Positions 1 through 64,000 of a stretch of DNA of 64,000 nucleotides are shown here, piece after piece. Each line of letters opens with the position of its first letter. The first letter of the stretch is position 1. The notes under the pieces are model-generated. The model did not search any database. It was not told the DNA's origin and saw only the letters and a list, made by a program, of their open reading frames with translations. Origin of the DNA: Marinobacter sp. CHS3-4 (GTDB taxonomy: Bacteria; Pseudomonadota; Gammaproteobacteria; Pseudomonadales; Oleiphilaceae); NCBI RefSeq assembly GCF_030053415.1, contig NZ_JASGBJ010000002.1, forward strand, positions 310,001-374,000. Reading direction: 5' to 3'. The position numbers were made by a program, and so were the translations under genes.

Positions 1-901
1 CCGCTCGGCGAAAGCTTATTCTGGAGTCTGGCAACCAGAGGGTTCGCCGCTGCTCATACACACTGCCAACCAGGCAGAGGGCATCAGAAAGGAACTGCAG
101 GGCAAATACGGCAACAATCTGTTGGTGGCTTTTGCTATGCGCTACGGCAATCCTGGCATTGGTCAGGTGCTGGACGAGCTGCAATCGCAGGGTGTCCGCA
201 AGTTACTGGTTCTTCCGCTGTATCCTCAGTATTCAGCATCTACCTCCGCGAGCACCTTTGACGCTATTGCAAAGGATTTTACCAAGCGACGCTGGTTACC
301 GGATCTGCGATTTATTTCCCATTACCCGGACTACCCGCCTTACATCGAGGCCATGGCCGAGCATATTCAGGCCCACTGGAAGGCTCATGGCCGTAATCAG
401 AAACTGATTCTGTCCTATCACGGCGTGCCCCTGAAATACCTCACCAAAGGCGATCCGTACCACTGCGAGTGCCATAAAACCTCTCGCCTGTTGGCCGAGC
501 GGCTGGGTTTATCGAGTGACGATTACATGACCACCTTCCAATCTCGATTCGGGCGCGAGGAGTGGTTGCAGCCCTACACCGACGAAACGCTGAAGTCCCT
601 GCCGGAAAAGGGTGTAAAATCGATAGATGTCTTCTGTCCTGGTTTCTCATCGGATTGTCTGGAAACCGTCGAAGAGATTGATGAGGAAAACCGGGAGTAC
701 TTTGAGGAAGCGGGCGGAGAAAGCTTTAGCTACATTCCGGCACTGAACGCAACCAGCGGCCACATCCGTGCGCTGAGCCAGCTGATTGAAGAAAATCTTC
801 AAGGCTGGCAGATTCCCAAGAACAGCCCGGAGGAGCTCTCCGCGAGAGTTGAGCGTGCACAGGCGCAGAAGAACGCACAGTATGCCGGCCGGGACTTGTG
901 A
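1..901 (+). CDS. hemH: Ferrochelatase (HemH), 5' end missing
   Basis: Inserts ferrous iron into protoporphyrin IX, the last step of protoheme synthesis. The reading frame is open from base 2, so the gene enters from outside the window. About 299 residues are present; the family usually has 320-370, so only the N-terminus is missing. The visible start has AYSGVW and EGSPLL, typical of the first Rossmann-like lobe. The active-site His lies in LSYHGVP, about residue 140 of the fragment. The conserved acidic motif DCLETVEEI comes later, followed by the usual C-terminal N-A-S/H segment. CHCECH-like cysteines (HCECHKT) are present, but I cannot say whether they bind a cluster. pxpA follows 31 bases later on the same strand and may be cotranscribed. 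Identification is firm. Confidence 0.95.
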   Translation, partial: RSAKAYSGVWQPEGSPLLIHTANQAEGIRKELQGKYGNNLLVAFAMRYGNPGIGQVLDELQSQGVRKLLVLPLYPQYSASTSASTFDAIAKDFTKRRWLPDLRFISHYPDYPPYIEAMAEHIQAHWKAHGRNQKLILSYHGVPLKYLTKGDPYHCECHKTSRLLAERLGLSSDDYMTTFQSRFGREEWLQPYTDETLKSLPEKGVKSIDVFCPGFSSDCLETVEEIDEENREYFEEAGGESFSYIPALNATSGHIRALSQLIEENLQGWQIPKNSPEELSARVERAQAQKNAQYAGRDL

Positions 902-932
902 TTCCAGAGTCAGGTAATCCAAGAGACCAACG

Positions 933-1673
933 ATGAAACTGAATTGCGATCTGGGGGAAAGCTACGGCGCCTGGCAAATGGGCCAGGACGAACAGGTCAT
1001 GCCGCTGATCGACATGGCGAACGTCGCCTGCGGTTTCCATGCGGGGGACACCAGCGTCATGCGCCAGACAGTAGCCCTGGCTGCCAGACATGGCGTTGCC
1101 ATCGGCGCTCATCCCTCCTATCACGATATTGCCGGTTTTGGCCGGCGCTCGATTCCCCATTCGCCAGATGAAATTGAAGCCCTGATGCTCTACCAGCTGG
1201 GGGCACTAGATGGCATCTGCCGCGCAGAGGGATTAAAGCTCTCGTACGTGAAACCCCACGGCGCCCTGAACAACGACATGATGCGGGACATGTCGACCCT
1301 TGAAGCCGTCATGGCGGCCATTCACAAGTACGACAGTTCACTTCCCCTGATGCTGCCCGTAACGGTGAACCACGACCGTCATAAAAAGCTGGCTGCCTAT
1401 GTAGGCATTCCGGTGCTTCTGGAAGCATTTGCAGACCGCGCCTATGACGATGAAGGCCAACTGGTCTCCCGGCGCCTGCCAGGCGCAGTGCATCAGTCTG
1501 TCGATAAGATCGTCGATCAGGCAATATCCTTCGCCAACAAGGGCGGCGTTCAAAGCACTTCGGGCCAGTGGCTGGACCTGCCGGCGGACAGCCTGTGCGT
1601 TCACGGTGATACAGAAGGGGCTCTGGCCGCTATTCGCCACATCAGAGACGCGCTTCAGAATCCAAAGGCATGA
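933..1673 (+). CDS. pxpA: 5-oxoprolinase subunit A (LamB/YcsF family)
   Basis: Subunit of the ATP-dependent PxpABC 5-oxoprolinase, which opens the ring of pyroglutamate (5-oxoproline) to give glutamate. It removes a damage product that forms spontaneously from glutamine and glutamate. The 246-residue protein is the normal family length. It opens with the signature LNCDLGES and continues with ACGFHAGD, GAHPSYHD and KPHGALNN, all hallmarks of the YcsF fold. The C-terminal CVHGDTEGA motif is also present. The gene is first in a tight trio: its TGA overlaps the pxpB ATG by four bases (ATGA at 1670-1673), which points to translational coupling. Confidence 0.95.
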   Translation: MKLNCDLGESYGAWQMGQDEQVMPLIDMANVACGFHAGDTSVMRQTVALAARHGVAIGAHPSYHDIAGFGRRSIPHSPDEIEALMLYQLGALDGICRAEGLKLSYVKPHGALNNDMMRDMSTLEAVMAAIHKYDSSLPLMLPVTVNHDRHKKLAAYVGIPVLLEAFADRAYDDEGQLVSRRLPGAVHQSVDKIVDQAISFANKGGVQSTSGQWLDLPADSLCVHGDTEGALAAIRHIRDALQNPKA

Positions 1674-2344
1674 TCAGGCCGGTTTCTGAAAATGCCCTGC
1701 TTGTCACCCTGGCTGACGAAATCCGCCAAGAGCTTCCTGCCCAACTCCGCTCGCTGTGCGAGCAACTTGAGGCACAGAAATGGCCGTGGCTGGAAGACCT
1801 GATTCCGTCCTACACAACCCTTTTAATCATTTACGACCCCGACCAGCTGGATTTCCGGCAGGCGATCGCAGCAATCAGACCGATACTGGCTGCCGAGGGC
1901 TCAGGTTCGGCGAATAAGCCCGAAAGCAGGACGATCGAACTTCCGGTCTACTACTCCCCGGAATCCGGTCCAGATCTTGAAGCGCTGGCCGCTGCCTGTT
2001 CACTTTCCGTCCCCGACGTTATCGAAATGCACACAGCACAAACCTATCAGGTGTTCGCCATGGGCTTTGCGCCCGGTTTCGGGTTCCTGGCAGAGGTAGA
2101 CCCTGCAATCGCCCATCCAAGAAAAACCACGCCAAGAAAATCCGTGCCCGCAGGCAGTGTTGGGATTGCCAATCGCCAGACCGCTGTCTATCCGGTGAGT
2201 TCGCCCGGCGGGTGGCAGCTGATTGGTCGTTGCCCAACAAGGCTATTTGATCGAGATTCCCTGTCCCTGCTTGCCACTGGCGATCAGGTACGTTTCCGCA
2301 GCATCAGCCGCGAAGACTATCTGGCACAGGGAGGTGAATTGTGA
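1670..2344 (+). CDS. pxpB: 5-oxoprolinase subunit B (KipI-like)
   Basis: Second subunit of 5-oxoprolinase, homologous to the Bacillus KipI protein once described as a kinase inhibitor. The 224-residue length is normal. Conserved stretches include PSYTTLLIIYDP in the N-terminal half. The C-terminal cyclophilin-like half has MGFAPGFGFL, PRKTTPRKSVPAGSVGIA and SPGGWQLIGR. It overlaps pxpA upstream by four bases, and its last four bases (GTGA) contain the start of pxpC. The three proteins are therefore probably made in fixed proportion. Confidence 0.94.
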   Translation: MIRPVSENALLVTLADEIRQELPAQLRSLCEQLEAQKWPWLEDLIPSYTTLLIIYDPDQLDFRQAIAAIRPILAAEGSGSANKPESRTIELPVYYSPESGPDLEALAAACSLSVPDVIEMHTAQTYQVFAMGFAPGFGFLAEVDPAIAHPRKTTPRKSVPAGSVGIANRQTAVYPVSSPGGWQLIGRCPTRLFDRDSLSLLATGDQVRFRSISREDYLAQGGEL

Positions 2345-3306
2345 GCTTCGGACATAAAGGCCTTTTGATTAGCAAGCCCGGCGCCAGTGCTACCGTTCAG
2401 GATGTTGGACGCACGGGATTTCGACATCACGGATTGGCAAAAGGCGGCGCAATGGATCTGCACGCTTTTTACTGGGCCAACAAACTGCTGGGCAACGCAT
2501 TGGACGCGGCCTGCCTTGAAATCCTGCTGGGGGGATTCGAAGCCCGGGCTGAAACCGACATCACCATAGCCGTCACCGGTGCCTGTGCAGATGTTGCTGT
2601 AAACGGTCAGGCGTCGGACCTCTGGCAGACCATTGAACTTAAAGCTGGCGACACCCTCAACATTGGTCATGCTAAATCCGGCCGAATCCTGTATTTGGCC
2701 CTGCCCGGCGGTATAAAAAGCCCTGAATGGTTCGCCAGCCAGTCCGTTGTGCCGCGAGAAAAGATAAAAGGACTGGAGCCTCTTAAAGTGGGTGGTCACC
2801 TGGCCGCCGCAAGACCTCAACAGAACATTGGTCGTCGCTGGCTTCCTCTCGCTGACAGGCCCGACTATTCGAGAGATCTTCGTCTAACACTCATTCCCGG
2901 CTATCAGCACCACCAGTTCAGCAAACAAGATTTGCTGCGTTTAACCACCCACGACTATCAGGTTACCCAGCAATCCGACCGAATGGGCTATCGCCTGCAG
3001 GGGCCAGCCCTTCAGGACGTGCCCTCCGGAATTATTTCGGAAGGCATCGCCGACGGCGCTCTGCAAGTTCCAGGCGATGGTCAACCCATTGCGCTTATGA
3101 ACGATTGCCAAACCATTGGCGGCTACCCGAAACCCGGCGTTATCGCAGCCGTCGGGCGCTATCGGCTCTCACAACGTTTACCGGGACAATCGATTCGGTT
3201 CGAATTTGGTGATTTGGCAGATGCGCAGAACGAATTGCGGTTGTTCAATCGCTTCTTTGCGAAGAGCCAATGGCGTTCAGAAAAGGAATGCTGGACTTGG
3301 GAATAA
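2341..3306 (+). CDS. pxpC: 5-oxoprolinase subunit C (KipA-like, biotin-dependent carboxylase-like fold)
   Basis: Third subunit of the 5-oxoprolinase complex. It has 321 residues, the expected KipA size. It begins with GTG at 2341 inside the GTGA overlap with the pxpB stop; this start gives the family N-terminus ISKPGASATVQDVGR. Other signatures are GLAKGGAMD, NDCQTIGGYPKPGVIA and SDRMGYRLQGP. No transporter for 5-oxoproline lies beside the trio, so it probably does intracellular repair rather than catabolism of imported substrate. The coding part ends just before a convergent tRNA gene, and I see no clear terminator between them. Confidence 0.94.
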   Translation: MSFGHKGLLISKPGASATVQDVGRTGFRHHGLAKGGAMDLHAFYWANKLLGNALDAACLEILLGGFEARAETDITIAVTGACADVAVNGQASDLWQTIELKAGDTLNIGHAKSGRILYLALPGGIKSPEWFASQSVVPREKIKGLEPLKVGGHLAAARPQQNIGRRWLPLADRPDYSRDLRLTLIPGYQHHQFSKQDLLRLTTHDYQVTQQSDRMGYRLQGPALQDVPSGIISEGIADGALQVPGDGQPIALMNDCQTIGGYPKPGVIAAVGRYRLSQRLPGQSIRFEFGDLADAQNELRLFNRFFAKSQWRSEKECWTWE

Positions 3307-3320
3307 AAAGAGAGGAAAAG

Positions 3321-3411
3321 TGGCGGTGGGCCAGGGATTCGAACCCCGGGAAGGCTACTAACCTTCGGCGGTTTTCAAGACCGCTGCATTCAGCCACTCT
3401 GCCAGCCCACC
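3321..3411 (-). tRNA. tRNA-Ser (anticodon TGA)
   Basis: On the minus strand the acceptor arm GGTGGGC pairs fully with GCCCACC, followed by discriminator G and an encoded CCA (3321-3323). The T arm has GGTTCGAAT. The anticodon loop CTTGAAA gives TGA, at 3375-3377 on the plus strand. A long variable arm (CGAAGG...CCTTC) is typical of class II serine tRNAs. The 91-base length including CCA fits. It reads UCN codons. In E. coli a tRNA-Ser(TGA) gene is also linked to yccA. Confidence 0.96.
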
Positions 3412-3446
3412 GTTTTTCCACAGCCGTCGTTGCGACAGCGGGGTGA

Positions 3447-3474
3447 ATGATACCGGAATTGCCTGTGCTGTCAA
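3447..3474 (-). promoter_or_regulatory. Sigma-70 promoter for tRNA-Ser
   Basis: Minus strand: TTGACA, 16-base spacer, TATCAT. The -35 matches consensus 6/6 and the -10 matches 5/6. It ends about 36 bases before the mature tRNA 5' end, as expected for a stable RNA promoter. Confidence 0.75.
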
Positions 3475-3588
3475 CGCCCTGCAACCAAACTGATGATTGT
3501 TGAAAGGAAGAATCGATTCATTCAGGTCTGAGGGCTTGGATTACACGTATTTAACGGAATCTTTCCCAACGTTTGGGGTCAGAAACGA

Positions 3589-3616
3589 TTGAAAGTTGGG
3601 AATTCGCCATTATTAT
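3589..3616 (+). promoter_or_regulatory. Candidate promoter for yccA
   Basis: TTGAAA (3589-3594), 16 bases, TATTAT (3611-3616), about 74 bases upstream of the yccA ATG. The rest of the gap between the tRNA promoter and yccA shows no other gene or obvious structure. Confidence 0.55.
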
Positions 3617-3689
3617 GGACTTAACACATTTTGGAATGGGCGAATGGTCGCCCAGACCTACAGGCTGTACAAACCGGAGATGACTGAGA

Positions 3690-4403
3690 ATGGATAACAG
3701 ACAGTATAGCGTTCAGAGTCAGAGAACCACGGTTCACCGCGGTTCGGCTTCTACGCCAATCGGCGCGGAAGCGAAAAAGGTACTGCGCAATACCTACACT
3801 TTACTGGCCATGACTCTGCTGTTCAGCGCAGGCACGGCGGGCGTTTCCATGGCCATGGGCCTGAGCCACATGGTGGGTCTGATGTGCAGCATCGGTGCCC
3901 TTCTGCTGATCTGGCTGGTTCTGCCAAGAACCGCTAACAGCTCTGCTGGCATTGGTGTTGTCTTTGCCTTCACAGGCCTGCTTGGCCTCTCGCTTGGCCC
4001 AATCCTTTCCTATTACCTGGCCATGTCCAATGGCGGCCAGATTGTAATGCAGGCGCTGGGCGGCACTGGCGTTGTGTTCTTTGGTCTTTCCGGCTACGTG
4101 CTGACAACCAAGAAAGACTTCAGCTTCATGCGCGGCATGCTGGTCGCCGGCCTGATGGTTGTGATCGTCGGTATGCTGGGTTCGCTGGTTGCCAGCATGT
4201 TTGGCGTTGACGTGACTGTCTTCAGCCTTGCGCTGAGCGCTGCGATCGTGTTCCTGATGTCTGGTTTCATCCTGTATGACACCAGCCGCATCGTGAACGG
4301 CGGTGAGACCAACTACATCCTGGCGACAACAGGTCTGTACCTGAATATCTACAACCTGTTCGTAAGCCTTCTGCACATCATCGGCGCGTTCTCCAACGAA
4401 TGA
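3690..4403 (+). CDS. yccA: Bax inhibitor-1/YccA family membrane protein
   Basis: Inner-membrane protein of the BI-1 family. E. coli YccA interacts with the FtsH protease; the molecular activity of bacterial members is uncertain. It has 237 residues: a hydrophilic N-tail of about 35, then seven hydrophobic segments starting around YTLLAMTLLFSAG. The C-terminal region ILYDTSRIVNGG is a family signature, and the protein ends in NLFVSLLHIIGAFSNE. It has its own promoter candidate, and a terminator hairpin lies shortly after its stop. The stop overlaps the presumed tusD start (ATGA, 4400-4403). Linkage to tRNA-Ser and the tus genes matches other gammaproteobacteria. Confidence 0.93.
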   Translation: MDNRQYSVQSQRTTVHRGSASTPIGAEAKKVLRNTYTLLAMTLLFSAGTAGVSMAMGLSHMVGLMCSIGALLLIWLVLPRTANSSAGIGVVFAFTGLLGLSLGPILSYYLAMSNGGQIVMQALGGTGVVFFGLSGYVLTTKKDFSFMRGMLVAGLMVVIVGMLGSLVASMFGVDVTVFSLALSAAIVFLMSGFILYDTSRIVNGGETNYILATTGLYLNIYNLFVSLLHIIGAFSNE

Positions 4404-4843
4404 CCGACGCGCAGTCTGAGCTGACAGGAACCCCGGCACATGCCGGGGTTTTTACGTTAGTGATCACCGGAGCGCCTTATTCTTCCCAGGCTCCGCAGAC
4501 AGCCCTGGACTTTGCCCGTGCCGCATTGAAGGCAGGCAAGCAGATTGACCGGGTGTTTCTGTATGGTGACGGTGTCCATCTTGCGTCCGCGTTACTGGCT
4601 CCGCCATCAGACGAAGCAAATCTTGCCCGGGCCTGGGCTGATCTGCTGACAGAACACCAGATCCCCGGCGTCGCCTGTATCGCATCGGCACTGCGTCGAG
4701 GCCTGGTGGACGAATCAGAGCAGAAGCGATACCAATTGCCCGCCTCCAACCTGGTTGCTCCGTTTGAAATTGCGGGGCTGGGTGAATGGGTAGCGAGCAC
4801 CGCTTCCGACTCTCGCGTCCTGTATTTCCACAAAGGCGCCTGA
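4400..4843 (+). CDS. tusD: Sulfurtransferase TusD (start uncertain)
   Basis: TusD is the sulfur-accepting subunit of the TusBCD complex. The complex passes persulfide sulfur from TusA to TusE for 2-thiolation of tRNA wobble uridine by MnmA. The DsrE/F-type fold begins at FTLVITGAPYSSQ. The catalytic Cys is in GVACIASALRRG, residue 93 in this numbering versus 78 in E. coli. The 15-residue excess and the 147-residue length (family about 128) show that the N-terminus is longer than usual. The only ATG in frame is at 4400, overlapping the yccA stop. The codon at the family start position is GTT. The next plausible start, GTG at 4460, would delete the first strand. A terminator hairpin (4429-4453) lies within the extended 5' end. 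Confidence 0.88.
   Translation: MTDAQSELTGTPAHAGVFTLVITGAPYSSQAPQTALDFARAALKAGKQIDRVFLYGDGVHLASALLAPPSDEANLARAWADLLTEHQIPGVACIASALRRGLVDESEQKRYQLPASNLVAPFEIAGLGEWVASTASDSRVLYFHKGA
4429..4453 (+). terminator. Rho-independent terminator or attenuator between yccA and tusD
   Basis: AACCCCGGC pairs perfectly with GCCGGGGTT around a 4-base loop and is followed by a short T run ending at 4453. It is a good intrinsic terminator by shape, but it falls inside the predicted 5' coding part of tusD. It may therefore reduce tusDCBE transcription relative to yccA. Confidence 0.72.
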
Positions 4844-4845
4844 CC

Positions 4846-5208
4846 ATGAGTACCCCGAAACGCACACTGATCATTATTGACCAGGCGCCCTATGGGTCCT
4901 TCGAAGGGCGCGAAGCACTGGATATGGCTTTCTCTCTGGCTGCCTTTGACCAAACCGTGTCGATACTATTCAGTGGGCCCGGCGTAAACTGGCTGCGCAA
5001 AGGCCAATTGGCTGCAGATATTCATCAAAAGTCCGTTGAAAAGAACCTGGCAGCGGCACCGATCTTCGGCGTCCAGGCGTTACTTGCGAATGCGGCGGAC
5101 TGCGAGTTGTTTAATCTCACCCAGGACAATCTGCTTGAACAGGTCGAACTGGTGAAGCTCACACCAGAATTGACTGGCCAGTTTAACCACATCACCTTTG
5201 CGGGTTAG
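4846..5208 (+). CDS. tusC: Sulfurtransferase complex subunit TusC
   Basis: Subunit of the TusBCD sulfur relay complex. The ATG at 4846 gives MSTPKRTLIIIDQAPYG and a 120-residue protein, almost identical in length to E. coli TusC (119). A longer frame opens upstream, but that part overlaps tusD and is not family-like. Conserved features are PYGSFEGREALD near the N-terminus and the LFSGPGVNWL segment. No catalytic Cys is expected in TusC. The start is two bases after the tusD stop, so the genes are almost certainly cotranslated. Confidence 0.92.
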   Translation: MSTPKRTLIIIDQAPYGSFEGREALDMAFSLAAFDQTVSILFSGPGVNWLRKGQLAADIHQKSVEKNLAAAPIFGVQALLANAADCELFNLTQDNLLEQVELVKLTPELTGQFNHITFAG

Positions 5209-5219
5209 GAGCTGACGTC

Positions 5220-5498
5220 GTGGCACCGATTCATACGCTTCATATCCTGAACAAAACGCCAGGCCACCAGAGGCATGAGGCGTGCCTCGCTGCGCTGGGG
5301 CCACAGGATGCTCTTGTGCTGATCGAGAACGGGGTGCTCGCCCTGGCCAAAGGCCTGGATACAGACGTTGCCTGTTATGCCCTCATGCCGGACGCATCGG
5401 CCCGAGGCATTGAGGATCCAGCCTCCGAAGTGACAATGGTTTCCTTTGACGATATGGTGGCGCTTACCTCTGCGGCCGAGAACGTGATTAGCTGGTGA
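5220..5498 (+). CDS. tusB: Sulfurtransferase complex subunit TusB
   Basis: Smallest TusBCD subunit, 92 residues (E. coli 95). It starts with GTG at 5220 behind a good AGGAG Shine-Dalgarno. The N-terminus IHTLHILNKTP resembles the TusB pattern, and the middle has ALVLIENGVLAL. Sequence conservation in this family is modest. Position between tusC and tusE (gaps of 11 and 3 bases) supports the call. Confidence 0.88.
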   Translation: MAPIHTLHILNKTPGHQRHEACLAALGPQDALVLIENGVLALAKGLDTDVACYALMPDASARGIEDPASEVTMVSFDDMVALTSAAENVISW

Positions 5499-5501
5499 AC
5501 C

Positions 5502-5828
5502 ATGTCAGATTTGACGATGCCCGAACGTAACAACGAAGGCTTTCTGGAAAACGCGTGGGACTGGAACGACCGGGTCGCGGAAACGATTGCCGAAGACGAT
5601 GGCTTGGAGCTGACCGAAAAACACTGGGAAATCATAAGGTTTCTGCGAACTTTTTATGCTGAATATGAAGTTTCGCCGCCTTCAAACCGGCTCTTCGTCA
5701 AAGCTGTGAAAGAAGCACTGGGCGAGGAAAAGGGAAACAGCATTTACCTGATGCAACTGTTTCCCGGCACGCCGGCGAAAACTGCGTGCCGAATTGCCGG
5801 TCTGCCGCGTCCGACCAACTGCCTCTAG
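5502..5828 (+). CDS. tusE: TusE/DsrC-family sulfur carrier
   Basis: Accepts sulfur from TusBCD on a C-terminal cysteine and delivers it to MnmA for s2U34 synthesis. It has 108 residues. It contains the DsrC-fold stretch LTEKHWEIIRFLRTFY, and ends in AGLPRPTNCL with the catalytic Cys next to last, as in E. coli. There is no second upstream Cys of the dissimilatory DsrC type, which favours the tRNA-thiolation role. It closes the yccA-tusDCBE cluster and ends two bases from the stop of a convergent gene. Confidence 0.94.
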   Translation: MSDLTMPERNNEGFLENAWDWNDRVAETIAEDDGLELTEKHWEIIRFLRTFYAEYEVSPPSNRLFVKAVKEALGEEKGNSIYLMQLFPGTPAKTACRIAGLPRPTNCL

Positions 5829-5830
5829 GC

Positions 5831-6160
5831 TCATCGGTCTCCAGAATTCCTACGCCCCCCATCGGGGGGATCACCCAGCAGACTGCTCAGTCCGTTCTCG
5901 AATAAGCCGGAGCCAAACCGGCGAAACTGACGCGAGGACTCTTTCAGGGTTGCCTCTGGTAAGTCCTTGAAGGTCTCTTCCACGCCTTCCCGAACACCGC
6001 GTTTAACGCCGGGTTCGATCTGACGCGCCGCTTCAATGACCTCGCCTACTTTCTTATCGAGATATGGCCGCACGACGGCGATCCAGAAACCCGCAAGTAC
6101 CAGCAACACGGTCAGGCCCGTGGCAACCACCACGGCAAGCAATGTCCATCCAAATGCCAT
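5831..6160 (-). CDS. Small single-pass membrane protein of unknown function
   Basis: 109 residues from the ATG at 6160, which has GGAG close upstream. A longer frame exists, but its extra part lies over the upstream gene. One hydrophobic segment (about residues 4-30, LLAVVVATGLTVLLVLAGFW) is followed by a charged, partly amphipathic cytoplasmic or periplasmic tail. I do not recognise the family. It lies 26 bases after the DUF445 gene on the same strand and is probably cotranscribed with it, so a shared membrane function is possible but only inferred. Confidence 0.75.
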   Translation of the reverse strand: MAFGWTLLAVVVATGLTVLLVLAGFWIAVVRPYLDKKVGEVIEAARQIEPGVKRGVREGVEETFKDLPEATLKESSRQFRRFGSGLFENGLSSLLGDPPDGGRRNSGDR

Positions 6161-6186
6161 ATCGGTTCTCCTTGTCGTGGTGTGAT

Positions 6187-7398
6187 CTAACCCACGAATC
6201 CAGTAAGTGCAAAGAACTGAACTGCGCCTGCCAACAACCCCAGCAAACCGCCAACAGCCATCAGTTCCCACTCTTCCTCACGAAACGCAGGGCGAAGGAT
6301 GTCCTGGAATTCCGCAGGGCCCAGAGCTTTCATTTGTTCAGACAATACACTGGCCACAACCGGTGCCCGTTCGCGATTGAAAGCGGGATCAGAAAATACA
6401 TCATGCGTCGCCAGAACCGCTTTCTGATTCATGGCCTTTTTCAGGTCCGTGTATCCGGTCATACCAACCGTCACCTGTGCCGTCAGTTTCATCACGACGG
6501 AGTTGTCCAGCAAAGGCCGCAGGTGTTTCTGGATAATAGCGCGGGTTCGGTCCCCGTGACGGCCGTTAATCATGGCATCTGCCACTTTCTCCACCGTTAT
6601 CAACTCCTCCGCCACGAGCTTTGCCCAGACATCGCTGATTTCAGGCTGACGCTTCAGAAACAAGCCCTGCACCTTCCAGAACAGAAACCTGCGAGGCTCC
6701 AGAGGCCGAAAAATAAGATTGATGGCTATCCAGTTGGTGAGAAACCCCACTGCAAAACCTCCGACCGGTAACAGCCAGGGTTCCGGAAATCTCAACCACA
6801 GCGGCACCAGAATCGCACCCAACAGGCCGCCGATGATGGCACCACGACTGATCACCGAGCGCAGCTCCGCAGAGCCTGCCTGTTGGAAAATACGGTTCAT
6901 CAGGTCCGGGTGCTCCGCAAGTTCGCGGCTTAGCAGTGCTTTGAGATCCACAAGGTCATTCAAATCGTCGCCGAAATCTTCAACCAGAGACTCAATGCGG
7001 TTGGGCAACTGCTCTCTTCCCCAGCGGTATATCCGGTTTCTGACAAACAGCGGCAAGTTATCCCAGAGCACCGGCTGAAGGTCGTACATGACCTCGTCAA
7101 TGTATTCGTCCATTCGAGGGCCGACCTGGGAGATCACCTGCTCAACGATCTTCTCTGGCTCCAGTTTTCGGTAAACTGCGTTCAGGTCTCCAAACTGCTG
7201 AAGTGTCCGGTCAATGCAGATGTGAGCCATCTTTTCAGCTTTTCGGGGGATAACGCCCTGCCAGCCAATGGAGCCGACCCCCAGAAACTGCACCGGATAA
7301 AACGACATCTGAATCGCGAGCCAATTGGTAAACCAGCCCACAGCTGCTGCCACTAAAGGCACTGAAATAAGCGCTACATCAAGCAAGTGGTGCCCCAA
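6187..7398 (-). CDS. DUF445 family membrane protein
   Basis: A 403-residue protein with the duplicated DUF445 pattern. FTNWLAIQMSFYP near residue 22 is echoed by LTNWIAINLIFRPLEP around residue 240. Both follow hydrophobic stretches, and a third hydrophobic segment closes the C-terminus. Between them are long helical, charged regions. The molecular function of this family is not established. The only usable start in frame is TTG at 7398. An in-frame stop lies a short way upstream, and no clear Shine-Dalgarno precedes the TTG. A better-placed AAAGGA-ATG pair sits just upstream in another frame, so a leader peptide or a sequence error is possible. Confidence 0.85.
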   Translation of the reverse strand: MGHHLLDVALISVPLVAAAVGWFTNWLAIQMSFYPVQFLGVGSIGWQGVIPRKAEKMAHICIDRTLQQFGDLNAVYRKLEPEKIVEQVISQVGPRMDEYIDEVMYDLQPVLWDNLPLFVRNRIYRWGREQLPNRIESLVEDFGDDLNDLVDLKALLSRELAEHPDLMNRIFQQAGSAELRSVISRGAIIGGLLGAILVPLWLRFPEPWLLPVGGFAVGFLTNWIAINLIFRPLEPRRFLFWKVQGLFLKRQPEISDVWAKLVAEELITVEKVADAMINGRHGDRTRAIIQKHLRPLLDNSVVMKLTAQVTVGMTGYTDLKKAMNQKAVLATHDVFSDPAFNRERAPVVASVLSEQMKALGPAEFQDILRPAFREEEWELMAVGGLLGLLAGAVQFFALTGFVG

Positions 7399-7545
7399 CC
7401 AGATAAATAAAAGCGCATGATAGCCATCCTTTGATCGTCATTATGTGATGATCATGCGGAAATGGGACTTCAAGGACATTGGCCGAGTCGACCTGGAATC
7501 CGCGGTTAAATGGCAGCAACCCCCAATCCTCGGCAAACAGGAACG

Positions 7546-7570
7546 AAAAAGCCGGCAAATGCCGGCTTTT
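7546..7570 (-). terminator. Rho-independent terminator after nfuA
   Basis: AAAAGCCGGC pairs with GCCGGCTTTT around AAAT. It reads as a terminator on either strand and lies 34 bases past the nfuA stop. The remaining gap to the DUF445 start (7399-7545) shows no gene that I can support. Confidence 0.82.
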
Positions 7571-7603
7571 AATGACGCGAGCGTAGTAAATCGTCGTCTT
7601 GGC

Positions 7604-8191
7604 TTACTGGTAGTAGGCGTTTTCTGTGTAAGAGTGGTCAGTCACGTCGCGAACCGCCGTAATCTCTGGCACACGCTCTCTGAGCGTGGTTTCAACGCCT
7701 TGCTTGAGCGTCAGACTTACAGCACTGCAACCCTGGCATCCGCCGCCAAAACGAAGGACGGCAATGGATTCGTCAGCCACTTCAACCAGCGACACCTCAC
7801 CACCATGAGCCGCCAGGCTGGGATTGATTTCAGAAGCCAGCACGTACTGAATCCGGTCTGGAAGCGGCGCGTCATCGTCCACTTTGGGCACCTTGGCATT
7901 GGGCGCCTTGATGGTCAGCTGACCGCCCATCTGATCCTTGGAGTAGTCCACATACGCTTCTTCAAGGAAAGGCACCGAATTATGGTCCAGGTACAGGGTG
8001 AACTTCTCCAGATCAACCTGCTCGTCAGTCGGCACGACCTCATTTGGCGGGCAATAGGCCAGACAGGTCTCAGCATTCTTGGTGCCGGGCTGAGTTACGA
8101 AAATGCGGACACCCATGCCTTCTACATCCTGCTTTTCGATCAATTGTGCAAGATAGTCCCGAGCGGGATCAGTCACTGTCACCAAAGCCAT
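7604..8191 (-). CDS. nfuA: Fe/S biogenesis protein NfuA
   Basis: Carrier that delivers [4Fe-4S] clusters to apo-proteins, notably under oxidative or iron stress. It has 195 residues (E. coli 191). The N-terminal half is a degenerate A-type (IscA-like) domain that includes [11 protein letters not shown]. The C-terminal half is a NifU-type domain with the cluster-binding CxxC in [17 protein letters not shown]. It is monocistronic by appearance, with its own terminator, and is divergent from metH across 187 bases. I see no clear IscR-like site in that gap by eye. Confidence 0.95.
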
Positions 8192-8330
8192 AGTTACAAC
8201 CCATTGGAAAGTTTCCCCCGTATTTTAAGTGAGATCGCGCCAACATGAAAGACCAAGTAAATTACTCAGGCTTTAGTTGCAGATCCGTGTCTGGAAGTTG
8301 ACATGGCAACGGGACGACCTGACCCAATTT

Positions 8331-8339
8331 TGCTATGAT
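8331..8339 (+). promoter_or_regulatory. metH: Candidate extended -10 promoter for metH
   Basis: TGCTATGAT is an extended -10 (TGn plus a good -10 hexamer) 40 bases before the metH ATG. No good -35 lies at the proper distance; a TTGACA occurs upstream but 30 bases from the -10, which is too far. No cobalamin riboswitch was recognised in the gap. Confidence 0.45.
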
Positions 8340-8378
8340 CCCGCGCCTTGGAACCAATCATGAAATCCGGAAGTTATT

Positions 8379-11300
8379 ATGACCGATCGCGAAACCCGTC
8401 TGAAACAGCTTCATAAAGCCCTGCAAGAGCGCATCGTGGTGCTCGATGGTGGTATGGGCACGATGATTCAGAACCTGAAGCTGGACGAAACAGCGTTCCG
8501 CGGCGATCGGTTTGCTGACTACGACCGGGAAGTTCAGGGCAACAACGATCTGCTGAACCTGACACAACCTGCCCTGCTGCGAAATATCCACGCCGATTAC
8601 CTGGAAGCCGGCGCCGATATCATTGAGACCAATACCTTCAACTCAACGCAGCTTTCGCAAGCCGATTACGGCCTCGAATCCATTGCCAGAGAGCTGAATG
8701 TGGCCGCAGCAGAATTGGCAAGGGAGATTGCAGACGATTTCACGGCCCGCAATCCTGACAAGCCCCGGTTTGTGGCGGGTGCCGTTGGACCAACCTCCAG
8801 AACCGCGTCGATTTCTCCGGATGTGAATAATCCCGGCTATCGCAACGTGGATTTTCAGACCCTGGTCGACAACTACTACGAAGCGGTGGATGGGCTTGTC
8901 GCGGGTGGTTGCGACCTGATCCTGATTGAAACCATTTTTGACACCCTGAATGCCAAGGCGGCCATTTACGCCACGCAGCAGTTCTTCGAAGACAGCGGCG
9001 TTGCTCTGCCGATCATGATCTCCGGCACCATTACAGATGCGTCTGGCCGCACGTTGTCTGGCCAGACGACCGAAGCTTTCTGGAATTCAATTGCGCACGC
9101 CAAACCCATCTCTGTGGGCCTGAACTGCGCCCTGGGTGCCGACGCATTGCGGCCTTACATCGAAGAGCTGTCGACCAAGGCCGACACCTATGTCAGCGCC
9201 CATCCCAATGCGGGCCTGCCCAACGAGTTTGGTGAATACGACCAGACCCCAGAGGAAATGGCCGACATCATCGAGGGCTTTGCCCGGGATGGATTCCTTA
9301 ACATCATTGGAGGCTGCTGTGGGTCCAGGCCGGACCACATCGAAGCCGTAGCCAACGCGGTCGCCAAATACCCGCCCCGCAAAATCCCCACACCCAAGCC
9401 GGCGTTACGCCTGTCAGGGCTGGAACCCTACACTGGCGACGAAAACACTTTGTTTATCAACGTCGGTGAGCGCACCAACGTCACCGGTTCCAAGCGTTTC
9501 CTGCGCCTGATCAAGGAAGAGCAGTACGAGGAAGCCCTGAGCGTTGCCCGTGATCAGGTTGAAAACGGTGCCCAGATCATCGATATCAACATGGACGAGG
9601 GCATGCTGGACTCAAAGGAAGTCATGGTGACTTTCCTGAATCTGGTTGCCTCGGAGCCAGATATCTCCAAAGTTCCATTGATGATCGACTCCTCCAAATG
9701 GGATGTGATCGAAGCTGGCCTGCGCTGCATCCAGGGCAAAGCGGTGGTGAATTCCATCAGTCTGAAAGAAGGCGAAGACGAATTCCTGAAGCGGGCCAAA
9801 GACTGCATGCGTTACGGCGCTGCGGTGGTTGTTATGGCGTTCGATGAAGACGGTCAGGCCGATACTTTCCAGCGCAAGACCGAAATCTGTAAACGGTCCT
9901 ACGACCTGCTGGTTGACGCGGGCTTTAACCCGGCAGACATCATCTTCGACCCCAACATTTTTGCCATTGCCACCGGCATCGAAGAACACAACAACTACGC
10001 TGTGGATTTCATCAATGCAGCGCAGTGGATTCGCGACAACCTGCCCCACGCGTCGATTTCCGGCGGTGTCAGCAACGTGTCCTTTTCTTTCCGGGGCAAC
10101 GACGCAGTGCGGGAGGCTATCCACTCGGTATTCCTGTACCACGCCATCAAAGCTGGCATGAACATGGGCATTGTGAACCCGGGCCAGCTGGTAATCTACG
10201 ACGAGATCGATCCGGAACTGAAAGAACTCGTGGAAGACGTGGTGCTGAATCGCCGGGAAGACGGCACTGATCGTCTGCTTGAGATTGCCGAACGCTACCG
10301 CGGCAAGGGCGGCAAAACCCAGGAAGAAGACCTGGCGTGGCGGGAGTGGCCCGTCGAGAAGCGCCTTGAGCATGCCCTGGTCAAAGGCATCACCAGTTAT
10401 ATCATTGACGACACGGAGGCCTGTCGCCAGCGAGCAGAGCACCCCATTGAGGTGATCGAAGGCCCGCTTATGGACGGCATGAACGTGGTGGGCGACCTGT
10501 TCGGCGACGGCAAGATGTTCCTTCCACAGGTCGTCAAAAGTGCCCGGGTAATGAAACAGGCTGTTGCACACCTGATCCCTTACATCGAAGCGGAAAAATC
10601 CGAGGGACAACAGGCCAAAGGCAAGATTCTGATGGCCACGGTAAAGGGCGATGTTCACGATATCGGCAAGAACATTGTCGGCGTCGTCCTGCAATGCAAC
10701 AACTACGAAGTGATTGATATGGGCGTCATGGTGCCCTGCGACAAGATTCTTGAGAAAGCCCGAGAAGAAAACGTCGACATCATCGGCCTGAGCGGGCTGA
10801 TCACCCCGTCGCTGGACGAGATGGTTCATGTCGCCCGCGAGATGCAACGACTGGACTTCCACGTCCCATTGATGATCGGTGGCGCTACCACCTCAAAGGC
10901 TCACACGGCGGTCAAAATTGAGCCTCACTACGAGAACGACCTGTCGCTGTACGTTTCCGATGCGTCACGCTGCGTCAACGTGGCCTCGCAGCTGCTGAGC
11001 AAGACTGCGAAGGGCAAGCTGGTTGAGGATACACGCAAAGAATACGACGAGATTCGCGAGCGCCGGAAAAACCGCGGCGAACGAACCAAGCTGGTATCAC
11101 TGAAAGAAGCCCGCGACAGAGCTCCGGAAATACCCTTCGAGGGTTATCAGCCACCCAAGCCGGCTTTTACCGGTATTCGCACCTTTGAAACCTGGGATCT
11201 TGAAGAGCTGGTTGACTACATTGACTGGTCTCCGTTCTTTATTTCCTGGGACATGTCCGGCAAATACCCGGCCATATTCGATGACCCCAAGCGTGGAGAC

Positions 11301-12077
11301 GCTGCCAGAACGCTCTTTAACGACGCCCAGGAAATCCTCCGACAGATGATCGAGGACAAGCGGGTGTCAGCCAAAGCCGTCATTGGTTTCTGGCCGGCCA
11401 ATCGTCGCGGCGACGACATCGTGTTATACACCGATGAAACCCGATCAGAAGAGCTGACCACCCTGCACCACCTGCGTCAGCAAGATGAAAAGGCCAAAGG
11501 CAAGCCTATGACGGCACTGTCTGATTTCGTGGCACCTGAAGGTGATGGCCCCGTCGATTATGTGGGCGGGTTTGCCGTGACCACCGGCATCGGCGCCGAA
11601 GAATTCTCGGTGGAGTTCAAGGACCGGAACGATGACTACAACGCCATCATGGTCAAGGCACTCGCTGATCGTCTGGCCGAAGCTTTTGCCGAACGCATGC
11701 ATGAGCGTGTCAGAACCGAGTTCTGGGGCTACGCAAACAACGAGAACCTGAAGAACGAAGACCTTATCCGCGAACGCTACCGCGGTATTCGTCCAGCGCC
11801 GGGTTACCCGGCCTGCCCGGACCACACCGAGAAAGCGACTTTGTTCGAGCTATTGAAAGCGCCGGAAAACGCCGGAATCGAACTGACCGAACATTTCGCC
11901 ATGTATCCCACCGCTGCCGTGTCGGGATGGTACTTCTCCCACCCGGACGCCAAATATTTTGCCGTGGGCAAGATTGGCGTCGACCAGGTGGAAGACTATG
12001 CTGACCGCAAAGGCATCTCCAAAGCTGACGCAGAACGTTGGCTGGCTCCAAGCCTGGCCTATGATCCCGCCGAGTAA
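8379..12077 (+). CDS. metH: Cobalamin-dependent methionine synthase
   Basis: Transfers a methyl group from 5-methyltetrahydrofolate to homocysteine through cobalamin. It has 1232 residues (E. coli 1227) with all four modules. The homocysteine domain (about 1-330) has zinc ligands Cys250, Cys313 and Cys314. The folate (pterin-binding) domain is at about 350-620, with the motif [11 protein letters not shown]. The cobalamin cap and domain (about 650-890) carry the lower-ligand His760 in [12 protein letters not shown]. The AdoMet reactivation domain (about 900-1232) has [15 protein letters not shown] from residue 1135. Nothing essential is missing. The stop codon lies in the loop of a long perfect inverted repeat. 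Confidence 0.98.
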
Positions 12078-12097
12078 TCGTCGGCGGGATCATAGGC
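12057..12097. repeat. 17-bp perfect inverted repeat enclosing the metH stop codon
   Basis: Bases 12057-12073 and 12081-12097 are perfect reverse complements, separated by seven bases that contain the metH TAA. No T run follows on either strand, so it is not a textbook intrinsic terminator. It may stabilise the mRNA 3' end or work in Rho-dependent termination. Confidence 0.8.
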
Positions 12098-12144
12098 ATA
12101 CTTCGAGAACGGACCAATACACCGAGCAAGACAGGATTCGCGAA

Positions 12145-12375
12145 ATGAAACAGGATGAGCAGGAGAAAAGCGGTAAGCCTCGCAAAGGCCCGGGCGTTCT
12201 TAAGGTACTTCAGAGCGTTCTCGCGGGCGCTATTGGCGTTCAATCCAATAAGCGCCGCGAAGAGGATTTCTCAAGCCACAGTCCGTGGCCCTATATCGTG
12301 GCAGGCATCATTTTCACGGCCGGGTTCGTGATCACCCTGGTGGTCGTCGTGAAGATGGTTCTGGCCAGCCAATAA
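12145..12375 (+). CDS. Small DUF2970-type membrane protein
   Basis: 76 residues from the ATG at 12145. The charged N-terminal half (Lys-rich start, GVLKVLQSVLAGAIGVQS, then a run of Arg/Glu) is followed by one transmembrane segment (WPYIVAGIIFTAGFVITL and onward, about residues 48-73). The arrangement of a VLxSVLAGxxGVQS stretch before PW-IVAG-IF--FV fits DUF2970, a family of unknown function found in gamma- and betaproteobacteria. It lies 67 bases after metH on the same strand and could be cotranscribed if the intervening hairpin does not stop RNA polymerase. Confidence 0.8.
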   Translation: MKQDEQEKSGKPRKGPGVLKVLQSVLAGAIGVQSNKRREEDFSSHSPWPYIVAGIIFTAGFVITLVVVVKMVLASQ

Positions 12376-12376
12376 C

Positions 12377-12481
12377 TTACTGGCCGGAAACCCAAACAAC
12401 CGCAAAAGCGACAACGAGCATGACCAGCAGCACCGCTGCAACGGCATCGGCCTGACTATCGGTCGTTGAAGACTTCTTCAT
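12377..12481 (-). CDS. 34-residue membrane microprotein
   Basis: The ORF starts with ATG at 12481 behind a very strong AAGGAGAAG Shine-Dalgarno and ends with TAA at 12377. The product begins MKKSSTTDSQADAV, continues with one hydrophobic helix (AAVLLVMLVVAFAVVWV) and ends SGQ. It is below the length cut of most gene finders. The strong ribosome site, the clear soluble-head plus single-helix layout and tight packing support it; its stop is one base from the end of the convergent DUF2970 gene. Function is unknown. I know of no named family. Confidence 0.68.
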   Translation of the reverse strand: MKKSSTTDSQADAVAAVLLVMLVVAFAVVWVSGQ

Positions 12482-12636
12482 AAACCCTTCTCCTTGTTGT
12501 TCTCTGTTAATTATTGATTATTGTCAGAATGACACGGACTTAAACAAACAATCTATGCCTTTAGCGGCGTTGAGTCTACCCCCGCACCGCCCGTTTCATA
12601 TCGCTAAAATCGATTAACATATTTGAAAATAATCAT

Positions 12637-12664
12637 TTTAACAATAATGAAGCGGTGATATTCT
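12637..12664 (+). promoter_or_regulatory. cysI: Candidate promoter for cysI
   Basis: TTTAAC, 16 bases, TATTCT, about 54 bases before the cysI start. The -35 is weak and the flank just upstream is AT-rich, which would suit an activator-dependent promoter such as a CysB-controlled one. That regulator is inferred from the pathway, not seen. Confidence 0.4.
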
Positions 12665-12718
12665 GCCGCCCATATTGGTGCAGATCCCGTTTTTAGCGCT
12701 TCAGCAGGACATCCCACT

Positions 12719-14371
12719 ATGTACGTTTATGACGAACACGATCGGCAGATCGCTGCCGAGCGGGTTGAGCAATTTCGTGACCAGACCCGTCGAGCACTGG
12801 CCGGCGAGCTTGCCGAAGAAGAGTTTCTTCCGCTTCGCCTTCAAAATGGCCTTTACGTTCAACGCCTCGCGCCTATGCTGCGCATCGCCGTGCCCTATGG
12901 CATGCTGAGTTCAAAGCAGTTGCGCGCGCTGGCACGCATTACCCGCGACTACGATAAGGGTTATGCGCATTTTACCACCCGCCAGAACGTTCAGCTTAAC
13001 TGGCCGGCCCTGGAAGACGTGCCTGATATCCTCGCCGAGCTGGCCGAGGTAGAGATGCATGCCAACCAGACCAGCGGTAACTGCATCCGAAACACGACAA
13101 CCGATCAGTTCTCTGGCGCCCAGGACGACGAAATAGCCGACCCTCGCCCCTACTGCGAAATCATCCGCCAGTGGTCGACGTTTCACCCTGAATTTGCTTT
13201 TCTGCCGCGGAAGTTCAAGGTAGCAGTGAATGCTTCCGAGCATAGTGATCGTGCAGCGATTCAGGTTCACGACATCGGACTGCAACTGGTTCGCGATAAC
13301 AACGGCGAATTGGGCTTCCGAGTGCACGTCGGAGGCGGTCTTGGACGCACCCCCATGGTGGGGCCCGTCATTCGTGAGTTCTTGCCAGAAAAGGACTTGC
13401 TGACCTATCTGGAAGCTGTTCTTCGTGTATATAACCGGTACGGCCGTCGTGACAACAAATTCAAGGCGCGGATCAAAATCCTGGTGAAGGCGCTGACGCC
13501 CCAAGGATTCGCAGAAAAAGTGGAAGCGGAATGGGCTCACATTAAGGATTCCCCTACTCAGCTGACACAGGACGCCATTGAGAAGTTCAAAACCTACTTC
13601 ACTGAGCCGGCCTATGAGCAGGTGCCCGATGTGAAGGAGACCCTGGCCACGCAGCGTTTCGAAAATCGTGCTTTCGATCAGTGGATCGCACACAACGTGG
13701 ATGCCCATAAGAAGCCGGGGTATGCCATCGTCACGCTGACCATGAAAAAGACCGGTACTCCTCCGGGGGACGTCACCGACCGGCAGTTGGAGCAAATTGC
13801 TGATGTGGCGGATCAATACAGCTTTGGCGAAGTGCGCGTAACCCATCAGCAGAATGTCGTGCTGGCCGATGTGCGGCAGGACAAGCTGTTTGAGCTTTGG
13901 GAAGCCATCACACCGATGGGTTTTGCAACGGCCAACCTGAACACCCTGACGGACGTTATCTGCTGCCCCGGTGGCGACTACTGCTCGCTGGCAAATGCCA
14001 AGTCTATTCCGGTCGCAGAAGCTATCCAGCGCAAGTTTGACGACCTGGACTACCTCTACGATATCGGCGATGTGGACCTGAATATTTCGGGCTGCATGAA
14101 CGCCTGTGGCCATCATCACGTTGGGCATATCGGCGTACTCGGTGTCGACAAGAAAGGCCAGGAGTTCTATCAGATCAGCCTGGGTGGCTCCTCCCATCAC
14201 GATGCGGCCATCGGCAAGATTCTTGGTCCGTCGTTTGCCCGTGAAGACATGCCAGATGTTGTGAAGAAGATCATCGATGTGTATGTCGATAACCGCACTC
14301 AGGAAGAGGCCTTCCTGGACACCTATCGCCGAATCGGGATTGATCCATTCAAGGAGCGCGTTTATGCCTGA
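12719..14371 (+). CDS. cysI: Assimilatory sulfite/nitrite reductase hemoprotein (CysI type)
   Basis: Siroheme and [4Fe-4S] enzyme performing a six-electron reduction, most likely sulfite to sulfide for cysteine synthesis. It has 550 residues with two ferredoxin-like half domains and two siroheme domains. The first half has RITRDYDKGYAHFTTRQN and NQTSGNCIRN. The cluster and siroheme ligands are Cys416, Cys422, Cys459 and Cys463, in CCPGGDYC and SGCMNAC. Nitrite reductases of this fold are similar, so nitrite cannot be excluded. The following DUF934 gene, a common partner in cysteine-biosynthesis loci, favours sulfite. No CysJ-type flavoprotein is adjacent, so the electron donor is probably ferredoxin or encoded elsewhere. 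Confidence 0.92.
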   Translation: MYVYDEHDRQIAAERVEQFRDQTRRALAGELAEEEFLPLRLQNGLYVQRLAPMLRIAVPYGMLSSKQLRALARITRDYDKGYAHFTTRQNVQLNWPALEDVPDILAELAEVEMHANQTSGNCIRNTTTDQFSGAQDDEIADPRPYCEIIRQWSTFHPEFAFLPRKFKVAVNASEHSDRAAIQVHDIGLQLVRDNNGELGFRVHVGGGLGRTPMVGPVIREFLPEKDLLTYLEAVLRVYNRYGRRDNKFKARIKILVKALTPQGFAEKVEAEWAHIKDSPTQLTQDAIEKFKTYFTEPAYEQVPDVKETLATQRFENRAFDQWIAHNVDAHKKPGYAIVTLTMKKTGTPPGDVTDRQLEQIADVADQYSFGEVRVTHQQNVVLADVRQDKLFELWEAITPMGFATANLNTLTDVICCPGGDYCSLANAKSIPVAEAIQRKFDDLDYLYDIGDVDLNISGCMNACGHHHVGHIGVLGVDKKGQEFYQISLGGSSHHDAAIGKILGPSFAREDMPDVVKKIIDVYVDNRTQEEAFLDTYRRIGIDPFKERVYA

Positions 14372-14867
14372 AGTGATTACACATGATGGGGCCATTCTCA
14401 ACGACGAATGGATTGTGGTTGAACGCCCGGCTGAAGGTGAATCCCTGGATATTCCAAGTCGCCCGGCATTGATCCCGGCCGACTTGTGGCTGGCGGGGAA
14501 AGAGCATTTTCTCGGCCGCCAGGACATTGGCGTGTGGTTTGACAGCCACCAGGAGCCGGAAATGCTGGAAGGCCTGGTGAACGAGCTTTCCGTGATTGCG
14601 GTGAATTTCCCGAAATTTGCGGATGGTCGCGGCTACAGCATCGCCAGATTACTTCGGGAGCGCCTGGGATACGAAAACGAACTGCGGGCTATTGGTGACG
14701 TACTGCTGGATCAGCTTCAGTTCATGAAGCGCTGTGGTTTCGACCGCTTCGTGCTCCGGGCCGATAAAAATGCCGAAGAAGCGGCTCGCTGCCTGAACTT
14801 CTTTACGCAGGGTTATCAGGCGGCAACGGACACCGATATTCCGCTGTTCCGTCGCCGCGCTTCCTGA
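14364..14867 (+). CDS. DUF934 family protein, sulfite-reductase partner
   Basis: 167 residues from the ATG at 14364, which overlaps the end of cysI by eight bases. The start is preceded by AAGGAG inside cysI. The conserved C-terminal half has FPKFADGRGYSIARLLRER, GDVLLDQLQFMKRCGFD and a late GYQAATDT, the usual DUF934 pattern. Family members sit beside cysI or cysH in many proteobacteria, and some annotations call them oxidoreductase accessory proteins. The biochemical role is not settled. A longer open frame reaches back into cysI and is not the true start. Confidence 0.88.
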   Translation: MPEVITHDGAILNDEWIVVERPAEGESLDIPSRPALIPADLWLAGKEHFLGRQDIGVWFDSHQEPEMLEGLVNELSVIAVNFPKFADGRGYSIARLLRERLGYENELRAIGDVLLDQLQFMKRCGFDRFVLRADKNAEEAARCLNFFTQGYQAATDTDIPLFRRRAS

Positions 14868-14879
14868 TATCAGGGCTGA

Positions 14880-14915
14880 ATCACAGCCTCTGACTCACTG
14901 ATCAGAGGCTGTGAT
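14880..14915. terminator. 14-bp perfect hairpin between convergent DUF934 and acuI genes
   Basis: Bases 14880-14893 pair perfectly with 14902-14915 around an 8-base loop. The stop codon of the minus-strand gene is inside the right arm. No T tract follows on either side, so it is probably a shared 3'-end structure rather than a classical terminator. Confidence 0.55.
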
Positions 14916-15903
14916 CGAGAACGATTTTCCCGGACGACATTCCTTTCAGAAACGCGCTCAGCGCATCATCCAGGTCACCTCGCCCAATATCTCTGGCAGA
15001 CGCTTCCGTGACCGGGCACGCCCAATCACCCGCCAGGCGCCCCCAAACAAGCTGCTTCTCGGCCAGCGGAATCTCTACCGAGTCGACACCCAACAGATTA
15101 TTTCCCCTCAGAATAAACGGCAAAACGGTGGTTTCCAGCTGCGGGCCGGCCACCAGGCCGCAACAGGCCACAGAGCCACCGGGTATAATCTGCTTCAGCA
15201 TTTCAGCGAGTGGTGAACCACCCACCGTATCGATGCCGTTTGCAAAGATGGGCTTGAGCATCGGCTTTTTGGTGGCATCGAATGTATCTCGCCCCAAAAC
15301 TTCACTGGCTCCCAGTTCTTTCAGATTCTCGGCGTGCTCAGCCTTGCCGCTCACCGCCACAACGTCAAAACCAAGACGCCCCAGGATTTCAACCGCAACA
15401 CTGCCTACAGCACCACTGGCACCACTGACCACAACTTTACCCTGCTCCGGTTCGGCACCCATGCTAAGAAGTTTCTTGACGCACAAACCGGCTGTAAGGC
15501 CGGCGGTGCCGTATATCATGGCCGTGCGCGCATTCCATCCGGAAGGCATAGGTACGCACCAGGCCGCTGGCACTCGAATATACTCACCGAAACCACCGTC
15601 GGTGTTCATGCCGAGATCGTAACCGGTTACAAGCACTGGATCGCCGGCCTTCAAAGGCCCGGCTGAGGCCTCCACAACCTCCCCGGCCGCATCAATACCC
15701 GGGGTGTGCGGAAACTCCCGGGTAACGCCCTTATTTCCGGACGCAGACAGCGCGTCCTTATAATTGAGGGAAGAATGAGTCACTTTGATCAGCACTTCGT
15801 TATCCGGCAGATCAGACAACTGCAGCGTCTTTTCAGAACCAGCATAACCGCCATCGACTTCTTCAACGCGCCACGCTTTAAATTCTGTTGTCTCTGTCAT
15901 CAT
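14902..15903 (-). CDS. acuI: YhdH/AcuI-type NADPH-dependent zinc-free alcohol dehydrogenase-like reductase
   Basis: Medium-chain dehydrogenase/reductase family, 333 residues. It has the catalytic-domain start SLNYKDALSASGNKGVTREFPHTPGIDAAG and the Rossmann motif VSGASGAVGSVAVEILGRLGF (about residues 155-175). The family includes E. coli YhdH and AcuI, which reduces acryloyl-CoA to propionyl-CoA with NADPH. In marine bacteria that activity helps clear DMSP-derived acrylate. The gene has no DMSP-degradation neighbours here, so the physiological substrate is uncertain. ATG at 15903 is used; a second ATG follows one codon later. Confidence 0.87.
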   Translation of the reverse strand: MMTETTEFKAWRVEEVDGGYAGSEKTLQLSDLPDNEVLIKVTHSSLNYKDALSASGNKGVTREFPHTPGIDAAGEVVEASAGPLKAGDPVLVTGYDLGMNTDGGFGEYIRVPAAWCVPMPSGWNARTAMIYGTAGLTAGLCVKKLLSMGAEPEQGKVVVSGASGAVGSVAVEILGRLGFDVVAVSGKAEHAENLKELGASEVLGRDTFDATKKPMLKPIFANGIDTVGGSPLAEMLKQIIPGGSVACCGLVAGPQLETTVLPFILRGNNLLGVDSVEIPLAEKQLVWGRLAGDWACPVTEASARDIGRGDLDDALSAFLKGMSSGKIVLDHSL

Positions 15904-15924
15904 GCTTCCCCGTTGTGGTTGGCT

Positions 15925-16992
15925 TTACTGTATTTTCTGATTCCGAAACGCCCCGATGACGCGCCACACTGTGTGCTCAAGCGCGGCACTGGTCGCAAGG
16001 CCAAGTTTTTCCGGCAGCGTACGTTTACGCTGATAAGTCACCGAGATTACGTCTGCGCGATCACAGGCTTCAATGAGATATTCGTCTGAGGTCTTGATCT
16101 CATCAATCAGGTTGACCTCAAGAGCCCTGCGGCCAAACCAGATATCCCCGTTTGCAACGGCGGAGACGTCCAGGCTCGGCCGCCGCTCGCTGACGTAGTC
16201 CTTGAACAAAACGTGGGTGTCTTCCAGATCCTCCAGGAACTTGGCCCGCCCTTTATCGGTGTTTTCGCCGAACATGGTCAGCGTGCGCTTGTGCTCGCCC
16301 GCCGTCAGAACTTCGAAATCCACATCGTTCTTTTTCAGCAGCCGATGGAAGTTAGGCAACTGAGCAACGACACCGATGGACCCGAGGATCGCGAAAGGCG
16401 ACGCGACTATGCGATCCGCAACGCACGCCATCATATAGCCGCCACTGGCAGCGACTTTATCGACACAGGCCGTTAACGAGATGCCCTTGGCACGAATGCG
16501 GTCCAACTGGGCTGCGGCCAGGCCGTAGGAGTGCACCATGCCACCGCCACTTTCAAGCCGGACAACCACTTCGTCTTTTTCCGGATCAGCAATGCTCAAT
16601 ACGGCAGTAATCGAACGGCGCAGCGGGTCCGTGTCACTGGCTTTGATATCGCCATCAAAATCCAGCACAAAAACTCGAGCCGCCTGCTCTGGAGACTCGT
16701 CACCGGACTTTTTCTGTTTGGCCTTCTCTTCTTTTTGCTTGGCCTTGTCTTTCTTCTTGCGCAGTTTCTCAAAGCGCTTTCGTTCGCCGTCGGAGCGCAG
16801 CTTGTCCTGTAAATGCTCACGGAGTTTGCGGTACTTGTCATTGAGCTTGCGAACTTTAAGCTCACCTTCGTCACTGGCATCACCCTTGTCTTTCTGCGCA
16901 GCGGAAGCGATGACTGAAATAATGACGAGTATCGCCACTACCAGCGTGACAGTTTTAGCAATGAACAGTCCGAAATCGGTCAGGAATTCCAA
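15925..16992 (-). CDS. sohB: SohB-type inner-membrane serine protease (S49)
   Basis: Signal-peptide-peptidase-like protease anchored in the inner membrane with its catalytic domain in the periplasm. The best start is TTG at 16992, with GGAG eight bases upstream. It gives an N-terminal helix FGLFIAKTVTLVVAILVIIS and 355 residues (E. coli SohB 349). A longer open frame upstream lacks support. A Lys/Glu-rich coiled linker (about 45-105) precedes the S49 domain. The Ser nucleophile is in KVAASGGYMMACVADRIVA, and the catalytic Lys is in the following GEHKRTLTMFGENTDKGR segment. E. coli sohB was found as a multicopy suppressor of htrA loss. Confidence 0.93.
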   Translation of the reverse strand: MEFLTDFGLFIAKTVTLVVAILVIISVIASAAQKDKGDASDEGELKVRKLNDKYRKLREHLQDKLRSDGERKRFEKLRKKKDKAKQKEEKAKQKKSGDESPEQAARVFVLDFDGDIKASDTDPLRRSITAVLSIADPEKDEVVVRLESGGGMVHSYGLAAAQLDRIRAKGISLTACVDKVAASGGYMMACVADRIVASPFAILGSIGVVAQLPNFHRLLKKNDVDFEVLTAGEHKRTLTMFGENTDKGRAKFLEDLEDTHVLFKDYVSERRPSLDVSAVANGDIWFGRRALEVNLIDEIKTSDEYLIEACDRADVISVTYQRKRTLPEKLGLATSAALEHTVWRVIGAFRNQKIQ

Positions 16993-17025
16993 GTTATTTC
17001 TCCAGAATGAATCTTGTAGCGCTCG

Positions 17026-17053
17026 ATTGTAACCGAGGAGTTTCAGGGTACAA
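17026..17053 (-). promoter_or_regulatory. sohB: Candidate promoter for sohB
   Basis: Minus strand TTGTAC, 16 bases, TACAAT. It would give a leader of about 25-30 bases before the TTG start at 16992, which supports that start over the longer frame. Confidence 0.55.
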
Positions 17054-17107
17054 GCCAACTGACGATTAAAGCGCTGGAGGCAAATTAAAACAAGCGTTCG
17101 ATCGGGC

Positions 17108-17136
17108 TTGACACCGCTTTTCACTCACCCTAAAGT
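17108..17136 (+). promoter_or_regulatory. Promoter for the SCP2 gene
   Basis: TTGACA (17108-17113), 17 bases, TAAAGT (17131-17136). Consensus -35 and ideal spacing, 57 bases before the ATG at 17194. Confidence 0.65.
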
Positions 17137-17193
17137 CGGATGGCGATGCTGGCTCACATAAAGCCAATACCAATCATACAAAAGGGTAACCAC

Positions 17194-17508
17194 ATGTCAG
17201 TAGCAGAGGTTTTCGACAAACTCGAACAGAATTTCAACGCCGATGCAGCCCAGGGCCTGGACCTGGTGTTTCAGTTCGACATTGAAGACGACAAGACCTA
17301 CCACCTGGTCATCAAAGACGGCAGCTGCACCAAGGCCGAAGGTGCACATGATGATCCGTCCGTCACTCTGATCATGAACTCAGAAACGTTGAAGGGTATC
17401 GTTTCAGGTGAGACCGATGGTATGCAGGCGTTCATGGCCGGTCAGCTTCGCGCCGAGGGCGACATGATGCTGGCTACTAAGCTGGGCGAGCTGTTTGATA
17501 TGGGCTGA
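17194..17508 (+). CDS. SCP2 sterol-binding domain protein
   Basis: 104 residues from the ATG at 17194; a longer open frame starting at 17140 lacks family character. It is a single SCP2 domain, a small hydrophobic-ligand-binding fold. Matching patterns include VFQFDIEDDKTYHLVIKDG, DPSVTLIMNSETLKGIVSGE and FMAGQLRAEGDMMLATKLGEL. Such stand-alone bacterial SCP2 proteins are thought to bind fatty acyl or other lipid ligands; the ligand here is unknown. It is a single-gene unit with its own promoter and a strong terminator. Confidence 0.9.
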   Translation: MSVAEVFDKLEQNFNADAAQGLDLVFQFDIEDDKTYHLVIKDGSCTKAEGAHDDPSVTLIMNSETLKGIVSGETDGMQAFMAGQLRAEGDMMLATKLGELFDMG

Positions 17509-17522
17509 TCGCCGCTTCAAAC

Positions 17523-17553
17523 AAAAAACCCTGCTCGATGGCAGGGTTTTTTT
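17523..17553 (+). terminator. Rho-independent terminator after the SCP2 gene
   Basis: AAAAAACCCTGC pairs with GCAGGGTTTTTT around six bases, followed by T. It can also serve the convergent fimL transcript on the other strand. Confidence 0.9.
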
Positions 17554-17592
17554 ATACCTGATAAAAGACATCTCCATCAGCCGTCTTCGTCA

Positions 17593-19299
17593 CTACAACC
17601 CCACATCGTCCAGAGACGACTCTGCAAGTTTCAACAGGTCTTTGTTGCTTTCCTCATGGCGCCCGACACTCTCGATGTAGTACTCCAACGATGTCAGCCC
17701 GTCGGCCAGGGCTTCCAACACCTGCGCTGCAGGCGCTTCTTTTGAATCCAACAAACGATACTGTATCGATTGCGCGACCCGCTCCAACACTTCTGCGGCG
17801 GCGGAATCATTCAGCATCTGAAGCCCGCCCCATATGCTGTGCAGGGTTCCTGGGAGATTGGCAAGGTGCAACTTGTCGTAATCGGACTCGATAAACGCAG
17901 TAATGGCCCGTTTTGCCAGGGTGAGTGCACTTTTGGCCTCGTCTGCAACCACAAAAGTGGCTTCCCGAAGGTACAGGGATTCTTCCCGGGTACGCTGACC
18001 ACCCGCCAGCGCATCGGTTTCAGACGTAATTCCGCGAGTCACGATCTGCAATACGGCGTCTTCAATCCCCAAGACGGAGTCTGCCAGCAAATACAGCTCG
18101 CTTTCTCCAGGAAGCCGATTCTCTTCTTCCCAACCTCGCAGTTTGGCCGCTTCGCTTCTTGCCATTGCACCCAGCTGATTCAAATCCAACATGACCAGGG
18201 TGTTGGACAAACGCTCAAGTGCGTCGGCAATCGAACTCAGCTCTGCAAGATCCGGTTCAATGCCCCGCTCCACAATATCCAGTTTGTCCTTCAACTGATT
18301 GAGCTCATCCTGCAAAGCGCTAGACAGCGATTGCAGAACATCGGTGCCGGGGCCGTATAGACGACGGGCGTGCGCCTCAAACATGCGATCCGGAAATTCG
18401 GCGGGTGCCAGATCAAACGCCGATAAAACGGAGACTACTTCGGGGTTGGCGGAACCACTCCGGTAAAGCAGATAAACCAGATCCCTTATTAGAGAATCGG
18501 GCGCATCCTTGGCGGTCGCAACCTTGCCCACGTATACCACTTCTCGTGAGTATTTCTCGATGCGCATGAACAGGCGCTTGCGAGCCTTACTGAAACTCAT
18601 GGAGCGATCCAGCATGGCATCTGCCACCATGGCCACCAGGCACCACATCTGACCCATAGGCGCGCCCTGGCACAGCCTCACAAATCCACGGGCAGCCCTG
18701 CTGAAAAGTTTCTGACTGACGACCGGGTTTTTTTCTCTCAGCACTCCCAGAAGCGCCACCTGAAAGGTCAGGCGCATTCGGCGAGCCAAAATCTCATAAT
18801 CTGCTTCGTTACCTTCGAACCCCTCCACAGATACGTTCGTGCAGAAATCAGGGCGTTCTTTGACGTCAACATCGAAAAAACAGGATTCCGGGTAGGGCTT
18901 CTCGCGGCGGGCTTCCCGCAAATCGTTGATCACAGGCAACAGGAGCTCTGGATGATCAACCCGCTGTTGGTGGTAATACTCGACGTAGCGCCGAAGGATA
19001 AACAGGGCGCTGTTCAGAGTCGTCAGCAGAATGTTCTTGTCATCGTTGGCGCCAACCGGAACGTCGTTGGCCATGGTAACCGCTTCCTGGCACAGCAACG
19101 TTCCTGCTCGCAACTCAACCAGAATAAAGATACCCCGAAGCTGGTTGAGAAAATCCACGCAGTTTTGCAGGTCCTCGCCACTTTCCCGATTTTCCTGAAA
19201 ACGTTCCAGGCTGGATTCTGCGTTTTTTATGGTCTGTTCGATCTCGCTTTTCACGAGATCAAAGGACTGCGATTTCGTCGCCAGAGACGATTGAACCAT
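17593..19299 (-). CDS. fimL: FimL-like pilus regulatory protein (ChpA N-terminal homolog)
   Basis: 568 residues, close to Pseudomonas FimL (about 560). FimL resembles the N-terminal, Hpt-like part of the chemosensory kinase ChpA but lacks kinase and receiver modules. In P. aeruginosa it acts with FimV and PilG to raise cAMP and support twitching and virulence-factor expression. Here the N-terminal part has VDFLNQLRGIFILVELRAGTLL and the C-terminal part has LANLPGTLHSIWGGLQMLND, both with ChpA/PilL Hpt-repeat character. No phospho-accepting His in an HxxKG context is evident, which fits a degenerate, non-phosphorylated module. Its position between sohB/SCP2 and dnaQ matches pseudomonads. FimV is encoded at 51.3-54.5 kb of the same window. 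Confidence 0.82.
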   Translation of the reverse strand: MVQSSLATKSQSFDLVKSEIEQTIKNAESSLERFQENRESGEDLQNCVDFLNQLRGIFILVELRAGTLLCQEAVTMANDVPVGANDDKNILLTTLNSALFILRRYVEYYHQQRVDHPELLLPVINDLREARREKPYPESCFFDVDVKERPDFCTNVSVEGFEGNEADYEILARRMRLTFQVALLGVLREKNPVVSQKLFSRAARGFVRLCQGAPMGQMWCLVAMVADAMLDRSMSFSKARKRLFMRIEKYSREVVYVGKVATAKDAPDSLIRDLVYLLYRSGSANPEVVSVLSAFDLAPAEFPDRMFEAHARRLYGPGTDVLQSLSSALQDELNQLKDKLDIVERGIEPDLAELSSIADALERLSNTLVMLDLNQLGAMARSEAAKLRGWEEENRLPGESELYLLADSVLGIEDAVLQIVTRGITSETDALAGGQRTREESLYLREATFVVADEAKSALTLAKRAITAFIESDYDKLHLANLPGTLHSIWGGLQMLNDSAAAEVLERVAQSIQYRLLDSKEAPAAQVLEALADGLTSLEYYIESVGRHEESNKDLLKLAESSLDDVGL

Positions 19300-19458
19300 A
19301 AACGCTTCCTGTTATTTGTGCGGACCTTCTTGGCGCAACGCTTCTTGCATTGCATTTCCGCCGCGCGTCCCAACGCGCCATGTTCCCGGATGCTGCCTTG
19401 CTTGTTTTTCTGCATGGCGTTTATAAACGTCCGCAAAAAAATGGCGAACTAACCATTA

Positions 19459-19486
19459 CTTATAACACAAAACTCAAGTAGCTCAA
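19459..19486 (-). promoter_or_regulatory. fimL: Candidate promoter for fimL
   Basis: Minus strand TTGAGC, 16 bases, TATAAG. It implies a leader of about 150 bases before the fimL ATG at 19299. The leader contains a perfect 12-base palindrome, CGTTTATAAACG, at 19418-19429. Confidence 0.5.
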
Positions 19487-19513
19487 GAAAGCGGAAATGT
19501 AACAGTACGTGAC

Positions 19514-20224
19514 TTAATTTGACGTTTGAAGCCGATCCCACACTGTCTGACCCGACTTTTTGGCAAGCGTAGCCATAAACTCGTCGTGGGCCGCCGCTTC
19601 TTCTTCATTGGCAGTCACGACCGGCAAGACCTCGCGACTGGAAGGCAGGCGCCGAACACCCAGTCCGCCACCGGCGGTATCGCTGCCGGCATCCAGGGAT
19701 AGCGCTGTCTGACCGCCCGTCAGTAACAGGTAGACGTCGGCAAGGATTTCGGCGTCCAGCAAAGCGCCGTGAAGGTCACGACTGCTGTTATCCACGCCAT
19801 AGCGCTTACACAGGGCGTCCAGGTTGTTCTTCTGGCCCGGGTGCTTCTTTCGCGCCACCGCCAGGGAGTCCACAACGGAACAATGTTCGTTCGTCTTACG
19901 AACCGGTTTCAAACGGGCGAACTCGGCGTCCATAAACCCGATATCGAACGCCGCATTATGGATGACCAGCTCAGCACCCTTGATGAACTCGAAGAACTCG
20001 TCTGCAACGTCCTCAAACCGCGGCTTATCCGCAAGGAATTCATTGGTAATTCCATGGATTGTGATGGCTTCGGCCTCGACTTCACGCTCTGGATTGATAT
20101 AGACGTGATAGTGCCGACCGGTAAGCTGTCTCTCCATGAGTTCCACACAGCCGATTTCGATAATCCGGTGGCCTTCAGCCGGATCGATGCCAGTGGTCTC
20201 TGTATCCAGCACGATTTGTCGCAT
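19514..20224 (-). CDS. dnaQ: DNA polymerase III epsilon subunit
   Basis: Proofreading 3'-5' exonuclease of the replicative polymerase. It has 236 residues (E. coli 243). Exo I is LDTETTGIDP (Asp7, Glu9), Exo II is IHNAAFDIGFMDAEF and the DEDDh Exo III His/Asp lies in LHGALLDAEILADVYL. The C-terminal tail with the Ala/Glu-rich linker ends in a segment that in E. coli binds the alpha subunit. It sits three bases after rnhA on the same strand; here the genes are cotranscribed, whereas in E. coli they are divergent. Confidence 0.97.
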   Translation of the reverse strand: MRQIVLDTETTGIDPAEGHRIIEIGCVELMERQLTGRHYHVYINPEREVEAEAITIHGITNEFLADKPRFEDVADEFFEFIKGAELVIHNAAFDIGFMDAEFARLKPVRKTNEHCSVVDSLAVARKKHPGQKNNLDALCKRYGVDNSSRDLHGALLDAEILADVYLLLTGGQTALSLDAGSDTAGGGLGVRRLPSSREVLPVVTANEEEAAAHDEFMATLAKKSGQTVWDRLQTSN

Positions 20225-20227
20225 TGC

Positions 20228-20677
20228 CTAGTTTCTCCCGCTTAAAAGATCATCGACACCCTGATTGGCAAGCTGATCTGCCATCTCATTACCCGGGTTG
20301 CCAGCGTGCCCTTTGACCCAGTGCCAGTTAATCTGGTGCCGACCGACTTCTTCGTCCAACTGACGCCAGAGGTCTTCGTTTTTTACTGGTTTTTTTGCGG
20401 CTGTTTTCCAACCGTTCTTCTTCCACCCATGCATCCATTCCGTGATGCCCTTCCTGACGTACTGGGAATCGGTGTAGAGCTCCACCTCGCAGGCACGTTT
20501 GAGCGCTTTCAGGCCTTTGATCGCAGCCATCAGTTCCATGCGGTTGTTGGTTGTGTCCCTTTCACCTCCGTGGAGGCACTTTCTCGCATCGCCGTAATTC
20601 AGTACGGCGCCCCAACCACCCGGGCCAGGGTTGCCTTTGCAGGCTCCATCCGTATAGAGAACCACCTTGCCTGCCAT
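20228..20677 (-). CDS. rnhA: Ribonuclease HI
   Basis: Degrades RNA in RNA-DNA hybrids. It has 149 residues. Catalytic residues are Asp10 ([14 protein letters not shown]), Glu48 ([10 protein letters not shown]), Asp70 ([12 protein letters not shown]) and the late Asp in NEMADQLAN; the HVKGHAG-type loop is present as [12 protein letters not shown]. The gene begins immediately after the methyltransferase stop, with no gap. Confidence 0.97.
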
Positions 20678-21469
20678 TTATTCTCCCATATAACTATTCC
20701 TGGATACGCCACGGGAAGCGCCCACTGTGCCTCTTGCTGGCATCGGAATGACCTTCTGACTGCGCCATACCGGCTTTCGAGGTAAGCGCGAGTAAACCCG
20801 TTTTTTGGCAAGGATACAGTAATAGGCCCCGACAGGCAGGAACCGATTACCGCACAAGCGCTCGACAATTCCCCGCCCTTCACTGAGTGCAGCGGCCTGT
20901 AGCGGCATTTTGAAGAATCCCGATTCTGTAGATTCCACCGAAAAGTCCAGCAACCTGAGCCAGTCTTCCATCCGCGATTTCAGCATAAACCTGCCACCCC
21001 AAGGGCCCAGCTTGTGCCGGGAGACCAACCTGCGGATGCCCCAGAGCCCGATCGGGTTAAAGCCCATCAACACGATAGAGCCCTCACCTCTCAACACTCT
21101 GGAGGCCTCCCTCAACGCCTGGTGCGGGTGCGGGGAAAAATCTGCGGTGTGATGAAGAATAACCAGGTCCATGGATTCACCGGGAAACGGTAACTCGTCT
21201 GCGTCACAGACCGCGACGCCATCGGGCATACGATCATGCCAATTAGGGGTTGTGAGAATTTTCTGTGAAAAATCCGTACCTGTTGCCAGAGGAAGCCGAT
21301 GACTCAGGGCCACATGCAGCTGCCTCGCCCCGGTCAGGTCACCGGCCAGCCGATCAATCCGGGCGCGCTGGTCCGCCAGCAGAGATCGGCCAAGGGGCGT
21401 CTGATACCAGTCTTCAAAACTGATGTGACGGGCCGAAAAATCGATCTGGCGTGACTGTTTTGGGCTCAT
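20678..21469 (-). CDS. Class I SAM-dependent methyltransferase
   Basis: 263 residues from the ATG at 21469; a longer frame that reaches gloB is less likely. A Methyltransf_11-type core is visible: the acidic motif GVAVCDADELPFPGESMDLVILHHT, then HPHQALREASRVLRGEGSIVLMGFNP. The glycine-rich motif I is poorly conserved. The substrate is unknown. The same gene between rnhA and gloB is found in pseudomonads. It is first in a likely methyltransferase-rnhA-dnaQ operon. Confidence 0.83.
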   Translation of the reverse strand: MSPKQSRQIDFSARHISFEDWYQTPLGRSLLADQRARIDRLAGDLTGARQLHVALSHRLPLATGTDFSQKILTTPNWHDRMPDGVAVCDADELPFPGESMDLVILHHTADFSPHPHQALREASRVLRGEGSIVLMGFNPIGLWGIRRLVSRHKLGPWGGRFMLKSRMEDWLRLLDFSVESTESGFFKMPLQAAALSEGRGIVERLCGNRFLPVGAYYCILAKKRVYSRLPRKPVWRSQKVIPMPARGTVGASRGVSRNSYMGE

Positions 21470-21514
21470 GGCTGATTCTTGCTCATGGCTGTATTCCTCT
21501 ATGGGTGATGCTCT

Positions 21515-21523
21515 ATCATAACA
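21515..21523 (-). promoter_or_regulatory. Candidate extended -10 for the methyltransferase-rnhA-dnaQ operon
   Basis: Minus strand TGTTATGAT (TGn plus TATGAT), about 45 bases before the methyltransferase ATG. No good -35 is seen. gloB diverges from the same short interval. Confidence 0.4.
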
Positions 21524-21554
21524 GCCACATTCCGACTGCACATGGGGTAGACCA

Positions 21555-22349
21555 ATGCTGACCATGACACCAATTCCGGCCTTCAGCGATAACTACATCT
21601 GGTGCCTTGCCAACAGTGAAGACGGCAAAGCCCTGATTGTCGATCCCGGCCAGGCTGACCCGGTCGTTGATCATCTGAGCCAGAACCATCTGACACTGGA
21701 CACTATTCTGGTCACCCACCACCACCCCGACCACACGGGCGGTATCCGGCAGTTGGCCTCTCGATATCCGGATTGCCGCATTGTAGGCCCAGCAGACTCG
21801 CCCTTCTCCGGAGTGACAGAGTCTGTGAACGCCGGGGATTCGGTGTCCTGGAATGGCCTTAACTTCGATGTCTACGAAGTTCCGGGGCACACGCTTGACC
21901 ACATTGCCTTTTACTCAGAAACCGAAGTGGGCGGCCACCAGATACTTTTCTGTGGCGACACCCTGTTCGTGTGCGGCTGCGGTCGATTGTTCGAGGGCTC
22001 ACCAGCTCAGATGAAGCAGTCCCTGGCTTCGCTGCGCCAGCTGCCCGATACGACGGCAGTGTACTGTGCCCACGAATACACCCTTGCCAACCTCAAGTTT
22101 GCCCGCCACTGGCTGCCGGATGATACCGACCTCGCCGCCTTTGAGAGCCGATGTAAAGCGCTGAGAGACAAGGGTGAGCCAACCGTGCCTTCAACCATCG
22201 GGGACGAGAAGCGACTGAATCCATTTCTTCGCTGGGATGACAGGATGGTGGTCAGTTCGGCCCATCGTTACGCAGAACATCATCAGCTCCAGTGCAACAA
22301 CGAGACCGAGGTTTTTGCCGCTGTCAGACATGGCAAGGATCACTTCTGA
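21555..22349 (+). CDS. gloB: Hydroxyacylglutathione hydrolase (glyoxalase II)
   Basis: Hydrolyses S-D-lactoylglutathione to D-lactate and glutathione, the second step of methylglyoxal detoxification. The protein has 264 residues from ATG 21555; ATG 21564 (MTPIPAF) is an equally good start. It is a metallo-beta-lactamase fold with the metal-binding motif [10 protein letters not shown] and further ligands in [28 protein letters not shown] and [13 protein letters not shown]. The C-terminal domain ends in a typical NPFLRW block. Confidence 0.96.
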
Positions 22350-22392
22350 ACACTTATTAACCGATTCTGTCGCTGCTGTAACACAGGGCCTG

Positions 22393-22422
22393 TTGACCGC
22401 TCAGAAAGGCATCCAATAGACT
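22393..22422 (+). promoter_or_regulatory. mltD: Candidate promoter for mltD
   Basis: TTGACC, 18 bases, TAGACT, about 80 bases before the mltD ATG. The spacing is slightly long and the -10 imperfect. Confidence 0.35.
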
Positions 22423-22445
22423 CAAGGTAATGTTTTTGCATTCTT

Positions 22446-22480
22446 GAACCCGCCGGGAACCCGCAACATCGGCGGGTTTC
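22446..22480 (+). terminator. Possible terminator hairpin between gloB and mltD
   Basis: GAACCCGCCG pairs with CGGCGGGTTTC across a 14-base loop and ends in TTTC. The large loop and short T run make it weak. If active it would also attenuate mltD from the promoter just upstream. Confidence 0.35.
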
Positions 22481-22500
22481 ACCCATCCGGACGCGCTATT

Positions 22501-24264
22501 ATGACCCATCGCCACCTGCCGACCCTGATACTGATTGGTGCCCTCATCAGCGGCTGCCAGTCGTTTAGTTCCAAGGAACAGGCTGCGAAAGAAGACGTAC
22601 TGGACTCGGAAACACTGACCGTAGCAGCTGGCGATGAAGGGCTAAAAGAGGCGGTAGAGAGCGGCTCAGAGTCGCAACAACAGGAAGCCATAAAGGCGAC
22701 CCGTACGAAACTCGATGACGCAATCGAACCGTCCATGAAAGAAGCGGCCGAGAATGCGCGGGAAAAACTGGATACTCCTGCCGATGGCGTTGCGGAATCA
22801 GAGGCCAATCCCGAACCCAAGACACCGCCAGATCCGGACCTGTGGGTGAGACTTCGTGCCGGATTCAAGCTGGATCATGACGTGGATGAACGCCGGATCA
22901 CTTCGCAGTTGAACTGGTACAAAAGACATCCGCGTTATATTGACCGGGTTGCCGAACGCGGTAGCCGGTATCTGTTCCACATTCTCAATGAAGCAGAGAA
23001 ACGTAACCTGCCGACGGAGTTGGTGCTTCTACCCGTTGTCGAAAGTGCCTTTGATCCCTTTGCCTACTCCCATGGGCGCGCCGCTGGCCTGTGGCAATTC
23101 ATTCCATCAACCGGCAAATATTTTGGCCTGACCCAGAGCTGGTGGCATGACGAACGTCGGGACGTCATTGCTGCCACTGACGCTGCATTCAATTACCTCG
23201 AGCGCCTGGCCAACCGCTTTGACGGCGACTATATGCTGGCGCTGGCTGCGTATAACAGTGGCGGTGGCACCGTATCCAGCGCCATGCGCAAGAACCGCAA
23301 ACGCAATCAGCCCACCGACTTCTGGTCACTGGATCTACCCCGGGAAACGAGGCATTACGCCCCCAAACTTATTGCACTGGCGCGAATTTTTGCCGACCCA
23401 GAGAAATACGGCATTGAGCTCCCACCGTTGAAAGATGAGCCCTACTTCGAGGTTGTCGATACGGGTTCACAGCTGGATCTGGCGCAAGCCGCCAAACTGG
23501 CGAATGTGGACATTGACGAAATCTACCTGCTCAATCCGTCCTTTAACCGATGGGCGACCTCTCCTGATGGCCCTCACCGTTTGCTGATTCCCAAGGAGAA
23601 CGCTGAAACGTTCCGGACCGCTCTGGCCGAAATTGCCCCGTCGGAACGCGTGTCCTGGCACAGTTACGAAGTGTCTTCCGGCGACACGCTGGGGTCCATC
23701 GCCTTGCGCTACGGCACCACTCCCTCGGTGATTCAGCAGGTGAACAAGTTGAACAGCCACATCATCCGTATCGGACAGCGCTTGATGATTCCGTCCGCCA
23801 GCCAGGACGCCGATACCTACAGCCTGAGCGCATCAGAACGCCTCAGCCGCAAGCAGGACAACGCGGGCAAACGGGCCGGCGGCAAGCGCGTGGACTATAC
23901 AGTGCGCTCTGGCGACACGTTCTGGGACATTGCCCGGGAACACAAAATTGGCGTTCGAGAGCTTGCCTCCTGGAACGGCATGGCACCCGGTGATCCGCTA
24001 ATGCCGGGTCAGGACCTGGTGATCTATTCCAAATCACCGCAGGCCGCAAAAATGGCGAGCCCACCGGTGACCACATCCCGAGGCGACGGCATGGTCCGTA
24101 AAGTGGGTTATCGGGTACGCAAAGGCGACTCGCTATCCCGCATCGCCAGCCGTTTTGCCGTCAATGTGAGCGACATCGCAAGCTGGAATAACCTGAACAC
24201 CTCTCGTTATCTTCAGCCCGGACAAAGTCTGGTACTCTACGTGGACATCAGAAACAGCCCCTGA
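22501..24264 (+). CDS. mltD: Membrane-bound lytic murein transglycosylase D
   Basis: Outer-membrane lipoprotein that cleaves the peptidoglycan glycan strand, forming 1,6-anhydro-muramyl ends. ATG 22501 gives a lipoprotein signal with lipobox LISGC; an upstream TTG in frame would put an implausible leader in front. The 587-residue product has a Glu/Ala-rich linker. The SLT domain follows (about 160-300), with catalytic Glu in VVESAFDPFAYS and signature AAGLWQFIPSTGK. Three LysM repeats lie at about 395-440, 465-510 and 540-585, each opening with a V-x-x-GD-(T/S) pattern. E. coli MltD has two LysM repeats, so three is slightly more. Confidence 0.94.
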   Translation: MTHRHLPTLILIGALISGCQSFSSKEQAAKEDVLDSETLTVAAGDEGLKEAVESGSESQQQEAIKATRTKLDDAIEPSMKEAAENAREKLDTPADGVAESEANPEPKTPPDPDLWVRLRAGFKLDHDVDERRITSQLNWYKRHPRYIDRVAERGSRYLFHILNEAEKRNLPTELVLLPVVESAFDPFAYSHGRAAGLWQFIPSTGKYFGLTQSWWHDERRDVIAATDAAFNYLERLANRFDGDYMLALAAYNSGGGTVSSAMRKNRKRNQPTDFWSLDLPRETRHYAPKLIALARIFADPEKYGIELPPLKDEPYFEVVDTGSQLDLAQAAKLANVDIDEIYLLNPSFNRWATSPDGPHRLLIPKENAETFRTALAEIAPSERVSWHSYEVSSGDTLGSIALRYGTTPSVIQQVNKLNSHIIRIGQRLMIPSASQDADTYSLSASERLSRKQDNAGKRAGGKRVDYTVRSGDTFWDIAREHKIGVRELASWNGMAPGDPLMPGQDLVIYSKSPQAAKMASPPVTTSRGDGMVRKVGYRVRKGDSLSRIASRFAVNVSDIASWNNLNTSRYLQPGQSLVLYVDIRNSP

Positions 24265-24290
24265 ACCTTTCAACTGAACGTGCGAGTTCT

Positions 24291-26138
24291 ATGATAACGA
24301 CTAATAACGCTTACCCGTCTGTTTTGACCCGGCAAGTACGTCGGTTCCTACACTCAGTTATTGTCTTGGGAGCCTGTCTATCGGCTTCCATCGCAGCGCC
24401 GCTGAGCGCCGCACCTGTGGCTCAACACGGGCTGGCTCTTCATGGGGAAGTGAAATATCCGGAAGACTTTAGTCACTTCGATTACGTGAACCCTGATGCC
24501 CCAAAGGGTGGGACAATACGAAGAGCCGTGATCGGAAACGGTTATGATTCCTTCAATCCGTTTGTAGCCAGGGGCATTCCAGCCGCAGGAATTGAGAACT
24601 ACCTGTACGACTCGCTTCTTGAATCATCCGCTGATGAACCATTCTCAGTTTACGGCCTAATTGCAGAATCCATCGAAATTCCAGAGGACCGTAGTTACGT
24701 CATATTCAACTTGAGAAAGGAAGCCCGATTTCAAGATGGAGAGCAGATCACCGCTGCAGACGTAAAATTTACTTTCGATTTGATCAAGACTAAGGGACAT
24801 CCTCGCCGCAAGGTTTATTACGAAGATGTAGTTGAAGCCATAGTAATAAATCCGCATCGCATTAAATTCGAATTCTCAGAGAAACGAAACCGAGAACTTC
24901 CGCTGATAATCGGTCAGCTTTCTATTTTTCCAAAACACTACTGGAAAGATCGAGAGTTTGGTTAAAATGGCCTAGATCGTCCTATTGGTAGTGGACCTTA
25001 TAGGATTGGTGATTTCGAGGCAGGCCGGTCGATAAGCTATGAAAGGGTCGAAGACTACTGGGCTGAAGATCTGGGTGTTCGCAAAGGACGGTTCAACTTC
25101 GGAGAAATAGTTTTTGAATACTACACCGACGAAACGGTGGCACTGGAATCGTTTAAAGCGGGAAATTACGACTTCAGGATAGAATATATGGCCAAGAATT
25201 GGGCTACCGCATACACAGGTGAGGCGTTCGACTCAGGTAAAATTGTCAAAGAGTCTATAGACCATGATCGTCCAGTAGGCATGCAAGCCTTCGTATTCAA
25301 TACCCGCCGGGCAGTATTCGAAGATCCGGCCGTGCGCCAAGCTCTATCCTACGGCTTCGACTTCGAATGGGCCAATAAGGACTCATTTTTCGGTCAGTAC
25401 AAGCGCACCAAAAGCTATTTCGAAAACAGCGAGCTTGAATCATCAGGCCTCCCAACTGGCAGAGAACTGGAAATACTAGAGCCTTATCGTGAACAATTAC
25501 CAGATTCGGTGTTCAATTCCGAATACCAGCCGCCGACGACGTCCGGAGAGAGGACCATCCGCGACAATCTTTTTGAGGCCCAAAGCCAACTAAGAGCTGC
25601 AGGATATGTAGATCAGAATGGCACCATGGTAAAAGAAGACTCGGGAGAGCCTTTAACGTTTGAAATCCTGCTCGATCAAAAAACCTTTGAACGAGTGGTC
25701 TTGCCGTTCAAGAAGCAACTGGGAAGACTAGGAATTGAAGTTACCGTTCGCATCGTCGACACAAGCCAGTACGCCGAACGCTGGCGTACGCGAGATTTCG
25801 ACATGACCGTCTTTACGTTTCAGCAATCTGATTCACCTGGTAATGAGCAAAAAGATTATTGGCACTCTTCTTCTGCTGATGTAGATAGTTCCGGTAACTT
25901 GGCGGGCGTGAGCCATCCGGTGATCGATGAACTCGTGGATTACCTGATCCAAGCACCGAATCGTGAGGAGCTGGTTTACCGCACGCGCGCACTCGACCGG
26001 GTGCTTCTGCATCATCACTACGTAATTCCCAACTGGTACGTGCCCAGTGACCGGATCGCCTACTGGTCATTCCTTAAGCGGCCAGACACCGTCCCCAAAG
26101 ACGGCGCCGACGTGAACAATTGGTGGATCGAACGCTGA
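24291..26138 (+). pseudogene. yejA: Yej-type peptide ABC transporter substrate-binding protein, interrupted by an in-frame stop
   Basis: Periplasmic binding protein (SBP family 5) for the downstream yejBEF importer. The frame runs from ATG 24291 to 26138 (about 615 codons, near the family's 600) but has one TAA at 24963-24965. On both sides the frame is identical and fully family-like: KHYWKDREFG before the stop, then NGLDRPIGSGPYRIGDFEAG. There is no frameshift. The stop stands where related proteins usually carry Lys, so AAA to TAA is the simplest explanation. A signal peptide (about residues 18-42) and the early motif GGTIRRAV are present. From about 24640 to 25740 the DNA is visibly richer in AT and in rare codons (AGA, ATA) than its neighbours. 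It may be a pseudogene, a recent mutation, a read-through product or a sequencing error. Confidence 0.85.
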
Positions 26139-26183
26139 TTGATACTGCCCTTGCCTGACCGAACGCAGACGGAGCACCTGTAG

Positions 26184-27266
26184 ATGGGTAGTTACATACT
26201 CAGGCGCCTGGCGCTGATTATCCCCACCCTGGTGGGCATCATGCTGCTGAATTTCGTGATTGTTCAGGCGGCACCAGGCGGCCCTGTAGAGCAGATGATC
26301 GCTGAAGTCGAGGGATTTGGCGGTGACGCTCTGGATCGCGCGAGTGGCGGAGGATCCGGCGGGGAAGTATCAGGCAATGGAGACAGCCGGGGCTCTCGGG
26401 GCCTGCCGCCAGAACTGTTAAAAGAAATTGAAGTGATGTACGGCTTCGACAAGCCCGCCCACGAACGCTTTCTGAAAATGCTTGGCGACTACGCCACTTT
26501 CGACTTTGGCGAGTCTTTCTATCGCCAACGAACGGTAACGGACCTCATCGTCGACAAGATGCCCGTGTCCATTTCGCTGGGGCTCTGGTCCACGCTGATC
26601 ATCTATCTGATTTCAATTCCTCTGGGCATTCGCAAGGCCGTCACCGACGGCTCGCGTTTCGATGTCTGGACCAGTTCGGCCATCGTTATCGGGTATGCCA
26701 TCCCCGGCTTCCTATTCGCGATTCTGTTGATCGTTCTGTTTGCCGGCGGCAGTTATCTAGACTGGTTCCCGTTGCGGGGTCTGACCTCCTCCAATTTTGA
26801 CGAGATGACCTGGTACCAGCAGATCGGCGACTACTTCTGGCATCTGGCACTGCCCGTCACAGCGAACGTCATCGGGGGCTTCGCTACCCTGACCCTGCTG
26901 ACTAAAAATTCGTTTCTGGATGAGATTGGCAAACAATATGTGGTGACCGCCCGCGCCAAGGGCCTGGAGGAAAAGCGAGTCCTTTATGGCCACGTATTTC
27001 GTAACGCCATGCTGATTGTCATTGCGAGCCTGCCCGGCGTACTGGTTCAGCTCTTTTTCACCGGATCGTTGCTGATTGAAGTCATCTTTTCACTGGACGG
27101 TCTCGGGCTGCTTGGTTTTGAAGCGGCTTTGAACCGGGATTATCCGGTGGTATTCGGAACACTCTACATTTTTACTCTGATGGGTCTGGTGCTGAAATTG
27201 ATCAGCGACATTACCTATGTGCTGGTGGACCCACGCATTGATTTTGAAAGTCGGGAGGGCGCATGA
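26184..27266 (+). CDS. yejB: ABC transporter permease YejB
   Basis: Inner-membrane permease of the peptide/microcin C-type importer. It has 360 residues. It starts with the conserved helix [21 protein letters not shown], followed by a Gly/Ser-rich extracytoplasmic insertion (about 45-75). Five further hydrophobic segments follow, and the cytoplasmic EAA-type loop [24 protein letters not shown] that contacts the ATPase. It lies 45 bases after the yejA remnant and overlaps yejE by four bases (ATGA). The gene is intact. Confidence 0.93.
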
Positions 27267-28294
27267 GCCTGGCCCCGACACTGACTCCAATCCAGCAGCG
27301 GCGTTTACGTAATTTTCGCAACAACCGACGCGGCTATTGGTCGTTGTGGATATTTCTGGCGCTGTTCGGGCTCTCGCTGTGCGCGGAATTGATCGCCAAC
27401 GATAAACCGCTGGTTGCTTCCTACAAGGGCGAGCTTTATTTCCCGGTGTTTGAGGTGGTCTCCGAAGAGACCTTTGGCGGATTCCTACCCACCGAAGCCG
27501 ATTACCGCGATGACTTCGTGGCGGACGAAATCAACGCCAACGGCTGGATGCTGTGGCCACCCATCCGCTTCAGCTATAACACCACCAATTACGACCTTGA
27601 GGTGCCTTCGCCTGCGCCGCCCAGTGAGGTCAACTTGATTGGTACCGACGATCAGGCCCGCGACGTGGCTGCCAGGGTTATCTATGGCTTTCGTATCTCG
27701 GTGCTGTTTGGCCTGATCCTGACCATTCTGAGTTGCATTGTGGGCGTGGCCGTCGGCGCCGTTCAGGGCTTTTACGGCGGCAAGATTGACCTGCTTGGTC
27801 AGCGTTTCATTGAGATCTGGTCCGGTCTGCCGGTTCTGTACCTTCTGATTATTCTATCGAGCATTGTTCAACCGAACTTCTGGTGGTTGTTGGGCATCAT
27901 GCTGTTATTCAGCTGGATGGGTCTGGTCGATGTGGTTCGGGCAGAGTTTCTTCGAGCCCGTAATTTCGAGTATGTCAAAGCGGCGCGGGCTCTGGGCCTG
28001 GGCAACCGTAAGATCATGTTCAGGCACATTCTGCCCAACGCCATGGTCGCCACCCTGACCTTTCTGCCGTTCATTCTGACGGGCGCCATAACCGGACTGA
28101 CCTCATTGGACTTTCTGGGCTTTGGCCTGCCCTCCGGCTCGCCGTCGCTGGGTGAGCTCATTGCTCAGGGCAAAGCCAACCTGCACGCGCCGTGGCTGGG
28201 TATCTCAGCCTTCGTTTCACTGTCGATCATGCTGACGCTGCTGGTGTTTGTGGGCGAAGCCGTGCGCGATGCGTTTGATCCGAGAAAGAACTGA
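27263..28294 (+). CDS. yejE: ABC transporter permease YejE
   Basis: Second permease, 343 residues. It has the OppC-type N-terminal signature [18 protein letters not shown], a large periplasmic loop (about 55-130) containing [19 protein letters not shown], and five further helices. The EAA loop is [24 protein letters not shown]. Coupled to yejB by a four-base overlap and separated from yejF by a single base. Intact. Confidence 0.94.
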
Positions 28295-28295
28295 T

Positions 28296-29882
28296 ATGTC
28301 ATCATTGCTTGAAATCAACAATCTATCGATCAGTTTCGACGGCGCGAAAAACGTTGTAGACGGGCTGTCTCTGTCCATACAGAAAGGCCAGACGCTGGCG
28401 CTGGTCGGTGAAAGCGGATCCGGCAAATCTGTCTCTGCGCTTTCCATTCTGCGCTTACTGGACGAACGGCACGCCCATTATCCGTCGGGCAGTATCGTGT
28501 TTCAGAGTGAAAACATGCTGTCCATCAGCGACAAGCGCTTGCGTAAAATCCGCGGCCGGAAAATCAGTATGATTTTCCAGGAGCCAATGACGTCCCTGAA
28601 CCCGCTTCATACCGTTGAGAAACAGATTTCCGAAGCTCTTGAGCTTCACCGTGGCCTGCGTGACGCCGCGGCAAGGAGTCGATGCATCGAATTGCTGGAG
28701 CTTGTCGGGATACCCCAGGCCGAAGAACGGCTGAATAGCTATCCGCACCAGCTGTCAGGCGGACAAAAGCAGCGGGTCATGATTGCCATGGCGCTTGCGA
28801 ACGAACCGGACCTGCTGATCGCCGACGAGCCGACCACCGCGCTCGATGTTACCGTTCAGATGCAGGTGCTGGAGTTACTTCGCGAACTTCAGAAAAAGCT
28901 CGGCATGGCCATCCTGCTGATCACGCACGATCTTTCGGTTGTGCGCCGGTATGCCGATCAGGTGGTGGTCATGGAACAGGGTAAGGTGGTCGAGAACGCA
29001 GCGACCGAATCCCTGTTTACTGATCCCCAGCACCCGTACACCCGAAAGCTGCTGGACGCAGAGCCGCCCTCTTCTCCATCCCATACGAATATTCAGGATG
29101 AACCGCTGCTGGAAGTCTCGAATCTTGACGTGCGTTTCACCACTCGCCGTTCCTGGCTGGGCAAGCCCAAGGCCTGGTTCCAGGCGGTCGACAATGCCAG
29201 CTTTGGCCTGAATCGTGGCGAGACCCTGGGCATTGTTGGCGAGAGCGGTAGCGGCAAGACCACGATCGGCCATGCGCTGCTAAAACTGACCGCCTGCACA
29301 GGCTCGGTACGCTTGTCTGGTAACGATCTCGGTCCGATGAATCAGAAGCAGTTCCGACCCTACCGGCGCCAGATTCAGATTGTGTTTCAGGACCCGTTCG
29401 GAAGTCTCAGCCCGCGGATGTCAGTGGCAGAGATTGTCCGAGAGGGACTGGAGATCCATACGCCTGCTTCTGCGGAGGAGCAGGACAGGCGCGTCATCCA
29501 GGCGCTCACTGATGTGGGGCTGGACCCGGAGGCACGCCACCGCTATCCCCATGAATTTTCAGGTGGCCAACGTCAGCGCATTGCCATCGCCCGGGCGCTG
29601 GTGTTGCAGCCGGAACTGATCATTCTTGACGAGCCTACGTCTGCGCTGGATCGCACCGTTCAGAAACAGGTGATTCACCTGCTGCGAAATCTGCAGGAAA
29701 AATATGGTCTAAGCTATGTGTTCATCAGCCATGACCTTTCCGTGGTAAGAGCCTTAAGCCACAAGCTGCTGGTACTGAAAACCGGAAAAATTGTTGAATA
29801 CGGCAGTGCCGAAGAGATATTCAACCACCCACAACACACGTACACGCGGGAGCTGCTCAACGCCTCGCTGTTCTACAACTGA
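28296..29882 (+). CDS. yejF: ABC transporter ATP-binding protein YejF (two nucleotide-binding domains)
   Basis: Drives the Yej importer by ATP hydrolysis. ATG 28296 gives [12 protein letters not shown] and 528 residues; an open frame extends a little upstream inside yejE. Domain 1 has Walker A GESGSGKS, signature LSGGQKQR and Walker B LLIADEP; domain 2 has [16 protein letters not shown] and LIILDEP. Both halves carry the oligopeptide-transporter type C-terminal HPYT/HTYT motifs. In E. coli YejABEF takes up microcin C-like peptides. With yejA interrupted, whether the complex still works is open. Confidence 0.95.
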
Positions 29883-29964
29883 TATTACTACGACCAATTG
29901 GGCGTTACTTATCAGGCGCCGGTTCAGGGATAATTCCCCGAACAGCATCAAAGGGAGAATCATA

Positions 29965-30750
29965 ATGGGATTACTCAGCGGAAAACGGGCATTGATCGTC
30001 GGTGTGGCCAGTAAGCACTCCATTGCTTACGGCATTGCTCAGTCGTTCTACGAACAGGGCGCAGAACTGGCGTTCACCTACCAGAACGAAAAATTGAAGT
30101 CCCGGGTAGAATCCTTTGCGGAAGGCTGGGGCAGCAACCTCATATTCCCCTGCGACGTGGCCAGCGATGAGGAAATCGAGAATGTCTTTACAGAGCTGGG
30201 AAAGCATTGGGACAAAATCGACATCATCGTTCACTCGGTGGGTTTTGCCCCCGGCGAAGAATTGAACGGCAACTATGTCGACGTAACCACTCGCGAAGGC
30301 TTCCGCATTGCCCACGACATCAGTTCCTACAGTTTTGTGGCACTGGCGAAGGCTGGCAAAAAGATGCTGCACGAAAACAGCTCACTGCTGACCTTGAGCT
30401 ACCTGGGCGCAGAGAAAGTTCTTCAGAATTACAACGTGATGGGGCTGGCAAAGGCCTCTCTTGAGGCAAACGTACGCTATATGGCCAACAGCCTGGGCCG
30501 GGACGGCATTCGCGTGAACGCCATTTCAGCAGGCCCCATCAAGACCCTTGCGGCCTCTGGTATCAAAAGCTTTCGCAAGATGCTTTCGGAAAACGCCAGA
30601 CGGGCACCATTACGGCGCAATGTGACGACTCAGGAAGTGGGCAATGCCGCGGCGTTCATGTGCTCGGATATGGCCAGTGGTATTACCGGCGAGATCATGT
30701 ATGTAGACGGTGGCTTCAACATTACAGGGATGGGCGAGCTGGAAGACTGA
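29965..30750 (+). CDS. fabI: Enoyl-[acyl-carrier-protein] reductase (NADH), FabI
   Basis: Last reductive step of each fatty-acid elongation cycle. ATG 29965, after GGGAG, gives 261 residues (E. coli 262). A longer frame starts in yejF and is not the true start. Short-chain dehydrogenase fold with the FabI variant motifs: [13 protein letters not shown] for the nucleotide site, and Tyr146, Tyr156 and Lys163 in the Y-x6-K catalytic arrangement, numbered as in E. coli. It is the usual triclosan target class. The C-terminus ends in [10 protein letters not shown], and the stop forms part of a short palindrome shared with the convergent PilZ gene. Confidence 0.96.
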
Positions 30751-30762
30751 CGTTCAGTCTTC
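30742..30762. repeat. 9-bp palindrome joining the fabI and PilZ stop codons
   Basis: GAAGACTGA and TCAGTCTTC are perfect reverse complements separated by CGT. Each arm holds one gene's stop codon (30748-30750 plus strand, 30754-30756 minus strand). It may act as a small bidirectional 3' hairpin. Confidence 0.6.
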
Positions 30763-31161
30763 AGCCATCGCCCTGGCAACAGCCTCAACCCATTCCAGAT
30801 AAGAGGTGTCGTCCGACTCCAGAATTCTCAGGCCCACCAGCCACTGGCCTGACGAAGCGGGGCGACACCACACCACATCGACCATCAACTGAAAAGCGTC
30901 GGATTCACCATCCAATCGAATCGAGGCGCTGAGCAGTGCGTTTTCCGTCAGGGGCTCACGCGTCAGCAGGCAAAACCCCTGGGCTGAAAGATCCCGGGTC
31001 CTGGACACCAGCGTCCGGCCGGGAGACTCTTCGGCCGCCTCTGGCTCTGAAGATTCCAATTCGAGAGTTACGTGCGCACTACCCGTCAATCGGTACTCAG
31101 AGCGGTTGTCAGAGGATAACTGGCCATCATCGTTGCCGAAATCGTAGTCAATATCACTCAT
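30754..31161 (-). CDS. PilZ domain protein
   Basis: Single-domain PilZ protein of about 135 residues, a likely cyclic-di-GMP binder. Both ligand motifs are visible: RSEYR (RxxxR) near the N-terminus and DLSAQG (D/N-x-S-x-x-G) further on, with a Glu/Ser/Pro-rich stretch between them. The start is either ATG 31161 (used here) or ATG 31170; neither has a strong Shine-Dalgarno. It follows the DUF1631 gene by about 12 bases or fewer on the same strand, so the two are probably cotranscribed and may work in one pathway. The target process is unknown. Confidence 0.87.
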   Translation of the reverse strand: MSDIDYDFGNDDGQLSSDNRSEYRLTGSAHVTLELESSEPEAAEESPGRTLVSRTRDLSAQGFCLLTREPLTENALLSASIRLDGESDAFQLMVDVVWCRPASSGQWLVGLRILESDDTSYLEWVEAVARAMAED

Positions 31162-31173
31162 AACCTGCATCCA

Positions 31174-32997
31174 TCATTGTTTCCCCACCCGTATGCGGCC
31201 AACCACTCTGGACAGGGTGTCATCGAATTCTGCCGAGGCTCCCAGTACCCGCACTTTGCCGGACAAAACGTCTTCAATCAGTTCTTCTTCGCCGTATTCC
31301 CGCCGGTTCAGACCGAGCCTGTCCACGAAAACAAGCTTGCGGGACGCGTTGATTCGAACCGCAAGTTTCAGGCGCTGCGATTCCTCAGGCTTGTCGGAAT
31401 TTTCCAGAACGATCCAGCCGCCGAGCTTGATCCCCTCAACCAGCGATCGTGCGGCCGCTTCTTTTTCCTGCAACAATCGCTGAGCCTCGGCCTCTTCATC
31501 CGCCATGCGCTGAGCCTCGGCTTCCTGCCGCTTACGTTCCTTATCCGCCTCCAGCGCTGCACGTTCTTCTTGCCGTTTCTTCTCGGCCTTTTCTTTTTCC
31601 AGGCGAAGCTTTTCTGCGCGTTCTTTCGCCTCGGCCGCGGCCTTTTTGCGTTGCTGAACCTGGCGTTTGAGAACCGAGAAAAGTGCCGTAACAGTTTCCG
31701 CGAGAACCTCACCAAACGGTCGTATGGGCGGCAAAGGACGCAACGATTCCTCATCGTACTGCGCCTTGAAACGGCTCCAGGACAGGACGCCAAGTTTTAC
31801 ACCGGCGCCATTGGTCCAAAGAACTTCCTGGGTATCCTCCAGAAACGCCAGGAAGTATCGCCGCTGCTCTTTCGCGCCCTCGCCTTCCACGTACCACTTG
31901 TGCTGAAAATCGGTGTATTCATGGGACTGCACTGGCTTTAGATTGAGCCACGCCGAATCCCAGTTGAACTTGTCCTCCGGCGGCAACGCCGGGACAAGCT
32001 CGGGCACCTCGCCACGCAGACGCGCAACCATCACCGATTCAACACCAGCCAGCGCTTGCGGCGGTAGGGGCTCTTTGTTCAACCGCCCCCAGACATCTGT
32101 GATGCGATCGCCAATCTGCTCACCCACGGTGTACAGGCGATTCTGGTCCTTATCCGAGAGCTTGGGATCACCGATCCAGACCAACCATTCGAGCAGTTTG
32201 CTGGCATGGCGCCAATTGTCGCCGTCCAGACCTTCTTCCCAGACGATTTGCTTTAGCAAGCCAAACCAGGTGTTCATGACGAAGTCCACAATGGGTTGTG
32301 GCAGCTGTCGGCCCTTCATCGCCCGACCAATCAATGCCCGGGCCGTGTGTTCAGCCCGCCTTTGCCGAGCAGCGCCTTGTTCGGTTTTGAGGAGCCTTTC
32401 CCGAAGTCGCCCTGTCTGCTGCTCACGTTTTGCAGCATCGTCCTGCCATTGCTGACAAAACGCCATAACCGGCGAGACATCCTCGGATTCAAAGGCACTC
32501 GCTACTTCGATGGTGAGGGAATCCAACTGATCAAGCAGTACTTTCGAGGACCGACCGCCGTTGGCGCTCCAACCTCGGTGATTCTGAAAGCTGTCAAGCC
32601 ATTCCAACAGGGTGTCATTGAAGACACCTGCTCCCTCCAGATTCATGCGCCAGGCGAGAAAAAATCTCAGCCTGGCGATGCGTTTGGCCAGCTCAGGATG
32701 AAGCCCGCTGGATTTCAGAAACACATCCATAATGCGGTCGGCAACATAAGCCGCATTGATTTGTCGGACCGACCAGGTGAGTGATACCGAGCGAATAACG
32801 TGGCTTACGGGCTCGTCGCGCTGTTCCGTCCAACAGGACATCATCAGCGGCTTCCAATCGCTGATGGCGTCGCTTTCCAGCTTACCCACGGGGTAAGGAA
32901 GATCCGGCACCCGAATGTGCGAAAGCACATCGCCGATTCGTTGTGTGGCCTGCTCTAGAGACAGTAATTCACGCTTGTTCTGCCTGCCTTGCTGCAT
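31174..32997 (-). CDS. DUF1631 family protein with coiled-coil linker
   Basis: 607 residues. The N-terminal and middle helical region fits DUF1631, with family-like stretches such as LRFFLAWRMNLEGAGVF and FVMNTWFGLLKQIVW. Residues about 440-515 form a highly charged Glu/Arg/Ala coiled coil (rich in EKAEKKRQEERAALEA-type sequence). The last 90 residues (LGGWIVLENSDKPEESQRLKL onward) form a beta-rich module with a possible distant resemblance to PilZ; this part is inference. The function is unknown. Operon with the PilZ gene suggests a cyclic-di-GMP link. It diverges from the DAHP synthase gene. Confidence 0.8.
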   Translation of the reverse strand: MQQGRQNKRELLSLEQATQRIGDVLSHIRVPDLPYPVGKLESDAISDWKPLMMSCWTEQRDEPVSHVIRSVSLTWSVRQINAAYVADRIMDVFLKSSGLHPELAKRIARLRFFLAWRMNLEGAGVFNDTLLEWLDSFQNHRGWSANGGRSSKVLLDQLDSLTIEVASAFESEDVSPVMAFCQQWQDDAAKREQQTGRLRERLLKTEQGAARQRRAEHTARALIGRAMKGRQLPQPIVDFVMNTWFGLLKQIVWEEGLDGDNWRHASKLLEWLVWIGDPKLSDKDQNRLYTVGEQIGDRITDVWGRLNKEPLPPQALAGVESVMVARLRGEVPELVPALPPEDKFNWDSAWLNLKPVQSHEYTDFQHKWYVEGEGAKEQRRYFLAFLEDTQEVLWTNGAGVKLGVLSWSRFKAQYDEESLRPLPPIRPFGEVLAETVTALFSVLKRQVQQRKKAAAEAKERAEKLRLEKEKAEKKRQEERAALEADKERKRQEAEAQRMADEEAEAQRLLQEKEAAARSLVEGIKLGGWIVLENSDKPEESQRLKLAVRINASRKLVFVDRLGLNRREYGEEELIEDVLSGKVRVLGASAEFDDTLSRVVGRIRVGKQ

Positions 32998-33026
32998 CCA
33001 TTCTCCGCGCGTCAGAAGCGTTGAAA

Positions 33027-33057
33027 AGGTGGTTCAAATAACGCAGTATAACCACCT
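33027..33057. promoter_or_regulatory. Operator-like inverted repeat at the DAHP synthase promoter
   Basis: AGGTGGTT (33027-33034) and AACCACCT (33050-33057) are perfect reverse complements with a 15-base spacer. The right arm overlaps a -10-like TATAAC (33047-33052) about 64 bases before the downstream ATG. It does not look like a TyrR box. It could equally be a repressor site for the divergent DUF1631 gene. Confidence 0.45.
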
Positions 33058-33115
33058 CTCCGGGGTTTACCGCAATCTTACCGGACGAACATGATTTTAA
33101 TGGGACAACAAGAGT

Positions 33116-34192
33116 ATGTCGGGCACCAAACTAGAGAATCTGAATGTGGCGAGTCAGGAACAATTAATTACCCCTGAGGCGCTGAAGCAGGAATTACCAC
33201 TGTCTGATAAGGCAGCGGAGACGGTCGAGAACGGTCGCCAGGCCATTTATGACATCATGGATGGCAAGGACCACCGGCTGTTCGTCGTTGTTGGCCCCTG
33301 CTCTATTCACGATGTTGATGCGGCCCGAGAGTACGCCAGCAAACTCAAAAAGCTGGCCGATGAACTGAGCGATACCCTGTTGATCGTGATGCGGGTGTAC
33401 TTCGAAAAGCCGCGCACCACCGTGGGCTGGAAAGGTTTGATCAACGATCCTCACCTGAACGATACCTTTGATATTGAACAGGGGCTGCACATCGGCCGCC
33501 GCCTGCTGCTGGACATCTCGGAACTGGGCCTGCCCACCGCCACCGAGGCGCTGGATCCGATTTCGCCACAGTATTTGCAGGACACCATTTCCTGGTCCGC
33601 AATTGGTGCACGCACGACCGAGTCTCAGACTCACCGTGAAATGAGCAGCGGCCTTTCGATGGCCATCGGCTTCAAGAATGGCACCGACGGCAGCCTGGAT
33701 GTGGCCGTCAACGCCATGAAATCGGTTTCCCATCCTCACAGTTTCCTGGGCATCAACCAGCAGGGGCAAGTCGCCATCATCCGTACCCGTGGCAATAATT
33801 ACGGACACGCCGTTCTGCGCGGTGGCGGTGGCAAACCCAACTACGACTCGGTCAGCGTGGCTCTGTGCGAGCAGGCGCTTGAGAAAGCAAATCTGCGCAA
33901 ATCCATCATGGTGGATTGCAGTCACGCCAACTCAAGCAAGGATCCGGCCATTCAGCCGCTGGTCATTCAGGACATTGCCCACCAGATTCTGGAAGGCAAC
34001 CAGTCTATCCAGGGCCTGATGGTGGAAAGTCACCTGAACTGGGGCAACCAGTCGATTCCGGAGAATCTGGACGATCTGAAGTACGGCGTTTCCATCACGG
34101 ACGCCTGCATCGACTGGGAAACCACCGAGAAGGCTCTGCGTGATATGCGGGACAAACTGAAAGACGTTCTGCCGGGCCGCAACAAGGCCTGA
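33116..34192 (+). CDS. aroG: 3-deoxy-7-phosphoheptulonate synthase (class I, AroFGH type)
   Basis: Condenses phosphoenolpyruvate and erythrose 4-phosphate, the entry to the shikimate pathway. It has 358 residues, the class I-alpha size with an N-terminal regulatory extension. Signatures are VVVGPCSIHD with metal-ligand Cys62, VMRVYFEKPRTTVGWKGLIND, AIGARTTESQTHREM, GFKNGTDGS, and late metal-site motifs VDCSHANSSKD and GVSITDACIDW. Which aromatic amino acid inhibits it cannot be read safely, so the paralogue letter is tentative. It ends three bases from the stop of convergent cobA. Confidence 0.93.
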   Translation: MSGTKLENLNVASQEQLITPEALKQELPLSDKAAETVENGRQAIYDIMDGKDHRLFVVVGPCSIHDVDAAREYASKLKKLADELSDTLLIVMRVYFEKPRTTVGWKGLINDPHLNDTFDIEQGLHIGRRLLLDISELGLPTATEALDPISPQYLQDTISWSAIGARTTESQTHREMSSGLSMAIGFKNGTDGSLDVAVNAMKSVSHPHSFLGINQQGQVAIIRTRGNNYGHAVLRGGGGKPNYDSVSVALCEQALEKANLRKSIMVDCSHANSSKDPAIQPLVIQDIAHQILEGNQSIQGLMVESHLNWGNQSIPENLDDLKYGVSITDACIDWETTEKALRDMRDKLKDVLPGRNKA

Positions 34193-34195
34193 TAT

Positions 34196-37797
<3,602 letters not shown>

Positions 37798-37798
<1 letters not shown>

Positions 37799-38463
37799 CA
37801 GGCGCCATCCCGGATGACGTCCACGGAGTCAGGATAATCGAGGCTGAAAGTGCTTTTGGGTATGGAACCATTCACCTGAATGTTGTTGAAACTCAGAACG
37901 CTCAACTGAGCGAGTGAGTCCTGCATTCTCATTTCCTGCAACTCGCCACCGTTAAATGTCAGCCTCAGAGACACGAACAGAGAATCCTGATCTCGGGGTT
38001 CCAGCGTAAATTCGCGGCTGTTTTCGCCAAATGAACGCACGGAAACCCGGTAGCTTTCGTCCAAATTATCGACCTCACCACTCAGAAGCAGGGCCGGTGT
38101 GGTCGCAACCCGATCGTCCAGTGTATGAATGGTCACTTGTTCCAGATCGGGGTCGTAGACCTCAACCTGCTCACCATCACTGACAACGAACTGGGAATGC
38201 GGAGACGAGGTTTCCCAATAAAAGAGTCCGGGACGCCGCGCCTTGAGCTCGCCTCGGGTTTCCTGAACACGGCTACCGTTCTCGTTGACCACTATCTGAA
38301 TAAACGTAGCTGAAAAGGACTCATAGCCCCCCAGCAAACCGGCCAATTCAGCGGCGGCGTCAGAACCGTCGTTCGCGGCACTGACGGAACACCAGGGCAC
38401 TATCAGAAAGGCCAACAGCGCAACAACTGACCAACGATTGAGACCTTGCTTGCTTTTGATCAC
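37798..38463 (-). CDS. lolA: Outer-membrane lipoprotein carrier LolA
   Basis: Periplasmic chaperone that ferries lipoproteins from LolCDE to LolB. Start chosen as GTG 38463, with AGGAG seven bases upstream. This gives a clean signal peptide ([19 protein letters not shown]) and 221 residues. An upstream ATG at 38538 would add about 25 residues overlapping ftsK. Family features include [35 protein letters not shown] with the conserved Arg/Trp pocket region, and [10 protein letters not shown]. Confidence 0.93.
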
Positions 38464-38473
38464 GGACCTACTC

Positions 38474-41050
38474 CTAGTCTCTGGGGGGCGGCGGCGCCAG
38501 AACTTCTCGGGCGCCATTGTTGCCGGCCGCACTAACAACCCCGGAGGCTTCCATTGCCTCCACGAGATTGGCGGCGCGGTTGTAGCCGATCTTGAATTTG
38601 CGTTGAACCGAAGAAATTGAAACCCGTCGCCCCTCGGTCACAAAGGCCACGGCCTCGTCGAACAGAGCGTCGCCTTCGCTGTCTCCGCCACCTTCACTCA
38701 ATGTAGGTACGCCTGGCAGGCTCTCGCCTTCCGCGCCATTCAGCACGTCGTCCACATAAACGGGCTCACCACGGTCTTTCCAGGCGCTGACAACCCGATG
38801 CACTTCGTCGTCGTCCACAAAGGCGCCGTGGACCCTCACAGGCAGCCCGGAGCCAGGCGGCAGATAAAGCATATCGCCGTGCCCGAGAAGCTGTTCTGCG
38901 CCGCCCTGATCCAGCACCGTACGGCTGTCAATTTTTGACGACACCTGGAAAGACATTCGGGTTGGAATGTTCGCTTTGATCAAACCGGTGATAACGTCCA
39001 CGGAGGGGCGCTGGGTTGCCAGAATCAGATGGATACCCGCAGCTCGGGCTTTCTGGGCAATCCGGGCGATCAGCTCTTCCACTTTTTTACCGACAATCAT
39101 CATCATGTCGGCAAATTCGTCGATCACCACCACGATGGCAGGCAGTGTCTCAAGCTCCGGTCTTTCCTGCTCATCATTGGCCAGGTATTCGTCCGGCTTC
39201 CAGAGCGGATCCAGAATTGGCTCACCGGCAGCGGCAGCGTCTCGAATTTTACGGTTATAACCCGCAATGTTCCTGACACCCAGGCTGGCCAGCAGCTTGT
39301 AGCGGCGCTCCATCTCTGCCACACACCAGCGCAATGCGTTGGCAGCATCCTTCATGTCAGTCACCACCGGTGACAACAGGTGCGGTATGCCCTCGTAGAT
39401 GCTCAGCTCGAGCATTTTCGGGTCAACCATGATGAACCGCACTTCTTCTGGCGTTGCCTTGAGCAACATGCTCAGAATCATGGCATTCACGCCCACGGAT
39501 TTACCGGAACCGGTCGTACCCGCAACCAACAAGTGGGGCATCTTGGCCAGATTGGCAACCATGGGGTTACCGCCAATGTCGTTACCCAGCGCCAGCGTGA
39601 GCGCAGAAGACGATTCCTGGAATACCTTAGCATTCAGCACTTCGCTGAGGCGCACCATCTCGCGCTCTTCGTTCGGTATCTCAATACCGACAACGGATTT
39701 GCCAGGAATCACCTCAACCACGCGCACACTCAGCACAGCCAGAGACCGGGCCAGGTCCTTAGCCAGGTTGGAAATCTTGCTGACCTTCACCCCGGCGGCC
39801 GGCTTGATCTCAAACCGTGTGATTACCGGGCCAGGGTTTACCTCAACCACTTCGACCGACACCCCGAAGTCTGCAAGCTTCTCTTCCAGCAACTGGGACA
39901 TGTGCTGCAGTGATTCTTCGGAGTAACCTTTTTCTTTATGCTCCTCCGGCGGATCGAGCAACGTAATGGGAGGAATGGGACTTTCTATATCCTCAAGTAA
40001 CGAGCCCTGCTTTTCCTGGGCTTTTTTCTCTTTCGACTGCTCGTCCCGCTTGAAGGGCGATATTTTCAGAGACTTGGCGGATTTGCTGTCCTGAGATGGC
40101 GTGTTGGTCGACTTTTTCGGCGCGTCGGACACGTCCCGAGAGCTAAAACTTTCCAACCGCGGTTGATCTTCAAAAGAGCCGGCTGGCATACCCTCTATTG
40201 CCGGTTCCATGCGTTCTCTGGCAAGCGATTTAGCTTTCTTCTTGCCATCCGGCAGCCATTTCTTCCACCAGGACGTCTTTTTGGGTTTCGGGTAGTGCGT
40301 CACCTCATCCCGAACCACAGGTGGATCATTTTTTGGTTTGGCGTTGTCTGCCGTTTTGACCTTTTCAACGGCGCCCTTGTTGGTCTTATTCGATGTTGAG
40401 CCCTGGAATATCATCCGGAGGCTGTTTAAGAAGCGAAGGGTGATGGCGCCGATCCGATCCATTAGCCAGAACCAGGACAAACCGGTGCTGACGGTGATTG
40501 CAAACAGGAAAATTGCGATCAATAACAGAGTAGTAGCGGGCAAATTGAAAAAACGCACCATGGACTCGGATACAGCGGCACCCAGCACGCCACCGGAAGA
40601 CACACCCAGTCCGAATACCGAATACAGCGACAACAAACTGGTGGCCGACAAAAGAATCAGCAAAAAGCCGCCGAATCGCACCAGAAACAAAGGAATATGG
40701 GGATCGATGGGTCGACTGCGCAGGCGAATCAACATCAGCGCATAACCGGCCACCATCAACGGGAAGAGATAGGCCACATCACCAAAAAAATCCCGCAACA
40801 GGCTGGCCAGCCAGGCACCTGTGCGCCCCGCGTGGTTCTGCACCGCGGTCTCGTGGCCAATGGACGCCCAACCCGGATCAGACGGGCTGAAGGTAACCAG
40901 AGCCATGCCAAGGTAGATACACAGGGCAACCAGCGCGATCACAGCGCCTTCGCGGGCACCCTGGGCTACGAACCGCTGGAACCGTTCACGTTTTTCGTCC
41001 TGTTTGGCAGAAAGTCCCTGCTGTTTCTTCGCTTTTTCGCTCTCAGCCAT
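38474..41050 (-). CDS. ftsK: DNA translocase FtsK
   Basis: Septal motor that pumps chromosomal DNA and activates XerCD at dif. It has 858 residues, shorter than E. coli (1329) because the linker is compact, as in pseudomonads (about 811). Four membrane segments lie in the first 200 residues, then a charged linker (about 215-385) rich in Lys, Ser and Glu. The motor has Walker [16 protein letters not shown] near residue 515 and Walker [14 protein letters not shown]. The KOPS-reading gamma winged helix is at the end ([21 protein letters not shown]). It starts six bases after metZ on the same strand. Confidence 0.97.
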
Positions 41051-41056
41051 GAATGC

Positions 41057-42298
41057 TCAGACGTTTCCCTGACGATGATTATCGAGCGCCTCAAAGCCTC
41101 TCTGCAGATCGGCTTTGAGATCGGACACGGCCTCAATCCCAACTGAAATCCTAACCAGGTTTTCAGTGATACCCGCCTGTTCCTTGTCTTCGTCGGACAG
41201 ACGACCGTGGGTAGTCGTTGCAGGATGGGTGATGGTGGTTTTTACATCGCCCAGATTGGCAGTAATCGAAATCATTCGGGTCGCGTCAATAAACGCCCAC
41301 GCCTGCTCTCGACCGCCTTTTACGCGAAAAGAAAGCACGCCACCAAAGCCACTTTGCTGTTTCCTGGCCAATTCATGCTGGGGATGGCTTTCAAGCCCGG
41401 CGTAATAAACTTCCTCAACGGAATCCTGCGTTTGAAGCCATTGGGCCAACTCTAACGCATTGTCACAGTGAGCGCGCATACGGATTGGTAAGGTTTCCAG
41501 GCCTTTCTGGAACACCCAGGCGTTGAATGGGCTCATGGTAGGCCCGGCCGAACGCAAAAACCCGTAAATTTCTTCCATCAGCTTTGCCGAGCCAACGACG
41601 GCGCCGCCAACGCAGCGCCCCTGCCCGTCCAGATACTTGGTAGCGGAGTGAATGATAATGTCGGCACCCTGCTCTAGCGGGCGCTGGAGAACTGGCGTAC
41701 AGAAACAGTTATCCACCACAAACAGCGCATCGTTACGATGGGACAGAGCCGCCAAATACTCCATGTCCGCCACTTCGCACAGAGGGTTTGACGGGGTTTC
41801 AATAAAAATCATCCGGGTTTCCGGCCGGATGGCAGCTTGCCATTCAGCCTTGTCGGTCAGTTTGACGAATGACGTTTCAACGCCAAACCGCGCCAGGTAT
41901 TTCTGAAACAACACATTGGTTGTACCAAACACACCCCGCGAGCAGATGACATGGTCACCCGTCGTCAACAGCGACATACAGGTCGCCAGGATTGCCGACA
42001 TGCCAGAGGCCGTCGCCACGGCTCGCTCTCCACCTTCCATCGCCGCCAGTCGGGCTTCAAAAGCCTGTACTGTCGGGTTGGTGAATCGGCTGTATATGTT
42101 TCCGGGTTCGTCACCGCCGAACCGCGCAGCCGCCTGTGCGGCGCTACCATATACAAAGCTGGACGTGGGGAAGATGGCGTCGCTATGTTCCAGCTCACCG
42201 GTACGTATCTGGCCGGCTCTAACAGCAAGCGTATCCACGGACATGCCTTCCAGATCAGATTCTGGAATCTGGACATGTTGGTCGCGGTGTTTGGTCAT
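41057..42298 (-). CDS. metZ: O-succinylhomoserine sulfhydrylase
   Basis: PLP enzyme that makes homocysteine directly from O-succinylhomoserine and sulfide, bypassing cystathionine. It has 413 residues. The PLP Lys is in IIHSATKYLDGQGR, with IETPSNPLCEVADM and GMSAILATCMSLL typical of the Cys/Met metabolism family. The metZ sequence type and adjacency to purF, as in P. aeruginosa, favour MetZ over MetB. Its product would be methylated by MetH, and its sulfide could come from CysI, both in this window. Confidence 0.92.
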   Translation of the reverse strand: MTKHRDQHVQIPESDLEGMSVDTLAVRAGQIRTGELEHSDAIFPTSSFVYGSAAQAAARFGGDEPGNIYSRFTNPTVQAFEARLAAMEGGERAVATASGMSAILATCMSLLTTGDHVICSRGVFGTTNVLFQKYLARFGVETSFVKLTDKAEWQAAIRPETRMIFIETPSNPLCEVADMEYLAALSHRNDALFVVDNCFCTPVLQRPLEQGADIIIHSATKYLDGQGRCVGGAVVGSAKLMEEIYGFLRSAGPTMSPFNAWVFQKGLETLPIRMRAHCDNALELAQWLQTQDSVEEVYYAGLESHPQHELARKQQSGFGGVLSFRVKGGREQAWAFIDATRMISITANLGDVKTTITHPATTTHGRLSDEDKEQAGITENLVRISVGIEAVSDLKADLQRGFEALDNHRQGNV

Positions 42299-42338
42299 AG
42301 CCTGCTCCTGGTTACACAGAGACGGTTTCAGCCGTCAA

Positions 42339-43862
42339 TCAGTCTTCGTCGTTATAGAGATCGATAATACCGTTGTCTGACGAATCGACATTGCCCGTAC
42401 TGAACCGCTGCTCGTCATTGCGCGCAGCTTCCAGCTTCTGAAGATAAGCGTCGTCAACATCGCCGGTAATATAGTTACCGTCGAATACCGAGCATTCCCA
42501 GCCTTCAATATCCGGATTCACATCGTTGACACAAGTAATCAGGTCATCGAGGTCCTGGTACAACAGCCAGTCAGCGCCGATCAACTCGCCGATTTCCTGA
42601 ACGGAACGGTCGTGAGCAATCAGCTCATTCACCGACGGCATGTCGATGCCATAAACGTTCGGGTAACGGACAGGCGGCGCAGCAGATGCGAAATACACCT
42701 TTCGTGCACCGGCGTCGCGTGCCATCTGAACAATTTCCTTGCAGGTTGTCCCGCGAACGATCGAGTCGTCCACCAACATCACGTTCTTGTCACGGAATTC
42801 CAGATCGATGGGGTTCAGCTTCTGTCGCACGGACTTTTTGCGCATCTTCTGGCCGGGCATGATGAACGTGCGGCCGATGTATCGATTCTTGATGAAGCCC
42901 TCTCGGAACTTCACCCCCAGACGGTGGGCCATCTGCATTGCCGACGTGCGGCTGGTGTCGGGGATTGGCATGACCACGTCAATATCGTGGTCCGGATGAT
43001 CCCGCAATACTTTTTCCGCGAGGGTTTCGCCCATCCGCAGACGCGCCTTGTAAACGGAGACCTTATCAATGATGGAATCCGGGCGAGCGAAATACACATG
43101 CTCGAAGATGCAGGGAAACAGATGCGGATCTTCTGCACACTGCTCGGTATACAGGGTTCCGTCGGTCTCGATGTAAACCGCCTCACCCGGATCAATATCG
43201 CGAACCAGCTTGAAGCCTGCCGCATTGAGGGCAACACTTTCCGAGGAGATCATGTACTCGTCACCCTCGTCGGTGTGACGAACGCCGTAACAGGCCGGAC
43301 GAATTCCGTTGGGATCACGGAAACCGACGATGCCGTAGCCGGTAATCATAGCAATAACGGCGTAGGCCCCTCGACACCGCTTATGTACGGCACGAACCGC
43401 AGCAAAAATCTCGTCCTTGGTAGGGTCTAGCTTGCCCAGCTTCTGCAGCTCGTGCGCAAACACGTTCAGCAGGACCTCCGAATCAGAGTTGGTATTGATG
43501 TGGCGCAGATCTGTCCGGAACAGGTCGTTGCTCAGATCGTCAGCATTAGTGAGGTTGCCATTGTGGGCCAGTGTGATGCCGTAGGGGCTGTTCACATAGA
43601 ACGGCTGTGCTTCCGCGGAGCTTGAGCTGCCCGCCGTGGGATAGCGAACATGCCCGATACCCACGTTGCCCACCAGACGTCGCATGTGGCGGGTACGGAA
43701 GACATCCCTGACCAATCCGTTGTCTTTACGCAGGTAAAACCGTTCATCCTGAAAGGTCACAATGCCAGCAGCATCCTGGCCTCGATGCTGCAGAACCGTC
43801 AGCCCGTCGTAGAGCGTTTGGTTGACGTTAGAGGTACTGACTATGCCGACGATGCCACACAT
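42339..43862 (-). CDS. purF: Amidophosphoribosyltransferase
   Basis: First committed step of purine synthesis: PRPP plus glutamine to phosphoribosylamine. It has 507 residues (E. coli 505). The glutaminase nucleophile is Cys2 of MCGIVGI, with no propeptide. The PRPP motif is [17 protein letters not shown], and [23 protein letters not shown] is conserved. It lies 35 bases after cvpA, the usual cvpA-purF pair. Confidence 0.97.
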
Positions 43863-43897
43863 GGCTACGGTATTCTCCCAAGCGTTAAAACTGAATG

Positions 43898-44503
43898 TTA
43901 ACGGGACGCAGACGCAGGTTCCACGATATTACCCGTTTGCAAATCGGTGGGAAGATCCGTATTCCCTCGTTCAGGCGTTCCATTCGAAATTCCTCCGGAC
44001 TCACCCGCAGGCCCAAGGAACCGGGCGAACTCATCGCCCAGGGTTCTTCTGGACCAGTCTTCTACCACCGCAAGGTGGTTAATCATCACAGACGTGCGCC
44101 ACCAGGTGTCTTCAGCCAGAGGCGTATAGCGGGTAAACGCAATACCCACGATCACCACAACAACACCACGCAAAAGCCCGAACCCCATGCCCAGAACGCG
44201 ATCTGTCGCCGATAGCCCGGTTGCACGCACCAGATGGCCGATCATATTGTTGATGATGGCTCCAACGATGAGGGTTCCGAAAAATAGAATGGCGAAAGCC
44301 GCAATCAGTCGCACAAGTGGCGTTTCCACTGTACTTTGAAGAAGAGACTGCATTTGCGGGTGAAAGGTGCGGGCAAGAATAAAGGCGCCAACCCAGGTCA
44401 CCAGTGAAAGCGCTTCTCTGACAAAGCCACGCTTCAGACTGATGAGAGTGGATACGGCTATCAGGGCAATGATGACCCAATCGATCCAGATCAGCGTGTC
44501 CAT
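43898..44503 (-). CDS. cvpA: CvpA family membrane protein
   Basis: Inner-membrane protein required for colicin V production in E. coli and linked to envelope homeostasis. It has 201 residues. Four hydrophobic segments are visible: [18 protein letters not shown], a segment near [13 protein letters not shown], the [19 protein letters not shown] helix and [17 protein letters not shown]. The C-terminal tail is hydrophilic, about 60 residues. Upstream of purF and downstream of dedD, as in pseudomonads. Confidence 0.93.
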
Positions 44504-44611
44504 TGGAAACCCGGTGCAAAATAAGAAGCGCGAATTCTATCAGGAATCCGCATCTGACCAAACCGCACTTTCACGGATCTGCAGCCAAAGCGCCAGACTC
44601 TTTCCGACTGG

Positions 44612-45235
44612 CTATTTACCGCCGGACGTAACAAGGCTATTGAGACCAAACGCTTTATCCAGCACCTGCTTGGCCTTTTCCGCCTCTGCTTTTTCGGCAA
44701 AGGGCCCGCTGAACACTCTGGTCAGCTCTGCATCGCCACGTGTGACGCTCTGTAGGTGGGAGTTATAGCCCTTCTCGCGCACTCTTTCCCGCAGCCGCGT
44801 TGCGTTCTCGGCGCTGCCGAAGCTGCCCAGCTGAACGACCCAGGCCCCTTCCAGCGAACGCGTATACTCCTGCGCTTTAACCGGCTCCCGCTCTGCTTCT
44901 GGCGACTCTTCCGCAGGCTCGGGCCCAGCGGTCGGCTCTGATTGAACAGACTCTACATCTTCAGAGACCGCTGCACCGGGAGAAGAGCCATTCGAAGAAG
45001 ATTGCTCGGCCCCTGATTCTGTATTGCCCTGATCCAGCTCTTCAATGCGGTATTCGGGTGGGGATTCAGCGTCCGGCTCTGGCATATCGACTTCTGGAAA
45101 CGGGGGCTCTTCCGGAATCTTGATGGTGCTGGTTTCGCGCTCTGAGTGTGGCTCATCGAACATCATGGGCACGAAGATGACAGCCAGTGAGACCAGCACC
45201 AGTGCACCAATAATCCGCTGTTTCAGTCCGTCCAC
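44612..45235 (-). CDS. dedD: SPOR-domain protein DedD
   Basis: Division protein that binds denuded septal peptidoglycan. It has 207 residues: a short cytoplasmic start, one membrane helix (GALVLVSLAVIFVPMMF, about 9-26), an acidic Pro/Glu/Ser linker (about 30-120), then a C-terminal SPOR domain. The SPOR domain begins GAWVVQLGSFGSAENATRLRE and ends VFSGPFAEKAEAEKAKQVL. A gap of 131 bases upstream (45236-45366), before folC, shows nothing I can name. Confidence 0.92.
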   Translation of the reverse strand: MDGLKQRIIGALVLVSLAVIFVPMMFDEPHSERETSTIKIPEEPPFPEVDMPEPDAESPPEYRIEELDQGNTESGAEQSSSNGSSPGAAVSEDVESVQSEPTAGPEPAEESPEAEREPVKAQEYTRSLEGAWVVQLGSFGSAENATRLRERVREKGYNSHLQSVTRGDAELTRVFSGPFAEKAEAEKAKQVLDKAFGLNSLVTSGGK

Positions 45236-45366
45236 GCTGCGAGTCCCCTTTGCTGCCCTGTGATGAAGAATGAAATAGCCGGTGCATCGATTCTAGCCCG
45301 ATACTAACTGTCCGAGCCACGGAACTCAAAACATCACCAGCGTGATGACGAAGATTTAAGAAAGGC

Positions 45367-46671
45367 TCATAAAACCGCAGCCCGGCCTTCTGCAACTGTG
45401 TAAAAAGACCCGAAAATCAGAACCATATCTTGACTATCGGCCTCTGACAGAGCGGTAGCCACGGCCTTGCTTACAGTCTCGAAGCAACGGGCATCGGGTA
45501 TGTCAGTGGCAAGCCCAACTCGACGGGTCAACTGCTCACACCCCACTCCCCTTGGAACAGCCAGCGCAGCCAGTAACCACTCGTCAACCTGACTTTTCAT
45601 GGCGCCGGTCACTCCTTCTATATCCTTATCACCCAGCGCGCCATAAACCGCAATGACTCTCTGGCCAGGTCTTTTGAGAGCACTGACCCGCTCTGAAAGC
45701 CATCGCGCCGCATGAGGGTTGTGCCCCACGTCGGCGATGACCAGCGGCGACTCTTTCAAATGCTCAAAGCGGCCAGGCAAGCGAAGCGACTGCAGAGCCT
45801 GCTCGATCCGCTCAGCTGGCAGATCTGGTTCCAGTTTCCGTATCGCGACCACAGCAGCCGCCAGACTTTTGACCGGCAGACTGGCTGAGGGAACTTCCAC
45901 GGAAAAAGAATCTTCGTCGATCGAAAGGCAAGTTGACGGCGGCGTGTCAGCAGAAACGGCAAGCTCATATCCCTGCCCTGGACGCAGCAGCCGGATTTTC
46001 TGTGCAGCTGCCTGTTGCAATATGGATTGCGGCGGGTCAAAGTCCGCGAAAATCGCCGTTTGGCGCGGACGTAGTATTCCAGCCTTTTCAAATCCAATGG
46101 TTTCCAGGTCATTCCCCAGAAACGCCTGATGATCCAGGTCGATGGAGGTAATGATGGCGATGTCGGCATCCAGAATGTTGACTGCATCAAGACGGCCCCC
46201 AAGACCGACTTCGAGCAACCAGTCCTGAACTCCGGCATTACTGAAGGCAACGAACGCAGCCAGAGTCCCGAACTCGAAATAGGTCAGTGAAGTCGATCCT
46301 CTCGCCTTCTCGACTGCCTCAAACGCCCGCACCATCGCTTCATCGGATATTTCTTCACCGCCTATACGAACTCGCTCGTTGTAGCGTGCAAGGTGCGGCG
46401 AGGTGTAAGCGCCCGTGGTTCTGCCAGCCGCCATCAGCATGCCTTCAAGGGCTGAAACCGTACTGCCTTTTCCGTTGGTGCCACCCACGGTGACAATCCG
46501 CGCGTTCGGGTTGCGACGAAATAGCCGGCGAAAGACGACCAGAACCCGATCAAGACCCAGATCAATCTCGGTGGGGTGTATGGACTCCAGGTATTGAAGC
46601 CAGCTTGCAAGAGAAGAGTCAGGGCCCGGCGCAGAGAGAGGCCGGGCCGACGTGTTATTCGGCAGGGACAT
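45367..46671 (-). CDS. folC: Dihydrofolate synthase / folylpolyglutamate synthase
   Basis: Makes dihydrofolate and adds glutamates to folates. ATG 46671 gives 434 residues and a 17-base overlap with accD; an upstream ATG at 46737 would overlap accD by over 80 bases and is less likely. Mur-ligase fold: P-loop [20 protein letters not shown], then [31 protein letters not shown] and the C-terminal [15 protein letters not shown]. Polyglutamylated folate is the MetH co-substrate. Confidence 0.95.
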
Positions 46672-47581
46672 CAGATTCCGGTCGTTCGGATACCTCAAAT
46701 TCGATGGGTTGCTCTGATTTGGTTTGTTCCAGGCCACTGAACTTCGCCAGCAGCGCGGCTATCCGCTCACGCATCTGGTGACGGTGCAGGATCATGTCGA
46801 TAGCACCATGCTCCAAAAGAAATTCGCTGCGCTGGAAGCCTTCCGGGAGCTTTTCCCGAACCGTCTGCTCAATGACCCGCGGTCCGGCAAAACCAATCAA
46901 TGCATAGGGCTCAGCGATGTTCAGATCGCCCAGCATTGCCAAACTGGCGGACACGCCACCAAATACCGGATCGGTCATCACCGAAATATAGGGAATGCCT
47001 TCCTGCTTCATGCGCTCAAGAACAGCAGCCGTCTTCGACATCTGCATCAGCGACAGGATGGCTTCCTGCATACGGGCACCGCCACTAGCCGAGAAACACA
47101 CCAGCGGAATGCGCTCTTCAAGACACACGTTAGCTGCCTGAACAAAACGCTCACCAACCACCTGACCCATGGATCCGCCTAGGAAATTGAACTCGAAGGC
47201 GACCGCAACGAGTGGGATGTCGAGCGTGGAGCCCCGCATGGCAACCAGTGCGTCCTTTTCCCCGGTCGCCTTCTGATTCTGACTCAAGCGATCCTTATAG
47301 CGCTTGCTGTCCTTAAACTTCAAGCGATCCCAGGGCTCCAGATCGGCGCCGATTTCCAACCGGCCGTCCGGGTCCAGGAACACATCCAGGCGACGCCGCG
47401 CGGTAATTCTCAAGTGATGATTACACTTCGGACAGACATCCAGATTCTTGTCCAGCTCGGGCTTGTACAAAAACGCTCCGCACTTGGGACACTTCTTCCA
47501 GAGCCCCTCTGGCACGCCCATCCTCTGCTTGGAATCCGAGCGGATCTTGCTCGGCATGATCTTGTCCAGCCAGTTACTCAT
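46655..47581 (-). CDS. accD: Acetyl-CoA carboxylase carboxyltransferase subunit beta
   Basis: Beta subunit of the carboxyltransferase that makes malonyl-CoA. It has 308 residues. The N-terminal zinc ribbon has Cys31, Cys34, Cys50 and Cys53. The crotonase-like core has [38 protein letters not shown] and [20 protein letters not shown]. It sits between trpA and folC, a common gammaproteobacterial order. The alpha subunit is not in the window. Confidence 0.97.
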
Positions 47582-47621
47582 CGTCTCATCCTATCCTGTG
47601 AACACCGCCTGAGAGTTCCGG

Positions 47622-48434
47622 TCAGACGGTCAGGTTGTCCAACGCCTCTCGCATCGGGTGAAGCAGATCAGTTAGCGCTTTGTTCAACTGCACCGGATCT
47701 GCCTGATTACGGGCTATTGTATCGACCAGCACACTACCGACAATTACACCATCGGATACCCGGCCGACAGCTGCCGCCGTTTCAGCATCACGAATACCAA
47801 AGCCAACACCCACCGGAAGTGCCGTCAGCTCGTGGATATGGGCAACCTTGGAGGCCACCTCATCGATATCGATGGTGCCCGATCCGGTGACGCCTTTGAA
47901 TGAAACATAGTACACATAGCCGGAAGAGTGTTCGCTGATTGCCCGAATACGGTCATCCGTTGTTGTTGGTGCCAAAAGAAAGATGGCGTCGAGGTTGCGC
48001 TCGGTAAACAGTGGCGCGACTTCGTCGGCTTCTTCAGGAGGCAGATCCACGGTCAGAATGCCGTCCACCCCCGCCTCCTTTGCGGAATTGGCAAACAATT
48101 CGTAGCCCATCGCTTCCATGGGGTTGAGATAACCCATGAGCACAATAGGGGTCTGGTCGTCGGTTTCACGGAAGGTTTTAACCATTCCGATGACCTGGCG
48201 CAGCGATGTGCCATGAACCAGAGACCGTTCACAGGCCTGCTGAATCACCGGGCCATCCGCCATAGGATCAGAAAACGGTACCCCCAGCTCAATGATGTCG
48301 GCACCTGCCTTCACCAGAGTGTGCATCAGCTCGACGGTCTGATCCGGATGCGGATCACCTGCCGTGATGTAGGGGATCAGTGCTTTCCGACCCTGGGATT
48401 TAAGGGATTTCAGAACCCCTTCAATTCGACTCAT
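47622..48434 (-). CDS. trpA: Tryptophan synthase alpha subunit
   Basis: Cleaves indole-3-glycerol phosphate to indole and glyceraldehyde 3-phosphate. ATG 48434, after GGAG, gives [15 protein letters not shown] and 270 residues; an open frame extends upstream into trpB without family similarity. Catalytic Glu49 and Asp60 lie in [24 protein letters not shown] and the phosphate-site GFGIRD are present. Confidence 0.97.
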
Positions 48435-48462
48435 GCGTGCTCCTGTTCGTCCTTTATTGCCG

Positions 48463-49677
48463 TTACATCTCAATGCCATCGAGTTTGGCAACGGTCTGAA
48501 TATCTTTGTCGCCACGACCGGACACGTTGATTACCACAACCTGGTCCTTCTCCATCGTCGCTGCCAGTTTGATTGCATAGGCAACCGCATGGGCTGTTTC
48601 CAACGCCGGCATAATACCTTCCACCCGCGTTAATTTCCGAAAGCCTTCCATCGCCTCATCATCCGTCACCGACACGTAATTGGCCCGACCAATATCCTTC
48701 AACCAGCTGTGTTCAGGGCCGACTCCCGGATAATCCAGACCTGCACTGACCGAATGAGTGCCTGCAATCTGGCCGTTCTCATCTTCCATCAAATAAGTCC
48801 GGTTGCCGTGCAGAACACCAGGACGTCCGGCGCTCAACGGCGCAGCGTGCTTACCGGTTTCGATACCCAAGCCACCTGCTTCGACGCCGTACATCTGTAC
48901 GGACTCATCGGTGAGGAAGGGATAGAACATGCCAATCGCGTTTGATCCACCGCCAACACAGGCAACCAGCGCGTCTGGCAGTTTACGGGCCTGTGCCAGA
49001 CACTGCTCACGGGTCTCGCGGCCAATGACCGATTGGAAGTCCCTGACCAGCAGCGGATAGGGATGTGGCCCGGCTACGGTGCCGATGATGTAAAAAGTGT
49101 CGTCAACGTTAGCAACCCAATCGCGCATGGCGTCGTTCATGGCGTCTTTCAGGGTTTTTGTGCCGCTTTGAACGGAATGTACGGTAGCGCCCAGAAGTTT
49201 CATTCGGTAAACGTTGAGCGATTGACGCTGCACGTCTTCTGCTCCCATAAACACATGGCATTCCAGCCCAAGCCGGGCACAGACCGTTGCAGTGGCAACG
49301 CCGTGCTGGCCGGCTCCGGTTTCGGCAATGACGCGCTTTTTACCCAGAAAGCTAGCCAAAAGGGCCTGCCCTATGGTGTTATTCACCTTGTGCGCACCCG
49401 TGTGGTTCAGGTCTTCGCGCTTGAGCCAGATTTGCGCTCCACCGGTCTCGCGGGAAAGTCGCTCTGCAAAATACAGAGGAGAAGGACGCCCCACGTAATG
49501 GGCCAGGTCCTTGTCGAACTCAGCCTGAAAATCCGGATCGTTCTTGAGCCGCTTGTATTCTTTCTCAAGCGTCATCAGCGAATCGAACAGGGTTTCAGAC
49601 ACAAAACGACCGCCATAGGCACCGAAGTGACCCCGCGCATCGGGAAATCCGCTCAACATTTCTTCAGTCAGTTTCAT
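48463..49677 (-). CDS. trpB: Tryptophan synthase beta subunit
   Basis: PLP enzyme joining indole and serine. ATG 49677 ([23 protein letters not shown]) gives 404 residues; ATG 49695 six codons upstream is less family-like. PLP Lys97 is in [15 protein letters not shown]. Other motifs are [26 protein letters not shown] and [17 protein letters not shown]. Its start overlaps the trpF end by 14 bases, and trpA follows 28 bases downstream. Confidence 0.97.
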
Positions 49678-50293
49678 CGACACGGTGTACCTCACTTATA
49701 AAATCAATCATTTTGTCGGCGCTCTTGATGCCTTTGCTTATCTCCACCCCACCGCTTACGTCGACACCCCACGGGCGGACCTGTTTCACAGCGGTGGCTA
49801 CGGTATCAGAAGCAAGACCACCGGCCAATATCAGGGGCAGCGGGCGTTCATCAGGAATCAACTCCCAGTTGAAAGACTGCCCGGTGCCTCCGTATTTATC
49901 GGCGACCCAGGCATCCACCAGCAAACCACTGGCACTGGAAAAGCGCTCAAATGCCTGCTCAATTTCGCCCTGTTCACGGACCCTGATGGCCTTCATCCAG
50001 CGAGCCGGGAAGCTGTTACAGAATTCAGGTGTTTCGTCACCGTGAAATTGCAGCAAGTCCAGCGGCACAGACGCAAGAACCTCTTCCACGAATTGCCTGC
50101 TCGGATTCACGAACAGGCCTGTTGTTACTACAAAAGGCGCCACTGAACGCACAAGCCGTGCAGCCGCGTCCACAGACACGCTTCGGGGGCTGGGCTCATA
50201 AAACACGAAGCCTACCGCGTCTGCGCCCGCTTCAACCGCTGCGGCGACGTCCTGCAATCGAGTAAGACCACATATTTTTACCCGTGTTCTCAT
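49664..50293 (-). CDS. trpF: Phosphoribosylanthranilate isomerase
   Basis: Third step after anthranilate in tryptophan synthesis. ATG 50293 gives [16 protein letters not shown] and 209 residues; the frame is open further upstream but the extension overlaps truA. The catalytic Cys is in KICGLT (Cys8), with [27 protein letters not shown] and the catalytic Asp in [10 protein letters not shown]. It starts ten bases after truA. Confidence 0.96.
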
Positions 50294-50303
50294 AGCGACA
50301 CTG

Positions 50304-51194
50304 TTACTTACGATGAATGTGCGTGGGCTTGATGGGTTGATTATCGCGATCGTCAAACCAGGGAGCAACGAAACCAGGCCCGCATTCGGCTGCGGGAATA
50401 CCGAAATCCGATGAATACCCAACATCCACCAGATAAAGACCATGGGGCGGCGCCGTCACCCCAGCGCGCCGCCTGTCTCGTGATTCGAGTATCTCACGAA
50501 TCCATTCCGGGCGCTGCTCTTCCTTGCCAACGGCCATTAGCGCACCGGCAATGTTACGCACCATGTGGTGTAGGAACGCATTGGCTTGTACGTCAATGAC
50601 CAGGTAATGGCCTTTTCTGTGGACCTGAATGGATTCTAAAAAACGAATCGGAGACCGTGACTGACATCCCGCTGCGCGGAAGGCCGAAAAATCGTGCTCT
50701 CCAACCAGTTGTTGCGCGGCCTGATGCATCAGCGATTCATCCAGCGTTCGATATATCCAGGAAACCTGCCCATGCTGGATACCCGGGCGTACCGGGTGGT
50801 TATGAATAACGTAACGGTAACGGCGGTAAGTCGCTGAAAAGCGCGCATGAAAATCGTTCTCGCCCTGCCCCGCCCAGTGAACCGCAACATCGGCTGGCAA
50901 CGCGGTGTTGATCCCCATCACCCAGGAACGAAGGCTTCTTTCAGAAGTGCTCTCAAAATGCGCGATCTGGTAGCTGGCATGGACACCCGCATCCGTTCGC
51001 CCCGCGCACACCAGCTCAACCGGATGATCCGCCACTTTTGCTGCGGCTTTACTTAACTCGCCTTCCACGGTTCGTAAACCGGACTTTTGATACTGCCACC
51101 CGTGAAATTTTCGGCCGTCATACTCGAACGCCAATACGACCCGGCCGTTGCCGATAGACTTTTCAGTGGTCAGTGCCTGAGGTTGTTGAAACAA
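50304..51194 (-). CDS. truA: tRNA pseudouridine(38-40) synthase
   Basis: Converts uridines 38-40 of the tRNA anticodon stem to pseudouridine. It has 296 residues, a little longer than E. coli (270) because of a C-terminal tail ending in HIHRK. The catalytic Asp68 is in [11 protein letters not shown]. Family blocks [29 protein letters not shown] and [16 protein letters not shown] are all present. First gene of the likely truA-trpFBA-accD-folC run, downstream of fimV. Confidence 0.96.
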
Positions 51195-51225
51195 AGGACT
51201 TCCTGAATGGGCTGGTCACACACGA

Positions 51226-51272
51226 GAAACGCCGGACTAACCCGTGCTGAACACACGAGTCGCCGGCGTTTC
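51226..51272 (-). terminator. Possible terminator after fimV
   Basis: GAAACGCCGG and CCGGCGTTTC are perfect complements with a 27-base loop that itself can form a short CGTG/CACG stem. The T run is short, so termination strength is doubtful. Confidence 0.4.
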
Positions 51273-51298
51273 TTATTTCAGATCCTGATTATAACGAA

Positions 51299-54200
51299 TC
51301 AGGAGAGATTTTTGAGCAGATCCTGTGCTTCGGCTTTCTGCTCATCGTTACCTTCAAGAGCGACTTCCTCAAGAATATCACGGGCACCATCCACGTCGCC
51401 CATTTCGACGTAGGCTCGGGCCAGATCAAGCTTGGTTGCCGCCTCATCGGTTCCTGCCAAGAAATCGAAATCGTCGTCATCACCAAGATCCGACTCATCA
51501 AGATCCTTTTCAGCCCCGTCTCCGCTATTGTCCGGGGAAGCAACCGGAACCGAAGAGTCATCAGCATCATCTTCTTCAGGCAGCTCCGGCTTTTCTTCGG
51601 CCAGGGTTTCATCGGCCTGTTCCGCACCTTCCACTTCCTGCTCAGGATCTGCCGGCTCGTCGCCCTGCAAAGCATCCTCGAGACCTAGCTCTTCTTCCAG
51701 CGACGCGTCTTCAGACGGCTCATCACTCGAAGCCTTCTCAGACTCTGTATCGTCGTCCGACTCTGAAAACTCTTCCATCAACGCAAGGTCTTCATCGGAG
51801 ACGTCCAGCTCCAGATCATCCAGCTCAGAGCTTTTCTCGGCGCTGGACGACCCGTCTTCATCAGCTACCTTGTCCAGTTCCGCATCCAATTCATCGAGGA
51901 AGGACTCGTCGAGCGAATCTGCGTCAAAATCACCACCGTCAATATCAATTTCATCCGTATCGGATGATTCGGCAGACTTGGTGGGAGCTTCCTCAGTCGG
52001 ACCATCCGATTCCAGATCCGATTCCAGATCCGAAAGGTCAAGATCGCTGCTGTCGTCATCCTCGGACTGAACGTCCAGACTTTCTAAATCAGTTTCGTCT
52101 GCGTCAGAATCCTCAAGCTCTGAAGTGTCAAAGTCAAAGCTCAGATCGTCCTCATCGGAATCAGTCTCTGAGGTCTGCTCAAGGTCCGCTTCGTCCAGAG
52201 AATAGTCCAATGATTCGTCAGCATCCGACTCTTCGTCGTCCGACGACTCGAGGCTAGACAGATCGTATTCGATCATGTCGTCGCGGCTGTCTTCCTCATC
52301 TTGCTTCTCGTCAGCGTCTGACGACTTCGGTTCTTCATCCGGGAGGTCCAGATCCATGTCCTCGAAGTCTGACTCGTCAGAGGATGTTTCTGACTCGGAA
52401 AGGTCTTCCTCTCCGGTTTCTGCAGTGTCTGTTTCGTCGTCCGGGAGCTCTGACTCAAAATCGGAACTCAAATCATCGGTGTCTTCAGACTCATAGCCGG
52501 AAGTGTCACCACCGTCGGAACGCAGCTGGGACTCAAGATCATCAATGCTCGGCATTGACTCCGCTTCTTCCAAACGCGCCTGAATGGCTTGAGCTTCCGC
52601 AGTGGCATCTTCATCATCCAGCGCTTCAACTTCACGGAATTGCTTGTCGAAGGATTCACGGTCCTGGCTGTCTGCATAAACACCCAACAGCTTCAACCGG
52701 AGATCTGTGCGACTGGGCTCACGTGAAATAGCGGTTTCGAGCGTCTGTGCAGCCTGGTCCAGACGACCATAGGCAATGTAGGCGTCCGCCTCAGCAACCG
52801 GGTCATCGTCAGAGGCCTGGTCACCGTCTTCCTCATCAAATGTCAGATCGAAGGAATCGGTTTCGTCGCCCTCGCCTTCACTGTTCAGTTGATCGTAAAA
52901 CGCCTTTTCCCGATTGGCATTTCGTCTTGCGAGCAGCAAAAGCAGCAACAACAGAACAATCAGTCCGCCGCCAAGAGCCACTTGATAGATAAAGTTGTTG
53001 GTAATGGCATCAATAACATTGCCCGGGAACGGCTTTTCAGCAGGGGCGGTGCTTACTGGCTCAGAAACCGGATCAGCGGGTTCTTGCTCAACAGGTTCCT
53101 CCGCAACGACGGGCTCAGAAGACTCTTCCGGCTCTTCTCCTGTCGCGGAGTCGTCAGCGCTTTCCGCCATTTCACCGGCAGGTGCGTCGCCTTCGCTGCC
53201 CTCGGCCATTTCAGACTCATCCGTGCCTTCTTCCGCCATACCTTCTTCAGGCATCGACTCTTCAGGCATAGACTCTTCCGGCATCTCCCCATCGGCCATT
53301 TCCTGCTCGGCCGCCATTTCGCCAGACTCCGAAGCGGCATCAGACTCACCAGTCACAGCGGATCCATCGGCCATTTCGTCGGCTTCCGAAACCTCACTGC
53401 CGGCGTCGCCCACTTGTTCGGTATTCTGCATCTCAGCGAGCTGGCTGTTCTTGAGCTCAAGCAGTCTTTGAAGCGTCTCAACCTGGTTCTGAAGGTCATC
53501 TACACGACCTGTCAGTTCCTCATTCTCCCGACGGGCACTTTCAAGCTCTTCCATGGCGACCGCAGTTCCGGCATCAACGCCACCTGCTGTTTCACCATCA
53601 CCACCGGCAGACCCACCGTCTTCGGGGTCCCGGCTGGAAGCATCATCGGCCGTGACCAGACGGAGCTCATCGCCTCCGCCCGTTGCGGCTTCTTCTGTTG
53701 CAGATTCTGTAGCCGTTCCGGAGGCATCAACCGTGCGGGTTGGCGCCGAAAATTCACGATTCTGTACTGCGACTTCCTGATTAGCCCTGGCCTTGCTGCG
53801 GCTGCGAATCTGGCCCTCATCCGGGACACGCAATATTTCACCGCGCTTGAGACGGTTGATATTGCTGTTGATGAACGCATCAGGATTCAGATCTTGAATG
53901 GCCAGCATGACCTGCTGCATGGATACGTCATTGTTTGGACGTACCTGAGCCGCAATCGTCCACAGGGTGTCCGCAGAGTTGGTCGGACCCAGGGTACGTG
54001 CGCCGTAGGAGCGGGTCTGGGTTACCTGGGAGCTCGTCTGCCTGGTGGGCTGAGACGGCGCAGACTGCTGCTGAGGCTGGCTTTGCTGACTCACGGTTGG
54101 CGTAGTCACCGACTCCTGTACGCCGGATTCTTCCGCGTAAACGGGCGGGTCAACCAATACGGCGTATTCCCGCATCAGCCTGCCATTGGGCCAGGTCACC

Positions 54201-54535
54201 TCGACAAGGAAATTCAGGTAGGGTTCGCGAAGCGGTTCGCGGGAAGACACGTTGACGACCAGGTTGCCATCTGGCGCGGTCGTCACCTGGAAATTCAGTT
54301 TGGTAAGGAAATAACTTCGATTTATGCCGACTCGCTCATAAGCGGAATCGGGCGCAAGGTTAACGAACACCTCGCCTGGTGCGACCCCGGCACTTTTTCG
54401 CAGTTCGATGTCTGCGTCCAGAGGTTCATTCAGGTAGGACTGTAATTCTATCTCTCCCAGCCCCAGTGCCTGAGCGACACCTGAACCGAGCCCTCCCGCT
54501 AGAGCCAGAGCAACCGCAAGCTTGCGTACCTTCAT
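51299..54535 (-). CDS. fimV: FimV-family polar hub protein (LysM, acidic repeats, C-terminal TPR)
   Basis: Inner-membrane polar organiser needed for type IV pilus function and cAMP signalling in pseudomonads. It has 1078 residues. Order of parts: signal peptide (1-23), FimV N-terminal domain starting GLGEIELQSYLNEPLDADIEL, and a LysM domain (about 180-240, TLWTIAAQVRP to GEILRVP). A coiled coil (about 325-375) comes next, then a Met/Glu/Ala-rich repeat region (about 400-450). One membrane helix (about 515-540, LIVLLLLLLLLARR) is followed by a cytoplasmic TPR-like part near 580-640. A very acidic Asp/Glu/Ser region runs to about 1030, and a C-terminal TPR motif (KLDLARAYVEMGDVDGARDIL) ends the protein. 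The partner FimL is encoded at 17.6 kb. Confidence 0.94.
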   Translation of the reverse strand: MKVRKLAVALALAGGLGSGVAQALGLGEIELQSYLNEPLDADIELRKSAGVAPGEVFVNLAPDSAYERVGINRSYFLTKLNFQVTTAPDGNLVVNVSSREPLREPYLNFLVEVTWPNGRLMREYAVLVDPPVYAEESGVQESVTTPTVSQQSQPQQQSAPSQPTRQTSSQVTQTRSYGARTLGPTNSADTLWTIAAQVRPNNDVSMQQVMLAIQDLNPDAFINSNINRLKRGEILRVPDEGQIRSRSKARANQEVAVQNREFSAPTRTVDASGTATESATEEAATGGGDELRLVTADDASSRDPEDGGSAGGDGETAGGVDAGTAVAMEELESARRENEELTGRVDDLQNQVETLQRLLELKNSQLAEMQNTEQVGDAGSEVSEADEMADGSAVTGESDAASESGEMAAEQEMADGEMPEESMPEESMPEEGMAEEGTDESEMAEGSEGDAPAGEMAESADDSATGEEPEESSEPVVAEEPVEQEPADPVSEPVSTAPAEKPFPGNVIDAITNNFIYQVALGGGLIVLLLLLLLLARRNANREKAFYDQLNSEGEGDETDSFDLTFDEEDGDQASDDDPVAEADAYIAYGRLDQAAQTLETAISREPSRTDLRLKLLGVYADSQDRESFDKQFREVEALDDEDATAEAQAIQARLEEAESMPSIDDLESQLRSDGGDTSGYESEDTDDLSSDFESELPDDETDTAETGEEDLSESETSSDESDFEDMDLDLPDEEPKSSDADEKQDEEDSRDDMIEYDLSSLESSDDEESDADESLDYSLDEADLEQTSETDSDEDDLSFDFDTSELEDSDADETDLESLDVQSEDDDSSDLDLSDLESDLESDGPTEEAPTKSAESSDTDEIDIDGGDFDADSLDESFLDELDAELDKVADEDGSSSAEKSSELDDLELDVSDEDLALMEEFSESDDDTESEKASSDEPSEDASLEEELGLEDALQGDEPADPEQEVEGAEQADETLAEEKPELPEEDDADDSSVPVASPDNSGDGAEKDLDESDLGDDDDFDFLAGTDEAATKLDLARAYVEMGDVDGARDILEEVALEGNDEQKAEAQDLLKNLS
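53226..53287. repeat. 15-bp tandem repeats inside fimV
   Basis: Four near-identical 15-base units, each containing CTTC-GGCAT, encode repeated (S/G)MPEE-type pentapeptides. A second, shorter tandem (about 12 bases, twice, encoding LESD) is near 52007-52032. Such units are prone to length change by slippage. Confidence 0.75.
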
Positions 54536-54665
54536 GCTTTTTCCTTACCAGTCTCCGTTGTTCGTTACTGTTCTGCAGAACAGGATCGGACGAGGTTGGA
54601 TGACTTCCGCCGAATTTTCTATCGTTATTATGTAATCTTTTGAACAATCAGTCCGGCAAGTATTG

Positions 54666-54687
54666 TTGATAAAACCTCTTTTATCAA
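54666..54687. promoter_or_regulatory. Palindromic site upstream of fimV
   Basis: TTGATAAAA and TTTTATCAA are perfect reverse complements around CCTC, about 130 bases upstream of the fimV ATG. It resembles an operator more than a terminator. The gap between asd and fimV (54536-54914) otherwise holds only the asd terminator and AT-rich sequence; no gene is seen. Confidence 0.45.
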
Positions 54688-54822
54688 TCAATCAGCCGCA
54701 TTCCTTGTACCGATTTTTCACTTTTAGAGGGGAAGATGTTGTTAGGAAACGATGATCCCCGTCTGTATATGCCTCGTTTAGGCGTCAGATTATCGCCGGT
54801 TTCCGCTATTCAAGCTGAAAAT

Positions 54823-54860
54823 AACAGGGGCGGAGGCATATTTCAGCCTCCGCCCCTGTT
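54823..54860 (-). terminator. Terminator after asd
   Basis: A 15-bp perfect stem (54823-54837 with 54846-54860) and an 8-base loop. On the minus strand it is followed by ATTTTC. It ends the asd transcript 55 bases past the stop and insulates fimV. Confidence 0.82.
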
Positions 54861-54914
54861 GGTTTCTTCGAAATCGAACGCAGTTGGCAGAAACCTGCCT
54901 TCATAAACGACTGG

Positions 54915-56030
54915 TTACTGCTCTTGCAGTACCCGTAGCATCCTGCGCAGTGGCTCTGCAGCCCCCCACAGCAACTGATCGCCGACGGTAAACGCGGAAA
55001 TGTATTCCGGCCCCATGGTCAGTTTACGGATTCTACCAATCGGCACACTCAGCGTGCCGGTAACCTTGGCGGGCGTCAGTTCCTGAATGGAGGCATCCCG
55101 TTCATTAGGAACAACCTTCACCCAATCGTTGGCACCTGCCAGGATGGATTCGATTTCAGACACCGGAAGGTCTTTCTTTAGCTTGATGGTCAATGCCTGG
55201 CTATGTGAGCGCATCGCGCCGATCCGTACACAGATGCCATCAATTGGAATCGGGCTGTCGCTGCGACCCAGTATCTTGTTGGTCTCAACGCCCGCTTTCC
55301 ATTCCTCCTTGCTCATTCCGTTATCAAGCTGCTTGTCGATGAACGGGATCAGGCTGCCAGCCAGCGGCACTTCGAAGTGCTCGGTGGGAAAGCCATCAGA
55401 CCGCATGGTCTCAGTAACCTTGCGATCAATGTCGAGTATTGCCGATGAAGGATCTGCCAGTTCTTCACTGACGTTGCCGTTCAGCTCGCCCATCTGGTTA
55501 AGCAACTCTCGCATGTTCTGGGCACCGGAACCGGATGCCGCCTGATAGGTCATGGGCGAAATCCATTCGATCAGATCCTTCTCAAGAAGCCCGCCAAGAG
55601 CAAGCATCATCAAGCTAACGGTGCAGTTGCCGCCAATGTAGTCTTTCACACCCTTCGCGAGGGCGTCATCGATGACGTTACGATTGACTGGATCCAGAAC
55701 AATCACTGAGTGATCTGCCATACGAAGCGTTGATGCCGCGTCAATCCAGTAACCAGTCCAGCCAGCGTCTCGCAGCTTCTGATACACCGCGTTCGTGTAA
55801 TCACCACCCTGGCAGGTGACAATCACATCCAGCGCTTTCAGAGCGTCAATGTCGAACGCATCCTGAAGAGGCGGAACACCCTCTTTGCCTACATCCGGCG
55901 CCGGCTTCCCGGTCTGGGAAGTGGAAAAGAAAACCGGATCGATATCGGCAAAATCATTTTCTTCGCGCATGCGCTGCATGAGGACCGAGCCCACCATGCC
56001 ACGCCAACCTACAAGTCCAACTCGCTTCAT
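54915..56030 (-). CDS. asd: Aspartate-semialdehyde dehydrogenase
   Basis: Reduces aspartyl phosphate to the semialdehyde feeding lysine, threonine and methionine (homoserine) synthesis, as well as diaminopimelate. It has 371 residues (E. coli 367). Nucleotide site [17 protein letters not shown]; nucleophile Cys136 in [15 protein letters not shown]; base His in [16 protein letters not shown]. It follows leuB after 131 bases. That gap holds short hairpins but no clear gene or promoter. A strong terminator follows asd. Confidence 0.97.
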
Positions 56031-56161
56031 GTGCGACCTTTGAACCTCATTTTATGCCCGCCCGCTGACTCTATCGCTGTCAGGGACGGGATGGATTATC
56101 CCGCAGCGACCGCATCGCGTCGCTATCGGGAACTGAATATCGTCTTCGCCTTTCGCGGAGC

Positions 56162-57235
56162 TTAGAGCGCGGCCAGAACCGCGTCTCCCATCTCTCGGGT
56201 AGACACCTTGCGGCCTTCCGGTGACATGATGTCTGCTGTGCGCAGCCCCTGATCCAGTACCTTGCTGACAGCGGCTTCGATCGCCGCAGCCGCTTTCTCT
56301 TCGTTCAGGCTGTACCGCAGCATCATGGCTGCACTCAGGATGGTCGCCAGCGGATTGGCAATACCCTGACCCGCAATATCCGGGGCCGAACCGTGACAGG
56401 GCTCATACATGCCCTGCTTGTCAGAGTTCAGAGACGCCGAAGGCAACATGCCGATCGAGCCAGTAAGCATGGCCGCCTCGTCAGAGAGAATATCACCAAA
56501 CATGTTACCCGTCACAATCACGTCGAATTGCTTGGGCGCGCGGACCAGCTGCATGGCGGCGTTATCGACGTACATATGGGACAGTTCGACATCCGGGTAT
56601 TCCCGGCGCAGGTCTTCCATGATTTCCCGCCATAGAACAGTCACTTCCAGTACGTTTGCCTTGTCGACAGAGCACAGTTTCTTGCCACGCTGCTGTGCGG
56701 TTTCAAAGGCCACTCGACCAATCCTGCGGATTTCGGATTCGGTATAGGCATAAGTGTTGTAACCCTGACGGTCGCCGCTCTCCAGTTCTCTGACACCACG
56801 TGGCTGTCCAAAGTAAATGCCGCCGGTCAACTCCCGGACGATCATGATGTCCAGCCCAGACACGACCTCCGGCTTCAGCGAAGACGCAGAGGCCAGCTGA
56901 GGGTAAAGGATGGCCGGACGCAGATTGGCGAACAACTCCAGGTTCGAGCGCAGTCCGAGCAAACCCTTTTCAGGGCGACTGGCCATCGGCCGGCTATCCC
57001 ACTGAGGGCCACCTACGGCACCCAGTATGATTGCATCGGCTGCCCTGGCTTTGGCCAGGGTATCGTCTGGCAGCGGGGTTTCGTGCTGCTCGATTGCGGC
57101 GCCACCCACCAGGGCAGTTTCAAAGCTCAGATTCAGGCTGAAATTTTCATTGACCTTGTGCAACACCTTCTCGGCTTCCGCGACGATCTCGGGGCCAATT
57201 CCGTCGCCGGGTAGCATTAATACGTTTCTAGACAT
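56162..57235 (-). CDS. leuB: 3-isopropylmalate dehydrogenase
   Basis: NAD-dependent oxidative decarboxylation of 3-isopropylmalate. It has 357 residues. Motifs are [25 protein letters not shown], the Arg-rich [34 protein letters not shown] and the metal/cofactor site [27 protein letters not shown]. Downstream of leuD by 55 bases in the leuCDB run. Confidence 0.97.
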
Positions 57236-57290
57236 CTTCTTCCCTTGTACAAGTCGTATTGATTGAATCCTTATCTGGCCGCGGTCCTGC

Positions 57291-57938
57291 TCATGCGCCG
57301 CGACTGAACAGCCAGGGCGCGGTCTTGCGACGGCTTTCTTCGTAAGACTGAATCAGCTCAGCGTCCTCAAGCGTTACGCCGATGTCGTCCAGGCCCTTGA
57401 GCAGGCAGTGACGGCGAAAGTCGTCAACCTCAAAATTGAACACCTGCCCCGAGGGAGTAGTTACGGTTTTGGCTTCCAAATCCACTGACAGCTGATAGCC
57501 TTCCTCCGCCTTAACTTCAGCGAACAGCTGGTCTACTTTTTCTTCATCCAGAACAATCGGCAACAGACCATTCTTGAAACAGTTGTTGTAGAAAATATCG
57601 GCAAAGCTGGGCGCAATAATGACTCTGAACCCAAAATCCTCCAATGCCCAGGGCGCATGCTCACGGCTCGATCCGCAGCCAAAATTTCTACGTGCCAGCA
57701 GAATGCTGGACGCTTTGTACCGGTCCTGATTGAGCACGAAATCCGGGTTGATCGGTCGCTGCGAACAATCCTGGTCCGGCTTGCCCTCATCCAGGTAACG
57801 CAACTCATCAAACAGGTTAGGACCAAAGCCCGACCGTTTGATGGACTTCAGAAACTGCTTGGGGATAATCATGTCCGTATCCACATTGGACCGGTCCATG
57901 GGGGCAACGACGCCCTTGTGCTGTGTAAACGCTCTCAT
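57291..57938 (-). CDS. leuD: 3-isopropylmalate dehydratase small subunit
   Basis: Small subunit of the LeuCD isomerase, 215 residues (E. coli 201, the extra being at the C-terminus). Motifs are [46 protein letters not shown] and [17 protein letters not shown]. It lies 26 bases after leuC. Confidence 0.97.
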
Positions 57939-57964
57939 GGTTCTTCTCCTGGTCTACTAGTGGA

Positions 57965-59383
57965 TCAGTTCATCATTTCTCGAACATCGACAAAATGGCC
58001 GTGGATGGCAGCAGCAGCGGCCATTGCGGGGCTGACCAGGTGGGTTCGGCCCCCAAAGCCCTGCCTGCCCTCAAAATTCCGGTTGGACGTCGACGCGCAA
58101 TGCTCGCCCTGCCCCAGTTTGTCGGCGTTCATCGCCAGACACATGGAGCAGCCCGGATCACGCCACTCCAGGCCGGCTTCGATGAAGATCTTGTCCAGAC
58201 CTTCCTGCTCCGCCTGAGCTTTGACCAGACCAGAACCCGGTACCACCATGGCTTGCTTGAGAGACGGAGACACTTTCCGGCCTTTAACCACTTTTGCCAC
58301 TTCGCGCAGATCTTCGATACGGCTGTTTGTGCACGAACCGATAAACACACGATCAAGCTTGATATCACCAATCGACATGTTGGGCTGAAGGCCCATGTAT
58401 TTCAGCGCCCTGACAATGCCTTCACGCTTGATAGGATCCGCTTCGGCCTCTGGGTCGGGCACGTTGCCACCCACTGCCGAAACCATTTCCGGAGAGGTTC
58501 CCCAGCTCACCTGAGGCTGGATGGCGGAGCCGTCCAGTTCAACGACTTTGTCGAAGACTGCGTCTTCGTCACTGTGGAGCGTTTTCCAATACTCGATGGC
58601 TTTATCCCGCATGTCTCCTTTGGGTGCAAACGGGCGATCCTTCACGTAATCAATGGTGGTTTGGTCCACCGCGACCATCCCGACACGTGCACCGGCCTCG
58701 ATCGACATATTACAAATGGTCATGCGGGCTTCCATGGAAAGGTCCCGAATGGCTTCGCCACCAAACTCGATGGCATATCCGGTACCGCCAGCGGTACCGA
58801 TCTTGCCGATAATCGCCAACACCACGTCTTTGCCAGTAACCCCCGGACCAAGCTTGCCATTCACCTTGACCAGCATGTTCTTCATTTTTTGCTGAACCAG
58901 ACACTGAGTGGCCAGCACATGTTCGACTTCTGACGTGCCGATGCCGTGGGCAAGGCAGCCAAAGGCACCGTGAGTCGAGGTATGGGAGTCACCACAGACA
59001 ATAGACATTCCAGGCAGCGTAGCGCCCTGCTCGGGGCCGATCACGTGCACAATGCCCTGGCGCTGATCTTTGATCTTGAATTCCAGAATGCCGAACTCGT
59101 CGCAGTTCTTATCCAGGGTTTCCACCTGAATCCGGGAAACCGGATCAACGATCCCTTCAACACCCCGCTCTCGATCGGTTGTAGGTACGTTATGGTCCGG
59201 CGTGGCCAGATTGGCATCCAGGCGCCACGGTTTCCGGCCTGCCAACCTGAGACCTTCAAAGGCCTGAGGCGAGGTGACTTCATGGAGCAACTGGCGATCG
59301 ATATAGATCAGTGCAGAACCATCATCCCGCTGCTTGACAAGATGATCGTCCCATAATTTGTCGTATAAGGTTTTGCCCGCCAT
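57965..59383 (-). CDS. leuC: 3-isopropylmalate dehydratase large subunit
   Basis: Aconitase-type [4Fe-4S] enzyme that isomerises 2- to 3-isopropylmalate. It has 472 residues. Cluster ligands are Cys351 (GSCTNSR), Cys412 and Cys415 ([11 protein letters not shown]). The start [16 protein letters not shown] is family-typical. First gene of leuCDB, divergent from a LysR gene. Only about 34 bases of leader are predicted, leaving no room for a leucine-rich attenuator peptide. Confidence 0.97.
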
Positions 59384-59423
59384 GACTCTCTCTCACTGTG
59401 TTGGTATCGGGATTGTTTGACCA

Positions 59424-59453
59424 ATATTACCGCAGCCCGCAGAATAACCTCAA
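59424..59453 (-). promoter_or_regulatory. leuC: leuC promoter
   Basis: Minus strand TTGAGG (59453-59448), 18 bases, TAATAT (59429-59424). The implied start of transcription is near 59417. Confidence 0.55.
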
Positions 59454-59474
59454 TTCATGTTTTTTATAGATACC

Positions 59475-59489
59475 ATTCCATATAGGAAT
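59475..59489. promoter_or_regulatory. LysR-type recognition site between leuC and the regulator gene
   Basis: ATTCCATATAGGAAT: five-base arms around ATATA, containing the T-N11-A pattern of LysR-type operators. Its centre is about 65 bases upstream of the inferred leuC start, the usual recognition-site position. It is also 18 bases before the regulator's ATG, suiting autorepression. Confidence 0.6.
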
Positions 59490-59506
59490 GCACGAGAGAT
59501 AAAGCG

Positions 59507-60373
59507 ATGGATGCCCACCTTCTTGAAGCGTTCGTGACCATCATTGACCAGGAATCGTTTTCGGAAGCCGCCGAACGATTGCACCTGACCCAACCGGCCA
59601 TCAGTAAAAGGCTTTCTGCACTGGAGAGCCTGGCTGGGAACCGGCTGATCGACCGAAGCAACCGGCAGATTCAACTGACCGATGCCGGCGCCCGGCTGCT
59701 GCCCCATGCCCGCAGGATCATTGATGAAGTCCACAATGCCAAATTGGCGTTGTCGGATAAGCGAGACACCGTCGCCGGACGCCTGTCGGTGATCGCCAGT
59801 CATCACATTGGCCTGCACCATTTACCGGCCTGGCTGCGGAGACTGAACCGTGAGTTCCCGGACGTTTCATTGGAACTTAAATTTATGGATTCCGAGAGCG
59901 CACTGGATCAGATGGAGAAGCGGACAGCCGAGCTCGCGTTCGTCACCCTCAGTGAAAGCATGAGCCATTCGTTTGAAGTTCAGGTTCGTTGGGAAGATAC
60001 GATGGCGTTCGTGGTGTCGCCTGAACACCCGCTGGCAAACCTGGAACAGCCGACGCTCACTGATCTCGCCCGTTACGACGCCCTGTTGCCGGAGGCGGGA
60101 ACCGCAACCTACCGAACGGTCAGCCGATTGTTCCTGGATCAGGGGCTAACCCTGAAACTGCAGATGCCAACCAACTACATGGAAACCATCAAGGTGATGG
60201 CAGGTGTCGGGCTTGGCTGGAGCGTTCTGCCGGTAAACATGATGGACTCGACCCTGGTTCGGCTGCCAATGGAGCCGAGGGTCAGCCGCTTGCTCGGAGG
60301 CATCGGATTGGTCGGCCGAACCCTCAGCCCGCAGGCCCGGGCCCTTCTGAAAATCGCATCGGAATTACGCTGA
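59507..60373 (+). CDS. LysR family transcriptional regulator, probable leuCDB regulator
   Basis: 288 residues. The N-terminal winged helix-turn-helix has LLEAFVTIIDQESFSEAAERLHLTQPAISKRLSALE, and the following helix has LIDRSNRQIQLTDAG. The effector domain (about 90-285) has the fold of LysR coinducer domains. Divergent placement next to leuC, and a T-N11-A palindrome at the right distance, suggest control of leucine synthesis. The effector (perhaps a pathway intermediate) is inferred. The homologous gene sits in the same place in P. aeruginosa. Its stop overlaps the end of the convergent MFS gene by nine bases. Confidence 0.9.
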   Translation: MDAHLLEAFVTIIDQESFSEAAERLHLTQPAISKRLSALESLAGNRLIDRSNRQIQLTDAGARLLPHARRIIDEVHNAKLALSDKRDTVAGRLSVIASHHIGLHHLPAWLRRLNREFPDVSLELKFMDSESALDQMEKRTAELAFVTLSESMSHSFEVQVRWEDTMAFVVSPEHPLANLEQPTLTDLARYDALLPEAGTATYRTVSRLFLDQGLTLKLQMPTNYMETIKVMAGVGLGWSVLPVNMMDSTLVRLPMEPRVSRLLGGIGLVGRTLSPQARALLKIASELR

Positions 60374-61519
60374 TTCGTCTGTTTCGGCAGGTGGCGGACG
60401 CAGGCCCCACCAGGTCAACACGATGGCAATGGCCATGGCCACAGCACCACCCCAGAACGCGGCTGACGTGTGAAAGCCATCCACCAGGAATCCGGATAAC
60501 CAGGCACCAATCGCCCCGCCCGCTCCGAAAGTTAGCCCGCTGTATAGAGCCTGCCCCTGGCCATGATGGTGCTTTCCGAAGAATCCCTGAATGTACTGCA
60601 CGGAAATGGCGTGCAAGGCGCCGTAAGACGCTGCGTGAAGCAATTGGGCGAAAATCAGGACAAACACCAGGTCCGTCACTTCCGCAATCAGAATCCAGCG
60701 AATCATGGTAAGCGCGAGGGCTGAAATGGCAATCTGACGAACTGTGAAGTGTCGGGTAAGGTGGTGCATCACAAGAAACAGACCGATTTCCGCCAGCACA
60801 CCTAACGACCAGAGCAATCCAATGGAAAGCTTGCCGTATCCATGCTGTTCCAGGTGGATACTGAAAAAGGTGTAGTAGGCGCCGTGCGACACCTGAAGCA
60901 GGAAATTCATCAAGAAAAAGGTCATCACCGCAGGGTGTGTGACGATCGCTTTCAAGCTGCCTTTAGGGGCAGGAGGTTTCCGCTCGCCACGTTCCGAGGG
61001 AACCAGAAAGGCAGAGACCGCGATGCCGGCAAACACCGGCAACAGAAGCCAGGGCAAATTCGTGACAGGCACGTAGTCCAGAATGGCGCCCACCAAAGCC
61101 ACGGCGCCAATGAACCCAACCGACCCCCAGAGCCGCACCTTGCCATATTTTTCTTTGGCAGTGCCCAGTGTGCGCAGGGTGATCACTTCATAAAGCGGGA
61201 GAATCGCGTTCCAGAAAAAGGTGAAGGCCAGCATGACCAGCAACAACCCGTAAAAACCGGGCTCCATGAACACGCCGGCGAAAAACAGCGATCCGATCAG
61301 CGCGCCAGCCCTTACCAGCCTCACACGCTGGCCGGTGCGATCGCCGAGCCAACCCCAGAGGCTGGGCGCAACGATCTTGGTCAACTGAATCGTTGCCATC
61401 AGCGTGGCAATTTCAAGGTAGGAAAAGCCCCGCCCTTCAAGGTACAGGGACCAGTACGGTAGCAAACCGCCCAGTAGCGCAAAAAACCAGAAGTAGAGGT
61501 TCGATAGCCGCCAGTAGAT
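60365..61519 (-). CDS. MFS transporter (HcaT/PPP-like), apparent non-standard AUC start
   Basis: Twelve-helix transporter of the MFS_1-like/phenylpropionate permease type; substrate unknown. The C-terminal two thirds is clear, with SLWGWLGDRTGQRVR after helix 2 and LHAASYGALHAISVQYIQGFFG later. The first ATG/GTG/TTG in frame is a TTG at 61465, which would start inside helix 1 and lose the conserved IYWRLSNLYFWFFALLGG segment. The frame continues upstream to an ATC at 61519, which has GGAGG exactly seven bases before it. The start is placed there (384 residues); only CTG further up could serve otherwise. It follows aroC by 23 bases, as a similar MFS gene does in P. aeruginosa. Confidence 0.82.
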   Translation of the reverse strand: MYWRLSNLYFWFFALLGGLLPYWSLYLEGRGFSYLEIATLMATIQLTKIVAPSLWGWLGDRTGQRVRLVRAGALIGSLFFAGVFMEPGFYGLLLVMLAFTFFWNAILPLYEVITLRTLGTAKEKYGKVRLWGSVGFIGAVALVGAILDYVPVTNLPWLLLPVFAGIAVSAFLVPSERGERKPPAPKGSLKAIVTHPAVMTFFLMNFLLQVSHGAYYTFFSIHLEQHGYGKLSIGLLWSLGVLAEIGLFLVMHHLTRHFTVRQIAISALALTMIRWILIAEVTDLVFVLIFAQLLHAASYGALHAISVQYIQGFFGKHHHGQGQALYSGLTFGAGGAIGAWLSGFLVDGFHTSAAFWGGAVAMAIAIVLTWWGLRPPPAETDESA

Positions 61520-61542
61520 GGTACTGCCTCCGTTCTGTGGTA

Positions 61543-62637
61543 TCAGGACTGGCCGATGTCAGGCGTTGACACGGTTACGTCGCCGTTCTGGCCCCGGTGT
61601 CTGAGGTAATGATCCATCAGTACGATGGCCATCATCGCTTCGGCGATCGGGGTTGCACGAATGCCCACACAGGGATCATGACGCCCTGTGGTAATCACTT
61701 CCACCGGATTTCCGTCCACATCAATACTGCGGCCTGGAATACGGAGGCTGGAAGTCGGCTTGAGGGCAATACTGGCCAGAATCGGCTGACCGGAGGAAAT
61801 GCCGCCCAGAACGCCGCCGGCCTGGTTCGACAAAAAGCCGTCGGGCGTCAGCTCGTCACGGTGCTCCGTCCCTTTCTGCTCAACGCAGTCAAAACCAGCA
61901 CCAATCTCGACACCCTTTACGGCGTTGATGCTCATCAGCGCGTGAGCCAGATCCGCATCCAGTCGATCAAAAATCGGCTCGCCCAGCCCTGGCGGAACCC
62001 CGTCAGCAACAACATTGATGCGAGCTCCAATGGAATCACCGCTTTTTCGCAGTGCGTCCATATAGTTTTCCATCTCGGACACTTTCGATGCATCCGGGCA
62101 GAAAAACGGATTCTGGTTCACCTGATCCCAGTCAAATTGCTCTGCGCGGATGGGCCCGAGCTGAGACAGATAACCACGAACCTTGATGCCCAGGCGCTGG
62201 TGCAGGTATTTGCGTGCAATGGCGCCTGCCGCCACTCGCATCGCTGTTTCACGGGCTGACGATCGACCACCTCCCCGATAGTCCCGCACGCCATACTTGT
62301 GCATGTAGGTGTAATCCGCGTGGGCAGGCCTGAACTGCGTGGCAATTTTGGAGTAATCCTTGGAGCGCTGATCCGTGTTTTCGATCACCAGGCCTATTGG
62401 CGTGCCTGTGGTTTTTCCTTCGAACACGCCGGACAGAATCCGGACTTCATCGGCCTCCCGCCTCTGGGTGGTGTGTCGCGACGTACCGGGTTTGCGCCGG
62501 TCCAGATCTCCCTGAAGATCAGCTTCAGAAAGTTCAAGCCCGGGAGGGCAACCATCTACGATGCAACCCAGGGCAGCACCATGGCTTTCGCCAAAAGAGG
62601 TTACCGTGAACAATTTTCCAAAGCTGTTTCCAGACAT
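61543..62637 (-). CDS. aroC: Chorismate synthase
   Basis: Last common step of aromatic synthesis, using reduced FMN. It has 364 residues. Signatures are [52 protein letters not shown] and the late [18 protein letters not shown]. It pairs functionally with the DAHP synthase at 33.1 kb and the trp genes. Downstream of prmB by 40 bases, in the common prmB-aroC order. Confidence 0.97.
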
Positions 62638-62677
62638 ATCAGTATCTTAAATAGGTTTTATGAGAATCGTGTTTAAG

Positions 62678-63574
62678 TCAGGACCTAACCTGCTCCAGAT
62701 CTTCCGCAGTGAGAAGGAATACCCCGTCACCGCCATGTTCAAATTCGAGCCAGGTAAAGGGAAGATCCGGATACGCTGCTTCCAGAGCTGGCCAGCTATT
62801 ACCTACTTCAACAATCAGCAGTCCGCCGGGATTCAAATGATCGGCAGCCCCGGACAATATTTTATGGGCAATATCCAATCCATCCTCGCCGGCAGCCAGG
62901 CCCAGCTCAGGCTCATGCCTGAATTCGGCTGGCATATCCGCCATATCTTCGGCATCCACGTAAGGCGGATTGCTGATAATCAGATCGTATCGCCCTTCTA
63001 TCCGATCAAATACGTCTGACTGGATGGTGCTGACGCGATCGGACACATCGTGGGTGTCGATATTAATGGCAGCCACCTCCAGCGCATCGGTTGATAGATC
63101 CGACAGATCCACTTCCGCTTCCTCAAATACCAGGGCGGCCCCAATGCCGATGCAGCCACTACCAGTGCACAGATCCAGAATCCGCTCCGGATACCGGTCA
63201 CCAAGCCAGGGTTGTATACCGTTCTGAATCAACTCTCCCAAAGGCGATCTGGGCACCAGCACCCGCTCATCAACAAAGAACGGCAACCCCATAAACCAGG
63301 CCTCTCCGAGAAGATAGGCAAGAGGCACCCGCTGATCGACTCGGCGGGACAGACGCTGAAGTATCAGCTCTTTTTCAGCCTTGGTCAGCCGAGCATCCAG
63401 AAACAGGGTATTGTTCTCGAGCGGCAGGTGTAATGACCGCATGACGAGCTGAACCGCTTCATCCCAGACATTGTCGGTGCCATGACCATAAAACAGCGGT
63501 GACTCTGCAAAACGGGAACACACATAGCGCAGATAATCACGAATGGTCTGGAGATCGTCGGCAACGGCAGTCAC
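62678..63574 (-). CDS. prmB: Ribosomal protein L3 N5-glutamine methyltransferase
   Basis: Methylates the side chain of a glutamine in ribosomal protein L3. It has 298 residues (E. coli 310). An N-terminal helical domain precedes a Rossmann methyltransferase domain with motif [17 protein letters not shown] and the catalytic NPPY in [17 protein letters not shown]. Preference for PrmB over PrmC rests on the [33 protein letters not shown] block and linkage to aroC. Confidence 0.94.
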
Positions 63575-63606
63575 TGAAACGTCCTGTTACTGAAAATTGA
63601 GCGGGG

Positions 63607-63635
63607 ATTATACGCGTTTTCGGTCGCGCCCTACA
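63607..63635 (-). promoter_or_regulatory. prmB: Candidate promoter for prmB-aroC
   Basis: Minus strand perfect TATAAT (63612-63607) with a poor -35 (TGTAGG) 17 bases upstream. It would give a leader of about 27 bases. Confidence 0.5.
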
Positions 63636-63663
63636 GCACCGCGTCTAAACTCAGGGCCAGCGC

Positions 63664-64000
63664 TTAGAGGGCGAGAGGGCCAGAACTGTTTTGATCCTGC
63701 TCGTACCGATCCAACGCCGCAGCCATTCTCTCCCGGCCAAGCTGAATGAGCTCTGGCGCACGGTGATAATCGTAACTGCGGCTGGCATTTTTCGGGACAT
63801 TCACCAGCAAGTCCGGCGGGTATCCGGCAATTTTGTACTGAACCAGGGCACTTTGCATGGTTTCGATGGTCAGGTTCATCACATCGAACTTACCGATACC
63901 CAATTTGTTCCAGTCGATCGTTTCGTAGTCTTCTTTCTTTTTGCTGGCAGGCTTCGACGTTGCTTTTTTCTTTTCGGCCTCTTTCCTTGCGAGGGCATGC
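63664..64000 (-). CDS. Patatin-like phospholipase family protein, C-terminal part only
   Basis: The frame is open to the right edge of the window, so the gene begins outside. The visible 111 residues start with a Lys/Ala/Glu-rich linker (KEAEKKKATSKPASKKKE), then NLTIETMQSALVQYKIAGYPPDLLV and SRSYDYHRAPELIQLGRE. This matches the C-terminal end of bacterial patatin/RssA-type proteins. The catalytic Ser-Asp dyad would be upstream and cannot be checked. The Lys-rich insertion is probably family-variable. Confidence 0.72.
   Translation of the reverse strand, partial: HALARKEAEKKKATSKPASKKKEDYETIDWNKLGIGKFDVMNLTIETMQSALVQYKIAGYPPDLLVNVPKNASRSYDYHRAPELIQLGRERMAAALDRYEQDQNSSGPLAL

Follow-up and report, generated by a model that had tools for sequence, protein, structure and literature searches.

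In this Marinobacter, the one yejA gene that we found has probably become a null allele through a recent nonsense mutation, and the YejABEF peptide importer would thereby have lost its periplasmic binding protein. The mutation lies in the window, by which we mean the whole 64,000-nucleotide stretch of DNA that was analyzed. The window belongs to contig C2 of a 3.72 Mb assembly of seven contigs (hereafter G000), for which a completeness of 100 and a contamination of 0.01 are listed. As the preliminary description had stated, an in-frame TAA at 24963-24965 (+ strand) splits a yejA gene of about 615 codons, and the frame is identical on both sides. It runs from the ATG at 24291 to the TGA at 26136-26138, and contains 615 codons when the stop, codon 225, is counted as X. 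The 5′ part (24291-24965, + strand) comprises the ATG, the N-terminal region with a putative signal peptide, and the remainder of the first 224 codons, and ends at the premature TAA, which adjoins an A run (TTAAAAT). The 3′ part (24966-26138, + strand) continues in the same frame for 390 codons plus the TGA. A single uninterrupted frame for a secreted, two-lobed YejA was thus not found, the TAA at codon 225 breaking it. In the 3′ part, the earliest in-frame ATG, GTG, or TTG is the GTG at 25137. An in-frame ATG also occurs at 25188, with AGGA eight bases upstream; it could serve as an internal restart, and is probably a chance occurrence.

The two parts encode one recognizable protein. The PF00496 (SBP_bac_5) profile scored 228 bits on the read-through product, with the domain in the middle of the protein, and when the two parts were searched separately, the N-terminal 224 residues matched profile positions 2-99 and the C-terminal 390 residues matched positions 113-362. 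The read-through product aligned to solved YejA proteins over residues 39-613 or 46-613, with E values from 2.8e-159 to 1.5e-138; the best phmmer value was obtained with 7z8e_A (residues 39-613, E 2.8e-159), and the values for 8fsr, 8fss, 8fsq, 7z6f (named YejA), and 7atr were 1.1e-139 to 1.5e-138. Because the frame across the stop aligns to solved YejA proteins and has matches in 122 of 124 genomes of the genus, it is not a chance frame. The gene also lies upstream of yejB, yejE, and yejF, where a yejA of this operon belongs. These three genes had been described as intact, which was borne out by both the profile searches and the reading frames: yejB (26184-27266, + strand) encodes a permease that scored 572 bits with the NCBIfam YejB model (cut-off 445), yejE (27263-28294, + strand) encodes a permease that scored 530 bits with the YejE-type permease model of NCBIfam (cut-off 439), and yejF (28296-29882, + strand) encodes a double ATPase for which the NCBIfam YejF model was the best match at 756 bits, below its cut-off of 834. 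The conserved upstream neighbor of yejA is an intact mltD-like gene (22501-24264, + strand) for a lytic transglycosylase with LysM domains, which scored 414 bits with the MltD model, below the cut-off of 508.

A comparison of yejA with its relatives, as proposed in the preliminary description, placed the stop in this strain alone within the genus set. This set comprised 124 genomes (G000 and 123 further genomes), each species being represented by a single genome. A yejA match was found in 122 of them, including all 110 genomes with completeness ≥ 90% and contamination ≤ 5%; no match was obtained in G077 and G101, which have completeness values of 82% and 84%. The best 28 of the 80 named loci that matched YejA were all from Marinobacter. 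Among the 122 matched genomes, only G000 had a stop inside yejA, whereas the other 121 had no internal stop; in G116, the TGA that was flagged terminates the overlapping upstream mltD and is not a lesion of yejA. Broken yejA matches occurred in two genomes, G088, in which the gene is split across two contigs, and G066. In the latter, a single-contig genome, mltD, yejA, yejF, and fabI were matched partially and yejB and yejE were matched whole (C1, ∼320000-337000), and this is probably an error-rich assembly. Internal stops are rare in the genus set, because the same search detected them in 0 of 119 matched genomes with YejF and in 1 of 120 with MltD as controls. At the family level, yejA was matched in 153 of the 163 genomes searched, and the matches listed contained no additional internal stop.

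The searches also revealed related genes elsewhere. Among the matches listed, two YejA-like matches per genome were observed in family members outside the genus (G124-G128, G130, G131, and G154-G159), and in G130 (C129:70184-73909) and G131 (C85:51473-55118) the two lie side by side. This arrangement is reminiscent of the yejA1-yejA2 pair of Brucella, which is mentioned in a report on the YejA structure (PMC10924461). In four genus genomes, a second YejF-like double ATPase, 50-57% identical to the YejF of the window, is encoded elsewhere in the genome (G033 C22:75318-76889, G041 C9:157625-159205, G049 C1:437655-439232, and G119 C66:49281-50858).

The position of the stop was said to be usually occupied by lysine, and this was only partly confirmed. 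Lysine occurs at codon 225 in 15 of 46 relatives, but aspartate is found in 16, and the remainder have glutamate (8), arginine (4), glycine (1), serine (1), or asparagine (1). In 52 wider homologues, lysine (20) is followed by arginine (15), alanine (7), glutamate (4), glutamine (2), aspartate (2), serine (1), and threonine (1). Judged from these alignments, codon 225 is a variable and mostly hydrophilic position. Both nearest sisters, G014 and G026, have glutamate here, so an ancestral glutamate codon is the simpler guess.

An interruption survey was conducted on 404 kb, or 11% of G000. The 687 sister ORFs of ≥ 120 aa were reduced to 334 non-overlapping ORFs, of which 199 had a homologue at thresholds of 50% identity and 70% coverage. 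A stop appeared in 16 of the 199, including yejA. Five of these (r644, r510, r332, r663, and r656) face intact ORFs of 220 to 347 aa encoded on the opposite strand and were interpreted as shadow frames, and nine others (r378, r24, r619, r648, r158, r95, r23, r657, and r402), with stops only in the first 44 residues, were interpreted as start-site differences. The sister ORF r544, which is 125 aa long, matched at 54% with two stops at G000 C2:376578-376952, outside the window, and may represent a gene, a pseudogene, or a shadow frame. This short ORF aside, yejA was the only convincing mid-gene interruption among the 199 ORFs compared, with no other convincing stop or frameshift, and the idea of an error-ridden G000 assembly was therefore not supported.

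The pattern of substitutions suggests that the stop is young. The whole-gene dN/dS of G000 yejA relative to its sisters (Nei-Gojobori method) is not given as a ratio because pS is saturated; over codons 45-615, pN was 0.16 and pS was 0.86 (saturated) relative to the nearest sister. The two genes differ at 549 nucleotides, both branches taken together. In simulations, 150 unconstrained changes produced 4.9 stops on average, with ≤ 1 stop in 4% of runs, and 300 changes produced 8.7 stops, with ≤ 1 stop in 0.05%, so a long neutral decay of yejA was rejected. In G000 yejA, no second stop or frameshift was seen, and no codon is inserted in this gene alone. Given the single stop and the absence of frameshifts, these sequence comparisons indicate that protein constraint acted on yejA during most of its history and that the stop is young. 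Upstream of the stop, 34 changes are specific to G000 and 18 to the sister, and downstream of it the numbers are 59 and 42 (Fisher p 0.49); as the changes specific to G000 are not significantly enriched after the stop, nothing in them dates the loss of YejA. Relaxed selection on yejBEF, which had been suggested as a check, was tested and not seen: YejB, YejE, and YejF deviate at 0 of 261, 2 of 249, and 3 of 258 invariant sites, respectively, which is within the range of the relatives, and the pN values given below point the same way. Unrelaxed yejBEF genes fit only a very young loss of YejA, an error, or a role of YejBEF without YejA.

The yejA gene of G000 is unusual in composition and divergence. 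Its GC3 is 0.495, whereas the 46 relatives average 0.691 (s.d. 0.042); the GC3 values of mltD, yejE, and yejF are near the relatives' means, and that of yejB is low and inside the relatives' range. Among 160 genes in the 404 kb sampled (ORFs ≥ 200 aa, with the flagged rows r644, r510, r332, r663, r158, r656, r657, r402, and r544 dropped), yejA had the lowest GC3 and ranked second in GC3 difference, and its identity to G014 was the 37th lowest, which is no outlier. The pN values for the pairs G000-G014, G000-G026, and G014-G026 were 0.183, 0.186, and 0.112 for yejA, so that G000 is clearly further away, with about twice the protein change of the sisters. For mltD (0.110, 0.129, 0.140), yejB (0.028, 0.038, 0.040), and yejE (0.041, 0.048, 0.051), the three genomes are about equally distant, and for yejF (0.081, 0.104, 0.076), gloB (0.206, 0.182, 0.154), and fabI (0.054, 0.049, 0.028), G000 is somewhat further. 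In a tree of codons 45-550, G000 groups with G014 and G026 (support 100/99), and its branch from the shared node is 0.43, compared with 0.175 and 0.225 for the sisters. Of 228 sites that do not vary among the other 46 rows, 13 are changed in the G000 YejA (14 of 229 when the alignment was repeated); the row with the second most deviations has 5. Some of these deviations are at very conserved residues (L365, A383, and R535), and others introduce residues that are common elsewhere.

Scans along the gene located part of this signal. In a best-segment scan, third-position G/C was lost relative to the two sisters over 24495-25962 (+ strand; approximate bounds), a segment that ends short of the gene end and was reached by 0 of 2,000 shuffles. 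In G000, 238 of 509 codons in 24423-25950 end in G or C, against 44 of the 62 codons that follow (p 0.0004, for a boundary picked post hoc). The excess of amino acid changes covers the whole of yejA (24294-26127; 0 of 2,000 shuffles). However, a scan restricted to the four-fold sites of G000 gave no significant segment (its score was reached by 163 of 2,000 shuffles), and the control amino acid scans of the sisters were also high over mltD-yejA (G026, 0 of 2,000 shuffles; G014, 1 of 2,000), so the segment scans alone are not specific. A search for a plasmid donor of the low-GC segment gave no useful match, only seven Azospirillum records that covered 8% of the query. From the sequences compared, these results suggest that either weakened constraint or a recombined allele preceded the stop. 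We lean slightly toward a divergent allele recombined from an unsampled sister lineage, although drift under weaker constraint fits the oddity of yejA nearly as well.

We considered whether the TAA could be a sequencing or assembly error, with yejA intact in the cell. A single substitution would suffice for this, the TAA stands beside an A run, and the strong past constraint on a gene with no other lesion, the unrelaxed yejBEF, and the yejA matches in every good-quality genus genome all agree with an error. It is opposed by the cleanness of the assembly, with its 199 ORFs surveyed in 404 kb, its seven contigs, and its completeness and contamination values. Moreover, consensus assemblies contain fewer substitution errors than indel errors. 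The affected gene is also an outlier in both GC3 and invariant-site deviations, which errors would not favor; since the stop falls in the gene with the lowest GC3 sampled, a random error becomes less likely, although this argument is post hoc. We therefore regard an error as unlikely, and the base read at 24963-24965 as presumably real in the cell.

The preliminary description also raised the possibility that the stop is decoded, so that translation through the TAA at a useful rate would yield some full-length YejA and a functional gene. Belinky et al. (2021; PMC7918605) argue that a single stop in a constrained bacterial gene is often a sign of read-through, and the yejA of the window shares with their genes a single stop, low non-synonymous divergence, and no other decay, a signature of purifying selection around the stop that would suit read-through. 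The variable and mostly hydrophilic nature of codon 225 implies that many residues would be tolerated there. However, the same past constraint is expected of a young null allele, and that study also states that many such events are short-lived and that the vast majority are assumed to involve no functional recoding. Whereas Belinky et al. infer frequent read-through, the stop in the window concerns one genome and had no direct support for decoding. TAA also serves as a terminator in this genome: in 189 conserved ORFs of the 404 kb sampled, again without rows r644, r510, r332, r663, r158, r656, r657, r402, and r544, the stop met first beyond the match was TAA in 61, TGA in 104, and TAG in 24. 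An Rfam model located 45 tRNA places in the genome, and ARAGORN, run on all 45, gave no stop-reading anticodon at any of them; neither code reassignment nor a suppressor tRNA was supported. The 100 nt after the TAA showed no unusual fold (z −0.73 relative to shuffles) and nothing that points to a programmed hairpin, although a known stimulatory element need not be stable. Nor is the stop conserved in orthologues, either in the genus genomes or in the family matches listed. Functional read-through is accordingly improbable in our judgment.

In another scenario, yejA was replaced over ∼1.5 kb by a divergent low-GC allele, or lost much of its constraint, and the stop was then kept because YejBEF works without its binding protein, intact yejBEF being maintained for a role independent of YejA. 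A puzzle raised in the YejA structure paper bears on such a role, namely that in Salmonella the deletion of yejF has a phenotype that the deletion of yejA does not have (PMC10924461). This course of events is improbable in our view. The alternative that yejA is an older pseudogene, or that its halves now act as separate working products via an internal restart, agrees with the raised protein change, the deviations at invariant sites, and the ATG at 25188 with its upstream AGGA, but is highly improbable, given too few stops for 300 unconstrained changes and no frameshifts, changes that are not concentrated 3′ of the stop, and halves neither of which should retain the full binding-protein fold. 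A promoter driving a separate 3′ gene was also rejected, with no promoter-like site found in 24200-26300 (shuffles gave 1.8 on average); inside yejA, there is one terminator-like site (shuffles, 1.8).

A recent null allele remains the reading that we favor. The stop is absent from the orthologues, and no intact second yejA was found in the genome, where the search gave a single match at E 1e-50. Two SBP_bac_5 matches were obtained in the genome at E 0.001. The other family-5 gene lies in its own dpp-like operon (7244-15175 of locus L209, G000 C3:170000-188000), in which the binding-protein gene is followed by genes for two permeases and two ATPases, and which also encodes a LysR-like regulator and a peptidase-like protein, all named by eye. 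Rescue by a second yejA or by another binding protein was therefore rejected as an explanation, although YejBEF may use the dpp-like binding protein. The lowest GC3 and the most invariant-site deviations would be expected of yejA if its constraint had already weakened. Against a null allele stand the lack of a second stop and of any frameshift, and the divergence and low GC3 could also be due to recombination.

If the null allele is real, translation would halt after 224 residues and leave a fragment without most of the two-lobed fold, so the truncated product is expected to be non-functional. The 390-codon remainder lacks the N-terminal signal region and, even if restarted internally, is not expected to function as a binding protein in the periplasm. 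YejB, YejE, and YejF would be intact with their dedicated binding protein gone, and peptide uptake via YejABEF would probably be lost or much reduced. The proposal that one nonsense mutation had cost the strain this uptake thus stands in part: the stop is unique in the sample, past constraint is evident, and neither a back-up copy nor a suppressor tRNA was found. An effect on peptide antibiotics may follow, but resistance to Trojan-horse peptides, the second part of the proposal, is no more than an analogy with E. coli, and nothing in the analysis shows selection for it. Our search of the literature found nothing on yejA in Marinobacter. The allele is most likely an ordinary nonsense allele of a known gene in a single genome. 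It is of mild interest as a natural yejA-null background with intact yejBEF, in which the activity of the Yej permease without its binding protein could be tested, and it warns that the presence of the operon alone is a poor predictor of peptide uptake or microcin sensitivity.

The system in the window closely resembles the known YejABEF importers. Its read-through product has near full-length homology to the YejA proteins of Sinorhizobium meliloti (PDB 7z8e) and E. coli (7atr), and the gene order yejA-B-E-F is common to both. In E. coli, the deletion of any yej gene is reported to confer resistance to microcin C (PMC10924461). In Sinorhizobium, according to the account in PMC10128002, single yej mutants are still susceptible to phazolicin, and in S. 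meliloti, resistance required the loss of BacA too; yejA insertions were recovered among resistant S. meliloti mutants, and the premature stops reported there are in bacA (PMC10128002). The window allele differs from these mutants in occurring in a natural genome under no known selection, whereas the phazolicin mutants described in PMC10128002 also lacked BacA. Nevertheless, the transporter that would be inactivated in the strain of the window is the same as that in the yej mutants selected with microcin C or phazolicin.
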